Assembly (NCBI RefSeq): GCF_000620125.1 | Contig: NZ_JHVL01000002.1 | Span: forward strand, 1 to 64,000 | From: Clostridiisalibacter paucivorans DSM 22131 | Lineage (GTDB): Bacteria; Bacillota; Clostridia; Tissierellales; Clostridiisalibacteraceae | Reading direction: 5' to 3' | DNA length: 64,000 nucleotides | Shown: positions 1-64,000 of the stretch, in pieces | How positions within the stretch are numbered: the first letter of the stretch is position 1 | Layout: each line of letters begins with the position of its first letter | The notes under the pieces: generated by a model | The model's input: only the letters and a program-made list of their open reading frames with translations | Database searches by the model: none | What the model was told of the DNA's origin: nothing | Program-made: the position numbers and the translations under genes

Positions 1-206
1 ATCTCACCCATTACTGTCTTGATACATGTTTTCTTGAAACCTTTATTTCTATATATCTTCTTATCTCTTTCTTTCATTAGCTCATCATCTAGTTGATTAA
101 GTAGCTCTGTGATTATTTCACATGCCTGACGGCAAACAAATTCATAAATCCTTTTCTCTAAATCCTTGAAATTTATATCCATTTCCTTTAAACTTATCTT
201 ATACAT
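1..206 (-). mobile_element. ISLre2-family transposase, 5' part cut by the window edge
   Basis: The frame is open from an ATG at 206 to the left edge, giving the first 68 residues. The start MYKISLKEMDINFKDLEK and the later KKTCIKTVMGE stretch are typical of the N-terminus of ISLre2 (UPF0236) transposases, recognised from memory of the family. A Shine-Dalgarno-like AGGTGAT lies just upstream. The catalytic part would lie to the left, so I cannot tell whether the element is intact. The terminal repeat of the element should lie somewhere between 207 and about 270, but I cannot fix it without a second copy. It lies downstream of the zinc-ribbon gene, at the end of the conserved rpoD block. Confidence 0.8.
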
Positions 207-269
207 GTAATCACCTAACTTTCTAGTTTTCTTCGCAGATACTATTATATTGGATGATGCATGTATATG

Positions 270-300
270 AAAGATGCCTTAAGGCATCTTTTTTATTTTT
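270..300 (+). terminator. Rho-independent terminator, strongest on the + strand
   Basis: A perfect 22-base palindrome at 270-291 is followed by a long T-run on the + strand, while the minus strand has only TTT after the stem. By geometry it best stops rightward transcription, yet no rightward gene lies to its left here. It may still end the leftward zinc-ribbon gene, or block transcription coming out of the insertion sequence. Confidence 0.6.
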
Positions 301-342
301 TGTCCTTTTTGCCTACTAAAATTATACTCTAAGATATGGTTA

Positions 343-1059
343 TTAGTCCTCTTTTGTATAATATAAAACTCTACCACAATTATCACAATAATTTACTTTA
401 TTAGAATGTTTGATCTTAGAAAGAGTTGATAGGGGTATAGCCATATGACATCCTGTACATTTATCTCCCTCTACTCTCACTACTACTCTTCCTTTTCTCT
501 TTTTTGCATCTGTATATTTTTTCAGTAAACTATCATCTAATTTATTTTTTATATTTAAGATTAATTCCTCTTGTCTTTCTATTGTAACCTTTAGATCCTC
601 AATATTTATTTTAATTTCTTTTTTTCTCTTTTCTAAAGTATCTCTAATTTCCAAATATTCTCTATGTAGATTGTCTATATCTTCGCTATTTTTATCTACT
701 TTTTCCATAAGTTCAAGGATTTCATCTTCTATTTTCATAGCCTTCTCTTTAATCTCATCCTGCTCATTTTTTATTGCCTCTAATTGCTTTATATTGGATA
801 TTTTTCCTCCATATAATTTATTTTCTAATCTTTTAAAATCAAAATTAATATGTTTTAACTTATTGTTTAATCTCTGCATCTTTGCATTGTCTACTTCAAC
901 CTGAGTTTTTTTATTTATTAGATCATACTCTAATTCTTTTAATCTAACAGTTAATTTTTCTATATTTTTTTCTTGTTCTAAATCTAGTAATTCTTTCTTA
1001 TATTGTTCAAGCTTTAAGTCATAATCTTGTAACTTCCATAACAATTCTAGCTGACCCAT
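343..1059 (-). CDS. C4-type zinc ribbon, coiled-coil protein
   Basis: This 238-residue protein has a long charged coiled coil (about residues 5-185) followed by a zinc ribbon with Cys201, Cys204, Cys225 and Cys228. That layout is the zf-RING_7 / DUF164 family, thought to bind nucleic acid but without a settled role. It has no signal peptide or membrane segment, so it is probably cytoplasmic. The start ATG has a strong GGGGAGGGG ribosome site. It follows nif3 by about 60 bases, and the two genes are commonly neighbours next to rpoD-trmK in clostridia. Family assignment is firm; function is not known. Confidence 0.85.
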   Translation of the reverse strand: MGQLELLWKLQDYDLKLEQYKKELLDLEQEKNIEKLTVRLKELEYDLINKKTQVEVDNAKMQRLNNKLKHINFDFKRLENKLYGGKISNIKQLEAIKNEQDEIKEKAMKIEDEILELMEKVDKNSEDIDNLHREYLEIRDTLEKRKKEIKINIEDLKVTIERQEELILNIKNKLDDSLLKKYTDAKKRKGRVVVRVEGDKCTGCHMAIPLSTLSKIKHSNKVNYCDNCGRVLYYTKED

Positions 1060-1095
1060 ATTTACCCCTCCCCTTTATAAAGGAAAATTTAAACG

Positions 1096-1125
1096 TATAG
1101 AGTAGATTATATAATCTACTCTATA
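1096..1125. repeat. Perfect 30-bp palindrome over the nif3 stop codon
   Basis: Two 15-base arms meet without a loop, centred at 1110/1111, and include the nif3 stop codon (1121-1123). Neither strand shows a T-run directly after the arms, so it is not a standard terminator. It could be an RNA processing hairpin or a weak attenuator between nif3 and the zinc-ribbon gene. Confidence 0.5.
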
Positions 1126-2227
1126 ATATATTATATGGAGAACAATCATCCTTATCAGAAATAATTATATTTATGTCTTCGTCTATAATTTTTTCTAATC
1201 TAGACTTTAGCTCTGGTAAGACTGTTTTTTCAGTATAATAATGACCTGCATCTATGAGAGCTAAATTTCTTTCCATGGCATTTTGAGCATCGTGATACTT
1301 TATGTCTGATGTAATATAGACATCTGCACCTTTATTATGGGCATCAGATATAAAATCTGCACCACTTCCTCCACATACTGCTACTTTTTTTATGTCTTTA
1401 GATATATTACCATAAAATTTTAATCCCTTAGATCCCAATATATTTTTTATATTATTGGCAAAGTCCCATAAACTCACCTTAGTTTTCATCTCTCCAATCC
1501 TACCTAGTCCCCACTCTTGTCCTTTGTTTTCTAAAGGATATATGTCATATGCAACTTCTTCATATGGATGAGATTTTATCATAGCATTTAATACATTATT
1601 TAGCCTATTATGGGGCACTATTGTTTCTATCCTCACTTCATTTACTTTTTCCACTACACCTTCTTTTCCTATATATGGATTTGTGTTTTCTCTAGGCATA
1701 AATGTCCCAAATCCATTTATATTATATGTACAATGACTATAGTTGCCTATCCATCCTGCCCCTTTATTACTGATAGCATCTCTTACCATTTCACCATGGG
1801 ATTCCGGTACAAATACCACAATTTTATATGATTTTTCTCTTCTAGTGACCTTAAGGACTTGCGTATTTTCTAAATCCAATAGTTTAGCCAATACATCGTT
1901 TACACCTTCATTTGCAATATCTAAATTTGTATGAGCAGCAAACAATGCTACATTATTTTTTATGAGTTTATATATTATATTACCTCTATATGTATTTGAA
2001 GATATACTTTTTATGCCTTTAAATATAAAAGGATGATGAGTTATTATTAAATCTACATTGTTTTTTATTGCCTCATCTACTACATTATCTACAGCATTTA
2101 ATGCCAATAGTATTTTTTTTATATCTTTATTTTCATCTCCAATTTGTAATCCACAATTATCCCATGACTCTGATAATATAGGCGGTGCTATTGAATTCAT
2201 AATATCTATTAAATCACTTAATATCAT
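1121..2227 (-). CDS. Nif3-like dinuclear metal protein (GTP cyclohydrolase 1 type 2 homologue, YqfO)
   Basis: This 368-residue protein of the Nif3/DUF34 family should be a cytoplasmic, toroid-forming dimetal protein. Metal ligands are visible: His64-His65 in an ITHHP motif, His99 and Asp103 in AAHTNLD, and His329 and Glu333 in the C-terminal AGHYYTE. An insert from about residue 130 to 235 is the PII/CutA-like domain found in the long Firmicute form. The start ATG overlaps the trmK stop codon (ATGA), so the two are probably translationally coupled. The family is often annotated as GTP cyclohydrolase, but its true substrate is unsettled, so I give no gene symbol. Confidence 0.9.
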   Translation of the reverse strand: MILSDLIDIMNSIAPPILSESWDNCGLQIGDENKDIKKILLALNAVDNVVDEAIKNNVDLIITHHPFIFKGIKSISSNTYRGNIIYKLIKNNVALFAAHTNLDIANEGVNDVLAKLLDLENTQVLKVTRREKSYKIVVFVPESHGEMVRDAISNKGAGWIGNYSHCTYNINGFGTFMPRENTNPYIGKEGVVEKVNEVRIETIVPHNRLNNVLNAMIKSHPYEEVAYDIYPLENKGQEWGLGRIGEMKTKVSLWDFANNIKNILGSKGLKFYGNISKDIKKVAVCGGSGADFISDAHNKGADVYITSDIKYHDAQNAMERNLALIDAGHYYTEKTVLPELKSRLEKIIDEDINIIISDKDDCSPYNIL

Positions 2228-2913
2228 AAAAGATTTTTCACTCCCTCAATTCTTTTATATCTATTCATTACTTCTTTATATTTTTTATTTGCCCTATATG
2301 ATTTTTTCCCTTCTAAATCAATTAATATCTTTTCCAAAATTTTTAATCTCTTTTCTAAAAATTTTTCTAAAAGTGGATCTTTATTTTCAATAAGCTTTTT
2401 TCCTATTTCTAAGTATAGTGTGTCTTCTAAATCTGTTTTTCCATGACTTGCTACAATTATCTCATATATCCTATCCTCTTCTTGTGCTAACTTTTCTTCT
2501 ATTATTTTAAATCCATTTTCATATAGGTATTTCCGTAAATCTATAGATGCAACCATGGGTTGAAATATAAACGTATCTATAGATTCAGCTACATGAAATG
2601 AGTCCTTTAAAATATCCTCTATAAGAACTCCCCCCATTCCTGCTATTATAGCCATATTCACTTCATCTTTTTCTATTACTTTTAATCCTGAACCTAGTCT
2701 AATATCTATATATTTTTCAAATTTTTTCTTTTGTACATATTTTTTAGCACTCTCTAATGGCCCTTCATTTATGTCTGATGCTATTATATCTCTACTTATA
2801 TTATTTTCTACTAAATATACAGGTATATATCCATGATCAGTACCTACATCAATTATTTTTTTATTTTCTGGAACTAAATCTGCTATAGCCTGCAATCTGG
2901 GAGATAATTTCAT
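2224..2913 (-). CDS. trmK: tRNA (adenine(22)-N1)-methyltransferase TrmK
   Basis: TrmK makes m1A22 in tRNA. The 229-residue protein has a Rossmann-type SAM site with motif I IDVGTDHGY at residues 21-29, and the family-typical IIAGMGG stretch further on. I chose the ATG at 2913 because AAGGTG lies six bases before it; an ATG at 2919 and a GTG at 2922 are also in frame. The gene overlaps nif3 by four bases and lies downstream of rpoD, the conserved order in Firmicutes. A terminator between rpoD and this gene suggests it also has its own promoter. Confidence 0.92.
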   Translation of the reverse strand: MKLSPRLQAIADLVPENKKIIDVGTDHGYIPVYLVENNISRDIIASDINEGPLESAKKYVQKKKFEKYIDIRLGSGLKVIEKDEVNMAIIAGMGGVLIEDILKDSFHVAESIDTFIFQPMVASIDLRKYLYENGFKIIEEKLAQEEDRIYEIIVASHGKTDLEDTLYLEIGKKLIENKDPLLEKFLEKRLKILEKILIDLEGKKSYRANKKYKEVMNRYKRIEGVKNLL

Positions 2914-2977
2914 ATTCATCACCTTGTTCTGTATTTAGAATTTATTTGGAAAATTCACCAAATCCTCTATTAAATGC

Positions 2978-3002
2978 AAAAATGCTCTATACGAGCATTT
3001 TT
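2978..3002 (-). terminator. Terminator after rpoD
   Basis: Arms AAAAATGCTC and GAGCATTTTT (2978-2987 and 2993-3002) form a 10-bp stem whose own 3' arm supplies the U-run. The rpoD stop codon begins inside the stem. It separates yqxD-dnaG-rpoD from trmK-nif3. Confidence 0.8.
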
Positions 3003-4110
3003 ACTCTAAAAAATCTTTCAATTTTTTACTTCTGCTAGGGTGTCTTAACTTTCTCAATGCCTTAGCTTCAATCTGTCTAATTCTTTCTCTAGTAACATCA
3101 AATTCTCTTCCAACTTCTTCTAATGTTCTTGCTCTTCCATCATCTAATCCAAATCTAAGTCTAAGTACTTTTTGTTCTCTTTGGGTAAGAGTATCTAAAA
3201 CTTCTACCAATTGCTCTTTAAGCATTGTAAATGTTGCAGCCTCTGATGGTGCTTGTGCATCATCATCTGGTATAAAATCACCTAAATGACTATCTTCTTC
3301 CTCTCCTATAGGAGTTTCTAGAGAAACGGGTTCTTGGGCTATTTTTATTATTTCCCTGACCTTTTCTTCATCTAAATTCATTTCCTTAGCTATCTCTTCT
3401 GGCAATGGCTCCCTTCCCAATTCTTGCAATAATTGTCTTGACACTCTAATTAATTTATTTATAGTTTCTACCATATGAACTGGTATCCTTATAGTCCTAG
3501 CCTGATCTGCAATAGCTCTAGTTATGGCCTGTCGTATCCACCATGTAGCATAAGTACTAAATTTATACCCTTTCCTATAATCAAATTTTTCTACTGCTTT
3601 AATAAGGCCCATATTTCCTTCTTGTATTAGGTCTAAAAACAACATCCCTCTCCCTACGTATCTTTTGGCTATACTGACAACTAGCCTAAGATTGGCCTCT
3701 GCTAACTTTCTCTTACTTCTTTCATCACCTTGTTCCATGCTTTTAGCTAATTCTATTTCTTCTTCAGCAGTCAACAATGGTACTTTTCCTATTTCTTTTA
3801 AATACATCCTTACTGGATCATCTACACTAATACCCTTAGGTACAGTCAATACATTTTCAGTACTTTCATCCTCTGCATTATCAGTATCACTTTTTTCCAA
3901 AAGAATATCATCATCCTTGTCACCAACAATATCTATACCCATGTCTTCAAGACTTTGATATATCTCATCTATTTGTTCAGAAGATAGTTCTATATTTTCC
4001 AAAGTATCCATAATTTCTTTATAGGTCAACATGCCTTTTTTCTTTCCTCTGTCAATGAGTCCTTTAACCACTTCTATGCCCTTCTTATTATCTTTTTTAT
4101 TAATACCCAT
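3001..4110 (-). CDS. rpoD: RNA polymerase primary sigma factor (sigma-A/70)
   Basis: This is the housekeeping sigma factor directing RNA polymerase to -35/-10 promoters. The 369-residue protein has a short region 1, the region 2 core ([30 protein letters not shown]), region 3, and a region 4 helix-turn-helix near the C-terminus ([20 protein letters not shown]). The long non-conserved insert of proteobacterial sigma-70 is absent, as in other Firmicutes. A strong AAGGAGGGG site precedes the ATG. It follows dnaG by 24 bases, the universal macromolecular-synthesis operon arrangement in this group. Confidence 0.98.
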
Positions 4111-4134
4111 TTATTTCCCCTCCTTTCAGCAAAA

Positions 4135-5955
4135 CTATTGGTGCAATTTCAATTCTTTGTCTATATTTATGAGTTGTAAGCATATACTTTTGAATTTTTC
4201 AACATCCCCTTCACTCTTTGAATCCATCAAGTCTATTTCCTTTAGTCGCTCTTTAAGTGCTACTTTTTTATTCTCCAATTTTTTAATCTTTACTGTTTTT
4301 ATAAAATCCTCAAGTACTTTATTTTTTTGACTAGCATCTATATTAATTTGTGTATTATAAATATTTTCTAAAGTTCCAATTAAATTATCGTTTAATACTT
4401 TTTCAAAAGTTTTAAACAAAAACTCTTCATTTTCATAATATTCATATAATCTTTCAGCTATTTTTTTATATTCCTCAGTTATAAAATCTTCTGGAGAAAT
4501 TTGTGTCTTTACAGACTCATATATATTTTTATCTTTACATATAAGGTATAGTAAATTTTTTTCTGCTATAGTATATCCTGGCTCTAATCTATTTATCACT
4601 GGTTTTATTCTATCTTTATTATTATCTCTATTATTTTTATTTATATACTTGTCCTTATAATTTCTTATTGGTAAATACTTAAGCTCTTCTTTAATAGAAT
4701 CTTTAGATACCTTAGTTTCTTTTGATATTTTATCTAAATATACATCTCTTTCAACAGGACTTTTTATCTTTTTTAATTCAGTTACTATTTCCTTTATAAA
4801 ATCTATTCTTCCTTCTGAAATATTCAAGTCATGCCTTTCTTTATAAAGCTGTATTTTGAAGTCCATATATGGAAGGGCATTTGACATTGTCTCATAAAAT
4901 CTTTCTAAACCAAATTTATTTATAAACTCATCTGGATCTTTGGCATCTTTCAATACAATTACTTTAGCCTCTACATCTTCTTTTTTTAATATTTCTAATG
5001 CCCTATTAGTGGCCTTTTTACCTGCTTCATCAGAATCATAGCAGAGATATACGTCTTTTCCATATCTCTTTATGAGTTTAACTTGATTCTCAGTTAAAGA
5101 AGTTCCCAAAGATGCCACCGAACTCCTTATGCCATATTTATATAAAGAAATAACATCCATATAGCCTTCCACTAATATTACATCTTTTCCTCTAGCATAC
5201 TTTTTTAATATATTTATGCCATAAAGGTTATATCCTTTATTGAATATTGGACTATCAGATGAATTTAAATATTTAGGTTGACCATTTTTTTCAATAATCC
5301 TTCCACCAAAACCTACTACAGAACCTCTATTGTTTATTATAGGAAAAATTATTCTATCTCTAAATCTATCAAAATAACCACTCTTATCCTTTCGCTGTAT
5401 TATTAAACCCAGAGAATGTATATCTTTTATTTTATATCCCTTATGCAACAAATATTCTAAAAGTCCACTCCAATCTGGTAATGCATATCCTAACCCATAG
5501 CTTTTAATTACACTTTCATCTATTCCCCTTTCTCTTATATAACTTAACGCCTTTTTATTGTTCTGTAGATTTTCATAAAAATACTTTGCTGAATCTTTAT
5601 TTATATTAAATAAAAGCTTATTTCTATCTTCTAACTCTTTATTTCTTTTAGTCTTTTTAGTTTCAATATCTATATTCACTCTACTAGCCAGTAGATTCAA
5701 TGTATCTACAAAATCCATATTCAAGTGCTTCATAATAAAAGTTATTACATTGCCTCCTTCTCCACAACCAAAACAATGGAAAATTTGTTTGTTTGGAGAA
5801 ACCATAAAAGAAGGGGTCTTTTCATTATGAAATGGACAAATTCCTTTATAATTTGAGCCTGTCCTTGTTAGATCTACATATTCTGATATCACATCCACGA
5901 TATCGTTTTTTTCTCTTATTTCATCTATCATTTCATCATCAAAATTATATGGCAT
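4135..5955 (-). CDS. dnaG: DNA primase DnaG
   Basis: DnaG makes RNA primers at the replication fork together with the DnaB-type helicase. The 606-residue protein has an N-terminal zinc finger (Cys40, His43, Cys61, Cys64), then the primase core with Toprim motifs (LVEGYMDVI and CYDSDEAGKKA), and a divergent helical C-terminal helicase-binding part. I chose the ATG at 5955, seven bases after AAGGTGG; an upstream GTG is also in frame. It is operonic with yqxD before it and rpoD after it. Confidence 0.97.
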   Translation of the reverse strand: MPYNFDDEMIDEIREKNDIVDVISEYVDLTRTGSNYKGICPFHNEKTPSFMVSPNKQIFHCFGCGEGGNVITFIMKHLNMDFVDTLNLLASRVNIDIETKKTKRNKELEDRNKLLFNINKDSAKYFYENLQNNKKALSYIRERGIDESVIKSYGLGYALPDWSGLLEYLLHKGYKIKDIHSLGLIIQRKDKSGYFDRFRDRIIFPIINNRGSVVGFGGRIIEKNGQPKYLNSSDSPIFNKGYNLYGINILKKYARGKDVILVEGYMDVISLYKYGIRSSVASLGTSLTENQVKLIKRYGKDVYLCYDSDEAGKKATNRALEILKKEDVEAKVIVLKDAKDPDEFINKFGLERFYETMSNALPYMDFKIQLYKERHDLNISEGRIDFIKEIVTELKKIKSPVERDVYLDKISKETKVSKDSIKEELKYLPIRNYKDKYINKNNRDNNKDRIKPVINRLEPGYTIAEKNLLYLICKDKNIYESVKTQISPEDFITEEYKKIAERLYEYYENEEFLFKTFEKVLNDNLIGTLENIYNTQINIDASQKNKVLEDFIKTVKIKKLENKKVALKERLKEIDLMDSKSEGDVEKFKSICLQLINIDKELKLHQ

Positions 5956-6022
5956 ATTAACCACCTTAATATATTTTCAACAATTTTCTTTGTTTTCCTT
6001 CATTTTTATTATTTTTTTCAGT

Positions 6023-6478
6023 CTAATCTTTAATTATACTTTTTTCAATCAACTTTGTCAAATTCAACTGAAAATGAACATCATCTTGTTCCTTTCTTTT
6101 ACTAGGACCTTTTATATTAGTTTTATTACTTCTTTTTAATTTCATAGTCAAATGCCTTCTCATCATCAACTCATCAATATTTTCTTCATTATATATATAT
6201 CCATTAAAAGATATACAGTAACAATTCTTACCTAAAACCATAGCTGCTAAACCATGATCAGACGTAACAACTATATCTCCTCCTTCAGATATATTAGCTA
6301 TTCTAATATCAGCAGATTGAGAGCTATTGTCTACTAATATCTTTTTTATGTTATTTGCTGAAATATTAATTTCATGATTTATATTTACCACAAATATAAC
6401 TTCCAAATTATAATCTTTACTAACTTTTACTATAATATCTTTTACTGGACAAGAGTCACTATCCACTATAATTTTCAT
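6023..6478 (-). CDS. YaiI/YqxD family protein (DUF188)
   Basis: This 151-residue protein belongs to the YaiI/YqxD (DUF188) family, related to PIN/NYN-type nuclease folds. The opening MKIIVDSDSCPVKDII and the central ADIRIAN and VVTSDHGLA motifs, rich in acidic residues that could bind metal, are typical of it. No activity is established. It sits directly before dnaG, as yqxD does in Bacillus subtilis, and is probably the first gene of the yqxD-dnaG-rpoD operon. Confidence 0.9.
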   Translation of the reverse strand: MKIIVDSDSCPVKDIIVKVSKDYNLEVIFVVNINHEINISANNIKKILVDNSSQSADIRIANISEGGDIVVTSDHGLAAMVLGKNCYCISFNGYIYNEENIDELMMRRHLTMKLKRSNKTNIKGPSKRKEQDDVHFQLNLTKLIEKSIIKD

Positions 6479-6512
6479 ACCTAATCAACACCTTTTTTGG
6501 ACTCGGAGTAAT

Positions 6513-6541
6513 TATTTCGACAAAAAGTTATATATTCCTTC
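6513..6541 (-). promoter_or_regulatory. Candidate sigma-H promoter with overlapping Spo0A-box-like site before yqxD-dnaG-rpoD
   Basis: On the minus strand GAAGGAATA (6533-6541) matches the sigma-H -35 consensus RnAGGAWWW fully. Eleven bases later GTCGAAATA (6513-6521) matches the -10 consensus RnnGAATWW at all but one position. TTTGTCGAAA at 6515-6524 also matches a Spo0A box. In B. subtilis the sigA operon is known to have a sigma-H promoter, which supports the reading. Confidence 0.5.
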
Positions 6542-6557
6542 TTTTTTTGTATTTTTT

Positions 6558-7562
6558 TTAATATAATCTCCAAGGTCTTGGTACAAAAATCTCTTTAAAT
6601 AGGTTTATTGCATATCGGTCAGTCATCCCTGCAATATAGTCACACACTACATCTTCCTTGTTTTGATCTTTCTCTCTATATTCATTAGGAATACTATCAA
6701 ACTTTTTCATATAATACGAATAAAGCTCCTCTAATATATATTGAGCTTTATCATCTTCTTTTTTTGCTTCTCTATTAAAATATAGATTTTCAAACATGAA
6801 TTGTCTTAATTTATCAGTATAATATTTAATTCCTTTGCTCATTTGAATATTCGACATATCTAGACTATTTTCTATAATGTCAGATATCATAGTATTTATT
6901 CTTTCCCCATGGCTATACCCTAATGCCTCAATGCAGTCTTTAGGCAATTTATCTATATGAAGTATATCAGCCCTTATTGCATCATCTATATCATGATTTA
7001 TATATGCTATCCTATCAGCAAATCTCACTAATTTACCTTCTAACGTCATAGGTTTATCTTCCCCTGTATGTTTTAAAATCCCGTCTCTCACCTCTAGTGT
7101 AAGGTTTAATCCCCTATCTTCTTTTCTGAATTCTAAAAAATCTACAACCCTTAGGCTTTGTTTATTATGCTCAAAACCGCCCAAATGAAGTTCATTTAAT
7201 ACCCTTTCTCCAGTATGCCCAAATGGAGTATGTCCTAAATCATGACCCAAAGCAATTGCTTCAGTTAAATCTTCATTTAGCCTCAATGCCTTTGCTAATG
7301 TTCTAGATATTTGGGCTACTTCCAATGTATGAGTCAATCTAGTTCTATAATGATCTCCTTCTGGAGCAATAAAAACTTGAGTTTTATGCTTTAATCTCCT
7401 AAAGGCTTTTGAATGAATTATTCTATCCCTATCCCTTTGAAAATCCGTCCTTATATTACATTTTTCTTCATATTTCTTTCGTCCCGATGTATTTTTACTA
7501 AGAGTTGCATATCTGCTTAATACTTCTTTTTCTGTTTCTTCGTTCCTTTCTCTTATATACAT
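6558..7562 (-). CDS. Deoxyguanosinetriphosphate triphosphohydrolase-like HD protein
   Basis: The family removes triphosphate from dNTPs, lowering dNTP pools and affecting replication fidelity. This 334-residue cytoplasmic protein has the HD metal site: His78 (RLTHTLE), His107-Asp108 (LGHDLGHTPFGH) and a later Asp in RFADRIAYINHDID. The length fits the short dGTPase-like subfamily rather than E. coli Dgt of about 500 residues. I chose ATG 7562, preceded by GAGGTG; the frame stays open further upstream without a ribosome site. It sits between ppsR and yqxD. Its exact nucleotide preference cannot be read from the sequence. Confidence 0.9.
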   Translation of the reverse strand: MYIRERNEETEKEVLSRYATLSKNTSGRKKYEEKCNIRTDFQRDRDRIIHSKAFRRLKHKTQVFIAPEGDHYRTRLTHTLEVAQISRTLAKALRLNEDLTEAIALGHDLGHTPFGHTGERVLNELHLGGFEHNKQSLRVVDFLEFRKEDRGLNLTLEVRDGILKHTGEDKPMTLEGKLVRFADRIAYINHDIDDAIRADILHIDKLPKDCIEALGYSHGERINTMISDIIENSLDMSNIQMSKGIKYYTDKLRQFMFENLYFNREAKKEDDKAQYILEELYSYYMKKFDSIPNEYREKDQNKEDVVCDYIAGMTDRYAINLFKEIFVPRPWRLY

Positions 7563-7719
7563 TTTATGCACCTCTTTTATTATAAAATGAAAAATATTTA
7601 TTTTATATCCCTTTATATTTATATACAACAAATAATATTATTATCCTTCATTAAATTAATTATTTTTAACCACGTTTTTGTTTTCGCAATATTCTTTATA
7701 TTTATTTTTCTAAAAAAAT

Positions 7720-7741
7720 AATGACCCTATTAAGAGTCATT
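7720..7741 (-). terminator. Terminator after ppsR
   Basis: On the minus strand an eight-pair stem (one G-U pair) is followed by ATTTTTTTAG. The stem's first base overlaps the ppsR stop codon. Together with an AT-rich gap of about 160 bases it separates ccpN-ppsR from dgt. Confidence 0.8.
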
Positions 7742-8556
7742 TATCCAATCTCATCATTTCTTATCATTTCCAATATTATGCTCGCTGTCTCTTCCACTGC
7801 CTTATTAGAAACATCTATTACTATGCAATTTAATTTTTTCATCAATTCTTCAGCATATTCGATTTCACTTAATATTCTATCCATACTGGCATAATTGGCA
7901 CTATTACTAAGTCCCAATGCCTTTAGCCTTTCCTGTCTTATCTCATTCAGTTTTAAAGGATTTGCTGTAAGCCCAACTATATGTTTTGGATCTATATCAT
8001 ATAACTCCTTAGGTGCTGGTACTTCAGGAATCAGTGGAACATTTGCAACCTTTATATTTTTATGGGCTAAATACATACTGAGAGGAGTCTTTGATGTTCT
8101 GGATACACCTATCAATACTATATCAGCCTTTCTTATGCCCCGCGTATCCTTACCATCATCATATTTTACTGCAAACTCTACTGCCTCTACTTTTCTAAAA
8201 TATTTTTCATCTAATTTTCTTATAAGACCAGGCTCCCTTTTAGGACTAAATCCAACCACAGATTTTACTCCATCTAGTATAGGTTCCATAAGATCTATTG
8301 CGGTAATTCCTTTTTCTCGTGCTTTTGAAATCAAAAAATTCCTTAACGTCTCAACTACTATAGTAAATAATATTAGGCATTTTTCTTGTTTTGCCTCTTG
8401 CATTACCTCTAATATTTGTTCTTCATCTGTTATGTATGGAAATCTTCTAATTTCATAGGAAGTTAATGCGAATTGACTTACTGCTGCCTTTGCTACTTGT
8501 TCTGCCGTCTCTCCGATTGAGTCCGAAAGTACATAAATAACCATTTCTTTATTCAT
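7741..8556 (-). CDS. Pyruvate, phosphate dikinase/PEP synthase regulatory protein (kinase/pyrophosphorylase)
   Basis: DUF299-family proteins switch pyruvate phosphate dikinase or PEP synthase off and on by ADP-dependent phosphorylation and phosphate-dependent dephosphorylation of a Thr. The 271-residue protein has the SDSIGETAEQ start and the P-loop-like GVSRTSKTPLS at about residues 150-160. It lies 12 bases after ccpN, matching the ccpN-yqfL pair of B. subtilis that controls gluconeogenesis. In an anaerobe the likely target is PPDK, which is outside this window. Confidence 0.92.
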   Translation of the reverse strand: MNKEMVIYVLSDSIGETAEQVAKAAVSQFALTSYEIRRFPYITDEEQILEVMQEAKQEKCLILFTIVVETLRNFLISKAREKGITAIDLMEPILDGVKSVVGFSPKREPGLIRKLDEKYFRKVEAVEFAVKYDDGKDTRGIRKADIVLIGVSRTSKTPLSMYLAHKNIKVANVPLIPEVPAPKELYDIDPKHIVGLTANPLKLNEIRQERLKALGLSNSANYASMDRILSEIEYAEELMKKLNCIVIDVSNKAVEETASIILEMIRNDEIG

Positions 8557-8568
8557 AAACTGACCTCC

Positions 8569-9210
8569 TTAACCTTTAACCCCAAAATCTACAAATAGGC
8601 TAGTTATATTAGTTTTAGAAATTCTCCCCAGTACTTTGTATCCCTTTCTATTATCTATATCCACTTCTTCCACTACAGGCAAACTATCCACTTCATGCTC
8701 TATAAGTTTTATTGCAGCATCTAATACAGTTTCTTCTTGTGTACACACAACTATATTGGGCATTCTTGTCATTATTATTCCCACAGGAATTTTATTTATA
8801 TCCATGCCACCTATGGCACTTTTTAAAAAATCTTTTCTAGATACTACTCCTGATAAAAGTCCTTCAGTTATTACAAATATAGTGCCCACGTCTTCTAAAA
8901 ACATATTTACTATAGAATCATATACAGATGTCTCTTCGTCGACTATAACTGGAATAGACTTTATCTCCGAAACTTTTATACTGGTAACCTTGTCCCTAAA
9001 TAAATTGAAATTAGACTTTCCAGAATAAAAGTATCCTACTTTAGGCCTTGCATCTAATATACCTGACATTGTAAGTATAGCTAAATCTGGTCTTAATGTA
9101 GCCCTAGTAAGATTTAATTCATTTGCTATAGACTCACTAGTTATAGGTTCATTATTTTTAACTATATCGATTATTTTTTTTTGCCTATCACTTAACTGGA
9201 TGGTTATCAC
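8569..9210 (-). CDS. ccpN: CcpN-type transcriptional repressor (HTH + two CBS domains)
   Basis: CcpN represses gluconeogenic genes during glycolytic growth in B. subtilis. This protein has an N-terminal winged helix (NELNLTRATLRPDLAILTMSG, near-identical to the family) and a pair of CBS domains that would bind adenine nucleotides. I chose the GTG at 9210 because the protein then aligns with CcpN from its first residue, although AAAGGG abuts the start unusually closely; an ATG at 9231 is in frame but has no ribosome site. The pairing with the ppsR-type kinase supports a role in carbon-flow control. Confidence 0.88.
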   Translation of the reverse strand: MITIQLSDRQKKIIDIVKNNEPITSESIANELNLTRATLRPDLAILTMSGILDARPKVGYFYSGKSNFNLFRDKVTSIKVSEIKSIPVIVDEETSVYDSIVNMFLEDVGTIFVITEGLLSGVVSRKDFLKSAIGGMDINKIPVGIIMTRMPNIVVCTQEETVLDAAIKLIEHEVDSLPVVEEVDIDNRKGYKVLGRISKTNITSLFVDFGVKG

Positions 9211-9275
9211 CCCTTTGTCTAGATCATACAAATACTATGTATATATTCTATCAGAGTTCTAATAATTATGCTATA

Positions 9276-9384
9276 AAAAGAGTTAGTAGTAAGTAGTTAA
9301 TAGTTCAATGAAGAAATTAAAAGGCTTTTAACCATTACCTACAACTACTAACTAATAACTACTAGCTAATAACTATAAACTATC
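9276..9384. repeat. TAGTAGT-rich imperfect palindromic repeat, copy 1
   Basis: The left arm carries AGTTAGTAGTAAGTAGTTAA and the right arm its imperfect complement (CTACTAACTAATAACTACTA). The left side resembles copy 2 at 22,468 in primary sequence and not only in symmetry. The right arm runs into glyS and supplies its last codons and its TAG stop at 9366-9368. It probably also works as a hairpin terminator for glyQS. Confidence 0.75.
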
Positions 9385-11444
9385 CTTGATAAATCACATA
9401 TAGTTAACATCATATCTGAAATAGACTTTATCAATGCTAACCTATTATTTTTTATATCTTTATCATCAGTCATAACCATTACATTGTCAAAAAATTCATC
9501 TATAGGTTGCCTTAATTCAATCAATGTATCCAATGCCTTATCATATTCTTTATCTTTTACTAAAAGTTTAACTACATCTTTTAATTCATCATATTTTCTA
9601 TATAATTCTTTTTCCTTTTCTTCTGACAACAGCGATGGATCTATATCATCGTTTTCAGCCTTATTAGCCATTGTAATTACTCGGTTAAATGCTGCAAGTA
9701 TTTCACCTAATTCCTCTTTTTCAAGCCATTTATTCAACTCATTGGCTCTCAAGAGAATATCCGACACATCATCTATGGTATTTATAACTGCGTCTATTAC
9801 GTCATATCTTATTCCCATATCTATAAACATATTCTTCATTCTTCCTTTAAAGAAGGACAATATATTCTCTTTTACTTTTCCATAATCAAACTCAAATTCT
9901 AGTTCTCTATATACATCTAAACTAAGGTCTATAAGTTTAGATAAAGGCAATGTTAAATTTTTATCGAGTATTATATTTATAATACCTAAAGACTGTCTTC
10001 TCAGACCATAAGGATCTTGAGAGCCTGTAGGCTGTAATCCTATTGCAAAACATCCTGATATAGTATCTATTTTATCTGCTATACCCAAAATAGCCCCTGA
10101 TGTAGTTGTTGGAAGACTATCTCCAGAAAATCTAGGTAAATAGTGTTCAAATATAGCTGTACTTACTATATGATTTTCCCCAGATTTCAATGCATATTCT
10201 CTACCCATAATTCCTTGTAATTCTGTAAATTCATTTACCATTTTAGTTACAAGGTCCCCTTTAGCTAGGTATGATGCCCTTTTAATATTTTTTATAGTTT
10301 CATCTCCTAATTCCAAATATCTTGCTATATTCTCAGCTAATTTTCCATCTCTCAATGATTTATCATATACTGTACCCAATTCTTTTTGAAAGACTATATC
10401 CTTTAATCCATCAATATAATCCTCAAGTTTTTTCTTTGTATCCTCATTGTAAAAGAATTTAGCATCTTCTAACCTAGCATCTAATACCTTTTCATTACCT
10501 TTTGTTACTATATCAATGTAGTTTTCATCCCCATTTCTTACAGCTATAAAATATGGCATTAGATTCCCATTATCATCAACTACTGGATAGTACCTCTGAT
10601 GTTCCTTCATAGGTGTTGTTATTACCTCTTTAGGCAAAGAAAGATATTCTTCTTTTATTCTTCCTATGAGAGGAGTTGGATATTCAACTATGTATGTAAG
10701 CTCATCCAACAATTCCTCATCTTCAAGTACATTTCCGCCTTTTTCTTTTGCTAATTTGTCACAACCTGTCTTTATCATACTTCTTCTTTTATTATCTTCA
10801 ACAATAACATAGTTTTCCTCTAATTTAGATAGATATTCATTAACATTGTCTATAACAATGTTAGAAGAACCTAAAAATCTATGTCCTCTAGTTACATTAG
10901 AGGCCTGTATACCCTCTAAATCAAATGGAATTATTTTATCATTAAATATTGCCATAATCCATCTTATGGGTCTAGCAAACTTTAAATTTTTTCCTCCCCA
11001 TTTCATAGGCTTGGGAAATCCTATGGATTTAATTATTTCTGCTAATTTCACTTTTAAGATTTCTATACTGCTTCCACCAGAAATAAATTTATGTGCATAT
11101 ACATACTCTTCACCTTTATATTCTTTAATAATTATATTATCTAAATCTACTCCCTGACCTCTAGCAAATCCCAATAATGCCTTTGAAGGATTGCCGTCTT
11201 TATCATATGCAATTCTTTTAGCAGGCCCTTTAACTGTCTCTTCTAAATCAGCCTGAGTTTCTCCTATATCTTCTACTATGAGTACAAGTCTTCTAGGCGT
11301 AGCATATACAGTTACTTCCCCAAATTCTATACGGTTTTCCCTTAACATTTTTTCATTATTATTTTGAAGTTGTTTCAATGCCTCATCTATAAATCTAAAA
11401 GGAATTTCCTCAGTTCCTATCTCCAATAAAAATTTATTTTTCAT
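9366..11444 (-). CDS. glyS: Glycyl-tRNA synthetase beta subunit
   Basis: GlyS is the tRNA-binding subunit of the alpha2-beta2 bacterial glycyl-tRNA synthetase. The 692-residue length is normal. The N-terminal [19 protein letters not shown], the [20 protein letters not shown] motif and a helical anticodon-binding C-terminus are all present. Its start overlaps the end of glyQ by 11 bases, so translation is coupled. The last residues (VYSY) and the stop codon are encoded by the TAGTAGT-type repeat, so the natural C-terminus may have been replaced by a few residues. It is controlled through the T-box in front of glyQ. Confidence 0.97.
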
Positions 11445-12321
11445 CTATATTCACTCCCTTCAAAAGTGGGAAACCCATTTCTTCACGAGTTTCTATATAT
11501 TTAGATGCTATAGCTTTAGCTAGATTTCTAACTTTTCCTATATAACCGGTTCTTTCATTTACGCTTATAGCACCCTTAGCATCTAAAACATTAAATGTAT
11601 GAGAACATTTAAGGACAAAATCATATGCAGGATATACAAGTCCTCGTTTTATAAGCCTATTTGCTTGAGACTCATAAGTGGCAAAGAGATCAAATAGTAC
11701 CTTTGAGTCTGCTTCTTCAAAGCTATATACGGAATGCTCATACTCTGCTTGTCTAAATATCTCTCCATATTTTATTCCTTCAACCCACTCTATATCGAAG
11801 ATATTGTTTACATCCTGTAGATACATAGCTATTCTTTCCAATCCATAGGTAAGTTCTGCTGATTCTAAATCACAATTTATGCCACCTACTTGTTGAAAAT
11901 AAGTAAATTGTGTAATTTCCATACCATCTAGCCAAACTTCCCATCCTAGACCCCATGCACCAAGTGTGGGAGCCTCCCAATTATCCTCTACAAATCTTAT
12001 ATCATGTTTAATAGGGTCTATTCCTATAGCCTTAAGACTATCTAAATATAACTCTTGTACATCTTCTGGTGATGGTTTAAGTATTACTTGCATTTGATGA
12101 TGCTGATAAACCCTATTGGGATTTTCTCCATACCTTGCATCTGCTGGTCTCCTCGAAGGCTCAACATAGACAACTTTCCAAGGTTCTGGTCCTACAGCTC
12201 TTAGAAAAGTATTGGGATTCATAGTTCCCGCTCCTTTTTCTACATCATAGGGTTGCATTACTACACATCCCTTTTCTCCCCAATATTTTTGTAACTTCAT
12301 AATTAATTCCTGAAAATACAT
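11434..12321 (-). CDS. glyQ: Glycyl-tRNA synthetase alpha subunit
   Basis: GlyQ is the catalytic class II subunit that activates glycine. The 295-residue protein has the hallmark start [20 protein letters not shown], the [15 protein letters not shown] motif, and [13 protein letters not shown]-like motif 2 (here [18 protein letters not shown]). I chose ATG 12321 because GGAGGG lies eight bases upstream; the longer in-frame version would run back through the T-box terminator. It is the first gene of the T-box-controlled glyQ-glyS unit. Confidence 0.97.
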
Positions 12322-12349
12322 TTTATATCCCTCCATTCCTTTTCTCTTT

Positions 12350-12569
12350 ACAAAAAATATAAAACCTTCCATCCCTATGTATAGGGACGGAAGGTTTCTC
12401 TTCCGCGGTTCCACCCTATTTGGCACATAATATATGTACCCTCTTTAAATAAATGCTCAAAAGCTCCCTTCACACAGAAAAATATATCAGGTTTCCACCA
12501 TCCCCGACTCTCTTTATATATTTTTCTAGTTACTCTTCTTCATCATAGCACTTTATCTATAATTTATAT
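12350..12569 (-). promoter_or_regulatory. Glycyl T-box riboswitch with terminator, before glyQS
   Basis: Read on the minus strand the leader contains the antiterminator T-box core GGGTGGAACCGCGG (12403-12416) and a strong terminator hairpin (12362-12397) with its T-run. A Stem I has AGAGAG and GGTGGAAACC elements. The specifier region reads GGGAGCTTTTGAGC, compatible with a GGA glycine codon, although its exact register is not certain. Uncharged tRNA-Gly should bind and allow read-through into glyQ-glyS. Confidence 0.92.
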
Positions 12570-12575
12570 ATAGAT

Positions 12576-12604
12576 AATTTAGCAGATTATTCTTTCATTG
12601 TCAA
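12576..12604 (-). promoter_or_regulatory. Sigma-A promoter for the glyQS T-box transcript
   Basis: On the minus strand a perfect -35 TTGACA (12599-12604) is followed by a 17-base spacer and a -10 TAAATT (12576-12581). The start site would lie near 12569, directly before T-box Stem I. The -35 box sits just before the DUF4342 stop codon, so promoter and gene end are packed together. Confidence 0.7.
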
Positions 12605-12609
12605 TACTA

Positions 12610-13107
12610 TTAAATATCTTCATCTTCATAAAACTCCTCATCTTCTACCTCTGTATAGCTATTCTCACTTTTTCTTTTTGTGACATTTCGTACCTTTTCT
12701 ATTGTTTTTCCTGCCATCTTATTTATGTTAACTATTTCACCATCTTCTTTAACTATCTCTATACTACATTTTGTCATAAGTGCTGCTGCAACACCTATTG
12801 CTGTTATAGGTGGTGAAATTATAGCACCTATTGCACCTGCTGTTACTGGAACATTCATTATTATTTCATCATCTTTTTTAAGGGTTATTTTTGTTACATT
12901 GCCCTTTCTAACATATTGCTTTATCTTATCTACTATTTCGTCTCCTTTTCCAGTTATATTTTGAGACCATGACTTCTCTCTATTTTCTAATTCAATCAAT
13001 GCCTCTACAACATCTCCATCATATTTTTCCAAAAGCTCCTTGGCCTCTTTATAGCCTATTCCTGACCTTTCCCTTATAGTATCAATGTCTTCAAGTCTTA
13101 TTCCCAT
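12610..13107 (-). CDS. DUF4342 domain protein with N-terminal UBA/TS-N-like domain
   Basis: The 165-residue protein begins with a three-helix UBA/TS-N-type segment (residues 1-40, IRERSGIGYKEAKELLEKYD), like the start of EF-Ts. A DUF4342 part follows, with a glycine/alanine-rich hydrophobic stretch (VPVTAGAIGAIISPPITAIG) that may be a membrane hairpin, and a very acidic tail. No function is established. The ATG at 13107 follows GGGAGGG. It comes 23 bases after recO, and its end overlaps the glyQS promoter region. It may be co-transcribed with yqzL-recO. Confidence 0.8.
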   Translation of the reverse strand: MGIRLEDIDTIRERSGIGYKEAKELLEKYDGDVVEALIELENREKSWSQNITGKGDEIVDKIKQYVRKGNVTKITLKKDDEIIMNVPVTAGAIGAIISPPITAIGVAAALMTKCSIEIVKEDGEIVNINKMAGKTIEKVRNVTKRKSENSYTEVEDEEFYEDEDI

Positions 13108-13130
13108 AACTGTCCCTCCCCATATTTTTT

Positions 13131-13874
13131 TCATTTTATCGCTTTTAACACCTTTAAAGAATTAAAAATCCTTTTATCTATATGAGCTATTATATAACTA
13201 TGCAATATATCTCCTATACTTTTTTCTTCCTCAACAGTAAGACTAATTTCTTCCAAACAATCTAACTTAATATATAATAATACCTTTAATTTCTGTTGTA
13301 TGTTGTTAGATATATTTCTCACAGATTTATCTCCATTTATACAGTTTTTACATAATACACCACCTGATAAAACACTAAATCCTAAAAACTCTTCTATATT
13401 AGTTCCACAATTTACACAACTATCCAACTGAGGTCTGTATCCAATAAAACTTATATACTTAATTTCAAAGGCATAAACTAACTTTAAATAGTCTTTTTCC
13501 ATATGAGAAAGCACCAATAAAGTTTTTAATAATAAATTAAACACTTTATCATTTTGCTCTAATTCAGGCATTCCAAAGTCTACTAGCTCTACTATATAAC
13601 TGGCATATGCAAGCTTTTCCAAGTCATTCCTTAAACTATAAAAAGAATTTATTATGTCTCCTTGATTCATATGATAAAAATTTCTACCTTTATACAAAAT
13701 CAAATCGCTATAACAAAACACATTGGTACTAGGCATAAGTCTGCTTTTAGGCCTTCTTGATCCCTTTGCTATTGATTGTACTTTCCCATTTTTTTTAGTC
13801 AGTATAGTAAGTATTTTATCTAAATCATTAAATTTAGTTTCCCTAAGAACTATCCCTTGAGTGTTTATTAACAT
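13131..13874 (-). CDS. recO: DNA repair protein RecO
   Basis: RecO works with RecR and RecF to load RecA onto SSB-coated single-stranded DNA. The 247-residue protein has the N-terminal OB fold (INTQGIVLRETKFNDLDKIL, then KGSRRPKSRL) and a zinc site made by Cys153, Cys156, Cys175 and Cys178. It lies between yqzL and the DUF4342 gene, matching the conserved era-yqzL-recO order. Confidence 0.95.
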   Translation of the reverse strand: MLINTQGIVLRETKFNDLDKILTILTKKNGKVQSIAKGSRRPKSRLMPSTNVFCYSDLILYKGRNFYHMNQGDIINSFYSLRNDLEKLAYASYIVELVDFGMPELEQNDKVFNLLLKTLLVLSHMEKDYLKLVYAFEIKYISFIGYRPQLDSCVNCGTNIEEFLGFSVLSGGVLCKNCINGDKSVRNISNNIQQKLKVLLYIKLDCLEEISLTVEEEKSIGDILHSYIIAHIDKRIFNSLKVLKAIK

Positions 13875-13888
13875 TTTTGCACCTCATA

Positions 13889-14023
13889 CTATATACCTGA
13901 AACCACTTTGCCTTTATTATCTCTATTTTTTGATTTGCACTTTTTCCTGCTATCCCTATAGTAAAGATATGCTTCAATTTTTCCAGTTGCTTTAAATATA
14001 TTCCACATTTCATCTAATAACAT
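13889..14023 (-). CDS. YqzL-family small protein
   Basis: This is a 44-residue small gene. The N-terminus MLLDEMWNIFKATGKIEAYL resembles the YqzL family, a short Firmicute protein found between era and recO, and the position here is exactly that. The C-terminal half is basic. The ATG at 14023 lies seven bases after GGAGG; an ATG six bases upstream is too close to it. Its function is unknown. It is probably the first gene of the yqzL-recO-DUF4342 unit. Confidence 0.85.
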   Translation of the reverse strand: MLLDEMWNIFKATGKIEAYLYYRDSRKKCKSKNRDNKGKVVSGI

Positions 14024-14081
14024 AGTCATATCCTCCCTAATATTGAGTTTATATAAATAGTATATAAATAGTTTGGTTCTT

Positions 14082-14150
14082 TATATATTAAATATACAAT
14101 GTAAAAAGTGTTATCAATGTAAAGTTACAGACAAAATGTAAAGTATAATT
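14082..14150. repeat. Three direct TTTACATT repeats before yqzL-recO
   Basis: On the minus strand TTTACATT occurs three times at spacings of about 19 and 18 bases between the era stop codon and yqzL. The third copy overlaps likely promoter sequence (TTTTACATTGTATATTT). The near-regular spacing suggests a protein-binding array, but this is only pattern evidence. Confidence 0.4.
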
Positions 14151-15037
14151 TATTTATATCCCATTCTCTTTACTATATTTTCTTTATCTCTCCAATTTTT
14201 ACTAACTTTAACCCATAAATCTAAATAAATTTTGCTTCCCAATAATCTTTCTATATCAATTCTGGCACTTTTTCCAATTCCTTTAAGTTTTCTACCATTT
14301 TTACCTATTATTATACCTTTATGAGAATCTCTCTCACAATATATAGTAGCTAAAATATCTATTATTTCACCGTCTTTCCTTTTTTCTATCTTATTTATAT
14401 CTACAGCTATGCCGTGAGGTATCTCTTGATCTAAATAATGCAATGCCTTCTCTCTGATTATTTCTCCTATTATGAGCCTTTCTGGTTGATCAGTTATCAT
14501 ATCTTTTGGAAAATATTGAGGTCCTTCAGGAATTATTTCTTTCAATACTTCTATAAGATTATTTATATTTTTACCATTCAAAGATGATATTGGCACTATA
14601 TTATCAAATACATTATATGCTTCAAATTGTTTTACTATATCCACTATTTTGTCTTTCTTCAATCTATCTATTTTATTTAACACCAATACCTTAGGCGTAT
14701 TTATATGGGCTAACTGATTTATTATATAGTCATCTCCCTTGCCTACAGAACTATCCTCATCAGTCATAAATATAATTACATCTACTTCTTTTAGCGCATC
14801 CCATGCTACATTTGTCATATACTTACCCAATTTATTTTTAGGTTTATGTATACCTGGAGTATCTAAAAAAACTATCTGAAAGTCATCTTCTGTATATACA
14901 CATTGAATCTTATTCCTAGTAGTTTGAGGTTTATTAGACATTATAGCTATTTTTTCACCTATTATTTTATTTATTAATGTTGATTTACCTACATTTGGTC
15001 GTCCAACTATTGTTACAAATCCTGATTTATAACTCAT
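14150..15037 (-). CDS. era: GTPase Era
   Basis: Era is an essential GTPase that binds the 3' end of 16S rRNA during 30S subunit assembly. The 295-residue protein has G1 (GRPNVGKST), G3 (DTPGIH), G4 (NKID) and a C-terminal KH domain (IIIGKNGRKLKGIGKSAR). Its start overlaps the end of cdd by 11 bases, the conserved cdd-era coupling. It is the last gene of the long yqfC-to-era run. Confidence 0.97.
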   Translation of the reverse strand: MSYKSGFVTIVGRPNVGKSTLINKIIGEKIAIMSNKPQTTRNKIQCVYTEDDFQIVFLDTPGIHKPKNKLGKYMTNVAWDALKEVDVIIFMTDEDSSVGKGDDYIINQLAHINTPKVLVLNKIDRLKKDKIVDIVKQFEAYNVFDNIVPISSLNGKNINNLIEVLKEIIPEGPQYFPKDMITDQPERLIIGEIIREKALHYLDQEIPHGIAVDINKIEKRKDGEIIDILATIYCERDSHKGIIIGKNGRKLKGIGKSARIDIERLLGSKIYLDLWVKVSKNWRDKENIVKRMGYK

Positions 15038-15443
15038 TACATCTCTCCTCTTTATTTTTCAAGTCTTCAGGCCCAAAACTATTGGGTAGAAGTTCCTCCA
15101 AAGTATATTCTTTAAAATTGTTCTCATCTTTAGCAATTATTACATGCATATTCTTGTTAAATTCCCTCATTACTTGTCTACACACTCCACAAGGATATGT
15201 GAATTCAGAATCTCCTATTATAACTATAGTTTCTATGTCTCTATGACCCTCTGACACAGCTTTAAATATTGCAGTTCTCTCTGCACAATTAGTAGGGGTA
15301 TAAGAAGCTGATTCTATATTACATCCTGTATATATCTTTCCTGATTTTGTAATTAATGCTGCTCCTACATGAAATCTAGAATAAGGGACATAGGCATTTT
15401 TTCTTGCCTTTATAGCCATATTTATAAGTTTTTTTTTGTTCAT
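15027..15443 (-). CDS. cdd: Cytidine deaminase
   Basis: The enzyme converts cytidine and deoxycytidine to uridine forms in pyrimidine salvage. The 138-residue length fits the tetrameric small form. The zinc site and proton donor are Cys53, Glu55 (TNCAERTA), Cys85 and Cys88 (PCGVCRQ). The start ATG follows the stop codon of the DUF3048 lipoprotein gene without a gap, and its 3' end overlaps era. Confidence 0.97.
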   Translation of the reverse strand: MNKKKLINMAIKARKNAYVPYSRFHVGAALITKSGKIYTGCNIESASYTPTNCAERTAIFKAVSEGHRDIETIVIIGDSEFTYPCGVCRQVMREFNKNMHVIIAKDENNFKEYTLEELLPNSFGPEDLKNKEERCNEL

Positions 15444-16517
15444 TTAATCACCCTGCTCTATATTAATATCTGTATCTGTTTTTACCACTTGTATCCATGT
15501 AACTCCAGGATTTAAGACTATTTCTTCTCCTAATTCATCATAAAATAATGTCTTTGACCTTCTACTGTCTTTTTTCCATTTCACTGGTATAGACTTTCCA
15601 CCAGTTATATATATACCCTTTCCTTGACCAACTAAACTAATAGACAGTCTTCCTTCACTATCTATTATTCTAGTTTTGGCTCTTTGAATAATTATATTTT
15701 TTGCCGTTATAGGTGTTTCATCAGTTTCATCTATATGTAGCTTGCCATCTTTGTATCTTTTGTATTCCTTATTTTCTTCGTCATATACATATTTTGTCTT
15801 ATTATTTGAAAAATAATTTATATTTATTACCTTAGCCTCTTCTCCATCTATTTTTTTGAAATCTTCATTAAATTTAAAAGGCTGATAATCTCCTGTTGGT
15901 TTATATCCCCTTTGTTCTTGGGTCTCCCTTACCCTTTTCACACTGGAATATTCATTATGGGGGGGCCTTTTATTACTCTTTCCAGCCGACCTCCAAAATA
16001 CATATTTGCCTGTAGATTGGGCACTTATATCTGGTATACCAAGTCTTTTTACATCTAATTTAGCCTGTGGGCTACCTCCATCATGTACATATACAGCATC
16101 ATATTCCAAGGAAGCAGTTATAAAATAAGGTCTAGCACTTCTTATGGGACCAATTAAATCTGGATCATTTATTAAATATAATCCCATATATCTAGTTATC
16201 TTTCCTTCTGCTAAAAATTCATATATAATCTCAGCCTGATTTAATCCTGCTTGCCATCTTGCCCCCTTATGGTTATCAAACATAACCGCAACAGGTCTTC
16301 TATTTACTATTTCTTCTGGTGCATAAATTCCACTTAATGGAGAAGGTACGCCTTCTTTTTCTATTATTGGTTCTTCTTCCTCCTCTTCAGGCAATTTAGG
16401 TTTTTCTATAGCATCTTCTTTTTTATTTTCTTCATTGTTTACTGGTTTAGAACTTTTACAACCTGAAAGTGCCAATATAAAACATAAAATTAATAACAAC
16501 ATTACATTTTTTTTCAT
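15444..16517 (-). CDS. DUF3048 domain lipoprotein (YerB-like)
   Basis: The 357-residue predicted lipoprotein has a basic start (MKKNV), a hydrophobic core and the lipobox LALSGC, then an acidic Pro/Glu-rich linker. The DUF3048 region (PSPLSGIYAPEEIVNRRPVA, AEIIYEFLAEGKITRYMGLY, GPIRSARPYF) fills the rest. YerB of B. subtilis belongs to this family; the biochemical role is unclear, perhaps cell-envelope related. I chose ATG 16517 behind GGAGG; a longer start would overlap dgkA. It sits between dgkA/PAP2 and cdd, where B. subtilis has no such gene. Confidence 0.88.
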   Translation of the reverse strand: MKKNVMLLLILCFILALSGCKSSKPVNNEENKKEDAIEKPKLPEEEEEEPIIEKEGVPSPLSGIYAPEEIVNRRPVAVMFDNHKGARWQAGLNQAEIIYEFLAEGKITRYMGLYLINDPDLIGPIRSARPYFITASLEYDAVYVHDGGSPQAKLDVKRLGIPDISAQSTGKYVFWRSAGKSNKRPPHNEYSSVKRVRETQEQRGYKPTGDYQPFKFNEDFKKIDGEEAKVININYFSNNKTKYVYDEENKEYKRYKDGKLHIDETDETPITAKNIIIQRAKTRIIDSEGRLSISLVGQGKGIYITGGKSIPVKWKKDSRRSKTLFYDELGEEIVLNPGVTWIQVVKTDTDINIEQGD

Positions 16518-16575
16518 AAACCAACCTCCACTTTTAACTCTACTTCTTAGAATCAATGTCCAAGAATTGTTATTT

Positions 16576-17274
16576 TTATCCAAAAGCCTGAAATATAATT
16601 ACTGTTATAATTATACCAATTATCCCACCTAATATTACTTGTAATGTAGAATGGATTTTCCCTTCTATTCTGCTCTGAGCAACTAAAAAAGCACTAAAAA
16701 AAGTTAGAGTAGCTACAAGGGTATTTTCAGTAATAAATGTTATAGATGTAGATATGGCAAAAGATATGGCAGCATGTCCACTGATAATTCCACCTTTAAA
16801 TGCAGTCCCTTGTTTGCTAGTACTTTTTATTACAATTGTTATTATTGTTACTATAACTAAACTTATGAATGTCAAATGGATTGGAATCTGTTTTATTTTA
16901 GTTATAATATGATGGGTATATGGATTTACTCTATCAAACATTAATAGATATGCAACTATAATAGCATTTATTGCCGATACCAATACTGCTCCTGCGGCTA
17001 CATTTTTTGCTATTTTAGCCAATGGATGATATTCCTTAGTATAAATATCTATGGCTTTTTCAATAGCTGTATTAATCATCTCTGTTATAACTACTAACGA
17101 TATAGTAAAAAAAAGAATTATAAGCTCAACTCTACTAAAGTTAATAAATAAACTAAAAAATAGTACTAAAAATGCAGCCAAAGTATGTATCCTCATATTT
17201 CTTTGGGTCTTTAAAGTATATATAATACCTTCAACTGCATAGTTAAAACTATCTATAAGTTTTCTTACCCTCAT
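16576..17274 (-). CDS. Diacylglycerol/undecaprenol kinase fused to a PAP2-type phosphatase domain
   Basis: The 232-residue membrane protein joins two enzymes. Residues 1-115 are a DgkA-type kinase with the E-x2-N-x3-E site (Glu65, Asn68, Glu72), which in Gram-positives phosphorylates undecaprenol. Residues 125-232 are a PAP2 phosphatase-like domain with SGH at 165-167 and SR...H at 201-208. Gln212 stands where classic PAP2 enzymes have Asp; related fusions often have Glu here. The fusion could make and remove the phosphate on the lipid carrier for peptidoglycan. It keeps the dgkA position between ybeY and cdd. Confidence 0.9.
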   Translation of the reverse strand: MRVRKLIDSFNYAVEGIIYTLKTQRNMRIHTLAAFLVLFFSLFINFSRVELIILFFTISLVVITEMINTAIEKAIDIYTKEYHPLAKIAKNVAAGAVLVSAINAIIVAYLLMFDRVNPYTHHIITKIKQIPIHLTFISLVIVTIITIVIKSTSKQGTAFKGGIISGHAAISFAISTSITFITENTLVATLTFFSAFLVAQSRIEGKIHSTLQVILGGIIGIIITVIIFQAFG

Positions 17275-17292
17275 CTCAATACTCCCAATTCT

Positions 17293-17745
17293 TTATTTAA
17301 ATAATCCAAGATTTTTCATAACTTGTTTTTCTTTTTCTCTCATAATATTTTTTTCCTGTTCCTCCATATGATCATATCCCATAAGATGAAACATACTATG
17401 AGCTGTAAGATATGCCATTTCTCTTTCAAAGGAATGCCCAAACTCTTCTGATTGCCTTTTAGCTGTAATTGCCGATATAACTATATCTCCAAGCATAGGT
17501 AATTGTCCATCAAATAACGTATTATCTTCCATGGGAAAAGATAATACATCTGTTGGTCTATCTTTTCCCATATAGATTTTATTTAATTTCATTATTTCAT
17601 TATCATCTACTATTGAAATGCTCAATTCATAATCTTCAGTTCTACTTTCTATATTTAAGCATTCTTTTATAACTTCTTTGAGCATTTCTATCATTTCATT
17701 AGTTATTTCAATTTCCTGTTGTCTGTTATCCAATAATAAATCCAC
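17293..17745 (-). CDS. ybeY: Endoribonuclease YbeY (rRNA maturation)
   Basis: YbeY is a zinc-dependent endoribonuclease for 16S rRNA 3'-end maturation and ribosome quality control. The 150-residue protein shows the H-x3-H-x5-H metal motif at His116, His120 and His126 (AHSMFHLMGYDH), and the DVLSFPM motif. It starts with GTG directly behind the pgpH stop codon (TAAGTG), so it is tightly coupled to it. Confidence 0.95.
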   Translation of the reverse strand: MDLLLDNRQQEIEITNEMIEMLKEVIKECLNIESRTEDYELSISIVDDNEIMKLNKIYMGKDRPTDVLSFPMEDNTLFDGQLPMLGDIVISAITAKRQSEEFGHSFEREMAYLTAHSMFHLMGYDHMEEQEKNIMREKEKQVMKNLGLFK

Positions 17746-19848
17746 TTAATTTCCTCCCTTTAACTCCTTTAAATTTAACTTAGGATATTCTATTCTTTCA
17801 TGAAATATTCCAAACAGTACATTTAAAAAAGAATTTGCTATAATATTTAAATCTTTAAGAGTTAAATCACATTCATCTAATTGTCCATCATCTAATTTTG
17901 ACTTTATTATTTGTCTCACAAGGGCCTCTATCTTTCCCTTTGTAGGTTGTTGAATAGACCTTACTGCTGCTTCAACAGAATCTGCTATCATAATCAATGC
18001 AGCTTCTTTAGACTGAGGCTTAGGTCCACTATATCTAAAGCTATCCTCTTGAACTAAATCAGGATTTTCCCCATTCATAGCCTTGTGATAGAAAAAAGCC
18101 ACTAATGTATCACCATGATGCTCCTGTATTATATCTTTAATTACATTTGGTATCTTATACTTCTGGGCTAATTCTATACCGTCCTTTATATGACTAGTTA
18201 TTATTAATGTACTGAGACTAGGATTTATTTTGTCATGGGGATTATCTGAACCCAATTGGTTCTCCTTGAAAAAATAAGGCCTTTTTAATTTTCCTATATC
18301 ATGATAATATGCTCCCACCCTTACTACTAATGGATTACAATTTATAGCTTCTGCAGCATTTTCAGCTAAATTACCTACTATTATACTATGATGATATGTC
18401 CCTGGTGCTTCTAATAGCAATTTTTTCAATAATGGATTGTTTGGATTGGAAAGTTCTAACAGTTTTAATGGAGTAACTACAGAAAATACACCTTCCCAAA
18501 ATGGTAAAGACCCTATAGTTAAAACTGCACTAAAAACTCCATTTATTATTCCATATATACTATCTTTGATTATGTCTGTATATCCTAAATCTCCTATCAA
18601 TCCAAAGGTAATGATACTTATAACATTAACTAAACTTATTAACAATCCTGTCAAAAAAATATTATGTCTTTGATTTGCATAAACTACCCCTATCGCTCCT
18701 ACTGTACCGCCTATTATACACATTGTAACCACATTTATATCATTTCCTGTAATAACACCTAATAAAATAGATATAATGAAATTTATCAATACAGATAATT
18801 TAGGATTTATCAGTATGGATATCAGCATTGCAGCAGCAGATATAGGCATCAAATATGGTGATATATTATATATAGCCTTAGATATTATAAGGGCACCTAG
18901 TATTATTATTGCCAAAATTGTTATTTTTTTGGTGTTTTTTAGTATATCTTTATCCAATACAAATAAATATCCTATAATTATGGCCTGAAATATAAGTACT
19001 AATAAAAAGCCACCTGCTATTAATTTAATATCTGTGCCATCATTTGCCCTTAATATACCTGCTTTTTTTACTAAATCTAAAGTCTTCTGAGTTATTTTTT
19101 CTCCTTTAGATACAATCAATGCTCCTTCTTTTATAATAACAGGGTCTATGCTCTCTGATGCCTCTTGTCTTTTGGATTGAGTAGTTTCAAAGTCTAAAAA
19201 CTTATTGGGTTTTAACGTCTTATGAACTATATCTTGTCCTATTATTTTAATATCTGATGGTAAATCATCCAAACTATTAAAAACCTTTGATATATTTTCT
19301 TTCTCATATTCTAACTCTTCTTCCTTTATACCTAAGGCCATAAAAGGGTTTATTATATCATATACAATGTAGTTCTCTAATTTTTTCAATACTTCTATAT
19401 CTTCATTTAACAATGTCTTATAGTTATTGTCAGTGAGTTTAAATTCAAAATTATTCTTTAAATAATCAATGGCTAATGCCTGATCTCCTTCTGCTTCTTG
19501 CTTGAAATCATATATATATTTAAATAGCCCTTTTATTTGATTTTTTATCTTCACCGATACTGCTGGATTCACTTCATATACAGGTTCTATCTCATTCATC
19601 GCTTCTTCTTTTAACCTGTTTGTAGCCTCTTCATCTACTATCTCTTTAGTAGCTCTTATGTTTTCTACAGCTATTTCTCCAGGTTTTAGCACTATTTTTG
19701 CTGACATAATATTGGAAACTACTATAATAGACAATAAAACAGTAAATACAATGTATATTATAGCTTGTCTAACCAATGTTTTATTAAATAAATTATGCAA
19801 TTTACTATTTTTATATTTTTCCCCTATTATTTTATTTATTAAAGGCAT
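17746..19848 (-). CDS. pgpH: 7TM-HD family protein, probable c-di-AMP phosphodiesterase PgpH
   Basis: PgpH (YqfF) degrades cyclic di-AMP, the messenger controlling potassium and osmotic balance. The 700-residue protein has one N-terminal membrane helix, an extracellular 7TMR-HD domain (about residues 50-270), seven membrane helices (about 275-470) and a cytoplasmic HD domain with LLEAPGTYHHSI and YYHDIGKLKRP. The length and order match the family. It lies between phoH and ybeY, the conserved place for it. Confidence 0.93.
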   Translation of the reverse strand: MPLINKIIGEKYKNSKLHNLFNKTLVRQAIIYIVFTVLLSIIVVSNIMSAKIVLKPGEIAVENIRATKEIVDEEATNRLKEEAMNEIEPVYEVNPAVSVKIKNQIKGLFKYIYDFKQEAEGDQALAIDYLKNNFEFKLTDNNYKTLLNEDIEVLKKLENYIVYDIINPFMALGIKEEELEYEKENISKVFNSLDDLPSDIKIIGQDIVHKTLKPNKFLDFETTQSKRQEASESIDPVIIKEGALIVSKGEKITQKTLDLVKKAGILRANDGTDIKLIAGGFLLVLIFQAIIIGYLFVLDKDILKNTKKITILAIIILGALIISKAIYNISPYLMPISAAAMLISILINPKLSVLINFIISILLGVITGNDINVVTMCIIGGTVGAIGVVYANQRHNIFLTGLLISLVNVISIITFGLIGDLGYTDIIKDSIYGIINGVFSAVLTIGSLPFWEGVFSVVTPLKLLELSNPNNPLLKKLLLEAPGTYHHSIIVGNLAENAAEAINCNPLVVRVGAYYHDIGKLKRPYFFKENQLGSDNPHDKINPSLSTLIITSHIKDGIELAQKYKIPNVIKDIIQEHHGDTLVAFFYHKAMNGENPDLVQEDSFRYSGPKPQSKEAALIMIADSVEAAVRSIQQPTKGKIEALVRQIIKSKLDDGQLDECDLTLKDLNIIANSFLNVLFGIFHERIEYPKLNLKELKGGN

Positions 19849-19872
19849 ATTTATACCTCCATAAGCTAAAAA

Positions 19873-20832
19873 TTATTTTTTCTTCTTTTCAAATTTTTCA
19901 TATGCTTCTATTATTCGTTGCACTAGTCTATGTCTTACAACATCATTCTTGTCTAAATATATAAAATTTATACCTTTTATACTGTCTAATATCTTAGATA
20001 CCTGTTTTAATCCTGACACCTTTCCCTTTGGAAGATCTATTTGCGTTATATCTCCTGTAATAATGGCTCTAGATCCATAACCTAATCTTGTTAAAAACAT
20101 CTTCATTTGTTCTGGAGTAGTATTTTGAGCTTCATCCAATATCACAAACGATGAATCTAAAGTTCTTCCTCTCATATATGCCAATGGAGCTATTTCAATA
20201 AGTCCCCTTTCTTTATATTTCAGGTAACTCTCAGCTCCTAATATATCAAATAAAGCATCATGAAGTGGTCTTAAATATGGATCTACTTTGTCTTGAAGAT
20301 CTCCAGGTAAAAAACCTAGCTTTTCACCTGCTTCTACTGCTGGTCTTGTCAATATTATTCTATCTACTTCTTTATTTTTAAAGCTATTTATAGCCATAGC
20401 TACTGCAAGATATGTTTTCCCTGTTCCTGCTGGTCCTATCCCAAATACTATATCATTATTTTTTATAGCATTTACGTATCTTCTTTGTCCTAATGTTTTT
20501 GGCTTCAAAGTTTTACCTGATGCAGTTACACATATTATATCATTTAATAAATCTTTTATCTTTTCTTCTTGTCCCTGACTTACTAAATTTATACTATATC
20601 TTATTGTCTGCTTAGTAAGTTTCCCTTCCTTTTCAATTATATCTATCAATTTATTTATCAATTTTTCCGCAATAGTTACATTATTCTCTGGGCCTATTAT
20701 TCTTATCTCACCGTCTCTAGATATTATATTAACATCCAATTCTCCTTCTATCATTTTTATATTTTCATCGAAATTTCCAAATAAAATTTTTGTGAAATCT
20801 TCTCCTGTGATTTCAATTCTCTTTTCTTCCAA
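19873..20832 (-). CDS. phoH: PhoH-like ATPase
   Basis: This is a cytoplasmic P-loop ATPase of the PhoH family, linked to RNA metabolism but poorly defined. The 319-residue protein has an N-terminal KH-like part, Walker A GPAGTGKTYLA near residue 140, Walker B VILDEAQN and the ITGDITQID motif. The start is TTG with GGGAGG seven bases upstream. It lies between yqfD and pgpH in the conserved cluster. Confidence 0.95.
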   Translation of the reverse strand: MEEKRIEITGEDFTKILFGNFDENIKMIEGELDVNIISRDGEIRIIGPENNVTIAEKLINKLIDIIEKEGKLTKQTIRYSINLVSQGQEEKIKDLLNDIICVTASGKTLKPKTLGQRRYVNAIKNNDIVFGIGPAGTGKTYLAVAMAINSFKNKEVDRIILTRPAVEAGEKLGFLPGDLQDKVDPYLRPLHDALFDILGAESYLKYKERGLIEIAPLAYMRGRTLDSSFVILDEAQNTTPEQMKMFLTRLGYGSRAIITGDITQIDLPKGKVSGLKQVSKILDSIKGINFIYLDKNDVVRHRLVQRIIEAYEKFEKKKK

Positions 20833-20854
20833 TCTTTATCCTCCCTTTATAAAT

Positions 20855-22039
20855 TTATGGTATTTTATTTTCTACAACTATATCTTCTATAACTTCTATT
20901 ATAACATGTGCCTCCAATACATCTTCTTCTGTAAAAAAATTCACTTCCTTAGAAACAATTTTAGCTTCATCAGGTATTTCCTTTATTATTTTTTCCGTTC
21001 CTTTAACTGATGATTCTTTTTTTATAGCATCTATATTTTGTTTGTATCTCTTAACTTCCAGTTCTCTATATTCATGTACAATAATATCTATGGGCAATTT
21101 TATAAATCCTTTATCAGGAATATTATTTGCTCTTATCACTTCTCTATACTCTTTAAATGGAATTTCTCCATTCATAAGCATTATTCTTTTTTCTCCCAAC
21201 TTTAATTCCTTAACAGTATATTTTTTCCCTGTTTCAGTCTTTAGTACTCTAAAAATAGGCTCTTTAATTACTGCCCTATAAAGTGTTCTTCCTAACACTT
21301 CTCCTTCTGCATGGACAAACAAAGGTTCTTCCATTGTCTCATCGCTAATAATTCCTGATATTAAAGGTTCACCCTTCTCTACTACATCCCCTTTTTTTAC
21401 CAATGCCTTTCCCTGCTTAGCTACTATTTTTTCAATTACTGCCTTTTTTTTAGCTACAAGGCTACATGGAGTTTCATCGTCTAATGCTTTTGATATATCT
21501 GATCTTTTTTTAGCATTTATAACCAATCTAACTCCATTTATTTCACCATGGGCATATGATAGTTCTTCTATATCTCTCAAAATATTTGCATCTATTCTGT
21601 CTATATTGATATCTGACTTTCTAATACCTGGTTTAATATCCATTTCATAGAGATATTGTAATAGTTTCTGTTCATCTATATTATCTGAGCTTTCTATGTC
21701 TATTACCCATATAAAAGAAGTTAAAAAAAACAGGGTAATCATAGAAAGAAAGAAACCCAATACCATTGCTTTTCTAGACTTTAATCTATGAATCAAAAAA
21801 GGATAACCCTTTTTTTCTACAACTTCAACCTTACATCCTATATTTTCAATAATAGACTTCATCTTTTTATATGATTTAACTCCTATTTTTGCCTGCAATA
21901 TGGTATACTCTATTCTTTCAATATCCCACAGATATAACCCTTTATAAACAGCCATATTTATGAATCTTTCAAGGGTTAGCCCCTCAATTTTAATAATAAC
22001 ATATCCACGAAAATAATTCCATATTCTTATAACTAGCAA
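20855..22039 (-). CDS. yqfD: Sporulation protein YqfD
   Basis: YqfD is a sporulation membrane protein made in the mother cell in Bacillus. The 394-residue protein has a cytoplasmic N-terminus, one membrane helix at about residues 92-112 (MVLGFFLSMITLFFLTSFIW), then a long POTRA/beta-rich extracytoplasmic part with paired lysines. The start is TTG 22039 with AGGGGTG nine bases upstream; no ATG is available before the conserved region. It follows yqfC by 13 bases. Confidence 0.93.
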   Translation of the reverse strand: MLVIRIWNYFRGYVIIKIEGLTLERFINMAVYKGLYLWDIERIEYTILQAKIGVKSYKKMKSIIENIGCKVEVVEKKGYPFLIHRLKSRKAMVLGFFLSMITLFFLTSFIWVIDIESSDNIDEQKLLQYLYEMDIKPGIRKSDINIDRIDANILRDIEELSYAHGEINGVRLVINAKKRSDISKALDDETPCSLVAKKKAVIEKIVAKQGKALVKKGDVVEKGEPLISGIISDETMEEPLFVHAEGEVLGRTLYRAVIKEPIFRVLKTETGKKYTVKELKLGEKRIMLMNGEIPFKEYREVIRANNIPDKGFIKLPIDIIVHEYRELEVKRYKQNIDAIKKESSVKGTEKIIKEIPDEAKIVSKEVNFFTEEDVLEAHVIIEVIEDIVVENKIP

Positions 22040-22052
22040 GAGATTTTCACCC

Positions 22053-22319
22053 CTAGTCTATATACTCTATCTTTTTAATTTCACCACTTATGACTATTTC
22101 TTCTTCAATAATACTCCTTATTATCATATTATTACCATACACTTTAACCACAACCCCATTCCCTTTTACCCTTATAATGTCTTTACTATACTCTAATACT
22201 CCTTTATGATTTTCTATATTTAATTGTAACTTTCCTACCAATGTTATTTTAGGCAAATCTAAAACTATATCCCTCGGGAGCTCTAGAGCCTCTGTAAAAG
22301 CATATTTTATTTTATTCAT
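22053..22319 (-). CDS. yqfC: Sporulation protein YqfC
   Basis: The 88-residue YabP/YqfC-family protein is built of beta strands, with LDLPKITLVGKLQLNIENHKG near the start and VVKVYGNNMIIRSI later. YabP/YqfC proteins are made in the mother cell and linked to coat or engulfment functions. The gene directly precedes yqfD, the usual sporulation pair. A strong AGGGGGAAATAG ribosome site precedes the ATG. The 260-base gap upstream should hold a sporulation promoter, but I could not fix a clear one. Confidence 0.93.
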   Translation of the reverse strand: MNKIKYAFTEALELPRDIVLDLPKITLVGKLQLNIENHKGVLEYSKDIIRVKGNGVVVKVYGNNMIIRSIIEEEIVISGEIKKIEYID

Positions 22320-22470
22320 TTCTATTTCCCCCTAAATATAGTTTAAACACTCCATATATTAAATCTATGATTATTAAAATAATCCTATGCATATATTCAA
22401 AAAAAATACAGCCCTTATAATTAAGCTGAAGATTGTTGACACATATACAGTTATGGCAAAGGCATAAAAT
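22320..22470. other. Non-coding region upstream of yqfC
   Basis: About 150 AT-rich bases lie between yqfC and repeat copy 2. I looked for sigma-E-type elements and found only weak ones, such as a CATAGATT about 60 bases before the yqfC ATG. No reading frame of interest is visible. Confidence 0.4.
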
Positions 22471-22568
22471 AAAAGTTAGTAGTCAGTAGTAAATAGTTAT
22501 TAGTTTAATGATAGAATACTATGGATTCTATCATTAACTACTAACTACTAGCTACGAACTACTAACTC
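22468..22568. repeat. TAGTAGT-rich imperfect palindromic repeat, copy 2
   Basis: The outer left arm AGTTAGTAGTCAGTAGTAAA is mirrored by CTACTAGCTACGAACTACTA on the right. The inner part forms a strong stem of TAATGATAGAAT with ATTCTATCATTA. It lies just after the stop codon of the floA-linked hypothetical gene, so it would end that operon on the minus strand. This is the most symmetric of the three copies. Confidence 0.8.
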
Positions 22569-22579
22569 TCTTACTTATA

Positions 22580-23104
22580 TTATTCTTTTATCCTCATACT
22601 CTTAGGTTTAGACAATATCTCTGACATTATTATTCCTTTAATTAATGCATCAGAGGAAAAATCTAAATCTATCTGTGTACCAATTTCTCCATTTTTGATT
22701 TCATCTTTTATAGACTCCCCATATATTGACTCATCTTTAACATCAGATGTTCTATATTTCTCTTTTCCCAGGGTTTTATCCTCTTTTGCAATTTTAAAAT
22801 CATCTTCATATTCTACTAATTCTTCTACTTTTTTATTATCTTTTATTCCTTTATCTTTTTCTTTCAAATTATCTAATTCAGAATTTATTGTATCTGTTAT
22901 TTGTTCAAATATACTCTTTTTATTAGATTTTTGTTTTAAATTTTCTTCCCTATTTTTTCTATCTCTTGGTTCAATCTTGTTTACTGATACACTCTGGTTC
23001 CTCTTTTTATTTCTTTCATCTATTTTCTTTTTTTGATCTAAACTTTTCTTTACTAGAGGAATCCCTATAATTGCTAAAAAACTAAGAATATCGCCAAAGT
23101 CCAT
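22580..23104 (-). CDS. Hypothetical protein downstream of floA
   Basis: I do not recognise this 174-residue protein. Residues 4-18 (GDILSFLAIIGIPLVKK) are a short hydrophobic anchor and the rest is highly charged, Lys/Glu/Asp-rich and probably disordered or coiled coil, ending DALIKGIIMSEILSKPKSMRIKE, where a second amphipathic segment may sit. ATG 23104 has GGAGAGGG eight bases upstream. It follows floA by 22 bases in the nfeD-floA operon, which suggests a role at the flotillin membrane scaffold. That is inference from position only. Confidence 0.7.
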   Translation of the reverse strand: MDFGDILSFLAIIGIPLVKKSLDQKKKIDERNKKRNQSVSVNKIEPRDRKNREENLKQKSNKKSIFEQITDTINSELDNLKEKDKGIKDNKKVEELVEYEDDFKIAKEDKTLGKEKYRTSDVKDESIYGESIKDEIKNGEIGTQIDLDFSSDALIKGIIMSEILSKPKSMRIKE

Positions 23105-23126
23105 AATAATCACCCTCTCCGATTAT

Positions 23127-24122
23127 CTATTTATCTTTTTTTTCTTCATTTGAGTCAGACTTTGGTACTCTTGATATTGCATTCCTCATATCTGTATCAG
23201 CTAATATATTCTTCATATTATAATAATCCATTACACCTAATTTACCTTCATTTAATGCTTTAGATAATGCCAATGGCACTTGAGCCTCCGCTTCAATAAC
23301 TTTAGCCCTCATAGATTGAACTTCTGCCTTCATTTCTTGCTCCTTAGCTACTGCCATAGCTCTTCTTTCCTCTGCCTTGGCTTGAGCAATCCTCTTATCG
23401 GCTTCTGCTTGATCCGTCTGCAATTGTGCCCCTATATTCCTTCCGACATCCACATCTGCTATATCGATGGATAGTATTTCAAAGGCTGTGCCTGCGTCTA
23501 GTCCTTTATCCAAGACATTTTTTGATATGTCATCGGGATTTTCTAACACCTTTTTATGACTCCCTGCACTACCTACCGTTGTAACTATTCCTTCTCCAAC
23601 TCTAGCTATTATTGTTTCTTCTCCAGCTCCTCCAACTAGTCTTTCTATATTAGCTCTCACAGTAACCCTAGCTTTAACCATTACCTCTATACCATCTTTT
23701 GCTACAGCCGCAACCTTAGGTGTCTCTATAACTTTAGGGTTTACACTCACTTGTACAGCCTCTAATACACTTCTACCTGCCAAATCTATAGCTGCAGCTC
23801 TTTCAAATGGCAACTCTATATTAGCCCTTTGAGCAGCTATCAATGCATCTACAACTGTATTTACATTTCCTCCCGCTAAATAATGGGCTTCAAGTTTATC
23901 AACGCCTATATCAAGACCTGCCTTAGTAGCCTTTATAAGAGGATTTACTATTCTTGAAGGAATTACCCTCCTAAACCTCATTCCAACTAAAGTAAATAAC
24001 CCTATTTTAACTCCTGAAAAATAAGCTGTAATCCATAATCCTACTGGAATAAAACTAAATAATAATGCTAAAAGCACCAAAGCAACTACTGCAATAACTA
24101 CTACAAATACAAATCCAGGCAT
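23127..24122 (-). CDS. floA: Flotillin-like membrane scaffold protein FloA
   Basis: FloA organises functional membrane microdomains. The 331-residue protein begins with a hydrophobic membrane hairpin (about residues 3-30 and 30-50), followed by a long SPFH-like core ([32 protein letters not shown]) and an Ala/Glu/Lys helical region ([30 protein letters not shown] region). It follows nfeD by 49 bases, matching the yqeZ-yqfA pair of B. subtilis. Confidence 0.95.
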
Positions 24123-24171
24123 ATTTAAACCTCCTTATTTTTATTTTAAATATTTATTTAACATAAATACT

Positions 24172-25464
24172 TTAATCAATTTTTCTTACTATTATCTTGG
24201 AACCCTCTATCTTAACAACCTTGACCTTACTATTCTTAGCTATAAATCCTCCCTCTGAAACTACATCTAACCTTATGTCATCTATCAATATAGTTCCTGC
24301 AGGTCTTAAAGTAGTCAGTGTTAATCCTTCTTTGCCTACATATGAGGCTTTCACTTGATTACTTGTATACCCCTTTTTATTTTCTTGTTTAGTAGATAAT
24401 ATTATCCTATCTAAATAAGGATTTTTAGGTCCATATTTTATTAATAATACTGCCGCAATAATAGCAAGAATTACTGCAAAGGCTAAAGACATTATTGCTG
24501 TTTCTATTGAACTCGATGCCATTATTACACTTAAAACCACACTTATAATACCACCAATACCTGGTATCCCAAATCCTGGTGCAACAGCCTCTACAAGGAG
24601 CAATATGAGACCTACTACAAATAATATTACTGCACCCCAATTAGAGTTTCCTGCTAGCATATTCCCACCGAAGAACAGTGCAAAGGCTAATAATCCAATA
24701 GTTCCCCCTACACCAAATCCAGGTGTCAATATTTCAATTACAAAGCCAATGAATCCTATTGCCAATATAGCTGCTGCAACATAAGGGTTTACTACTATTT
24801 CAGCAATTTTAATCTGTAAATCCTTTTCTATTGGTTTTATCTCCTCATAGTCTAAATTGAGTTTCTTTAATACCTGATTATAATTATTTGCTATAGCATC
24901 TGCAAAACCTAAATCATAGGCCCATTTATGTCCTAAATTCAAAAGGTCCCCTTCTTTAACTATGCCCTCTATCTCTATATCTTTATCTGCCATAGCTGCA
25001 ACCAATTCTGAATCTCTCCCATTCTGTTCCGCAGTTGTTCTAAGCCATGTTACCCACATAGACATAACCTTTTCTGTATTAGGTATAGTTTCTGCAGAAC
25101 CTATGCTGGCTCCTTCAGCCATTACTATATAATCATTTGATATAGTAATTAAAACTCCAGCTGACTCTGCCTTTTTATTGACAAATGCTATTGTAGGTAT
25201 CTCTAATGACATGATAGATTCCTTTATTTTTTCTGCTTCAGATATAAGACCTCCATACGTATCTATTTCAAATATAACTGCAGATACATTTTTATTTTTA
25301 ATATTTTCTAATTGGGTGTTTACAAATTGGGATGTTGCTTTATTTATCTCTCCTGTAATAGGTATTACATATACATCTCCATCATTTTCAGCAAAACCAA
25401 AACTACTGACTAATATCATAACTACAATTATTATATAAACCTTTCCAAAATTTCTTCTAAGCAC
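24172..25464 (-). CDS. Long-form NfeD protein (serine-protease-like + membrane + OB domain)
   Basis: The 430-residue NfeD1b-type protein has a signal peptide (to about residue 25, VSSFGFA), a ClpP-like extracytoplasmic domain (IPITGEINKATSQFV, EIDTYGGLISEAEKIKESI, ASIGSAETIP), four or more membrane helices (about 225-345) and a C-terminal OB fold (YVGKEGLTLTTLRPAGTILI). Such proteins partner flotillin-type FloA. The start is GTG with GGAGGTG upstream. A sigma-A promoter lies at 25,498-25,527, so this is the first gene of nfeD-floA-hypothetical. Confidence 0.92.
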   Translation of the reverse strand: MLRRNFGKVYIIIVVMILVSSFGFAENDGDVYVIPITGEINKATSQFVNTQLENIKNKNVSAVIFEIDTYGGLISEAEKIKESIMSLEIPTIAFVNKKAESAGVLITISNDYIVMAEGASIGSAETIPNTEKVMSMWVTWLRTTAEQNGRDSELVAAMADKDIEIEGIVKEGDLLNLGHKWAYDLGFADAIANNYNQVLKKLNLDYEEIKPIEKDLQIKIAEIVVNPYVAAAILAIGFIGFVIEILTPGFGVGGTIGLLAFALFFGGNMLAGNSNWGAVILFVVGLILLLVEAVAPGFGIPGIGGIISVVLSVIMASSSIETAIMSLAFAVILAIIAAVLLIKYGPKNPYLDRIILSTKQENKKGYTSNQVKASYVGKEGLTLTTLRPAGTILIDDIRLDVVSEGGFIAKNSKVKVVKIEGSKIIVRKID

Positions 25465-25497
25465 TATGTCACCTCCATTCTTCTCCTATGCTATTAT

Positions 25498-25527
25498 TTT
25501 ATACCCTTTTTATTAAAATATCATCAA
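25498..25527 (-). promoter_or_regulatory. Sigma-A promoter before nfeD-floA
   Basis: On the minus strand TTGATG (25522-25527), an 18-base spacer and TATAAA (25498-25503) precede the nfeD ribosome site by about 30 bases. Confidence 0.55.
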
Positions 25528-25617
25528 ATAATTATATTCTACAAAAAATATTATTTTTTTAATATAGGTACCAGGCCTTAAGTCTTTACAAATAACTTGA
25601 AAATAACACAATCATTA

Positions 25618-25648
25618 AAAAGCCTGAATACAAAGTATCCAGGCTTTT
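25618..25648 (-). terminator. Terminator after rpsU-yqeY
   Basis: A 14-base stem (AAAAGCCTGAATAC with GTATCCAGGCTTTT, one mismatch or wobble) and a three-base loop are followed on the minus strand by TTTTTAATG. It lies two bases after the yqeY stop codon. Confidence 0.9.
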
Positions 25649-25649
25649 A

Positions 25650-26093
25650 CTAGTTCAAATGTTGCCTTACAATCTTATTGACCATACTTCCATCTGCCTT
25701 ACCTTTTATCTTAGGCATCATCTTGCCCATAATCTTACCCATATCTTTCATATCTTTTGCTCCAACTTCATCTATGACTTCTTTTACCATTATAGAAAGC
25801 TCTTCTTCAGTTAATTGTTCAGGTAAGTATTCCATAAGGATCTCTATTTCTTTCTCAGCAGTCTGAACTAAATCTTCTCTATGGCCTTTTTGGAACTCTT
25901 CAATTGAATCTTTTTTCTGTTTAACTTGCTTAGATATAATATCTAAAATATCCTCATCTTTAAGCTCCACTCTATCATCAACTTCTCTTTGTTTAATAGA
26001 AGCTCTGACCATTGTGACAACATTTTTTTTAAGTTTATCTTTATTCTTCATGGACATTTTTAAGTCTTCCATCAGCTTCTCTTTGAGAGACAT
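25650..26093 (-). CDS. yqeY: GatB/YqeY domain protein
   Basis: The 147-residue protein is the stand-alone YqeY family, related to the tail domain of the amidotransferase GatB. It may act on tRNA, but no role is proven. Family marks are MSLKEKLMEDLKMSMKNKDK at the start, YLPEQLTEEEL in the middle and MGKIMGKMMPKIKGKADGS near the end. ATG 26093 follows GAGGTG by six bases. It is coupled to rpsU, as in B. subtilis. Confidence 0.95.
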   Translation of the reverse strand: MSLKEKLMEDLKMSMKNKDKLKKNVVTMVRASIKQREVDDRVELKDEDILDIISKQVKQKKDSIEEFQKGHREDLVQTAEKEIEILMEYLPEQLTEEELSIMVKEVIDEVGAKDMKDMGKIMGKMMPKIKGKADGSMVNKIVRQHLN

Positions 26094-26105
26094 CCACTTC
26101 ACCTC

Positions 26106-26288
26106 TTATCTTCTACGGCTGTTTTTTCTCTTAGCTGCTTCAGCTTTCTTTTTACGCCTTACACTAGGCTTTTCATAATGCTCTCTTTTTCTTGCTTCTG
26201 ACAAAACTCCACTTCTAGCACATTGTCTCTTGAATCTTCTTAAAGCATTATCTAAGGATTCATTGTCTCCAATTTTGATCTCTGTCAT
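26106..26288 (-). CDS. rpsU: 30S ribosomal protein S21
   Basis: This is the small basic 30S protein S21 of 60 residues, with the typical [20 protein letters not shown] core and a basic C-terminal tail ([17 protein letters not shown]). It lies before yqeY, with a good promoter about 50 bases upstream. Confidence 0.97.
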
Positions 26289-26331
26289 CTACATCTCCCT
26301 CCCCTCTAGTACTGCAATTAGACCCTTAATT

Positions 26332-26360
26332 ATTCTACATTAAAACTGCCTATCTTGCAA
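26332..26360 (-). promoter_or_regulatory. Sigma-A promoter before rpsU-yqeY
   Basis: On the minus strand TTGCAA (26355-26360), a 17-base spacer and TAGAAT (26332-26337) stand about 45 bases before the rpsU start. Part of the HIT-gene tail is close by, but the spacing is ideal. Confidence 0.6.
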
Positions 26361-26374
26361 TAAATATATCTACA

Positions 26375-26719
26375 TTAGCCTGGAGGCCATTGAAGATTTC
26401 TTCCTCCTAATAAATGGAAGTGTAGGTGACCCACTGTCTGTCCCCCTTCTTTTCCACAGTTAGTAACTACTCTATATCCTCTATCAGATAAACCTTGTTC
26501 TTTGGCAATTTCCTTGATTTTAATATATATTTCTTTTATGATATCTATATTATTTTCATCCAAATGATTTAATGATTCAATATGTTCCTTAGGTATTACC
26601 AATATATGAGTTGGAGATTGGGGGTCAACATCATTAAAGGCCAATATTTTGTCATCTTCATATACTTTATCAGAAGGTATCTCACCATTGATTATTTTAC
26701 AAAATATACAATCTGTCAT
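26375..26719 (-). CDS. HIT-family nucleotide-binding hydrolase
   Basis: The 114-residue histidine-triad protein is of the HINT/PKCI type. It starts CIFCKIINGEIPSDKVYEDD, carries the conserved HILVIPKEHI, and ends with the triad HLHFHLLGG (His98, His100, His102). HINT enzymes cleave AMP from amines such as AMP-lysine, but the cellular substrate is unknown. ATG 26719 lies behind GGAGGTG. It follows mtaB by about 60 bases. Confidence 0.95.
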   Translation of the reverse strand: MTDCIFCKIINGEIPSDKVYEDDKILAFNDVDPQSPTHILVIPKEHIESLNHLDENNIDIIKEIYIKIKEIAKEQGLSDRGYRVVTNCGKEGGQTVGHLHFHLLGGRNLQWPPG

Positions 26720-26781
26720 ACCTATCACCTCCTCAACAGATATTCTTTGTAACTATATTCTATATTTTTTAAAAAAATCCT

Positions 26782-28092
26782 CTATATATCTTCAATTATT
26801 TTTCCTATAATCTCTTCTTCTTTAATATGCTCTGTTAAAACTGTTAGTATTTCTCCCTCTATATCACTTTTGCAAGGAGCCATAACCTTTATATAATTTG
26901 TAGTATATCCTTCCATCGTTTCCACATGGTCTTTCACATCAGATTCAAATAATACGTCCATCCTTTTATTCAAAAATCCTTTTAAATATTTCTTAGTCAT
27001 CTCTTCTGATATCTCTATTAATTTCTTGCTACGGTCTCTTTTAATCCTACCGTTAATCTGTTCTTTAAACTTAGATGCTGCTGTCCCCTCTCTAGGAGAA
27101 TATTTAAATACATGCACCTTTAAAAAACCTATCTTCTTAACAAATTTACAGGTTTCCTCAAATTGCTCATCTGTCTCTCCAGGAAAGCCTACTATTATAT
27201 CAGTAGTAAGTCCTACATTGGGCATATATCTTTTTATAAGATTGACCTTATCTAAATACTCTTTACTAGTATATTTTCTATTCATTCTTTTTAGTACAAA
27301 ATCACTACCGCTTTGTAGAGAAAGATGAAAATGATTACAAAACTTAGGTAATTCCTTGACTCTTTTTATAAAATCTTCTGTTATCATATTAGGCTCTACA
27401 GAACTCAACCTTATTCTTTCAATAGAAGGTATCTGGTTAATCTCTTCTATAATATCTATTAACCTAATGTTACCCAAATCTTTACCATATGAGGCTATGT
27501 GTATTCCAGTAAGTACTATTTCTTTAAATCCTGCATCAGCCAATCTATTTACTTCTAATATAATATCATCTTTATTTCTACTCCTTATAGGTCCTCTAGT
27601 AAATGGTATTATGCAATAGGTACAATATTGACTACATCCATCTTGAATCTTAACAAAAGCCCTAGTCTTGCCTTTAACATTTTCTATATTCAATGTCTCA
27701 AATTCTGAAACATCCATTATATTTCCTACACTTTTTATCTTCTGACTATTTTCCATAACTTTTTCACATAAATCTACAATATCTTTACGATTCTGTGTAC
27801 CCAATACTATATCCACATCTCCTATACTTGCTACTTCATCAGGGGCAATTTGAGAATAACAGCCTACTACACCTATGACTGCATCCTTATTTATTCGCTT
27901 AGCTTTTCTAATAAATTGTCGTGATTTTCTATCCCCCATATTGGTGACAGTACAAGTATTAATTATATATATATCCGCATAGTCTTGGTCATTTACTATT
28001 GTATATCCTCGTTTTTCAAATATTTCACCCATCGCTTCAGTTTCATATTGATTCACTTTACAACCTAAGGTATGAAAAGCTACTTTACACAT
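26782..28092 (-). CDS. mtaB: tRNA (N6-L-threonylcarbamoyladenosine37-C2)-methylthiotransferase MtaB
   Basis: MtaB (YqeV) adds a methylthio group to t6A37, making ms2t6A in tRNAs reading ANN codons. The 436-residue protein has the UPF0004 domain with Cys11, Cys47 and Cys78 for the auxiliary iron-sulphur cluster, the radical SAM motif C-x3-C-x2-C at Cys153, Cys157 and Cys160, and a C-terminal TRAM domain. ATG 28092 begins MCKVAFHTLGCK; a GTG at 28104 overlaps the rsmE stop. The prmA-rsmE-mtaB order is the B. subtilis one. Confidence 0.95.
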   Translation of the reverse strand: MCKVAFHTLGCKVNQYETEAMGEIFEKRGYTIVNDQDYADIYIINTCTVTNMGDRKSRQFIRKAKRINKDAVIGVVGCYSQIAPDEVASIGDVDIVLGTQNRKDIVDLCEKVMENSQKIKSVGNIMDVSEFETLNIENVKGKTRAFVKIQDGCSQYCTYCIIPFTRGPIRSRNKDDIILEVNRLADAGFKEIVLTGIHIASYGKDLGNIRLIDIIEEINQIPSIERIRLSSVEPNMITEDFIKRVKELPKFCNHFHLSLQSGSDFVLKRMNRKYTSKEYLDKVNLIKRYMPNVGLTTDIIVGFPGETDEQFEETCKFVKKIGFLKVHVFKYSPREGTAASKFKEQINGRIKRDRSKKLIEISEEMTKKYLKGFLNKRMDVLFESDVKDHVETMEGYTTNYIKVMAPCKSDIEGEILTVLTEHIKEEEIIGKIIEDI

Positions 28093-28100
28093 TCTATTTA

Positions 28101-28841
28101 TCACTCCACATCTTCCAACTCATACAGTGCCAATGCTACCGTTACTATGCCAGCCGTTTCAGTTCTAAGTATTCTAGAACCCAAAGAAACTATTTTCGCA
28201 TTTATAGATTTGAAATTTTCAATTTCTGACTCTTCAAACCCACCTTCAGGACCTATAACAATATTCACACTGTCTTTAGATATATTTCTCAATACACTCT
28301 TTATACTTATGTTTTCTTCATTTTCATAGGGTACAATTATATTTTTCTTATCTTTAAGCTCTATTAAAACATCCTTAAATTTCACTGGACTAGTAACTTT
28401 AGGGACAATTCCTCTATTGCATTGTTTTGATGCCTCTAATGCTATTTTATTCCATCTATCAACTTTTTTAGAAGTCTTTTTATGATCTTTAAATTTAACT
28501 ACAACTCTATCACTTATCATAGGTACTATTTTACTAACTCCTAATTCTGTTGCCTTCTGAATAATCAATTCCATTTTAGAACCTTTAGGCATTCCCTGGT
28601 ATAGAATCACTTCAACATCAGACTCGCCCTTAGACTTCATCTTATCAATTATTAATCCAGTCACTTTATCTTTAGCAATAGCTTCTATTTTTACCAGATA
28701 GTCATTCCTTTCACCATCACAAAGAAATATTTCATCCCCTACTTTTAACCTTAAAACATTTTTTATATGATTGACATTTTCACCAGTTATTGTAATATAT
28801 TCATCAGTTATATTATCTTTATCTACAAAAAATCTATGCAT
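28101..28841 (-). CDS. rsmE: 16S rRNA (uracil(1498)-N3)-methyltransferase
   Basis: RsmE methylates U1498 of 16S rRNA. The 246-residue SPOUT-family protein has the N-terminal PUA-like part (MHRFFVDKDNI) and the knotted SAM site near the C-terminus (VIGPEGGFEESEIENF and LGSRILRTETAGIV). Its ATG follows the prmA stop codon without a gap, and it ends next to mtaB. Confidence 0.96.
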   Translation of the reverse strand: MHRFFVDKDNITDEYITITGENVNHIKNVLRLKVGDEIFLCDGERNDYLVKIEAIAKDKVTGLIIDKMKSKGESDVEVILYQGMPKGSKMELIIQKATELGVSKIVPMISDRVVVKFKDHKKTSKKVDRWNKIALEASKQCNRGIVPKVTSPVKFKDVLIELKDKKNIIVPYENEENISIKSVLRNISKDSVNIVIGPEGGFEESEIENFKSINAKIVSLGSRILRTETAGIVTVALALYELEDVE

Positions 28842-29789
28842 TTAATCTACCTCTTTGGGCTTTGAAACAATACATGCCCACTCGCCCATTATTATTTCAT
28901 CTATTATTTTAAGTCCATTGCTCTTTAACGCATCCTTAACTTCTTCTATCTTCTCAAAAATTATCCCTGAAGCAATAAATACTCCATCTTCTTCTAAAAA
29001 CCTAATAATATCTTTAGATAAATCTATTATTACAGATGCTATTATATTGGCAACAATGACATTACCTTTTCCCTCAATCACATCTAAAAGATTACCTTCT
29101 TTTATTTGTACAGTATTGGCTACCCCATTTTTTCTGACATTTTCCCTTGCCACTCTAACAGAGTCTTGGTCTAAATCTATGCCTATAATGCTTACAGCTC
29201 CCAATTTAGCAGCAGCAATTGACAAAATACCAGTGCCACATCCTATATCAAAAACTGTATCTAAATTGTGTACATATTTTTCCAATTGCTGGATGCACAT
29301 TATTGTAGTCTCGTGGGTGCCTGTACCAAATGCCATTCCTGGATCAAGTTCTATAATTATATCATCTTCTATTTTCTCATATGTTTCCCAGGAAGGTTTT
29401 ATAACTACTCTATTACCAACTTTTTTAGGCTTATAATACTTTTTCCATGTATTTGCCCAATCCTGATCATCTATCTCAGATGTGGTAACATTTCCAAGTC
29501 CCTTATCCAGATTATATTGAGGAATTTTTTCTACATTTTGTCTTATAAGCTCTATTTTATCTATCAAGTCTTCACTTTCCTCTAAATATCCCTTTACTGT
29601 TACACCTTCAAATTCATTTTCTAATAATTCAGGATCTATATAGTCCCAATCATCTTCGTTTTTACTTGTAAATATTATATCATTAGGATCTTCTATAACT
29701 AGACCAATTGCTCCAGCCTCATATAATATATTAGACACTGCCTCTACAGCTTCTGTAGTAGTTTCGACTTGGACCTCTATCCACTTCAT
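28842..29789 (-). CDS. prmA: Ribosomal protein L11 methyltransferase
   Basis: PrmA trimethylates ribosomal protein L11. The 316-residue protein has the N-terminal L11-recognition domain and the SAM site VFDIGCGTGILSIAAAKLGA, followed by VANIIA, the catalytic-loop N-I motif of the family. ATG 29789 (MKWIEVQV) lies about nine bases after AAAGGAT. It is first in the prmA-rsmE-mtaB run; a TATAAT at about 29,850 on the minus strand is a likely -10 box. Confidence 0.95.
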   Translation of the reverse strand: MKWIEVQVETTTEAVEAVSNILYEAGAIGLVIEDPNDIIFTSKNEDDWDYIDPELLENEFEGVTVKGYLEESEDLIDKIELIRQNVEKIPQYNLDKGLGNVTTSEIDDQDWANTWKKYYKPKKVGNRVVIKPSWETYEKIEDDIIIELDPGMAFGTGTHETTIMCIQQLEKYVHNLDTVFDIGCGTGILSIAAAKLGAVSIIGIDLDQDSVRVARENVRKNGVANTVQIKEGNLLDVIEGKGNVIVANIIASVIIDLSKDIIRFLEEDGVFIASGIIFEKIEEVKDALKSNGLKIIDEIIMGEWACIVSKPKEVD

Positions 29790-29920
29790 AGTATCCACAT
29801 CCTTTATTATTCATGTATTTAACAGTTGGTATTCATCTAATTATTATAACTCATATTTTTTAAAAATACCAGATTAAATGGAATAATCTCATATTATAAA
29901 GTATAAATATGATTATTTAA

Positions 29921-29954
29921 AATCAAAACGGCGAAGAATATCGCCGCTTTGATT
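29921..29954 (-). terminator. Terminator after dnaJ
   Basis: A 14-bp stem (AATCAAAACGGCGA paired with TCGCCGCTTTGATT) is followed on the minus strand by TTTTAAAT. It closes the hrcA-grpE-dnaK-dnaJ operon. Confidence 0.85.
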
Positions 29955-29972
29955 CTCCATAATTAAATTACT

Positions 29973-31109
29973 TTATCCTCCAAAAGCATCTTTAACTTTG
30001 TCAAAAAAACCCTTTTTTTGTTGATGGAAAGTCTCTCCTGTTTCCTTAGCAAACTCTTTTAAAATTTCTTTTTGCTTCTCGTTTAAATTTTTAGGCACTT
30101 CAATTACTACCTTAACATATTGATCTCCTCTTCCATATCCTCTTAAATTCGGTATTCCTTTATTTTTTAATCTAAATACCGTTCCAGTTTGCGTACCCTC
30201 TGGTATTTTATATTTAACTTTTCCGTCTAATGTAGGTACTTCAACCTCATCTCCTAAAGCTGCTTGAACAAAGGTTATAGGGAATTCACAAATAACGTCA
30301 TTTCCTTCTCTATTAAATATCTTATGAGGTCTAACATTTATATATATATATAGATCGCCCCTAGGGCCACCCTTTTCTCCAGGTTCGCCCTCTCCTCTTA
30401 AAGGCATTACTGATCCAGTATCTACACCTGCTGGTATTTTTATATTAATTTTTTTAATCTTAGCTTCTTTCCCAGTTCCATGACATTTATTGCAAGGACT
30501 CTCTATATTTTCACCTGTACCATTACATTCATCACAGGTTTTAACATTGACAAATTGCCCTAAAGGAGTCTTTTGAGCATATCTAACTTCTCCTGTTCCA
30601 TTACATTTAGTACAAGTAGATTTTTTGGTTCCTGGTTTAGCCCCTGTTCCATTACATACAGAACAATCTTCCATCCTCCTAAACTTTATCTCTTTCTCTG
30701 CACCAAATGCTGCCTCTTCAAAATCAATATCTATTTGATATTTGATATCAGCACCTCTTTTTGGCCCTGATTTCCTTTGTCTTGAAGAAAAGCCTCCACC
30801 AAAGAAATCTCCAAAAATATCTCCAAAAATATCTCCAAAATCTCCAAAGCCTTGCTCAAATCCTTGTCCTCCTGCTCCATTTCCATTGACTCCAGCATGA
30901 CCAAATCTATCATATCTTTGTCTCTTTTCACTATTACTCAATACTTCATACGCCTCATTGGCCTCTTTAAGTTTGTCAGAGGCTTCTTCATTGTTTGGAT
31001 TTAAGTCGGGATGATATTTCTTTGCCACTTTTCTATATGCTCTCTTTATTTCATCTTGAGATGCATTTTTATCTACTCCTAATATTTCATAATAATCCCT
31101 TTTACTCAA
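29973..31109 (-). CDS. dnaJ: Chaperone protein DnaJ
   Basis: DnaJ is the co-chaperone that delivers substrates and stimulates the DnaK ATPase. The 378-residue type I protein has the J domain with HPD (KKYHPDLN), a Gly/Phe-rich linker (about 75-110), four CxxCxGxG zinc repeats ([32 protein letters not shown]) and the C-terminal beta domains. It follows dnaK across a strong hairpin. Confidence 0.98.
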
Positions 31110-31149
31110 TTTCTCACCACCTTCTAGCTTTGACTATTACAGTTAAAAA

Positions 31150-31179
31150 CCAAAGCTAAATCTTAAGATTTAGCTTTGG
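31150..31179 (-). terminator. Hairpin terminator between dnaK and dnaJ
   Basis: Two perfect 15-base arms (CCAAAGCTAAATCTT and its complement) are followed on the minus strand by TTTTTAACTG. It sits 12 bases after the dnaK stop codon, so it should reduce transcription into dnaJ and keep DnaJ below DnaK. Confidence 0.8.
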
Positions 31180-31190
31180 TAAATTTTAGA

Positions 31191-33041
31191 TTATTTGTCT
31201 TCATCATCTACTACTTCGTAATCTGCATCTACCACATTATCATCGCTTTGATTATTTTCTTGTTGCCCTTGTTCTGCTTGCCCTTGCTGTGCTTGCCCTT
31301 GTTGTTGTGCCTGTTCATACATCTTTTGAGATATAGCATGGAACGCATTTGTCAATTCTTCTGTCTTCTTCTTAATATCTTCAATGTTATCTCCCTCTAA
31401 GGATTTTTTCAATTCATCTAATTTACCCTGAACTTTTGACTTTTCATCTTCTGAAATTTTGCCTTCCATATCTTTCAATGTTTTCTCAGTTTGATATACT
31501 AAAGAATCAGCATTATTTCTAACCTCTATCTCTTCTTTTCTCTTCTTATCTTCTTCAGCAAACTTCTCTGCTTCTTTTACTTTCTTATTTATTTCTTCAT
31601 CTGTTAAGTTTGTAGATGCTGTTATAGTTATCTTTTGCTCTTTACCAGTTCCTAAATCTTTAGCAGAAACATTAACTATACCATTGGCATCTATATCAAA
31701 AGTAACCTCTATTTGTGGTACACCTCTTGGTGCTGGTGGTATACCAGAAAGTTGGAATCTTCCCAAAGTAACATTGTCTTTAGCCATTGGTCTCTCACCT
31801 TGAAGTACATGTATGTCAACAGCTGTTTGATTATCAGCAGCAGTTGAAAATACCTGGCTCTTCTTAGTAGGTATAGTAGTATTCCTCTCTATAAGCTTTG
31901 TAGCAACTCCACCTAATGTCTCTATTCCTAAAGATAATGGTGTTACATCTAATAATAATACATCTTTAACTTCACCACTTAAAACTCCACCTTGTATTGC
32001 AGCTCCCAATGCCACACACTCATCTGGATTTACTCCTTTATGTGGATCTTTGCCAGTAAGTTTTTTTACAGCTTCTTGTACAGCAGGTATCCTTGTAGAA
32101 CCACCAACTAATATTACTTTATCTATATCTGATGGTGATAATCCTGCATCTGATAATGCATCCTTAGTAGGTCCCAATGTCCTTTCTACAAGATTAGATG
32201 AAAGTTCTTCAAATTTTGCTCTCTTCAAATCTATATTTAGATGCTTAGGACCTTCTTGAGTAGCAGTAATAAATGGTAAGTTTACATTGGTAGTCATTGT
32301 ACTAGAAAGTTCTTTTTTTGCCTTTTCAGCAGCTTCTTTTAGTCTTTGCAATGCCATATTATCTTTTCTTAAATCTATACCATTTTCTTTCTTAAATTCT
32401 TCAGCTAAGTAATCTATTATTACTTGGTCAAAATCATCCCCACCAAGCATATTGTCTCCTTTAGTAGCAACAACTTCAAATACTCCATCTCCCAATTCAA
32501 GTATAGATACATCAAATGTACCTCCACCAAGGTCAAACACCATTATTTTTTGTTGTTCATCAACCTTGTCAAGACCATAAGATAATGAAGCAGCTGTTGG
32601 CTCATTAATAATCCTCAATACATTTAGCCCTGATATCCTACCTGCATCCTTTGTAGCTTGCCTTTGGCTATCAGTAAAATACGCTGGCACTGTTATTACT
32701 ACATCGGTTACCTTTTCTCCTAAATAATTTTCAGCATCTGATTTTAATTTTTGCAAAATCATTGCAGATATATCTTGAGGTGTATGTTTCTTACCATCAA
32801 TATCCACGCCATAATCAGTACCCATATGTCTCTTTATGGACATTATAGTTCTATCAGGGTTAGTTATGGCTTGTCGTTTAGCTGTCTCTCCAACTAATCT
32901 CTCGCCTTCTTTAGTAAATGCTACAACAGAAGGTGTTGTTCTATTTCCTTCCGCATTAGATATAACTACTGATTCTCCGCCTTCCATTACGGCAACGCAT
33001 GAGTTTGTTGTTCCCAAGTCAATTCCTATAACTTTTCCCAT
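31191..33041 (-). CDS. dnaK: Chaperone protein DnaK (Hsp70)
   Basis: DnaK is the ATP-dependent Hsp70 chaperone. The 616-residue protein has the nucleotide-binding domain ([46 protein letters not shown]), the linker [19 protein letters not shown] region and the substrate and lid domains. The C-terminal tail is unusually Gln/Gly-rich ([16 protein letters not shown]) before the conserved [14 protein letters not shown] end. It belongs to the CIRCE-controlled hrcA operon. Confidence 0.98.
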
Positions 33042-33067
33042 TTTAAATCCTCCTTGTATATTCTCTG

Positions 33068-33688
33068 TTATTTTGATACCTTTACCATACTAGGTCTTAT
33101 GACCTTATCCTTTAGTTTATATCCTTTTTGTAAAACTTCAGTTACTGTATTGGACTCTTTATTTTCAGCTTCATCTTGCATTACTGCATAATGAAAATTA
33201 GGATCAAAGGTTTCATCCTTAGCCTCTATCTCTTCTAATCCTATTTTTTTAAGTATTTCCATTAGCTGTTCATATAACATTCTCACACCTTGATAAAAGC
33301 TATCTTCTTTAAACTTATCATCTACATTTAATGCCCTATCAAAGTTATCTATCACAGCTAACAGTTCTGTTACTAACTCTTCACAAGCATATTTATATAT
33401 AGATTGCTTTTCCTTTTCTGACCTCTTTTTATAATTAGTGAAATCGGCCTGCAATCTGGTATAGCTATTGTTTAAATCTTCTTTCTCCTTTAATAATTTT
33501 TCATACTCTTTCCTGTAGTCAATATCATTTGATTTTTGACTACATTCTTGATCATCAACATCATCTTTAATCTCATCAGCTTGTTGATCACAATTTTCAC
33601 TATCAATATGTTTTTTAGTTTCACTTTTCTCTTTACTATCTCCCCCTTCTTCTATAGTCTCACTGGGGTCCTTTTCCTCTTTAATCAA
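33068..33688 (-). CDS. grpE: Nucleotide exchange factor GrpE
   Basis: GrpE releases ADP from DnaK. The 206-residue protein starts with a very acidic disordered part (about residues 1-60), then a long coiled coil ([19 protein letters not shown]) and the beta-wing domain ([31 protein letters not shown]). The start is TTG with GAGGTG six bases upstream. It lies between hrcA and dnaK. Confidence 0.96.
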
Positions 33689-33741
33689 CTACTTCACCTC
33701 TTTCATTGTATTAAGGCATAATTCAAATAATTATTTTAACA

Positions 33742-33782
33742 ATACAAAGATATTAATTGTATACAATCTAATACCTTTGTAT
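33742..33782 (-). repeat. Hairpin between hrcA and grpE
   Basis: ATACAAAGGTATTA and TAATATCTTTGTAT on the minus strand form a long stem with one G-U pair and an inner small palindrome. It begins a few bases after the hrcA stop codon and lacks a U-tract. It is more like an mRNA processing or stability hairpin than a terminator. Confidence 0.6.
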
Positions 33783-33784
33783 CA

Positions 33785-34816
33785 TCAAATAAAATACTTT
33801 GTCAAAATGTCATTTAAATTCAACGCCACAACTTTTACTACAGGTATTACCATGGAATAATCCATCCTGGTAGGGCCTATAACTCCTATTTTCCCTATAG
33901 TCTTTCCATCAAGATTATATGTGGCAGTAATTATACTACAATTTTCAAGTTCTTTATGACTGTTTTCACTACCTATAGTTACATCTATATCTCCACTATA
34001 TCCTCTCATGAGCATATCTACTACAAATTGCTTATTTTCCATGAATGATATAAAGGCTTTAGCTTTAGATACATCTTTATACTCTGGAAAATCAAATATA
34101 TTAGTCAATCCTTCAGAAAACAATTCTATTTCTTCCAATTCATTTATACATTGGTTAAATAGAGGTATAACATTTCTCAATGTATTTTTATAATTATATA
34201 TTTCCTTTACAAGACTTTCCTCTAGTTCCTTGCCTATTTGCCCTATTATATGTCCTTCAAGCTTTGCATTTAATAAATTAGTTATTATAGTCAAATGATC
34301 TGTAGAAATATACTCATCTACTCTAAACATGGTGTTTTTAACTACACCTGAATCTGTTATTATAACTACCAATATTTTATTATCATCTATGGGTACTAAC
34401 TGTATATGTTTTAGTCTACTTTGCTTTATCCTAGGTGCTATAGCCAAAGATGTATATTTAGTAATTTGAGATAATATTTTAGAACTATTCTGAATGACCT
34501 GTTCTATTTCCCCTACTTCTTCTAAAAGAATATCTTTTATTCTGTCTTTATACTTTAGCTGACCAGTCTTAACCTTCATAAGACTATCAACATAAAGTCT
34601 ATAAGCCTTGTCTGAAGGTATTCTCCCTGCAGATGTATGGGGCTGAACAAGAAATCCCAAGTCTTCTAAATCTGACATCTCATTTCTTATAGTAGCTGAA
34701 CTCACACCTAAATCATATTTTTTCGATATTGTTCTAGAACCGACCGGTTCTGCATTAGTTATATAATTATGGATGATGGCCTGTAGTATCTTTAGCTTTC
34801 TATCATCAATAATCAT
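33785..34816 (-). CDS. hrcA: Heat-inducible transcription repressor HrcA
   Basis: HrcA represses class I heat-shock genes by binding CIRCE. The 343-residue protein has an N-terminal winged helix (YDLGVSSATIRNEMSDLEDLGFL), the family motif QPHTSAGRIPSDKAYRLYVD and a GAF-like dimer domain. The ATG follows GGGGTGATT. A perfect CIRCE lies about 70 bases upstream, so it controls its own operon. Confidence 0.98.
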   Translation of the reverse strand: MIIDDRKLKILQAIIHNYITNAEPVGSRTISKKYDLGVSSATIRNEMSDLEDLGFLVQPHTSAGRIPSDKAYRLYVDSLMKVKTGQLKYKDRIKDILLEEVGEIEQVIQNSSKILSQITKYTSLAIAPRIKQSRLKHIQLVPIDDNKILVVIITDSGVVKNTMFRVDEYISTDHLTIITNLLNAKLEGHIIGQIGKELEESLVKEIYNYKNTLRNVIPLFNQCINELEEIELFSEGLTNIFDFPEYKDVSKAKAFISFMENKQFVVDMLMRGYSGDIDVTIGSENSHKELENCSIITATYNLDGKTIGKIGVIGPTRMDYSMVIPVVKVVALNLNDILTKYFI

Positions 34817-34883
34817 AAATAATCACCCCAATTATTCAATCCAATGAGACTATAACTGACTTTCAAGATTTAATATCAATTTA

Positions 34884-34910
34884 TTAGCACTCTAGTTGAT
34901 TGAGTGCTAA
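34884..34910. promoter_or_regulatory. CIRCE operator (HrcA binding site)
   Basis: TTAGCACTC (34884-34892), nine bases, then GAGTGCTAA (34902-34910) is a perfect match to the CIRCE consensus. It lies just downstream of the hrcA promoter. Confidence 0.97.
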
Positions 34911-34923
34911 ACTTTACGCTTCT

Positions 34924-34952
34924 AAATTATCATTGAAAATAGCTTTTGTCAA
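34924..34952 (-). promoter_or_regulatory. Sigma-A promoter of the hrcA-grpE-dnaK-dnaJ operon
   Basis: On the minus strand a perfect TTGACA (34947-34952), a 17-base spacer and TAATTT (34924-34929) precede the CIRCE by about 14 bases, the usual layout. A GATAAT two bases nearer the -35 box is the alternative -10. Confidence 0.8.
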
Positions 34953-35031
34953 TACCTTTATGCAAAAATATTTTATATTAATGAAAATATTATTATTTTA
35001 TTATTGACCTTTCCAATATTTGATACATATT

Positions 35032-36168
35032 CTAAAATAAAAAATCCCCAAACACAATATTTGAAAAATCTAATCCAATTGATGTTAATTTTAAAACAGG
35101 GCCTTCTTGTACAATAAGGCCTTGCTTCTTCAACTTTTCTATTTTATTTCCAAACAAGCTTTCAATATCTACATTAAATCTCCGAAAAAAGGAGTCATAA
35201 TTTATCCCTTTATTCAATCTAAGACCCAATATTATATATTCTGAAATTTCCATCTGGTAATCTATATATTCAGTTTCACTTATTGGACACATATTATTAT
35301 CTATATCATTAAAATAATCCATTATTTTTTCTTTATTACCCCATCTTTTATTAAATAAATTAGAATAGGCTCCAACACCTATTCCTAAATAGGGCTTTAT
35401 CTCCCAATACATGAGATTGTGCCTACACAAATATCCATCTTTGGCAAAGTTAGATATTTCATATTGTTTGATTCCATTCTTCTTTAATAATTCTATTCCC
35501 TGATGGTACATCCTTCTTTCATCATCTTCATCAGGTAATTTTATTTGATGTTTTAAATACATATTATGAAAAGGTGTACCTTCTTCAATTTTTAAACTAT
35601 AAAAAGATATGTGCTCAACCCCTATTTCTATAGATTTTTTCAATGTTTCCAATACATCATATATCTTTTGATCTGGCAAGTTAAACATTATATCAAAATT
35701 CACATTCTTAAATCCTTTTTTTCTTATTGCATTATAAGTATTTAAAACATCCTTACTATCATGTATTCTTCCTATACTCTTTAATATACCATCATTCAGG
35801 GACTGTACACCTAAACTTATACGGTTTATTCCTGAAGATTTATATATAGAAAGTTTCTCTTGATCAAATGTCTTCGGATTTCCTTCCAAAGTTACTTCCA
35901 ATTCCCTTCCTACATTAAAGTTTTGATATACATGTTCCAGTATATTATATATATATTTTCCATCAATAGCTGATGGAGTACCACCTCCGAAAAAAATTGT
36001 GTCTATTATATAATCCTTTAACTTATCTGCGTACATATTTATTTCTTTTTTTATATATGCAATATACTTATCAACTATTTCCCAATTATCGTCCCAAGAA
36101 TTAAAATCACAATAAAAACATTTACTTATGCAAAAAGGGATATGTATATATAACCCCATCTTTTCCAT
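35032..36168 (-). CDS. hemW: HemW-type radical SAM protein
   Basis: HemW is a heme chaperone of the radical SAM class, long misnamed as an oxygen-independent coproporphyrinogen oxidase. The 378-residue protein has C-x3-C-x2-C (CISKCFYC), FFGGGTPS and the SLGVQS motif, with a HemN C-terminal domain. The first ATG after GGAGTG is used. It follows lepA by about 70 bases, the order hemW-hrcA being conserved. A role in heme delivery in this probable anaerobe is uncertain. Confidence 0.92.
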   Translation of the reverse strand: MEKMGLYIHIPFCISKCFYCDFNSWDDNWEIVDKYIAYIKKEINMYADKLKDYIIDTIFFGGGTPSAIDGKYIYNILEHVYQNFNVGRELEVTLEGNPKTFDQEKLSIYKSSGINRISLGVQSLNDGILKSIGRIHDSKDVLNTYNAIRKKGFKNVNFDIMFNLPDQKIYDVLETLKKSIEIGVEHISFYSLKIEEGTPFHNMYLKHQIKLPDEDDERRMYHQGIELLKKNGIKQYEISNFAKDGYLCRHNLMYWEIKPYLGIGVGAYSNLFNKRWGNKEKIMDYFNDIDNNMCPISETEYIDYQMEISEYIILGLRLNKGINYDSFFRRFNVDIESLFGNKIEKLKKQGLIVQEGPVLKLTSIGLDFSNIVFGDFLF

Positions 36169-36192
36169 AATTTCACTCCTAGTTATAGTCTT

Positions 36193-36230
36193 ATATTTAG
36201 TGGCAATCTTGTATAATTGCCACCAAATAT
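36193..36230 (-). terminator. Hairpin after lepA
   Basis: Fifteen-base arms (ATATTTAGTGGCAAT and ATTGCCACCAAATAT on the + strand, one mismatch) lie nine bases after the lepA stop codon. The U-tract on the minus strand is poor, so it may be a partial terminator before hemW. Confidence 0.55.
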
Positions 36231-36237
36231 AGATATA

Positions 36238-38052
36238 TTATTTGTCATCAAATTTCAATACAGATAAAAATGCCTCTTGAGGAACCTCTACGTTTCCTAC
36301 CTGTCTCATTCTTTTCTTTCCTTCTTTTTGTTTTTGAAGAAGTTTTTTCTTTCTAGATATATCTCCTCCATAACATTTTGATAAGACATCTTTTCTCATA
36401 GCTTTTATAGTTTCTCTAGCTATTACTTTGTTTCCTACTGAAGCCTGAATAGGTATTGCAAACATATGTCTTGGTATGACATCTTTAAGCCTCTCTGCTA
36501 TATCTCTTCCTCTTTCATACGCCTTCTCTCTATGGACAATTATAGAAAAGGCATCAACTAATTCTTTATTTATTAATATATCTAGTTTCACTAAATCAGA
36601 CTGCTTATAGCCTTTAAGCTCATAATCCAATGATGCATATCCCTTTGTCTTTGATTTGAGAGCATCAAAGAAATCATAAATTACTTCATTTAACGGTATT
36701 TCATAATGTATTGAGACTCTAGTTTCTTCCAAATATTCCATATCTATAAATTTAGCCCTTCTAGACTGGCATAATTTCATTATAGGTCCAACATATTCAG
36801 TAGGACTCATGATAGATGCATTTACTATGGGTTCCTCCATATATTCTATCTCCTGTACATCGGGAAGATTTGTTGGATTTTGAATTTCTATCATCTCTCC
36901 ATCTGTTTGCATAACTTTATATATTACACTGGGAGCAGTAGTCACTATATTCAAATCAAATTCTCTTTCTAATCTTTCCTGTATAATCTCCAAATGCAAT
37001 AATCCTAAAAACCCACATCTAAAACCAAAACCCAATGCTATAGATGATTCTGATTCAAATGCAAGAGCAGCATCATTTACTTGAAGTTTTTCTAATGCCT
37101 CTCTTACATTGTTAAAATCCTCTCCCTCTGCAGGATATATACCACAATAAACCATCGGAGTTACTTTTTTATACCCTGGCAAAGGCTTCTCTGTTGGTCT
37201 ATCCGCTTCTGTTACTGTATCTCCAACCCTTGCATCTCTAACATTTTTAATACTAGCTGCTACATATCCAACATCTCCAGCAGACAACTCATCCACTGGT
37301 AACTGCATCGGAGCAAATATTCCTACCTCAACTACCTCAAATTTCTTTCCCGATGCCATCATCTTTATTTCCATACCTGGCTTTATGGTACCTTCCATAA
37401 CTCTGATATCTGCTATTACTCCTTTGTAACTATCATAATAAGAATCAAATATCAATGCCTTAAGAGGTGCTTCCTTATCACCTTCTGGAGCAGGTATATT
37501 CTCCACTATACTTTCGAGTACATCTTCTATATTTATACCATCCTTAGCAGAAACCATAGGTATGCCTTCACAATCCAATCCAATTACCTCTTCTATTTCT
37601 TTCTTAACTTCATCAGGTCTTGCACTGGGTAAATCAATCTTATTTATAATAGGTACAATTTCTAAATCTTGTTCCAAAGCTAAATACACATTGGCAAGGG
37701 TTTGAGCCTCTATACCCTGTGCTGCATCAACTATTAATAATGCCCCTTCACATGCAGCTAAACTTCTAGAAACCTCATAGTTAAAGTCTACATGTCCTGG
37801 AGTATCTATAAGATTAAAGATATATTCATTGCCATTATTAGCTTTATAAACCAATCTAGTTGTCTGAAGCTTTATAGTTATGCCTCTTTCCCTTTCTAAA
37901 TCCATATTATCTAATATCTGCTCTTGCATTTCTCTTTCTGTAAGCAATCCTGTCTTTTGAATAAGTCTGTCTGCCAATGTAGACTTACCATGATCTATGT
38001 GGGCTATTATAGAAAAGTTTCTTACCCTACTCTGTCTTTTATCAAACTTCAT
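36238..38052 (-). CDS. lepA: Elongation factor 4 (LepA)
   Basis: LepA is a ribosome-bound GTPase that helps initiation and ribosome biogenesis and can back-translocate ribosomes. The 604-residue protein shows G1 [10 protein letters not shown]3 DTPGHVDF, G4 NKIDLP and the LepA-specific C-terminal domain ([19 protein letters not shown]). Its start overlaps the end of the malic enzyme gene by 11 bases, so the two are translationally coupled. Confidence 0.98.
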
Positions 38053-39286
38053 TGTTTTCCTCCTTCAGTATTAACTTTCTAGCATTTGATTCAATATATT
38101 CTAAGTCAACTTCTAATTGAGCTACCCCTGTATCCCTAGCTGCTTTAGCTACAGCCACTGCAACTTTAGGCACTACTCTTAAATCAAAGGGGTCTGGTAT
38201 TATATACTCTTCATGTAATTCCTCTTCTTTTATTATATCAGCAATAGCTTCAGCTGCTGCAATTTTCATTTCTTCATTTATATCTTTAGCCCTTACATCT
38301 AAAGCACCCCTAAATACAGCTGGAAATGCCAATACATTGTTTATCTGATTGGGGAAATCAGAACGCCCTGTAGCTATTATTTTAGCTCCACCTTTCTTTG
38401 CATCCTCAGGCAATATCTCAGGAACTGGATTCGCCATAGCAAATACAATAGGATCTTTAGCCATAGTACTAACCATTTCCTTACTCAACACTTTCCCAGC
38501 AGAAAGCCCTATAAATACATCTGCATCTTTAATTATATCTTTCAGTGTCCCTTTTCTTCTATCTTTGTTAGTCAGTTCTGACATACGAGACTTATACTTG
38601 TCCATGTCTTCAGTCCTACCTTTATAGATGGCACCTTGCCTATCACATATAATAAGGTTATTAACTCCTCTATTTAAAAGCAACTTAGACACAGCCGTAG
38701 CAGCAGCTCCCGCACCATTTACTACTACTTTTATATCTCCTATATTTTTTCCTAACAATCTCAAGGCATTAGTTATACCTGCTAATACAACTATGGCAGT
38801 ACCATGTTGGTCATCATGAAATATTGGTATGTCCATAGATTCTTTTAATCTTTTTTCTATTTCAAAACATGCTGGAGCCGCTATATCTTCTAAATTGATA
38901 CCTCCAAATGTAGGCTCTAAAAGTTTAACAGTTTCCACTATTTTGTCTACATCTGTAGTATTTAAACATACTGGTAATGCATCAATAGCTGCAAACTCTT
39001 TAAATAATATAGATTTTCCCTCCATAACTGGCATAGCCGCCTCTGGTCCTATATTGCCAAGACCTAGAACAGCAGTCCCGTCAGAAACAACTGCCACTAA
39101 ATTACCCTTCGATGTATAATCATATACTAAATTTTTATCTTTATGAATCTCTTTACAAGGCTCAGCTACTCCTGGAGTATATGCTAAAGACAGTTCTCTT
39201 TGATTTCTCACAGGCAATTTACTCTTTATTTCAAACTTTCCCTTTTTATCTTTATGTAAATTCAAAACTTCTTCAACAAAATCCAT
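38042..39286 (-). CDS. Malic enzyme (malate dehydrogenase, oxaloacetate-decarboxylating)
   Basis: The enzyme converts malate to pyruvate and CO2 with NAD or NADP. The 414-residue short bacterial form has the N-terminal [15 protein letters not shown], the catalytic [27 protein letters not shown] and the nucleotide-binding [17 protein letters not shown]. Coenzyme choice cannot be told. It directly precedes and overlaps lepA, a place where B. subtilis has no such gene, so metabolic and translational genes share one transcript. A strong AAAGGGAGGAAA precedes the ATG. Confidence 0.95.
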
Positions 39287-39333
39287 TTTATTTCCTCCCT
39301 TTAATTACAGTAATTTTTTTCTACTAAAAGTTC

Positions 39334-39687
39334 CTATAAAAAATTAAGGATCGTCGATTGGTCGATCCTTTTTAATACTCCCTCTATAATTTTAGCAATA
39401 AAATCTTCTCCATAGGATATATTATATTTAATTTTATCTATGAAGTCATCAATTTTTTTCTGATCAATATCAAATTCTTTCCCCATTACATATATGGTAT
39501 GTAATGTACCATCATATTCATAGGAAAATACAGTGCTATTGACACACATAAGCTTATTATAACAGTTGTCCACTATAAAAATTCCCTGTAAAAATAATAC
39601 TATCAGAAGGAATACTACAGTGCTTTTCTTTAATCTAATTGTTCTTTTATATCTTTTATTATGATATCTTTCCATCCTTTTACCCAT
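39334..39687 (-). CDS. Hypothetical membrane-anchored protein
   Basis: I do not recognise this 117-residue protein. A basic N-terminus (MGKRMERYHNKRYKRTIRLKK) leads into one membrane helix (about residues 24-41) and a short extracytoplasmic domain of about 75 residues. The last codons and stop codon lie in a terminator hairpin at 39,346-39,370, so its C-terminal QSTIL part is shaped by that hairpin. It occupies the position of yqxA of B. subtilis, near lepA and spoIIP, which also is a small N-anchored protein; homology is unproven. Confidence 0.65.
   Translation of the reverse strand: MGKRMERYHNKRYKRTIRLKKSTVVFLLIVLFLQGIFIVDNCYNKLMCVNSTVFSYEYDGTLHTIYVMGKEFDIDQKKIDDFIDKIKYNISYGEDFIAKIIEGVLKRIDQSTILNFL
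39346..39370 (-). terminator. Terminator inside the 3' end of the hypothetical membrane gene
   Basis: Arms AAGGATCG and CGATCCTT (39346-39353 and 39363-39370) are flanked by AT tails on both sides (minus: AATTTTTTATAG). The stop codon of the gene lies about 10 bases beyond the stem. Confidence 0.7.
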
Positions 39688-39745
39688 TCACATCACCATT
39701 GATATTATGGGCAAAATATCATATATTTATACCATTAGGTAGGCT

Positions 39746-40276
39746 CTAATATAGAGACCCAAATCTATCATCAAAGGGATAATACCTAAAAAATGCCTTT
39801 CCCTTTATTTTTTCTATTGAAATGGTTCCAAAATATCGACTATCTTTACTGGCCATTTTCTCTCTATTGTCTCCCAATACAAAAACTTCTCCCTCAGGTA
39901 CTTCAACCCTTATATCTTCATAAGTATAAGCATCCTCAGGTAAATATTTTTCACTTAGTTCTTCTCCATTTAAATATACCTTTCCATCTTTTATTTCCAC
40001 TATATCTCCTGCTATACCTATAATTCTTTTTATATAATCCTTATCAGGGTCATCAGGAGCCTTTAGTACTACTATATCTCCCCTTTCTGGGTTTCCTAGT
40101 ATATATACTATCTTATTAGTAAATAATCTATCTTTTTCATCAAGGGTAGGGAACATAGAATGTCCCAGTACATAAGTAGTATTTAATAAGAATGTCTTTA
40201 TCAATATTGCTATAATTACTGCTAACGCTATACTCTTTATCCATTCATACATTTCCTTTTTTATGTCCTTTCCCAA
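39746..40276 (-). CDS. lepB: Signal peptidase I
   Basis: SPase I cleaves signal peptides on the outer face of the membrane. The 176-residue protein has one N-terminal membrane helix (about 14-31), the nucleophile Ser40 in GHSMFPTL and the general base Lys83 in YIKRIIG, then LGDNREKMASKDSRYFG (box E; usually GDNRxxSxDSR). I chose TTG 40276 because GGAGGTG stands six bases upstream; no ATG is well placed. It lies between spoIIP and the hypothetical membrane gene. Confidence 0.92.
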   Translation of the reverse strand: MGKDIKKEMYEWIKSIALAVIIAILIKTFLLNTTYVLGHSMFPTLDEKDRLFTNKIVYILGNPERGDIVVLKAPDDPDKDYIKRIIGIAGDIVEIKDGKVYLNGEELSEKYLPEDAYTYEDIRVEVPEGEVFVLGDNREKMASKDSRYFGTISIEKIKGKAFFRYYPFDDRFGSLY

Positions 40277-40312
40277 GCAAAACACCTCCATTGATGTATT
40301 TTATCATGTTTA

Positions 40313-40321
40313 ATTATAGCA
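40313..40321 (-). promoter_or_regulatory. Extended -10 promoter before lepB
   Basis: TGCTATAAT on the minus strand is a perfect extended -10 element about 37 bases before the lepB TTG start. No clear -35 box accompanies it, as is usual for this type. Confidence 0.5.
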
Positions 40322-40374
40322 CTATTATGAACAAAAAAAAAGATAATAAAAATATGGTAATATTAAACAATATA

Positions 40375-41592
40375 TTATTTAATGTTATTTATTGCTTTAT
40401 TTAACACATTTGCAATATATTTAGCAGATAGTTTTGCCTCTTCTATACTATTTAAATTGCTTCCTATTTCTAATAATGTAGCATGGTTACTCATGTACTG
40501 ATTGTATTTACCGTAGGGCTTTATCACTATACCTTTACAGAAACCAGGATACATACTGTCAGAAACTGCCATAATATATTTCGCAAATTTAAGTACCTCT
40601 TTTCTATTTGGAGTATCATTTCCTACAACCAGTCTAAATGTAGCCACATCTTTTCCGTCTATATTTATTAAAGCATTTTTTCTAGCTTTATCTATATATG
40701 CAGCATTGGAAGCTATTCCATCTCTATGTATATCTATAAGCAATTTTAAATTGCTTTCTTTATTAATTTCACCCTTTATAGTTTCTAAAGATCTTGCATA
40801 AGACTTATTAAATGATGGTATATCATGATACTTTTCTATATGCTTAACTTTATGTCCTTTTTGACTCAATATATCCGTTATAATGTTACCTATAGTAATT
40901 ACACTATACTCCTTCTTTGTAGAATGCCAATTGTCTTCTGTAATTGGGTTATATACCTCAGTGGCATGGGTATGATATATAAGAATGTATGGCTTATTTT
41001 TATCCACTTTTAATTTTGAAGGGTATTCTATATTTTCCTTTATCTTTCCAAAATCTATATTATCTTGGCCTTTAATATTTTCCTGTTGATTTTCAACAAA
41101 AGGGTCTATAAAAATTATATCTCCTATAATAGGAATATTGCTATTTTCATCATCATTTATTGGAGGAACTTGATGTTCCTCCTGCTGTACATCTACTACC
41201 TCTTTATAATTAATTACATTGGCTACAGCGGGAAGTTGAGCCTTTATATAACCTCTAAAACTTAATATTTCCTTTGCAGTACTTAATATATTTTGTGCTA
41301 TATTTCCTTCTGAGTTTTGTCTGTAATCTTTATTATATAAATAATCTATATATGCGCTAGTATTTGTCATAACCTTTAATAAGGTTTTTTCTTTAATGTT
41401 TATATGCCTATTATACTCCATATATAGTTTTTCATTAGTAAAAGCTGCTGCTACCTTTTGGCTGTTATCATCTATACTAGAATGGAAAAATACAAAATTA
41501 GATATTATAGTATAACCTCCAAAAAAAGAAAGCAAACATACTACACCTATGATTATATACAAAGTACCCCTATCTTTAACTCTGTAGTACAT
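40375..41592 (-). CDS. spoIIP: Stage II sporulation protein P
   Basis: SpoIIP is a cell-wall amidase/endopeptidase which with SpoIID and SpoIIM thins septal peptidoglycan in engulfment. The 405-residue protein has one N-terminal membrane helix (about 11-31), a variable linker and the amidase-3-like domain with ILIYHTHATEVY, LLIDIHRDG and a late ATLLEIGSN motif supplying the zinc and catalytic residues. The gene follows gpr by 84 bases. Its leader can fold over the ribosome site (see the separate entry). Confidence 0.95.
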   Translation of the reverse strand: MYYRVKDRGTLYIIIGVVCLLSFFGGYTIISNFVFFHSSIDDNSQKVAAAFTNEKLYMEYNRHINIKEKTLLKVMTNTSAYIDYLYNKDYRQNSEGNIAQNILSTAKEILSFRGYIKAQLPAVANVINYKEVVDVQQEEHQVPPINDDENSNIPIIGDIIFIDPFVENQQENIKGQDNIDFGKIKENIEYPSKLKVDKNKPYILIYHTHATEVYNPITEDNWHSTKKEYSVITIGNIITDILSQKGHKVKHIEKYHDIPSFNKSYARSLETIKGEINKESNLKLLIDIHRDGIASNAAYIDKARKNALINIDGKDVATFRLVVGNDTPNRKEVLKFAKYIMAVSDSMYPGFCKGIVIKPYGKYNQYMSNHATLLEIGSNLNSIEEAKLSAKYIANVLNKAINNIK

Positions 41593-41594
41593 AA

Positions 41595-41662
41595 AAACAC
41601 TCCCTAGTCATATGATTTTTTTATCATTTATCCATACATAATTATATTCTAGGAAAGTGTTT
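41595..41662 (-). promoter_or_regulatory. spoIIP leader able to pair with its own Shine-Dalgarno sequence
   Basis: On the minus strand AAACACTTTCCTAG (41649-41662) pairs with CTAGGGAGTGTTT (41595-41607), giving 7 bp, a small inner loop and 5 bp. The second arm contains the GGGAG ribosome site of spoIIP, two bases before the ATG region. A small ATGAT/ATCAT stem lies within. Folding could limit SpoIIP translation. Confidence 0.5.
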
Positions 41663-41676
41663 AATATGATTTTCTA

Positions 41677-42651
41677 TTAATTTAAAAATCTATTTACATC
41701 TTTTAAATCTATACCTGGGTGCAAAGATATATTTATACTATTAGCAATTACAGTTGAAACATTATTTATCAAGTCATCTATTTCTTTAGGCGTAACCATA
41801 ACATTCCCTTCAAAGGGATTTAACACCTCGGTAATGAGTCCATACTTATCTTCTTTCTTCATATTATTAAGTAGAGAATAAAAATCTCCATTGGGTTGAC
41901 ACTCATCTAACATATTATCTACTAACATATCCATTGTATCATTTACTATAGTTGCTGCATCTACTACTGTTGGTATGCCGATAGCTATTACAGGGACTCC
42001 TAAGTATTTTTTGTTTAAACCAATTCTTCTATTTCCCACTCCAGAACCAGGATTGATTCCAGTATCAGATATTTGTATAGTTGTAGCTACCCTTTCCATC
42101 CTTCTGGATGCCAATGCATCTACGGCAACTACTAAATCTGGATTTGTTTTTTCTACTATTCCTTTTATTATTTCACCTGTTTCTATGCCTGTTATTCCCA
42201 TGACTCCAGGTGATATAGCAGATACATTTGCCATAGTCTCATCTTCTTTTTTATTATAAACCTTAAAAAAGTGTCTTGTCACCAATACATGCTTTATAGC
42301 TTTAGGACCTAAAGCATCTGGTGTAACATTCCAATTTCCTAATCCCACGACCAAAGTATTATTAACTTTTTGAGAAGGAATTAACGCCTTTATTTCCTTT
42401 GCCAATACCATACTCATTTCATCCTTAAAATCTTGATCCATCTTTTTTAATGCTGGTGCTTCTATTGTTATATAATCCCCAATTTCTTTACCTAGATTCT
42501 TCTTTCCTGATTCATCTAAAACCTTTACTCTAGTTATCACATAGTCCTCTTCTTCCTTCCTTTCCACTTTAACTCCTGGTACTTCTTCATTAGTCTGTTC
42601 CCTATATAGCTCTCTAGTCTCTATCGCTAAGTCAGTCCTTATATTATACAC
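41677..42651 (-). CDS. gpr: Spore germination protease GPR
   Basis: GPR degrades the DNA-protecting small acid-soluble proteins when spores germinate. The 324-residue protein starts with the conserved NIRTDLAIETREL region, which contains the autoprocessed propeptide, and has TLVVGLGNWNVTPDALGPKA and ISPGVMGITGIETGEI. The start is GTG with GGAGG nine bases upstream; the nearby ATG is out of frame and stops at once. It is divergent from rpsT and followed by spoIIP, the B. subtilis order. A sigma-G site is expected upstream, but I could see only weak matches. Confidence 0.96.
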   Translation of the reverse strand: MYNIRTDLAIETRELYREQTNEEVPGVKVERKEEEDYVITRVKVLDESGKKNLGKEIGDYITIEAPALKKMDQDFKDEMSMVLAKEIKALIPSQKVNNTLVVGLGNWNVTPDALGPKAIKHVLVTRHFFKVYNKKEDETMANVSAISPGVMGITGIETGEIIKGIVEKTNPDLVVAVDALASRRMERVATTIQISDTGINPGSGVGNRRIGLNKKYLGVPVIAIGIPTVVDAATIVNDTMDMLVDNMLDECQPNGDFYSLLNNMKKEDKYGLITEVLNPFEGNVMVTPKEIDDLINNVSTVIANSINISLHPGIDLKDVNRFLN

Positions 42652-42754
42652 AGCATGTTACCTCCTTCATTCTCCATCACATGATATTTTATTAATAGTA
42701 TTGCTCTTTATCTATAAATATATTAATTCTAAATACATTTTTTTATTGATGCCC

Positions 42755-42783
42755 TTGCTTTTTAAATGTGTTCATGGTAAAAT
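42755..42783 (+). promoter_or_regulatory. Sigma-A promoter before rpsT
   Basis: TTGCTT (42755-42760), a 17-base spacer and TAAAAT (42778-42783) lie about 36 bases before the rpsT start, with ATGG in front of the -10 box. Confidence 0.6.
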
Positions 42784-42818
42784 AACCTTTGTTAATGTAG
42801 TCGAAGGGGGTGAACCTG

Positions 42819-43082
42819 TTGGCAAATATAAAATCTGCAAAAAAAAGAATTAAAGTAATCAACGCTAAAACGGCTGTTAATAAAAAAAGAAAATCCGAAG
42901 TTAAAACTTATATTAAAAGATTTAATGATGCTGTAGACGCTAATAACTTTGATGAAGCTAAAGAACTACTTAGATTAGTTGAAAAGAAGCTTTATAAGGC
43001 AGCGGCTAAAAATACAATTCATAAAAATGCTGCATCTAGAAGAGTAAGTAGACTTAGCAAAAAATTAAATGCTGCTATGTAA
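42819..43082 (+). CDS. rpsT: 30S ribosomal protein S20
   Basis: S20 binds 16S rRNA early in 30S assembly. The 87-residue protein is basic and helical with the typical LANIKSAKKRIKVINAKTA start. I chose TTG 42819: AAGGGGG lies just upstream and the protein then begins (M)ANIKSAKKR like other S20 proteins; a GTG at 42810 overlaps the ribosome site. It is the only rightward gene of the conserved block. Confidence 0.96.
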   Translation: MANIKSAKKRIKVINAKTAVNKKRKSEVKTYIKRFNDAVDANNFDEAKELLRLVEKKLYKAAAKNTIHKNAASRRVSRLSKKLNAAM

Positions 43083-43103
43083 TGTCTTGATTAGACATAA
43101 AAT

Positions 43104-43135
43104 AAGCTTCGGACGAACCGAAGCTTTTATTGCTT
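43104..43135. terminator. Bidirectional terminator between rpsT and the GNAT gene
   Basis: A nine-bp stem (AAGCTTCGG with CCGAAGCTT, 43104-43126) with a five-base loop is followed by TTTATTGCTTTTT on the + strand. The convergent GNAT gene stops at 43127, immediately beyond it. Confidence 0.85.
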
Positions 43136-43639
43136 TTTGTATTCCCTATCCAAAATAGACATTATAATCATAGACCTATAACCATCAGAAGATTTTTTAC
43201 ACTCTCTAAGCGTACCTTCTTCCACAAAACCCATAGATTTATAAATGTGTATCGCCCTCTTATTGTCATCATATACATCTAACCACAATCTATGGCATCC
43301 ATATTCTTCAAAGCTCATTTTCTTAATAAGTTCTATTGACTCTTTACCATATCCATAACCTTTTTTATCTATGACCAATCTCATAAATTCCAACGAATTA
43401 TGGAAATTTTCAAATCCTGCCATAATTAAATACCCTATTATTTCATTTTCTTCAATATCTCTAATAGTTATATGTAATTCATCTCCATTGTTTATAGATT
43501 CTAGATGCCTTTCTTTAGGCCATTGATATACAAATTTATTATTTTCTTTTTTTCTCTCTATCTCTATAATTGTAGGTATATCTTCTGTTTCAGACTTGTC
43601 AAAAGTCAATCTATGGGATCTTATTATGCTTTCAATCAA
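43127..43639 (-). CDS. GNAT-family N-acetyltransferase
   Basis: The 170-residue protein has a GNAT fold: the RLVIDKKGYGYGKESIELIKK stretch is motif A for acetyl-CoA binding (Q/RxxGxG/A form GYGYGK), and RLWLDVYDDNKRAIHIYKSMGF is motif B with EEGTLRECKK typical of RimJ/SpeG-like members. The substrate is unknown. It starts right after the holA stop codon, so it is part of comEC-holA-GNAT. Confidence 0.85.
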   Translation of the reverse strand: MIESIIRSHRLTFDKSETEDIPTIIEIERKKENNKFVYQWPKERHLESINNGDELHITIRDIEENEIIGYLIMAGFENFHNSLEFMRLVIDKKGYGYGKESIELIKKMSFEEYGCHRLWLDVYDDNKRAIHIYKSMGFVEEGTLRECKKSSDGYRSMIIMSILDREYKKQ

Positions 43640-44692
43640 TCATCTTCCCCCCTGTATATTTTTTGTTGTTTCTACTATCAACATCTCCACTCCTAATTTA
43701 GAGTCCATACCCCCTTTTTTTATAGCCCTATCAATATCTAAAGCTCTATTTAAAGCATATTCTAGCTGTCCTATATTAAGTCTTTCACTTTGATTAATTA
43801 GTTTTTTAGCTATATATGATGGAACCCCTATTTTTTTTGCTATATTAGTCTGGATATATCCTTTATTTTTTAGCAATTTAGACATAAGCAAAAGTCTAAA
43901 TTGTCTTATTATCATGTACAATATCAATTGGATTGGTTCATTCTCCAGCAACATTTCATTTAAAATCTTAAGTGACTTATTTAGATTTGATGCGCCTATG
44001 CCATCTACCAACTCAAATATGTTATTCTCTATAGATTTAGTTAATACCATATCTATATCCATTTTCTCCACTATATTTTTTTCACCTATAAAATTTATTA
44101 GCTTTATAATTTCATTCTCTACATCATATAAGGTCTTTTGACTATTTCTATCTAAATATCCAGTACACTCAACAATATACTTTATATCTTTCAGCTTTGC
44201 AGTCTTGTCATAATTAGATAACAACTTGGTTATCCACTTTTCTAAATCATATTTATTTATCCTATTTATTTCAATTATTGCATCTTCTTTTTTAAATTTC
44301 TTAACTATCTTCTTTTTTCCATCTATCTTTCCATCCTTTATTAAAAAAAATAGACATGTGGCCATACTAGGAGACTCAATATATCTTAATAATTCTTTTT
44401 CATCATATTTTTTATCAGTCTTTCCACCTTTGAAATAATTAAAATCTTCAACTACAACAATCTTTTTTTTATCCATAAAAGGTAAAGTTTCACATGCATT
44501 TATTATATCCATAACCGAAGTATCATCGTCATCTAAAAGTATATAATTTAATGTTTCAAATTCTTCCCTAACAAATTTTTCTTTTAATTTAGTTACTATC
44601 CAATCCTTGAGATAATTTTCTTCCCCAAAACATAGATATATAGGTTTTAATCGGTTTTTTTTGATTTCTTCTATAAAGTTTTTATAATCCAT
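43640..44692 (-). CDS. holA: DNA polymerase III delta subunit
   Basis: HolA (YqeN) opens the sliding clamp in the clamp loader. The 350-residue protein has the weak AAA+ fold of delta: an N-terminal PIYLCFGEENYLKDW, VVVEDFNYF and C-terminal ANELVDGIGASNLNKSLKIL-type helical collar, with no Walker A. ATG 44692 follows GAGGTG; the longer GTG start lies inside the ribosome site. It overlaps the end of comEC, as in many Firmicutes. Confidence 0.93.
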   Translation of the reverse strand: MDYKNFIEEIKKNRLKPIYLCFGEENYLKDWIVTKLKEKFVREEFETLNYILLDDDDTSVMDIINACETLPFMDKKKIVVVEDFNYFKGGKTDKKYDEKELLRYIESPSMATCLFFLIKDGKIDGKKKIVKKFKKEDAIIEINRINKYDLEKWITKLLSNYDKTAKLKDIKYIVECTGYLDRNSQKTLYDVENEIIKLINFIGEKNIVEKMDIDMVLTKSIENNIFELVDGIGASNLNKSLKILNEMLLENEPIQLILYMIIRQFRLLLMSKLLKNKGYIQTNIAKKIGVPSYIAKKLINQSERLNIGQLEYALNRALDIDRAIKKGGMDSKLGVEMLIVETTKNIQGGR

Positions 44693-47094
44693 TTTTTGCA
44701 CCTCAATAATATTATTATATATATAATTAAAATCAAAATATCTAGTCCATATAGCCTTATTACATTATATAATTTTAACTTTTCTTTTTTATAAGTTTCT
44801 ATATTAAACCCTTTTTCATCCAAAATTATAGTAATTAAACCTTCATTATCTGTCCGATATATTTTTATATCTTCAGCTCTAAACCTATTCAACACACTAT
44901 TATTTGGATGTCCAAAGTTATTTTTCCCTACCGATATAATAGCTGTATGTGGATTCACAGCTTTTATAAATTTTTTTGTAGAAGATGTACTACTTCCATG
45001 GTGAGGCACTTTTAATATATTAGATTTTATATCTTTTTTATCTATTAATTCATATTCCATATCTTTTTCTATATCTCCTGTAAATAAAATCCTTTTTTTA
45101 TATGCATTAATCATTAGGACTAAGGATTTATTATTATCTGTATAATCCCCATTGGCTATTTTAGGACTTGGTCCTAATACATCAATATAAAATGATTTAT
45201 CTAAAAATAACCGTTCTCCATCTTTCAAAGTAGTAATGCATATATTATTATTATTTGCCGTTTCTAATATATCTTTGTATAATTTTTTATCTGGATTTCT
45301 ATATCCTATAAATAAATTATCTACATTTAGACTGTTCATGACAGTAACAGCAGCTTTACAATGATCAGCATCAAAATGAGTAATAAATATACCATCCAGA
45401 TTCTTTATTCCATTTTTCAACATTAAAGGTGCTGTTATATTTTTACCTATATCAAAATTTCCAAAATCACTGCCTCCACTATCTATCATTAAAGTAGTAT
45501 TACCTTTTCTTATTATTGCGCAATCACCTTGTCCTACATCTACAAAACTAATATATATCTTATCATCTAATATTGTAGTAAAACTATAACACAATATAAT
45601 CACAATAAAAATAATATATAAAAACCTTTTTATATTAAAATTTATATTAATCATATCAACTACTCTAAAAACAGTCAAAATAGAAAAATAATATATAAAT
45701 ATTTCTAAATGATTTGGAGATACTACAATCATATCTCCAATATATAATTTATCTAATATATACATAAGAATATCCAATATATATAATATACCATTAAGTA
45801 TAAATCCCAATATTAAAGTTAATTTAAAGCTCAATATAGAAATAAATATCATAATAAATCCTATAGAAACTCCAAAGGATATTAAAGGTATAATTACTAT
45901 ATTTGTTATTAATGCAAAATATGAAATAGTATTAAAATGATAGGCCACTATGGGAATTATCCCCAGTTGAACAGAAATAATTGTGCTGATAATACTCAAT
46001 ATATAACTTTGTCTCTTCAATAATTTAAGAAGTTTATTATTAAATACCAATATAGATAGTGTAGCTATAAATGATAATTGAAAACCAATATGGAACAACC
46101 AAAAGGGGTTTATTAATAGTAACAGGACTCCTACAAAAAATAATCCATTTATGGCATCATACCTTCTATATGTTGTAAATGAACCCATAAAAACAGAAAA
46201 CATTATCAGTGCCCTTAAAACAGAAGGAGGAAACCCAATCATAAATCCATAAAACCACAAAATACCCAAAGTAAATACTGTAGATACATTGATATTTATC
46301 ATTAATAATCTAAAAATACCCATAAACATTGCCGCTATTATACCTATATGCAATCCAGAAACAGCTAGTATATGTGCAATACCAAAGTCTCTAAATTTTT
46401 CAATATAAGACTCATCTAAATATCTATCATCTCCAAGTATTATAGATTTCATAATATTACTGTATTTAGGCGACAACATTTCATCAAATATATTGATTAT
46501 ATGATTTTTAAATTTATCAATTACAGCTAGAAGCCTATTATTGCCAGAAGATACAATCTTTACATTATAGTCTCTAGCATTTATATAAGTATGTATATCT
46601 TTTGTCAATAAATATAATTGATTATTAAATAACTTAGGATTTGAATTTTGTCTAGGCCTATTAACCATACCCTTTACACTTACAACTTCTCCAATATAAA
46701 ATTTTTTCTTCCCATATAACTTAAGCAGTATTTTTTCATCTATTTTATATATTTTTTTATTAACTTTAATAGTATCTGTATCTATAATATATTTGGAATA
46801 TTCTTTATCTATATAGTTTTTCTCCTTGACTACTCCTTCTATATCTACTATTTCATTGGCATAATCTTCGATTTTGCTTTTATTTGTATGGAAACTTACT
46901 AAAAAACCCCCTAATAAAAACATTGCAATATATACATACAATGCACGTTTAAATCCCAAATAGACATCTATAAAGATCAATACAAAAATAAAAATTGTAA
47001 AAAAGGCCATAATTATCATATCTAATTTAAAATTATCGAATACATATATTCCCAATATTAATGATATTAACAAATTTATAAAGGGCCTACGCAT
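44671..47094 (-). CDS. comEC: ComEC/Rec2-family DNA uptake channel
   Basis: ComEC forms the membrane channel for single-stranded DNA in transformation and contains a nuclease-like domain. The 807-residue protein has N-terminal membrane helices and an OB-like DUF4131 part (about 50-190), the Competence membrane region (HILAVSGLHIGIIAA, PPSVLRALIM) and a C-terminal metallo-beta-lactamase domain (VDVGQGDCAIIRKGNTTLMID, ITHFDADHC, KVPHHGSSTS). No other competence genes are present, so use for DNA uptake is not proven. Confidence 0.95.
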   Translation of the reverse strand: MRRPFINLLISLILGIYVFDNFKLDMIIMAFFTIFIFVLIFIDVYLGFKRALYVYIAMFLLGGFLVSFHTNKSKIEDYANEIVDIEGVVKEKNYIDKEYSKYIIDTDTIKVNKKIYKIDEKILLKLYGKKKFYIGEVVSVKGMVNRPRQNSNPKLFNNQLYLLTKDIHTYINARDYNVKIVSSGNNRLLAVIDKFKNHIINIFDEMLSPKYSNIMKSIILGDDRYLDESYIEKFRDFGIAHILAVSGLHIGIIAAMFMGIFRLLMININVSTVFTLGILWFYGFMIGFPPSVLRALIMFSVFMGSFTTYRRYDAINGLFFVGVLLLLINPFWLFHIGFQLSFIATLSILVFNNKLLKLLKRQSYILSIISTIISVQLGIIPIVAYHFNTISYFALITNIVIIPLISFGVSIGFIMIFISILSFKLTLILGFILNGILYILDILMYILDKLYIGDMIVVSPNHLEIFIYYFSILTVFRVVDMININFNIKRFLYIIFIVIILCYSFTTILDDKIYISFVDVGQGDCAIIRKGNTTLMIDSGGSDFGNFDIGKNITAPLMLKNGIKNLDGIFITHFDADHCKAAVTVMNSLNVDNLFIGYRNPDKKLYKDILETANNNNICITTLKDGERLFLDKSFYIDVLGPSPKIANGDYTDNNKSLVLMINAYKKRILFTGDIEKDMEYELIDKKDIKSNILKVPHHGSSTSSTKKFIKAVNPHTAIISVGKNNFGHPNNSVLNRFRAEDIKIYRTDNEGLITIILDEKGFNIETYKKEKLKLYNVIRLYGLDILILIIYIIILLRCKKWIIKTL

Positions 47095-47359
47095 ATCATT
47101 CTCCCTAAAATTATATAATCAATTTTTAGTAACTCAACTTAATTATAACATTATATTTAAATATAAATGAAAAAAACTTATAATTTAAGATTATTTAACA
47201 TGTATAATTATGTTTTTATTAAAGTTATTATTAAAAAATTTTCTAATAATTTAGACTACGTATATGTAAAAGAGTATATCTCAATGGACTTATGTCATTA
47301 AATTCTATTTTATTTTATGTATATTTATTCATTGATTACATAATAATTCATTTTGTGTG

Positions 47360-47388
47360 TTGACTTTTTACATTATATCCTTTAAAAT
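47360..47388 (+). promoter_or_regulatory. Sigma-A promoter before arcA
   Basis: TTGACT (47360-47365), a 17-base spacer and TAAAAT (47383-47388) lie about 65 bases before the arcA ATG. A second TTGACA at 47,394 has a poorer -10. Confidence 0.7.
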
Positions 47389-47418
47389 CAACATTGACAG
47401 AGTTTTCTTGTTATTCTT

Positions 47419-47438
47419 TTATGAATATTTCATGAATA
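47419..47438. promoter_or_regulatory. Overlapping palindromes before arcA, possible ArgR site
   Basis: ATGAATATTTCAT and the following TTCATGAA form overlapping palindromes between promoter and ribosome site. ATGAAT-type half-sites resemble ARG boxes bound by ArgR/AhrC, but the match to the 18-bp consensus is only partial. Confidence 0.35.
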
Positions 47439-47450
47439 AGGAGGCCCAAT

Positions 47451-48674
47451 ATGAAAAATAATTATATGTTAAATGTAACATCTGAAATTAGTAAGTTAAA
47501 AACTGTTCTTCTTCATAGACCAGGAAAAGAATTGGAAAATTTAGTACCAGATTTATTAGAAAAATTATTATTTGATGATATACCTTATCTAAAAATAGCA
47601 CAAGAAGAGCATGACAGCTTCGCTCAAATACTTAGAAACAACGATATAGAAGTATTATATCTTCGAGACTTAGCAGCCGAATCATTAACTACAAATGAAT
47701 TAAGAGAACAAATGATAGAAGATTTTTTAGAAGAATCCCATGTCTTTGGACAAGATAACAAAGAGATAATCAGACAATATCTCAGCGATTTTAATAATTA
47801 TCAACTTATAGATAAAATGATGGCAGGAGTCAGAAAAGAAGATCTTAAAAACTACAAAAGTAAATTCCTAGTAGATATGGTAGCTAGAGAATATCCTTTT
47901 ATCTTAGATCCCATGCCAAATTTATATTTTACAAGAGACCCCTTTGCTACTATAGGGAATGGAATAACTCTCAATAATATGAAGACAGGTATAAGAAATA
48001 GAGAAACTATTTTCGCAAAATATATATTTGAAAATCACCCAAGATTTAAAGACAAAAAAATACCTATATGGTTCAATAGAAATGAAAAAACTTCTTTAGA
48101 AGGCGGAGATGAATTAGTATTAAATGATAAAGTCATTGCAATGGGCATTTCAGCTAGAACTGATGCAGCTTCTGTAGAAAAATTCGCTAAAAATATATTT
48201 AATGACGGTCAAACATTCGAAACAATTTTAGCTTTTGATATACCGAAAAAAAGAGCATTTATGCATTTAGATACCGTGTTCACTATGGTTGATTATAATA
48301 AATTCACTATACATCCTGAAATAGAAGGTCCTCTTACTGTATTTTCAATCACTAAAGGTACAAATAATGATTTAAATATAGTTAGAGAAGAAGATACTTT
48401 ATCAAATATACTAAAAAAATATTTAGAACTAGACAAAATAACACTAATACCTTGTGCTGGAGGAAATAAAATAGATGCACCAAGAGAACAGTGGAACGAT
48501 GGATCTAATACCTTAGCTATAGCACCAGGTGAAGTTGTAGTATACGAAAGAAACTATGTTACAAATGAACTTTTGAAAGATCATGGAATAAAAACCCATT
48601 TGATGCCAAGCTCTGAGCTTTCCAGAGGCAGAGGTGGTCCAAGATGTATGAGTATGCCACTTATTAGAGAGTAG
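47451..48674 (+). CDS. arcA: Arginine deiminase
   Basis: ArcA hydrolyses arginine to citrulline and ammonia, the first step of the ATP-yielding deiminase pathway. The 407-residue protein has all expected motifs: [29 protein letters not shown] (catalytic His), [18 protein letters not shown] and the nucleophile Cys399 in [10 protein letters not shown]. The ATG follows AAGGAGG. Ornithine carbamoyltransferase and carbamate kinase genes (arcB, arcC) are absent on either side, which is unusual; they must lie elsewhere or the enzyme serves another purpose. Its stop codon is inside repeat copy 3. Confidence 0.97.
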
Positions 48675-48752
48675 CTAGTAGTTCGTAGTCGATGGCAGAG
48701 AACCTACGGTTCTCTACATTGTGCTACCAATTACTACATGCTACAAACTCTA
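48669..48752. repeat. TAGTAGT-rich imperfect palindromic repeat, copy 3
   Basis: GTAGCTAGTAGTTCGTAGTC on the left is loosely mirrored by ACTACATGCTACAAACTC on the right, with an inner stem AGAGAACC/GGTTCTCT. It begins at the arcA stop codon (TAG within GAGTAGCTAG) and ends before the next leftward gene. This is the most diverged copy. The inner stem could terminate transcription from both sides. Confidence 0.65.
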
Positions 48753-48756
48753 TTAA

Positions 48757-49494
48757 TTATAGACAATATGTTTGCATATCTTTACTTAGTTCCAATATGG
48801 AATCATAATTATCTGTGGCTTCTTTCATTATATCTTCGAGCTTATACTCAGGCCAAAAATGTGTCAATATAAGCCTTTTTACTCCTGCCTTAGCTGCTAT
48901 CATACCTGCTTCACTAGGGGTTAGATGGGGTATATCATCAGTTTTATCTCTACTCAATACTCCTGCCTCACACAAAAACAAATCAACATTTTTCACAAAA
49001 TCTATTAACTCAGTAAAATATGATGTATCTGAAGAATATACAAAAATCTTTTCTCCATTATCTACTTTAATACTATAGGTTTCAACGGGATGTTTAGTTC
49101 TCTTAAATGTTACTTTCAATTCATTTATATTTAACACTTTCTCCTCATCAATATCTCTTATATCGAATGCCCCATTATAATTCATATTATTTACTATATA
49201 TTGGTCATCTTTAGGAGTATATACAGGTATAGACCCTTGAAATTTCCCCTTAGATTTATTTATACCAATGGCATATTTAAAAACAAACATATCCCCAATA
49301 TGGTCCATATGCAAATGACTAAGTATGATAGCATCTATTTTCTTTATATCAATAAACTTAAACAATCTGGACAATACACCATTTCCACAATCAATTAATA
49401 TCTTTGTATCATTCTCACTTTCAAGCAAATACCCAGAGCAAGCTTTATCTGTTCCAGGATAAGGACCATTATTTCCAAGTACTGTTATTTTCAT
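48757..49494 (-). CDS. Metallo-beta-lactamase-fold hydrolase (YhfI-like)
   Basis: The 245-residue protein has the MBL signature HLHMDHIGD (His60, His62, Asp64, His65), further ligands in YSSDTSYF (Asp) and a C-terminal LTHFWPEY His. The overall form is that of the RNase Z-like/YhfI group of small hydrolases, with no RNase Z exosite insert seen. The substrate is unknown. It is convergent with arcA and stands alone on the minus strand. Confidence 0.85.
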   Translation of the reverse strand: MKITVLGNNGPYPGTDKACSGYLLESENDTKILIDCGNGVLSRLFKFIDIKKIDAIILSHLHMDHIGDMFVFKYAIGINKSKGKFQGSIPVYTPKDDQYIVNNMNYNGAFDIRDIDEEKVLNINELKVTFKRTKHPVETYSIKVDNGEKIFVYSSDTSYFTELIDFVKNVDLFLCEAGVLSRDKTDDIPHLTPSEAGMIAAKAGVKRLILTHFWPEYKLEDIMKEATDNYDSILELSKDMQTYCL

Positions 49495-49542
49495 CTCTAC
49501 ACCTCCACGAGAAGTTCCATGTTTGTTTCTTAGTATAAAACA

Positions 49543-49572
49543 AAGAGCCTAAACTGTAAAGTCTAGACTCTT
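49543..49572 (-). terminator. Terminator after the ECF S-component gene
   Basis: On the minus strand AAGAGTCTAGACT pairs with AGTTTAGGCTCTT over 13 bp including G-U pairs, with a four-base loop and a following TGTTTTAT. It is only eight bases from the stop codon. Confidence 0.75.
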
Positions 49573-49580
49573 CTAATTAG

Positions 49581-50390
49581 TTATCCTTTTTTAATTTTCA
49601 ATATATATTTATTAATAGTTTCTACTTTATTTAGTGTAGCAACAGCAAAAGATGCTATCACCATTCCTCCCACAAACTGTAATATATTTGCTGGAACACT
49701 AAAAATAGGAACAATCATATTGCCTTTAAGTATTCCACCACTTATATAATAACCAACAACCATCCAAAGCCCTGCCACAGTCATGCCCATAAGACCAGTT
49801 ATATTAAATAATTTTTTCCCTTTTTTCTTCAATATTATATGAAGAACTATGACTAATATAGGTATAAATGCAATAGCTAGCATCAAAGACTTTTGTACAT
49901 TACCTATCAAGTTTATCAACTCATTAGTTCCATTCAATTCTAATTTGTTTATAAGAAAAGTCGTCATCTCCGAATTATTTATTCCATTAAGTATTTTAGA
50001 CAAAATATTTTTAATAGTTAACCCAAATGCTATCCATATAGTTATACTCGCAAATGTCACACCAGTATTTAAAGCTTTAGAATCCTTCTCTGTTAATTCT
50101 TTTGCCATGTATCCCACTATGGCTCCCATTATTCCCTTTATTATCAAAGTAGGAACAGCCCAATGGGAATATCCCAAATACAAATCAGCTAAAGAAGATC
50201 CTAATCCTCCCGTTATAGCTCCAAATCTCCATCCCAATAATATAGCTGAAATAAATACCATACTATCCCCTATATGAATATAACCTTCAGTAAAAGGTAC
50301 TGGCACATGGGGCATTATAGCAGTAGCAGCAAAAACCATTGCTGTCATAAGACCTCCAAATGTTATTTTTCTAATATTTAATTCTTCCAT
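49581..50390 (-). CDS. ECF transporter S component (vitamin-type substrate)
   Basis: S components bind a vitamin or its precursor and dock on the shared EcfAAT module, which is not in this window. The 269-residue protein has about six membrane helices, the helix-1 motif MTAMVFAATAIMPHVPVP, GYIHIGDSMVFISAILLGW and GGLGSSLADLYLGYSHWAVPTLIIKG, typical of the large ECF_trnsprt family. An insert of about 50 polar residues (ILSKILNGINNSEMTTFLIN) lies in the middle. The substrate cannot be told from sequence alone; pyridoxine, HMP and others use such proteins. A strong operator-like palindrome directly before the gene suggests vitamin-dependent control. Confidence 0.85.
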   Translation of the reverse strand: MEELNIRKITFGGLMTAMVFAATAIMPHVPVPFTEGYIHIGDSMVFISAILLGWRFGAITGGLGSSLADLYLGYSHWAVPTLIIKGIMGAIVGYMAKELTEKDSKALNTGVTFASITIWIAFGLTIKNILSKILNGINNSEMTTFLINKLELNGTNELINLIGNVQKSLMLAIAFIPILVIVLHIILKKKGKKLFNITGLMGMTVAGLWMVVGYYISGGILKGNMIVPIFSVPANILQFVGGMVIASFAVATLNKVETINKYILKIKKG

Positions 50391-50403
50391 TCTTTTCCCC
50401 TCC

Positions 50404-50442
50404 CTTTATAGATACAATTATATCATAATTGTATCTATAAAG
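50404..50442. promoter_or_regulatory. Operator-like 18-bp-arm palindrome before the ECF gene
   Basis: CTTTATAGATACAATTAT and its exact complement ATAATTGTATCTATAAAG are separated by three bases. On the minus strand the palindrome contains TATAAT (50417-50422), a possible -10 box, and abuts the ribosome site GGGAGGGG. A further half-site ATTGTATCTAT lies at 50,470, 42 bases away. This fits a dimeric repressor site covering the promoter; an RNA hairpin next to the ribosome site is the other reading. Confidence 0.65.
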
Positions 50443-50469
50443 AAAGTATTTTTTTTGATTTGTACCCTT

Positions 50470-50480
50470 ATTGTATCTAT
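50470..50480. promoter_or_regulatory. Second half-site ATTGTATCTAT
   Basis: This repeats the right arm of the main palindrome in direct orientation, 42 bases (about four helical turns) upstream of it with respect to the ECF gene. An additional regulator-binding site is likely. Confidence 0.45.
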
Positions 50481-50512
50481 TATTATTTTTGTTTATTGAT
50501 ATTTTGCAATAA

Positions 50513-50578
50513 AAATAGTAAAGTTTCCATTAATCATATTGTACAAATAAAATATAATTAACGGAAACTTTACTATTT
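50513..50578 (-). terminator. Long hairpin with 22-bp arms ending the miniprotein gene
   Basis: AAATAGTAAAGTTTCCATTAAT (50513-50534) mirrors 50557-50578 with one mismatch, with a 22-base loop. The minus strand continues ACTATTTTTATTGC, so it can act as a terminator. The stop codon of the miniprotein gene (50573-50575) lies in the first arm. The arms are much longer than in ordinary terminators here. Confidence 0.6.
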
Positions 50579-50713
50579 ATTTCTGTTCCTATTCATTTTA
50601 TTCATTGAATATACACTCAATAAAATACCTACTACAATATATAAAGACCCTCTAAATTTGTCGTTTCCAGTAGCTAGTGAAAAATTAGACATATGATTCA
50701 AGTAATTAAACAA
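50573..50713 (-). CDS. Small membrane protein (46 residues)
   Basis: This small frame begins with TTG 50713, eight bases after AAAGGA, or with ATG 50692 (39 residues). The protein has one hydrophobic helix (GSLYIVVGILLSVYSM) and a short basic tail (NKMNRNRNK), the form of a single-span membrane miniprotein. It follows the helical/TPR-like gene by 40 bases on the same strand and ends in the long hairpin. I do not recognise it. The ribosome site and clean stop support that it is real, but only moderately. Confidence 0.45.
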   Translation of the reverse strand: MFNYLNHMSNFSLATGNDKFRGSLYIVVGILLSVYSMNKMNRNRNK

Positions 50714-50753
50714 AGTCCCATTCCTTTCAATTTTTTATTTCCATATAAATCTT

Positions 50754-52160
50754 TCAATCTTCTAATATAGGAAACAATTTTAACATCTTTTTTTGATGTA
50801 AACCACAACTTCCCTCATAAATTTCAGAATAGAATTCCCTTGCCTTATTAATATCATTATAATAGTATTGATATATTGAACCTATCTCTTTATAAATTCT
50901 ATAGTCTTTAACTCCTATTCCAAGAACTTTTTTATATACTTTTAATGCCTCATCTACATGTTGGCATTTTATAAGGGATTTAGCTATCTCCCAATAATGT
51001 TCTTCTAATCTTATATGATTTTTTTCTTCAAAATATATTGATGCAATTAATTCGTATTGCTTTTTCTCAAAAAGAGTAGGTATATACTTGGGTTCCATCA
51101 AATATTCTTTTATAAATGTCTTTTTATATTTTGGTATTGACCTGTCTTTTATTTTTTTAGACATCCCTTCAACAAAAATGCCATAACTTTCAGTTAAATC
51201 ATATACTGTTTCTTCGAAGGCTTGGAATACATATATTATTTCTTGCATGTATGTCTTAAATAATTTATACTTGATTTCTTTTAAATAATTCAAAAATACT
51301 TTTTCAAATTCCTTTATAGTATACATTTTTATTATATTAGTATTTTTAATAATCTTGGATTTATTTAAATACATCTCTATAGAATAACTATATAATTCAA
51401 AACTTTTTATTGTAAACAAAGAAGAAGAGCTACTATATATTATTTTTCCCAATTCATTAAAACATAGATATGTATCCTTTACCCTCTCCCATATGCCTTC
51501 ATCTCCAAAATTGTAAAATATTTGAAAATGAACAAAAAGCTCCGACATTAAAAATAAAGCATATTTTTCAAATATCTCATAGTCTTCATTTTTTATTGTT
51601 TCTTTTAAAAAAGGTATTAAAGATTTAAAAAATTGAGCCTCATCACATGAATAATAATATGTTTTATTTTCTTCTAAATTAATCTTTGAATATCTTGTAT
51701 AATAAAGTTTATCTATAGGAATTATCTTTAAGACATTATATATTTGGTCATCTATATTGCCATATACATTTACACGAGATATTAGTTCATTGGCTATTAT
51801 GGGAATATCCAAAGCCTTTATATCTCCTTCTTTAATCCTTCTTTCAATATAGCTATCTATTTCTCTATTATATACAAATAATGCCTTTTCATATTCTCCA
51901 TATCTACAAAAAAGATCTTTTAAACGATTAGCTATCAGAAAATCCAACTCTATTTTATTTTTCTCATTGGATTCATTAAAAACTTCTATTCTCTTGAACA
52001 TAATATAATTTAAAATAGGAAGTATATTTCTTCTTTCATAAAATTTTTCAATATAACCTAAATATTCAATATTTAATTCATCATATTCTTTAGGATATAG
52101 CATATTTATTAAATCATATTGTGTCTTAGACTTAAATTCTCTTAAAAATGTATTTTCCAA
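50754..52160 (-). CDS. Unrecognised helical protein with C-terminal TPR-like repeats
   Basis: I do not recognise this 468-residue protein. It is helical throughout, rich in Tyr, Lys, Glu and Ile, without signal peptide or clear membrane segment. The C-terminal part (DEALKVYKKVLGIGVKDYRIYKEIGSIYQYYY and the next unit with KAREFYSEIY) fits two or three TPR units; the middle has repeated YxxF/YEIFEKY-type helices. I chose TTG 52160 with GAGGGG five bases upstream; ATG 52178 lacks a site. It lies with the miniprotein gene between ECF transporter and aminomutase genes. It may be a scaffold or a regulator, but no function can be given. Confidence 0.75.
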   Translation of the reverse strand: MENTFLREFKSKTQYDLINMLYPKEYDELNIEYLGYIEKFYERRNILPILNYIMFKRIEVFNESNEKNKIELDFLIANRLKDLFCRYGEYEKALFVYNREIDSYIERRIKEGDIKALDIPIIANELISRVNVYGNIDDQIYNVLKIIPIDKLYYTRYSKINLEENKTYYYSCDEAQFFKSLIPFLKETIKNEDYEIFEKYALFLMSELFVHFQIFYNFGDEGIWERVKDTYLCFNELGKIIYSSSSSLFTIKSFELYSYSIEMYLNKSKIIKNTNIIKMYTIKEFEKVFLNYLKEIKYKLFKTYMQEIIYVFQAFEETVYDLTESYGIFVEGMSKKIKDRSIPKYKKTFIKEYLMEPKYIPTLFEKKQYELIASIYFEEKNHIRLEEHYWEIAKSLIKCQHVDEALKVYKKVLGIGVKDYRIYKEIGSIYQYYYNDINKAREFYSEIYEGSCGLHQKKMLKLFPILED

Positions 52161-52232
52161 TCTTACCCCTCGTTTCATATATGTCACATTTCAAAACGCT
52201 AATATATTACCATAATTCAATCTTAACACTTT

Positions 52233-52283
52233 AATATCATATATAATAATATAATTTTGTAATATATTATTATATATGATATT
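52233..52283. repeat. Perfect inverted repeat with 21-bp arms
   Basis: AATATCATATATAATAATAT plus one base (52233-52253) is mirrored exactly at 52263-52283 around a nine-base loop. It is entirely A/T-rich with no T-tail on either side, and lies upstream of the TPR-like gene. It may be a cruciform-forming or regulator site, or a trace of a small mobile repeat. Confidence 0.6.
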
Positions 52284-52350
52284 AGAAAAACTATATAGCA
52301 ATTATGTTTTCTTTTTAAATTATAACATATATTTTCCACAAATACATAAA

Positions 52351-52376
52351 AGAATTAAGCTTAATAGCTTAATTCT
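52351..52376 (-). terminator. Terminator after the glutamate aminomutase gene
   Basis: AGAATTAAGC and GCTTAATTCT (10 bp, six-base loop) are followed on the minus strand by TTTTATG. It lies 55 bases after the stop codon. Confidence 0.65.
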
Positions 52377-52430
52377 AGATTTGTGATAAACATATAAGTT
52401 TATTAAAATGCATAAAATAAGCCTATCATC

Positions 52431-53705
52431 TCAATTTTTTCGATATATATCCCTTATATCCTTTGTTGGATGATTAGGATATTTTATAACTTTCCCTTCC
52501 CAAGTCCTTATAATTATATCCTCTTTTCCTCTAGAAAGTAAATATTGTGGTAGTATGGGCGTTTTTCCTTGACCTTTAGGTGCATTTACAATATAAGTAG
52601 GTATAGCCATTCCTGAAGTATACCCCCTAAGATATTCTATAATTTCAATACCGTCATCTATAGATGTATTGAAATGAGTCGTACCTATAACATGCTTTGC
52701 ATGGAATATATAATAAGGTCTTATTCGTATTTTAAGTAATTCATGATTTAATGACTTCATTATACATTTATCATTATTGATACCATTTAACAAAACAGCT
52801 TGATTACCCAATGGTACTCCTGCATTAGCTAATTTTTCAGCTGCCACTTTTGCCTCTTCAGTTATTTCCTTAGGATGATTAAAATGTACATTTATATAAA
52901 TAGGATGGTATTTTTTTATAATATTAACCAAATTATCTGTAATCCTTTGAGGCATAGTAACTAACGTTCTAGTTCCAATCCTTATATACTCTACATGTTC
53001 AATAGCCTTTAATTCCTTTAATATCCACTCAATTCTATCATCAGGTAAAGTTAATGGATCTCCACCAGTTATTAGCACATCTCTTATTTCTGAATTCTTT
53101 TTTATATAATCAATGGATTCCTTTATAGCCTTAGTAGTTTTATGCATATCTTTTTGGCCTATATTTCTTCTGCGTTGACAATGTCTACAATACATAGCAC
53201 ATTCATTTGTAACATTGATTATAAGCCTATCGGGATATCTTCTAGTTATACTACCAGCAGGATTTGTATACTCCTCTGCCATAGGATCTTTATCTCCTTC
53301 AGTTTCTATAATCTCTAAAGCTGTAGGTATAGACATAAGCCTTATGGGGTCAAAGGGATCTTTTTTATCTATGAGACTTGCATAATAGGGGGACACTGCC
53401 CACCTATATCTTCTTCCTACTTCTTCTATTTCTTTCTTTTCCTCTGGAGTTAAATCAATTATTTTTCCCAATGTCTCTACATCACTTATTCTATTAGACA
53501 ATTGCCATTTATAGTCATTCCAATCCTCTTCGGTTCCCTGTAAAATTGCTAAAATCTTTGCCTTAGATTTTTCATATTCAAGTGTTAAATCTAATCCTTT
53601 AGGAATTTTATCTTTAACTTCTAAATAATCAGATATTCTAGATTTTAGTTCCTCTGCTCTTTTTAATGAAATTTGTCTTTTACTATTTTTTCCAGCTTCT
53701 TTCAT
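52431..53705 (-). CDS. eam: Glutamate 2,3-aminomutase (radical SAM, PLP)
   Basis: The enzyme moves the amino group of L-glutamate to make beta-glutamate, a compatible solute in some anaerobes. The 424-residue protein has the lysine 2,3-aminomutase fold with Cys169, Cys173 and Cys176 (NECAMYCRHC), PLP lysine Lys381 in NAPKGQGK and RTRTLVTMP motifs. The two acidic residues that hold the lysine side chain in lysine aminomutase are replaced by Lys337 and Asn374, at exactly the same spacing to the PLP lysine (44 and 7), as described for glutamate aminomutase. ATG 53705 follows GAGGAGG by seven bases. It has its own promoter region and terminator. Confidence 0.9.
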   Translation of the reverse strand: MKEAGKNSKRQISLKRAEELKSRISDYLEVKDKIPKGLDLTLEYEKSKAKILAILQGTEEDWNDYKWQLSNRISDVETLGKIIDLTPEEKKEIEEVGRRYRWAVSPYYASLIDKKDPFDPIRLMSIPTALEIIETEGDKDPMAEEYTNPAGSITRRYPDRLIINVTNECAMYCRHCQRRRNIGQKDMHKTTKAIKESIDYIKKNSEIRDVLITGGDPLTLPDDRIEWILKELKAIEHVEYIRIGTRTLVTMPQRITDNLVNIIKKYHPIYINVHFNHPKEITEEAKVAAEKLANAGVPLGNQAVLLNGINNDKCIMKSLNHELLKIRIRPYYIFHAKHVIGTTHFNTSIDDGIEIIEYLRGYTSGMAIPTYIVNAPKGQGKTPILPQYLLSRGKEDIIIRTWEGKVIKYPNHPTKDIRDIYRKN

Positions 53706-53711
53706 CAGCAT

Positions 53712-54101
53712 TCCTCCTCATGGTATATTATATAATTTATGACTTATTCTGAATGTTCAGAATTGTCTTTGTTGTTTTTTTGAGCTTGAAAAATAACATA
53801 TTTAATATTTACAATATGTTTGAAAACAACCCTTATAATTTTGAATTTAAATCCATGGGTATGTTAGTAAAATATTTTTAAACACAAGATTTGATTATTA
53901 ATAATTTTGAAAAGAATTTAATAGATTGGTTATAACAAGCTATTATATTATAGCCCATATTGAGATAAATGTCAATAATTACACCTTTTGCAAAATATAA
54001 TTTTCAAAAGTATATCACTTCAAAATAATCCTTTTAAATGATAGAATAAAGTATAACTAATTAAAAATTAGACTTGTATGAGTCTACAAATGGAGGTATT
54101 T
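53712..54101. other. Divergent intergenic region, eam / lipoprotein
   Basis: About 390 bases hold the promoter of eam on the minus strand (TATAAT at 53,727-53,732) with a palindrome upstream, and a weak rightward promoter (TTCAAA...TAGAAT near 54,020-54,045) for the lipoprotein gene. The remainder is AT-rich with no gene seen. Confidence 0.5.
53746..53763. promoter_or_regulatory. Palindrome ATTCTGAATGTTCAGAAT at the eam promoter
   Basis: Eight-base arms around a TG centre form a perfect inverted repeat. On the minus strand its position overlaps the expected -35 region of the eam promoter (-10 TATAAT at 53,727-53,732), which fits a repressor site. Confidence 0.5.
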
Positions 54102-54587
54102 ATGGTTAAAAAAATTAGTTTTATTTTTCTTATAATATTATTAATATTCAATTTAGGTTGTACTGAGTCTCTAAAAGAACAATTACTTGACTATGTAAAT
54201 ATTGCTTTACCCCCTGCTATTACATTAGAAAATGAAGCATTGGAAAAATATAGTATAGCTTTTAAGGAATATAGTGATGACACCAATAAACTTTATTTAT
54301 CCTTAGAAAAAAATATAATCCCAAAATATGAAGAGTTTGTTGGAGCTTTAAATGAAATCGAAACTAAATCTCCTGAAATAACTAATATACATCAGCTCTA
54401 CATAAAAGGAGCAAATAAACAATTAGAAGCTCTAATAATACTCAAAAACGGATATAAGGAAAAAGATAATAAAAAAATACTCGCTGCTGATAAACTTTTA
54501 GAAGAATCTCGAAAATATATGAAGGAATTTAAAGATGCCATAGTAGAACTTGCCGAAGAATACAATATAGATTATAAAATACAATGA
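54102..54587 (+). CDS. Small lipoprotein, unknown function
   Basis: The 161-residue protein has a lipoprotein signal peptide (MVKKISFIFLIILLIF) with the lipobox NLGC and Cys at about residue 21. The mature part is helical and acidic, with SLEKNIIPKYEEFVGAL and ESRKYMKEFKDAIVELA, like four-helix sensor or cell-surface domains; no family is recognised. ATG 54102 follows GGAGG; a more upstream ATG has no site. It is followed after nine bases by the AlaX gene, so the two are co-transcribed. Confidence 0.75.
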   Translation: MVKKISFIFLIILLIFNLGCTESLKEQLLDYVNIALPPAITLENEALEKYSIAFKEYSDDTNKLYLSLEKNIIPKYEEFVGALNEIETKSPEITNIHQLYIKGANKQLEALIILKNGYKEKDNKKILAADKLLEESRKYMKEFKDAIVELAEEYNIDYKIQ

Positions 54588-54596
54588 GGTGAACTT

Positions 54597-55817
54597 ATGA
54601 CCAACAAAGTCTATCTTGAAAATTCTTATTTAACAAAAATCAAAGCAATCGTAAAGGATAAAAAAATTATAGATAATACAATACATTTAATTACCAATAG
54701 AACTATATTTTATCCCCATATGTCAGGAGGACAACCTAAAGATGAAGGACTCATAAATAATGTCCAAGTTTTAAATGTATATAAAAAAGATGATAATATT
54801 ATTCATATTTTAAGTGAAGATATTTTTGATGAAGAAGTAAGTCTTACCATAGATTGGAATACTAGGTTTGACCACATGCAACAGCATACAGGTCAACATA
54901 TATTATCTGCTGCATTCAACAAACTGTTTGATGCTAATACCATAGGATTTCATCTAGGTAAAGATTATGTCTATATAGATATTGATATATCAGATATAAC
55001 AAAGGAACAAATCCAAAAAGTTGAGACTTTTGCCAATCAAATTATATTTTCAAATTTTGATATCAAAACATATTATGTCAATAAAGAGCAACTGGCTAAT
55101 TTACCAATAAAAAAAGTTCCTAAAATCAATAATGAAAATATTCGCATTGTAGCAATAGATGATATAGATTATTCTCCTTGCGCTGGAACTCATAACAGTA
55201 CTACTGGAGAAGTTGGTTTGATTAAAATACGTAAATGGGAAAAATACAAAGGTAATATTAGGCTTGAGTTTGTATGTGGAAATAGAGCATTAACAGATTT
55301 CAGATGGAAAAATGATTATATTAATAGTCTCGCTAATTTTTTTTCCACAAAGGATGACAATATATTGAATACTGCAACAAAAATGTATGAGGAAAATAAA
55401 TTATTAAAAAAACAAATAAAGAAACTTAATAATGATTTATTAAGTTTCCAATGTAACGAACTTTTAAGTAAAGGTAAAAATTATGATGGCATAAATCTAA
55501 TATCTAATATCTATCAAGATACACAGTTCTCAAAAATTAGAGATATTGCATCATATATAACTAATAGCCCTTCCACACTGGTTATTTTAGGCGTGACATC
55601 TAAAAATAAATGTCAAATTATATTAGCAAAATCTCAAAATCTCCCAAATATTAATATAAAAAAAGTTTTCAATCAGATTATACCTCTGTTAAAAGGTTCT
55701 GGGGGAGGTAATCCATATATGGTACAAGGTGGAGGTCAAGATTGTCAATATTTATCAAACTGTATTGATAATGGACTCACTTTAATTAAGGAACAAATAG
55801 AAAAAAGCACTGGGTAA
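54597..55817 (+). CDS. Alanyl-tRNA editing protein, AlaX-L type with DHHA1 domain
   Basis: AlaX proteins hydrolyse mischarged Ser-tRNA(Ala) in trans. The 406-residue protein has the editing zinc site His97, His101 (HTGQH) and Cys195, His199 (CAGTHNS), then a helical stretch and a C-terminal DHHA1 domain with the GSGGGNPYMVQGGGQD motif. This long form is like the C-terminal half of AlaRS without its catalytic and tRNA domain. It follows the lipoprotein gene by nine bases with overlap of function unclear. Confidence 0.92.
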   Translation: MTNKVYLENSYLTKIKAIVKDKKIIDNTIHLITNRTIFYPHMSGGQPKDEGLINNVQVLNVYKKDDNIIHILSEDIFDEEVSLTIDWNTRFDHMQQHTGQHILSAAFNKLFDANTIGFHLGKDYVYIDIDISDITKEQIQKVETFANQIIFSNFDIKTYYVNKEQLANLPIKKVPKINNENIRIVAIDDIDYSPCAGTHNSTTGEVGLIKIRKWEKYKGNIRLEFVCGNRALTDFRWKNDYINSLANFFSTKDDNILNTATKMYEENKLLKKQIKKLNNDLLSFQCNELLSKGKNYDGINLISNIYQDTQFSKIRDIASYITNSPSTLVILGVTSKNKCQIILAKSQNLPNINIKKVFNQIIPLLKGSGGGNPYMVQGGGQDCQYLSNCIDNGLTLIKEQIEKSTG

Positions 55818-55842
55818 TCTAAAGTTGAATTACCCAGTGCTT
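55805..55842. terminator. Bidirectional terminator between the AlaX and amidohydrolase genes
   Basis: Fourteen-base arms (AAGCACTGGGTAAT and complement) with a 10-base loop. The AlaX stop codon is inside the left arm and the amidohydrolase stop codon lies four bases beyond the right arm. T-rich sequence follows on both strands. Confidence 0.9.
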
Positions 55843-55845
55843 TCT

Positions 55846-57474
55846 CTATTTACTGTATACTATATTACCATCTAACATTGTCATATCTATTTCCACATTT
55901 TTAATTTCTTCGTGGGGTACTTCCATAATATCATCTGATAATATAACCAAATCAGCAAGCATGCCTGCTTTTATCATTCCTTTTTCATTTTCTTCATAGG
56001 TATCATATGCTGGATTTCTTGTAAATATCTTTAGCCCTTGATATACATCTATTCTCTGTCGTGGATACCATCCTCCTTCAGGATATCCATCTGGTTCTTG
56101 CCTTGTAACTGCTATATATAAATTCATTATAGGGTTGAACGTCTCTACAGGAGCATCCGATCCTCCCGAAAGTCTTATTCCTTTATCCCACATTGTTTTC
56201 CATGCATAGCTTGTTTTTATCCTTTCTGGACCTACTCTATTCTCTCCTATGGCTATGTCAGATAACATAAATATAGGTTGAATATCAGCAATTACATCTA
56301 ATTCTTTGAATTTTTCAAAAATTTCACTGCTACCTATTTGACAATGCACTATTCTAAATCTAGGGTCTTTTTTAGGATGTTTTTCAGATATCATTTTATA
56401 TGCATCTAATACTTGATCCATAGTCCTATCTCCTATGGCATGTACCGCTAATTGCAAACCATTTTTATGAGCAGTTACTAATAGATACCTTATTTCTTCA
56501 TCGCTATATATAAGTAAACCACTGGTACTAGGATCATCACTATATGGCTCGTGCATAGCTGCTGTCCTAGAACCTAAGGAACCATCTGCCAGCAACTTAA
56601 GGGGGCCAAATCTAACCCATTTATCTCCATCTCCTGTTTTATGTCCCAACATTAAAAAGTCATTTAGTTTCTCCCTAGTCTGTAGAAGCATCTGCATATT
56701 AATCCTTGCATTTAACCTTCCCTCTGCTTTTAACTGCTCATATGCATCTATTGCCTGTTGATAAGACTTTGCATAAGTAAAATCATCGGTTTGTATCGAA
56801 GTTAAACCTACTTTATTGGCATCCTTTATACTCTGTTCTATTAAGTTCTTCATATCTTCTATATTTTCAGTTACAGGTATCAATCTATTCACCATGTATA
56901 TAGCATTTTCTCTCAATATACCTGTAGGTTCACCAGTTTCTGGATCTCTATCGATCTTTCCTCCTTCAGGATCTTTAGTATCCTTTGTTATGCCTGCTAA
57001 TTCTAATGCCTTTGAATTAACTACACATATATGATAACATGCCCTTACCATATATACTGGTCTATCACTAATTACTTCATCAATATCTTCTTTCCTTGGC
57101 AGTCTTTTCTCTTTAAATTTGTCATGATTCCAGCCATGCCCTTGCACCCATTGATCGAATATCTTTGTTTTTTCATCTTTTAAAAATTTTTTTAAATCAT
57201 TTTTTAAATCCTCTATAGATCTAGCATTTCTATGGTCTGCCTTAAATTTTGTTAAACCATAGGCCACAAGATGCATATGACTATCATTAAACCCTGGTAT
57301 AAGCGTCCTACCCTTCAAGTCAATTTTTTCAGTATCCTTTGAAATAAAAGTTAATGCTACTTCATGCTCCCCTACAAATGCTATCTTGTCATCCTTTACT
57401 ACAACTGATTCAGCAATATGGTTTTCATCATCCATGGTCAAAATTTTTCCATTGTAAAACAAATAACTACTCAT
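55846..57474 (-). CDS. Amidohydrolase of the YtcJ-type family
   Basis: The 542-residue protein is an amidohydrolase-3 family member with the metal motif GFNDSHMHL (His66, His68), a conserved IQTDDF/HAIGDRTMDQVL region giving further ligands and SGGSDAPVETFNP near the end. YtcJ-like enzymes hydrolyse amides or carbamates with unknown natural substrates. The ATG follows AAAGGGGGG. It is convergent with the AlaX gene and appears to have its own promoter, about 57 bases after the UPF0173 gene. Confidence 0.88.
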   Translation of the reverse strand: MSSYLFYNGKILTMDDENHIAESVVVKDDKIAFVGEHEVALTFISKDTEKIDLKGRTLIPGFNDSHMHLVAYGLTKFKADHRNARSIEDLKNDLKKFLKDEKTKIFDQWVQGHGWNHDKFKEKRLPRKEDIDEVISDRPVYMVRACYHICVVNSKALELAGITKDTKDPEGGKIDRDPETGEPTGILRENAIYMVNRLIPVTENIEDMKNLIEQSIKDANKVGLTSIQTDDFTYAKSYQQAIDAYEQLKAEGRLNARINMQMLLQTREKLNDFLMLGHKTGDGDKWVRFGPLKLLADGSLGSRTAAMHEPYSDDPSTSGLLIYSDEEIRYLLVTAHKNGLQLAVHAIGDRTMDQVLDAYKMISEKHPKKDPRFRIVHCQIGSSEIFEKFKELDVIADIQPIFMLSDIAIGENRVGPERIKTSYAWKTMWDKGIRLSGGSDAPVETFNPIMNLYIAVTRQEPDGYPEGGWYPRQRIDVYQGLKIFTRNPAYDTYEENEKGMIKAGMLADLVILSDDIMEVPHEEIKNVEIDMTMLDGNIVYSK

Positions 57475-57530
57475 TTACAAAATTCCCCCCTTTTTGATAC
57501 ATATTAATTTCACTTTTTATTTAAATTATA

Positions 57531-58208
57531 TCACAGCTCAATAGATTCCCCAAAGTTTAATACTAGACCTTTGGCATTTTTTACTCTTTTTACAAAATTT
57601 TCTGGATCTACATCGATTATATCAAAGGTTTTATAATGCATAGGTATTACCTTTTTAGGATTTATAAATTCTACTGCTCTTAAAGTATCTTCTACATCCA
57701 TAGTGAAATTACCACCTATGGGTAATAATGCCACATCAATACTCTCATCTTTCAATAGCTGCATATCCATAGTAAGACCAGTATCTCCTGCATGATAAAT
57801 CTTCTTTCCTTCTATTTCTAATAAAAATCCTCCTGGGCTTCCTCCACAAATTATGCCATTTTCTGTGGTTATACCTGAACCATGTAATGCAGGAGTCATT
57901 TTTACTCTTCCGAAGTTCATTTCCACTCTTCCTCCTATATGCATTGGATGAACTTCTAAATTGAATTTAGATAAATATTGACTGATTTCAAAATTACATA
58001 CTATCTTTGCATCATTAGCTTTTGCTATCTCTACAGTATCTCCTATATGATCTCCATGTCCATGGGTTATAAATATATGTGTTATACCTTTAATCTCATT
58101 AACCTTCACTGGACTATTGGCATTTCCTGTTATAAATGGATCGATTATAGCCTTTATTCCCTCCCCCTCAATAATAAAACACGAATGACTAAGATATTTA
58201 ATCTTCAT
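57531..58208 (-). CDS. UPF0173 metal-dependent hydrolase
   Basis: The 225-residue MBL-fold protein is the YtkL/UPF0173 group. The ligands are visible as HGHGDHIGD (His49, His51, Asp53, His54), with HAGDTGL and PMHYKTF further on. Role and substrate are unknown; related to the UlaG family. It is divergent from psd. Confidence 0.92.
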   Translation of the reverse strand: MKIKYLSHSCFIIEGEGIKAIIDPFITGNANSPVKVNEIKGITHIFITHGHGDHIGDTVEIAKANDAKIVCNFEISQYLSKFNLEVHPMHIGGRVEMNFGRVKMTPALHGSGITTENGIICGGSPGGFLLEIEGKKIYHAGDTGLTMDMQLLKDESIDVALLPIGGNFTMDVEDTLRAVEFINPKKVIPMHYKTFDIIDVDPENFVKRVKNAKGLVLNFGESIEL

Positions 58209-58306
58209 ATAATTAACCCCCTATATTATTTTTAATCTTTCTAAATCTTTACTTAATATATATAATATAATTATAAAAACATTAAGTCAAAGATAAGGTG
58301 GTAATT

Positions 58307-59206
58307 ATGGATATTTACTATGTAGACAGACAAACCAATGAAAAGAAAAGGGAAATTGTAGCTGGTAATAAATATTTAAAGTGGATAAACAATACTAAAA
58401 GTGGAAATATATTTCTAGAAAAGATAGTGAAAAAGAAGCTGTTTTCTAGTATATATGGAAAAATTCAAGATTTAAGTATCAGCAGAAAAAAGATACCTCA
58501 ATTTATAAAAACATTAAATATAGATATGAGTGAATCTCTAATTGAAGATATTTCAGAATTTAAGACATTTAATCACTTTTTCACACGAAAACTTAAAAAT
58601 TCTGCTAGACCTATTAATAAAAACAAAAACGTACTAATATCTCCTGTCGACGGAAAAATATTAGCATATGAATCTATAGACATAAAAAATATAATTCAGG
58701 TGAAGGGTAGTTCTTATAAACTCTCTGAACTTTTTTTAGATTCAACCATGGCCAAAAGATATATAGAAGGCCACTGTATAGTTATTAGATTAGCACCTTC
58801 AGATTATCATAGATTTCATTTTCCCGATGATGGTATAGCCCAAAACAATATAAAAATCAAAGGAGATTATTATTCTGTAAATCCTTTAACTCTAAACAAT
58901 ATATCAAATGTATACTGCAAAAATAAAAGAGAACTCACAATATTTAATTCACACAATTTTGACGAAATAGTAATGGTAGAAGTAGGTGCAACATGTGTTG
59001 GTTCCATAATCCAAACATATACTCCAGGCAAATCCGTTTATAAAGGTGATGAAAAGGGATTCTTTAAATTTGGAGGCTCTACTGTAATTATGTTTTTAAA
59101 GAAAAATGTAATTGCAATTGATGATGACATATTGGAAAACACATCAAAGGGACTAGAAACAAAAATCCATATGGGAGAAAGAATAGCAATAAAAAAGCCT
59201 AATTAG
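58307..59206 (+). CDS. psd: Phosphatidylserine decarboxylase proenzyme
   Basis: Psd converts phosphatidylserine to phosphatidylethanolamine at the membrane. The 299-residue protein is the clostridial type II form with HCIVIRLAPSDYHRFHFPD (catalytic His), VMVEVGATCVGSI and the self-cleavage motif GGST, where Ser258 becomes the pyruvoyl group. I chose ATG 58307, after AAGGTGG; an upstream GTG also reads in frame. No pssA lies nearby. Confidence 0.96.
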   Translation: MDIYYVDRQTNEKKREIVAGNKYLKWINNTKSGNIFLEKIVKKKLFSSIYGKIQDLSISRKKIPQFIKTLNIDMSESLIEDISEFKTFNHFFTRKLKNSARPINKNKNVLISPVDGKILAYESIDIKNIIQVKGSSYKLSELFLDSTMAKRYIEGHCIVIRLAPSDYHRFHFPDDGIAQNNIKIKGDYYSVNPLTLNNISNVYCKNKRELTIFNSHNFDEIVMVEVGATCVGSIIQTYTPGKSVYKGDEKGFFKFGGSTVIMFLKKNVIAIDDDILENTSKGLETKIHMGERIAIKKPN

Positions 59207-59221
59207 GCTTTTTTATTGCTA
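59184..59221. terminator. Bidirectional terminator between psd and dipeptidase
   Basis: A perfect 38-bp palindrome (AGCCTAATTAGGCT core with A- and T-runs of six on either side) ends both convergent genes. The psd stop codon and the dipeptidase stop codon both lie in it. Confidence 0.92.
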
Positions 59222-60190
59222 TTTTAATACTTCTTTTATTATTCTATATATGTTTTTATATTTAATTTTTTCTAGATCTTCTTTAGAATATCCTCTATCT
59301 TCAAGGGCCTTAATTAAATTTTGAACCTTTGATATATTTTGGAAATTGGGAATGCCTATGGAATTATCCTCTGAAAAGCTATCCACTGTATCTCCTTGTA
59401 AATAATCAAAAAAATCAAATCCGAAACATACATGGTCTATCCCAACTAATTCTACTATATGGTCTACATGATCAACCAATGAGTCTAATGTCTGTTTTTC
59501 TTTATCTAAAGAAACAAATTCCCTAAAGGCATTTAGACCCATAACACCACCTTTTTCTCCTATAGCTTTGATTTGAGCATCTGTTAAGTTTCTGGGCACA
59601 TCACATAATGCTCTACAATTTGAATGGGAAGCTATTATGGGAGCATCTGAAACTTCATAGATATCCCAAAATGTCTTTTCATTTGCATGGGATACGTCAA
59701 CTATCATTCCTAAATCATTCATCTTTTTTACTGCTTTTACCCCGTATTGGGTTAACCCCCTATTCTCATCTCCTAATACACCAGTACCTAATTCATTTTG
59801 CTCATTCCATGTTAACGATCCATGTCTTGCTCCAAACATATATAATTGATTTAGCATATCTATATCTTTACCTATGCCACTCAATCCTTCTATACCTATC
59901 ATTACAGTAAATTTATTGTTTTTTACAGCTTCCAAGTCTTCATATTTTCGAATTACTTTAAATAAATCTTGATTTTCTAATATTTCATTGGATATATTTT
60001 TAATAACCTGAAATATTCTCTCTTTAGGTGTCTTGTCATAAGGTGGATCACACCATATGACAAATATACCACCAGTTACTTCTCCTCTTTTATATTTTTT
60101 AAGATGATACTTCTTAAATATATCCTTTTCTCCTTGCTCTCTCTTTATTGTTATATCTGTCCATATATCACCATGAGCGTCAAAAATCAT
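59219..60190 (-). CDS. Membrane-dipeptidase-family (M19) peptidase
   Basis: M19 enzymes are zinc dipeptidases that split L- or D-configured dipeptides. The 323-residue protein shows the ligands His6, Asp8 (FDAHGD), Glu101 (IGIEGL), His168 (VDVSHAN) and His189 (IASHSNCRALC). It has no signal peptide, so it is cytoplasmic despite the family name. It follows the DUF819 gene by 23 bases, indicating import and cleavage of a peptide or related compound. Confidence 0.92.
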   Translation of the reverse strand: MIFDAHGDIWTDITIKREQGEKDIFKKYHLKKYKRGEVTGGIFVIWCDPPYDKTPKERIFQVIKNISNEILENQDLFKVIRKYEDLEAVKNNKFTVMIGIEGLSGIGKDIDMLNQLYMFGARHGSLTWNEQNELGTGVLGDENRGLTQYGVKAVKKMNDLGMIVDVSHANEKTFWDIYEVSDAPIIASHSNCRALCDVPRNLTDAQIKAIGEKGGVMGLNAFREFVSLDKEKQTLDSLVDHVDHIVELVGIDHVCFGFDFFDYLQGDTVDSFSEDNSIGIPNFQNISKVQNLIKALEDRGYSKEDLEKIKYKNIYRIIKEVLK

Positions 60191-60213
60191 TTTGTTACCT
60201 CCTTAAAATATCT

Positions 60214-61425
60214 CTATAGCATATGCAGTATATTTCCCATAAATATACCAAAATAGTTTCCTATTATATATCCTAATGTTCCTACTAACAGTATAGGTAT
60301 GATTAATTTATCCCAACCCTTTGCTATAGCCATAGCCGCTGCCGTTGTAGGTCCTCCTATATTGGCATTAGATGCCAATAATATTTCTTCCAAATTAAAC
60401 TTCAGCAATTTTCCAAATATTAATGTTATAGCCATATTAGAAAATACCATCACTGCACAAAATACTAAAAGCATTGGTGATTTAGATATTATAAGGGGTA
60501 TAGATGCTGGTACTCCTATAACTACAAAGAAAATATATATTAAGAAAGTACCTATCTCTTGAGCTCCCCTCATACCTCCAAAGAAATTTGGTAAATATGT
60601 TGCTAATATCATAGTTAATGTAGTCATTATAAGGTATTTATTCCCAAATAACCCATTTAATAATTCAAGCCCAAAGTTTCCAGTAGGGATTATTTCACCT
60701 AAAAATCCAGATACTTCATTTGATACTGCAACTATAGCAAACGCTGTCCCAACTGAAAAAGCTATATCCTTTAGAGATATTTCTTTTCTTCCCCAATAAG
60801 AAGCGGCTTGAGTTTTACCTTTATCATCGGTGCCAATACTTTCCACCTCATCTATATGGGGATGAGAAAATAGTTTTCTAAATAATGCCATTGAAGGAAT
60901 TGCTATTAATACAAAGAAATAAAGTGCCATAAGCAAATTATCTGCTACCACTGCAGCTGAAACCAATTCTCCTGGAGCCTCAAAGGAATCCGCCATAGCT
61001 ACAAAATTAACTCCTCCACCTATATAGGAACCTGCCATCATTGCTCCTACTTTATAAAGAGATGGAACTATATTTTTCAATGCCATGAATCCTACTAATG
61101 CTCCAACCATTGTTCCCACAGAACTTATTAAATAAATTAGTAATATTCTACCACTTTCTCTCCATATTTTTCTTATATTTGCCTTATATAATAATAATGG
61201 AATTGCCAACGGGACTACATAACCCCATACTTGATCATATGCTGGTGCAGATGTGGGTATAATTTTAAAATTTGATAAAATCATTGCGCCTATAAGTCCT
61301 ATTATTGCTCCTGTTACTTTCGATGCCCACTTATAATTTTGCTCCAGCCAAATACTTATAGCTGCCCAACCCGTTAATATCGCCCATAATACCCATGTAT
61401 TATCAGCACTTATTAAACTACTCAC
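60214..61425 (-). CDS. DUF819-family membrane protein (YjcL-like transporter candidate)
   Basis: The 403-residue protein has about ten membrane helices with the repeated family motifs GGGVNFVAMADSF and NIGGPTTAAAMAIAKGW in two pseudo-repeat halves, suggesting a secondary transporter. No substrate is proven. Together with the dipeptidase gene it probably forms an uptake-hydrolysis operon under the divergent XRE/cupin regulator. A small GGAGATG site precedes the ATG. Confidence 0.88.
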   Translation of the reverse strand: MSSLISADNTWVLWAILTGWAAISIWLEQNYKWASKVTGAIIGLIGAMILSNFKIIPTSAPAYDQVWGYVVPLAIPLLLYKANIRKIWRESGRILLIYLISSVGTMVGALVGFMALKNIVPSLYKVGAMMAGSYIGGGVNFVAMADSFEAPGELVSAAVVADNLLMALYFFVLIAIPSMALFRKLFSHPHIDEVESIGTDDKGKTQAASYWGRKEISLKDIAFSVGTAFAIVAVSNEVSGFLGEIIPTGNFGLELLNGLFGNKYLIMTTLTMILATYLPNFFGGMRGAQEIGTFLIYIFFVVIGVPASIPLIISKSPMLLVFCAVMVFSNMAITLIFGKLLKFNLEEILLASNANIGGPTTAAAMAIAKGWDKLIIPILLVGTLGYIIGNYFGIFMGNILHML

Positions 61426-61728
61426 ATAACCATCTCCTTTTAATGATTTTACAGAATCTTTTCAATAATTAGTATACTACAAAAAAATAAAAAATTCAAT
61501 ATATTAAATAAAATTTATTATATTGAATTTAAATCATTGTGATTTTTCAGTATATATTTATTATTCAGTTTAATTTTAATATATATAAAAAAATTTTTCA
61601 ACATATTAAAAGTTTTTTTATATATTAAAATTAATAATAAATCTTAGAGTACTATTTTTTTCTATACTATGTTAAAATATTATTGTCTGTTCTATAATTA
61701 ATTTTCTGTAAAGAAATGAGGTGCTTTT
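61426..61728. other. Divergent control region, DUF819 operon / XRE-cupin regulator
   Basis: These 303 very AT-rich bases hold a 12-bp-arm inverted repeat (61,492-61,530) and at least three copies of ATATTAAA-like sequence. A TATAAT before the regulator (about 61,692) is a likely -10. No gene was seen. Confidence 0.55.
61492..61530. promoter_or_regulatory. Inverted repeat AAATTCAATATA, possible operator
   Basis: Arms AAATTCAATATA (61492-61503) and TATATTGAATTT (61519-61530) with a 15-base centre lie about 65 bases before the DUF819 start. The spacing suits a dimeric XRE-type regulator such as the adjacent one. Confidence 0.5.
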
Positions 61729-62280
61729 ATGAATATAGATATTGGATCTAAAATAAGAAGTTTAAGAAAATCTATGGATTTAAATATTGCTCAATTAGCA
61801 GAAAAAACTGGTTTAAGTACAGGTTTAATAAGTCAAATTGAGAGAAATATGGTAGTCCCGTCAGTTACATCTCTATGGAAAATATCAAATAGTTTAAATG
61901 TTTCTATCGGATATTTCTTCAATGAAGAAAATAAAGTAAATATAAGTCCAATAGTAAAAAAACATAGTAGAAAACGCATCATTACTTCTAACTCCAATGC
62001 CATATATGAATCTTTAACTCCAGACATGAATAGAAAGATTGAATTCTTATATATAACAATAGAACCCGGTGATTCATCTACTAATGGCCTTGTTGCTCAT
62101 GAAGGAGAAGAGTGTGGCATAGTAATTAAAGGTAGGCTACTTATTAAATCTGAAAAGGAAGATTATATTTTAGAAGAAGGAGACAGTATTTATCTTGATA
62201 GTTCCATTGGACATAGATATGTAAATATAGGTGACGAGCCCTGTATATCTATATGGGCAATGACTCCACCCAGTTTTTAA
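61729..62280 (+). CDS. XRE-cupin transcriptional regulator
   Basis: The 183-residue protein joins an N-terminal XRE helix-turn-helix (residues 7-62, LRKSMDLNIAQLAEKTGLSTGLISQIERN) to a C-terminal cupin-2 domain (about 110-178, HEGEECGIVIKGRLLI, EEGDSIYLDSSIGHRY). Such proteins sense small molecules, often amino acids or polyamines. It is divergent from the DUF819-dipeptidase operon, its likely target. The ATG follows TGAGGTG. Confidence 0.92.
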   Translation: MNIDIGSKIRSLRKSMDLNIAQLAEKTGLSTGLISQIERNMVVPSVTSLWKISNSLNVSIGYFFNEENKVNISPIVKKHSRKRIITSNSNAIYESLTPDMNRKIEFLYITIEPGDSSTNGLVAHEGEECGIVIKGRLLIKSEKEDYILEEGDSIYLDSSIGHRYVNIGDEPCISIWAMTPPSF

Positions 62281-62312
62281 AAAGACAGGAATATAATATT
62301 ACCTGTCTTTTT
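62279..62312. terminator. Bidirectional terminator between the regulator and ATPase genes
   Basis: AAAAAGACAGG and CCTGTCTTTTT (11 bp) around a 12-base loop, with T-runs on both strands. Both convergent genes have their stop codons in or next to it. Confidence 0.9.
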
Positions 62313-63387
62313 TTTCGTATTGAACTATTTTACTTATAACTTCTTCTCTAACAGAGTCTAATGCAGTATAATTCATATTGGGTATATAGTACGACTCTAT
62401 TTTGTCATGAACTTTCTTTGCTTTGTTTAAGTCTTTTAACGCAATATCTATAAGCTTTTTATACATCTCTTTATCTTCATCTATTTCTATTTTGTATTGA
62501 TTTAATACCTTTTTATTTAAATATTCATTTAAAGAAATTTTTTTATTGTCAAAATCTTGGGCCTTAGAACTTTTTGTAAATGCTACAGACAACTCTTCAA
62601 TAATTACAGTCTCTATTTTTTCGGGAATTAACGGACTATGATAAACTTCTACATTCAATCCTTTTTTAATAGCCTCATTGGCTAATATATTAAATAATGT
62701 AGTTTTACCTGAACCTATATAACCATCTATATAATAAATTTCTTCTGAATCATTAATTATTGTTTCAGTATGCTCTACCAGACCATTGGGTGTATATCCA
62801 CTTCCAAACAAATGTCTTTTTCTACCTAATGAACCCTTTTCATTTACATCACCAAATACCGCGTGTAAAAGTTTATCTGTAAGGTTATTTACTTTGACAA
62901 AATCCATGCTATTATTCACTTTATATTCTATATCTTGTAGGATGTTCTTAGCGGAATCAAGGTATTTGTATGCCCTTTTATAGTATTCTTTATTTTCTTT
63001 AATATACTTAACTATATCATTTTTATTCTCTACAATACTTTTTTCTTCCCAATATCTTCCTAGATTTATTATCTCATCTATTGCTCCAGGATATTTAGGA
63101 TCTATCATATGGGGACTTGTGCCATCTATTATTGCAACCTTTAGAGGTTTTATAACTATACCATCAATACTATTGTTGTCAGAAGAACAATGATGATATT
63201 CTAAATCATATCCCCTATCAAGCATATCTTTGGCTATATTCTTCATGAAAGTAGATTTTCCTGTACCAGGACCACCCTTTAAAATGAATACTCTATTGGC
63301 ATCTTCCCCTATAATATAATCATAATACGAAAAAAAACCCTTTGACGTATTTGCTCCTGGAAATACTCTTTTTATCTTTCCATCCAC
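62299..63387 (-). CDS. Two-P-loop ATPase of the PRK06851 type
   Basis: The 362-residue protein has two P-loop sites: GGPGTGKST at residues 38-46 and GYIGSGKTT at 222-230 with the chosen start. The form matches PRK06851-type ATPases of Firmicutes, whose function is unknown. I chose GTG 63387, eight bases after AAGGAGG; a longer ATG at 63411 would put the ribosome site inside the coding region. The region between the two P-loops is helical and charged. It stands alone, convergent with the XRE regulator gene. Confidence 0.82.
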   Translation of the reverse strand: MDGKIKRVFPGANTSKGFFSYYDYIIGEDANRVFILKGGPGTGKSTFMKNIAKDMLDRGYDLEYHHCSSDNNSIDGIVIKPLKVAIIDGTSPHMIDPKYPGAIDEIINLGRYWEEKSIVENKNDIVKYIKENKEYYKRAYKYLDSAKNILQDIEYKVNNSMDFVKVNNLTDKLLHAVFGDVNEKGSLGRKRHLFGSGYTPNGLVEHTETIINDSEEIYYIDGYIGSGKTTLFNILANEAIKKGLNVEVYHSPLIPEKIETVIIEELSVAFTKSSKAQDFDNKKISLNEYLNKKVLNQYKIEIDEDKEMYKKLIDIALKDLNKAKKVHDKIESYYIPNMNYTALDSVREEVISKIVQYEKKDR

Positions 63388-63486
63388 ATCTTTTACCTCC
63401 TTTTTAAGCATACAACTTTTAACAAAGTTTTACCCTATGCTTTACTTATAATTTATTTATTAAGAAGGTATTTTATGCATTAAAAA

Positions 63487-63503
63487 AGACCTTTTTAAGG
63501 TCT
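63487..63503 (-). terminator. Terminator after the jelly-roll-like gene
   Basis: AGACCTT and AAGGTCT with a three-base loop are followed on the minus strand by TTTTTTAATG. The stop codon of the gene (63502-63504) touches the stem. Confidence 0.85.
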
Positions 63504-64000
63504 ATTTTAAAACATCTACATCAAAATTATCGAACCATATATCACCATTAGCCCAATCAGTTAGATATATTTTTATGTAATCTGCCTTACCTATGTCTAA
63601 ATTTACACTATACAATGTCCACATAGACTCTGGCACATATATTTTTTTTATCTTTTGACTTACTAACTTATCTTTACTATATAATTTTATTAATACACTT
63701 GCTTCTTTTCCTTGTTTAGAATTTACCCAAAAAGATATATCCACATTTCTCCCTGCCAATGATTCAAAAAATTCATTGGTCAAATCTATACCTGCAATTA
63801 CATAATCTTTTTCAATATTTTCTCCATTGCTTACCTTTACAGAGGTATTTCCTTTATAATATTTAGTACCATCTAACTGTCCTAGATTTTCCCCCTCAGA
63901 TTTTTTGATTAATTTCTCATCATAGAAATTGTAAAGTCCTTCCATTTGACTTTGGCCAATTGCAACACCACTTTCAGATTCCAACTTTTCTTTATCTTCT
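63502..64000 (-). CDS. C-terminal part of a jelly-roll / carbohydrate-binding-like protein, cut by the window edge
   Basis: The frame stays open to the right edge (166 codons visible), so the start is outside; a TTG at 63984 is in frame but has no ribosome site before it. The visible part reads as a beta-rich domain with DGTKYYKGNTSVKVSNGEN, FWVNSKQGKEASVLIKLYSKDK and a final DWANGDIWFDNFDVDVLK. That pattern (paired strands, a final W-x-DNF-x-V strand) is like carbohydrate-binding jelly-roll modules. It was not assigned to a precise family. The full protein may be a surface or glycan-acting enzyme. Confidence 0.6.
   Translation of the reverse strand, partial: EDKEKLESESGVAIGQSQMEGLYNFYDEKLIKKSEGENLGQLDGTKYYKGNTSVKVSNGENIEKDYVIAGIDLTNEFFESLAGRNVDISFWVNSKQGKEASVLIKLYSKDKLVSQKIKKIYVPESMWTLYSVNLDIGKADYIKIYLTDWANGDIWFDNFDVDVLK

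What the first reader, a model, noticed from the sequence alone, without database searches (positions are those of the whole stretch)
50573..52160. Unrecognised two-gene unit: helical TPR-like protein plus 46-residue membrane miniprotein
A 468-residue protein of no family known to me is followed after 40 bases by a single-span miniprotein gene with its own ribosome site, and the unit is bracketed by two long hairpins (21- and 22-bp arms). A cytoplasmic repeat protein with a tiny membrane partner could be a signalling, regulatory or toxin-like pair. It is the best candidate here for something undescribed.
Basis: partly seen in the sequence, partly recalled or inferred. Interest (0 to 1): 0.58.

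Follow-up and report, generated by a model that had tools for sequence, protein, structure and literature searches.

The report
Orphan repeat gene beside conserved miniprotein
Two bacterial genes taken for a new partnership are a one-off helical repeat gene and a tiny membrane protein that belongs to a conserved family without a database entry, usually found beside a DNA-uptake gene in related bacteria.

Summary
A 468-codon TTG-started gene (50754-52160, minus strand) is followed after 40 bases by a 46-codon gene with its own ribosome site. Long AT-rich hairpins lie on either side.

The "pair" does not hold up. The large gene is a real coding gene but an orphan: no relative in 249 same-order genomes, 391 class or 398 phylum genomes, or in the phage, plasmid and viral sets. 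Only its C-terminal ~85 residues look TPR-like.

The miniprotein is the conserved part. A profile built without the window's sequence finds it in the window at E 6e-9; the next best hit is 2.2. The same family, 26-46 residues, occurs once per genome in 30 of 249 order genomes at E<=1e-10, including Tissierella praeacuta. It has an invariant Gly-x6-Gly helix, a tail close to WSLNRMNRxK, third-codon-position change, and no Pfam or NCBIfam entry.

Of these 30, 21 have it directly upstream of comEC and 22 divergent from an alanyl-tRNA-editing (AlaX) gene. The window keeps this neighbourhood in expanded form. None of the relatives examined carries the large gene, so the unit is composite: a lineage-specific gene inserted upstream of an ancestral miniprotein gene. 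Quorum-sensing and toxin readings are disfavoured.

The parts
50754..52160 (-). orphan gene, 468 aa, all-alpha, TPR-like only at the C-terminus (residues about 382-468), possibly also 68-101
   Evidence: ORF and RBS; codon score +55 bits; no family; no relatives; single-sequence AlphaFold model, mean pLDDT 57, C-terminal match to TPR chains Z about 10, rmsd 1.5-3 over 68-86 residues
50573..50713 (-). 46-aa single-span miniprotein (TTG start), local member of a conserved order-wide family
   Evidence: profile without the window row: E 6.2e-9, next best 2.2; column-shuffled profiles best 0.02 in 30; family in order genomes; third-position bias
50513..50578 (-). AT-rich terminator-like hairpin, 31-nt arms, overlapping the miniprotein stop codon
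   Evidence: z -10.0
52232..52284 (.). 22-bp perfect AT-only inverted repeat upstream of the large gene (role unknown; possible operator/promoter region)
   Evidence: z -7.6; not repeated elsewhere in the genome
52351..52376 (-). terminator of the upstream glutamate 2,3-aminomutase-like gene, separating it from the unit
44671..47094 (-). comEC (DNA-uptake channel), 807 aa; usual direct downstream neighbour of the miniprotein gene in relatives
   Evidence: Pfam Competence 3e-56; found with a relative's ComEC N-terminus
54597..55817 (+). AlaX-type alanyl-tRNA editing gene; usual divergent upstream neighbour of the miniprotein gene in relatives
   Evidence: Pfam tRNA_SAD 4.3e-10, DHHA1 1.1e-5; contexts
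47451..48674 (+). arcA (arginine deiminase), direct downstream neighbour of the miniprotein gene in three relatives
   Evidence: Pfam ADI 2.9e-131
52431..53711 (-). glutamate 2,3-aminomutase (KamA family), upstream neighbour used for the synteny comparison
   Evidence: NCBIfam TIGR04368 702 bits, cut-off 650

Best explanation
The unit is composite, not a conserved pair. (a) The 468-aa gene is a lineage-restricted orphan that sits in a variable slot downstream of kamA. It makes a soluble alpha-helical protein whose C-terminus folds as TPR-type helix hairpins, so it probably works as a binding scaffold. (b) The 46-aa gene is the local copy of an old single-copy family of bitopic miniproteins of the Tissierellales, at home in the AlaX / mini / arcA-comEC neighbourhood. 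Shown: the ORFs, hairpins, homology of the mini, single copy, synteny and protein-level selection. Inferred: one transcript (40-base gap, one terminator after the mini); N-outside/C-inside topology (C-end more basic than N-end in 30 of 30); the invariant Gly-x6-Gly face packing the helix against a membrane partner; and the conserved W/Y-S-L/F-N-R-x-N-R-x-K tail sitting at the cytoplasmic membrane face. My committed guess for function is a small accessory or stabilising subunit of a membrane protein, with ComEC the likeliest partner (about 25%) because in most carriers the two genes lie within a few bases of each other. I see no evidence that the two window proteins act together (about 12% that they do).
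For: The large gene has no relative: own genome only itself, 249 order genomes, 391 class genomes, 398 phylum genomes, genome contigs, viral contigs, phages. One partial 35% match over 19% of it in a plasmid protein falls on the TPR-like end. In 19 kamA-like loci of relatives the slot holds other genes. The miniprotein family: single-sequence search gave 58% identity in G009 and further hits. The profile A1 matched 44 of 249 order genomes at E<=0.01, 30 of them at E<=1e-10, one match each. A profile without the window row hits the window at 6.2e-9 against 2.2 for the runner-up. Pooled differences by codon position are 338/88/621. Contexts: comEC directly downstream in 21 of 30 and AlaX divergent in 22 of 30; in 14 loci with record titles, 12 of 14 and 13 of 14, with comEC 0-14 bases away. 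The window carries comEC and AlaX either side. In G037 (and, diverged, G007 and G023) the mini sits in the same kamA-to-ECF slot.
Against: No function is shown for either protein. In the window, comEC is about 3.5 kb from the mini, with an opposite-strand gene between them, and most class genomes have no detectable mini (2 of 391 have it, both in the order), so a general need of ComEC for it is unlikely. Three of 30 carriers have arcA and four have other genes downstream. Failure to find relatives of the large gene may reflect fast evolution: no other genome of the window's family was among those searched, so close relatives could not be examined.
Confidence: 0.6

Rival explanations
1. A quorum-sensing receptor and propeptide pair of the RRNPP type (Rap-Phr, AimR-AimP like): the TPR protein binds a processed, re-imported piece of the miniprotein.
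For: Receptor size 250-500 aa, direct adjacency, small second gene with a good ribosome site, TPR-like end; the Rap regulator of plasmid pLS20 is among the structural matches (6t46_E Z 10.0, rmsd 2.8 over 86 residues). Criteria read in passages of PMC10075063.
Against: Best TPR profile E 0.045, not <1e-5. The miniprotein is conserved, including its C-terminal tail, in genomes where no relative of the large gene was found. The charge order is reversed for a Sec signal (C-end more basic in 30 of 30), and only about 9 residues follow the hydrophobic core in the window's copy.
Confidence: 0.04
2. Toxin-like pair: the miniprotein is a small hydrophobic membrane toxin, the large protein (or an RNA) its antidote.
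For: Size and single span resemble small hydrophobic toxins (general knowledge, not tested).
Against: One match per genome in a stable core-gene neighbourhood, protein-level selection, no match in PADLOC, phages or plasmids, and carriers lacking the large gene.
Confidence: 0.04
3. In this lineage the orphan TPR protein has been recruited to the conserved miniprotein, which anchors it at the cytoplasmic membrane face through its basic tail; the two are now a true functional unit.
For: Adjacency, 40-base gap, probable shared transcript and terminator; a TPR-type scaffold and a short basic cytoplasmic tail are a plausible contact.
Against: No second genome with the arrangement; the mini does without the large protein elsewhere.
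Confidence: 0.12
4. The large gene is a very diverged version of the gene that occupies the slot in relatives (the 197-aa family or DUF4177).
For: Same position downstream of kamA.
Against: Profile comparison with the 197-aa family: probability 0.9% over 16 columns; length 468 against 197 and 61.
Confidence: 0.03

Closest known systems
RRNPP quorum-sensing pairs (Rap-Phr, NprR, PlcR-PapR, AimR-AimP, Qsr)
   Same: A 250-500 aa helical TPR-type protein next to a small gene; the C-terminal fold resembles TPR chains including Rap of pLS20.
   Different: No TPR profile above threshold; the miniprotein has no N-terminal basic export signal by eye, is conserved independently of the receptor and looks like a resident membrane protein.
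Tetratricopeptide-repeat proteins (Pfam TPR clan)
   Same: Residues about 382-468 superpose on TPR structures (Z about 10, rmsd 1.5-3 over 68-86 residues).
   Different: No curated TPR model passes its cut-off; most of the protein has no confident fold.
Small bitopic membrane subunits encoded beside their partner (for example CcoQ or KdpF, recalled, not tested)
   Same: A 26-46 aa single span with a basic C-end, encoded next to a large membrane protein in most carriers.
   Different: No sequence relation was tested; the partner is not proven; no Pfam or NCBIfam entry fits.
ComEC neighbourhood genes of Bacillota
   Same: The miniprotein gene directly precedes comEC in 21 of 30 carriers.
   Different: It does not resemble comEA or comEB (recalled, not tested); paper searches gave no description (listings only).

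Membership tests
RRNPP quorum-sensing system (criteria of PMC10075063, passages read) | receptor 250-500 aa | tested here: met
   468 aa
RRNPP quorum-sensing system | receptor matches peptide-binding TPR profiles (E < 1e-5, coverage > 65%) | tested here: not met
   best Pfam TPR E 0.045; NCBIfam best 8e-4 to a 1065-column model far below its cut-off. Only the Pfam and NCBIfam part of the published TPR profile set was available.
RRNPP quorum-sensing system | small propeptide gene (10-100 aa) directly adjacent | tested here: met
   46 aa, 40 bases away
RRNPP quorum-sensing system | propeptide has a Sec export signal (SignalP) | not testable with these tools
   SignalP not on hand; charge order argues against it (C-end more basic in 30 of 30)
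TPR family (Pfam) | score above a curated TPR cut-off | tested here: not met
   TPR_12 14.4 bits against 30.1; TPR_2 14.1 against 27
TPR fold | helix-turn-helix repeats superposing on known TPR structures | tested here: inconclusive
   C-terminal 382-468 only, from a single-sequence model with mean pLDDT 57
AlaX/comEC-linked miniprotein family of Tissierellales (defined here) | match to a family profile that excludes the query | tested here: met
   E 6.2e-9, runner-up 2.2; shuffled-column control best 0.02 of 30
AlaX/comEC-linked miniprotein family of Tissierellales (defined here) | invariant Gly-x6-Gly, single span, basic C-end | tested here: met
   Gly22 and Gly29 in alignment A3; charge and hydrophobic core
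AlaX/comEC-linked miniprotein family of Tissierellales (defined here) | located between AlaX (divergent) and arcA/comEC | tested here: met
   AlaX 54597 +, mini 50573 -, arcA 47451 +, comEC 44671 - in the window, with extra genes between
known anti-phage defence proteins (PADLOC-DB) | match to a PADLOC model | tested here: not met
   none at E<=1

The most novel reading that the evidence does not exclude
The miniprotein is an unrecognised small subunit that stabilises or gates the ComEC DNA-uptake channel in Tissierellales, made from a gene that directly precedes comEC in most carriers. In the window's lineage a newly arisen TPR protein has attached itself to the miniprotein's cytoplasmic tail, giving DNA uptake (or another membrane machine) a lineage-specific soluble regulator.
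Probability: 0.1. Interest if true: 0.65.

Novelty: new member of a known kind. Interest (0 to 1): 0.38.

Why it matters
Genes of 26-46 codons are often missed by annotation. This one is conserved across several families of an order, sits in a stable neighbourhood next to comEC, and its members have no entry in Pfam or NCBIfam. If it is a ComEC partner it would be a missing piece of DNA uptake in anaerobic Bacillota, where transformation is poorly understood; that is directly testable by deletion in a laboratory strain. The case also warns that adjacency in one genome (orphan gene plus miniprotein) can suggest a pair that relatives dissolve.

Tried and rejected
Weak matches of the large protein were rejected as chance. 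In order genomes there were five besides itself, at E 0.005-0.03; L002 and L003 are methionine aminopeptidase by eye, L004-L006 were not identified. In class genomes there were 13 besides itself, at E 3e-4 to 0.01; I read the ORFs of L007 and L012, which look like VTC-domain proteins (name recalled, no family call), L015 looks like methionine aminopeptidase, and the remaining ones were only compared by tblastn.

Relation of the large gene to the 197-aa slot family was rejected. That 197-aa family is not detected in the window's own genome. Rfam gave nothing in 47000-56000. PDB sequence search gave seven weak matches at E>=0.0045, six of them designed or consensus-repeat chains by name and one a dynein chain (0.44). 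Foldseek and VIA-align gave many TPR-like chains, but the model is of low confidence and Z about 10 is common for helical repeats; absence of a named family there is not evidence.

Weaker profile hits of the miniprotein (14 of 44 genomes, E 1.9e-8 to 0.0085) were not examined for context. In one search, hits beyond the dozen used in A1 were mostly frames inside longer ORFs or weak and were not used. Five paper searches bearing on the miniprotein or the pair and one on orphan genes were seen as listings only; three of them returned no paper. From PMC10075063 I saw passages only. I did not name the window's species. That it is in the order of Tissierella praeacuta is inferred: G021 matches the T. 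praeacuta record by coordinates and has kinship 'same order'; lineage.

Full report
The observation. The two frames, their spacing and the hairpins are as described. The large frame is 468 codons from a TTG with GAGGGG upstream; the small one is 46 codons from a TTG with AAAGGA 14 bases upstream. The hairpin at 50513-50578 starts in the miniprotein's stop codon and folds at z -10.0; the one at 52232-52284 folds at z -7.6. The kamA-like gene upstream ends in its own terminator, so large + mini probably share one transcript that ends at the first hairpin. Neither hairpin is a dispersed repeat. The large frame is coding by length (chance 8e-21) and by codon use (+55 bits).

The large protein. No model of Pfam, NCBIfam, PHROGs or PADLOC fits above a cut-off; the best TPR match is E 0.045. 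It occurs once in its own genome. No relative appears in 249 order genomes, 391 class genomes or 398 phylum genomes (these samples overlap), nor in scans of genome contigs, viral contigs and phages. A plasmid DUF2726 protein matches 19% of it at E 8e-3 over the TPR-like end. A single-sequence AlphaFold model is all-alpha, mean pLDDT 57, best at residues 180-200 and 400-460. Only residues about 382-468 superpose tightly on TPR chains (Z about 10, rmsd 1.5-3 over 68-86 residues). So 'helical, TPR-like' is fair for the C-terminus and unproven for the rest.

The slot. I compared 19 loci of relatives around the orthologous or closest glutamate 2,3-aminomutase gene (up to six ORFs on each side printed). 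Where genes are preserved downstream of it there are a 197-aa family (alignment A2 of 10 loci), DUF4177, an amidase and others; no printed ORF matched the large gene. The 197-aa family is not related to the large protein. The slot is variable and the large gene is peculiar to this lineage; no genome of the same family other than the window's own was among those searched.

The miniprotein. A search of 60 relatives with the 46 residues alone found small open frames in other genomes, the best 58% identical over 31 residues with a 43-codon frame. A 12-row profile then matched 44 of 249 order genomes at E<=0.01, 30 of them at E<=1e-10 with one match each (the 30 include the window's own genome). 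The family is 26-46 residues long, with two invariant glycines seven apart in the span and a tail close to WSLNRMNRxK. To test homology without circularity, a profile from 19 rows without the window's sequence was run on all six frames of the window: the miniprotein scored E 6.2e-9 and the next frame 2.2; 30 column-shuffled profiles gave at best 0.02. Differences between pairs of members pool to 338, 88 and 621 at codon positions 1, 2 and 3 (57 equal-length pairs with at most 12 non-synonymous codons, not independent of each other). The tail is more basic than the head in 30 of 30. Twelve members scanned singly gave no Pfam or NCBIfam family (best E 0.02 and 0.015). A class sample gave 2 of 391 genomes, both of the same order, so the family looks confined to the order.

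Neighbours. Of the 30 strong members, the gene directly downstream was comEC-like in 21, arcA in 3, contig end in 2 and other in 4 (the window's own among these); the gene directly upstream was a divergent AlaX in 22 (comEC and AlaX assigned by motif and length). In 14 loci with record titles, which overlap the 30, comEC followed at 0-14 bases in 12 and AlaX preceded in 13; these include Tissierella praeacuta DSM 18095, T. pigra, T. simiarum and [Clostridium] ultunense. ComEC of T. praeacuta and of the window were confirmed by Pfam. In the window the order is AlaX (54597 +), kamA, large, mini (50573 -), ECF transporter, metallo-hydrolase, arcA (47451 +), comEC (44671 -): the same neighbourhood, with AlaX divergent from the mini and comEC on the mini's strand, but with extra genes between and arcA turned round. 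In G037 the mini sits between DUF4177 and an amidase inside the kamA-ECF interval, and in G007 and G023 a diverged copy sits in the same slot (E 0.0012 and 0.0035).

Reading. The pair is a neighbourhood accident or a young association: an orphan gene inserted upstream of an old miniprotein gene. The order-wide distribution contradicts a propeptide or toxin role tied to the large protein. The RRNPP criteria I could test fail on the TPR profile. What the miniprotein does is not shown. Tight linkage to comEC in most carriers makes a ComEC accessory subunit the leading guess at about 25%, but carriers without direct linkage, including the window, show that it cannot be simply a piece of a comEC operon.

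Limits.

Noticed in passing
50404-50442: An 18-bp perfect palindrome (ATAGATACAATTAT...ATAATTGTATCTAT) overlies the promoter region just upstream of the ECF riboflavin-type transporter gene; it looks like an operator (fold z -9.2).
   Followed up: partly
L058:9758-10351 and nine other loci (alignment A2): A conserved 193-221 aa family without a Pfam match in the one member scanned lies directly downstream of the glutamate 2,3-aminomutase gene in relatives and is not detected in the window's genome.
   Followed up: partly
48757-49494: Metallo-beta-lactamase-fold protein resembling cyclic-nucleotide-degrading phosphodiesterases (NF041851, 160 bits, below its cut-off 400), in the same run as the transporter gene.
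   Followed up: no
54078-54584: A 169-aa probable lipoprotein without a Pfam family, conserved next to AlaX in relatives (37-52% identity).
   Followed up: no
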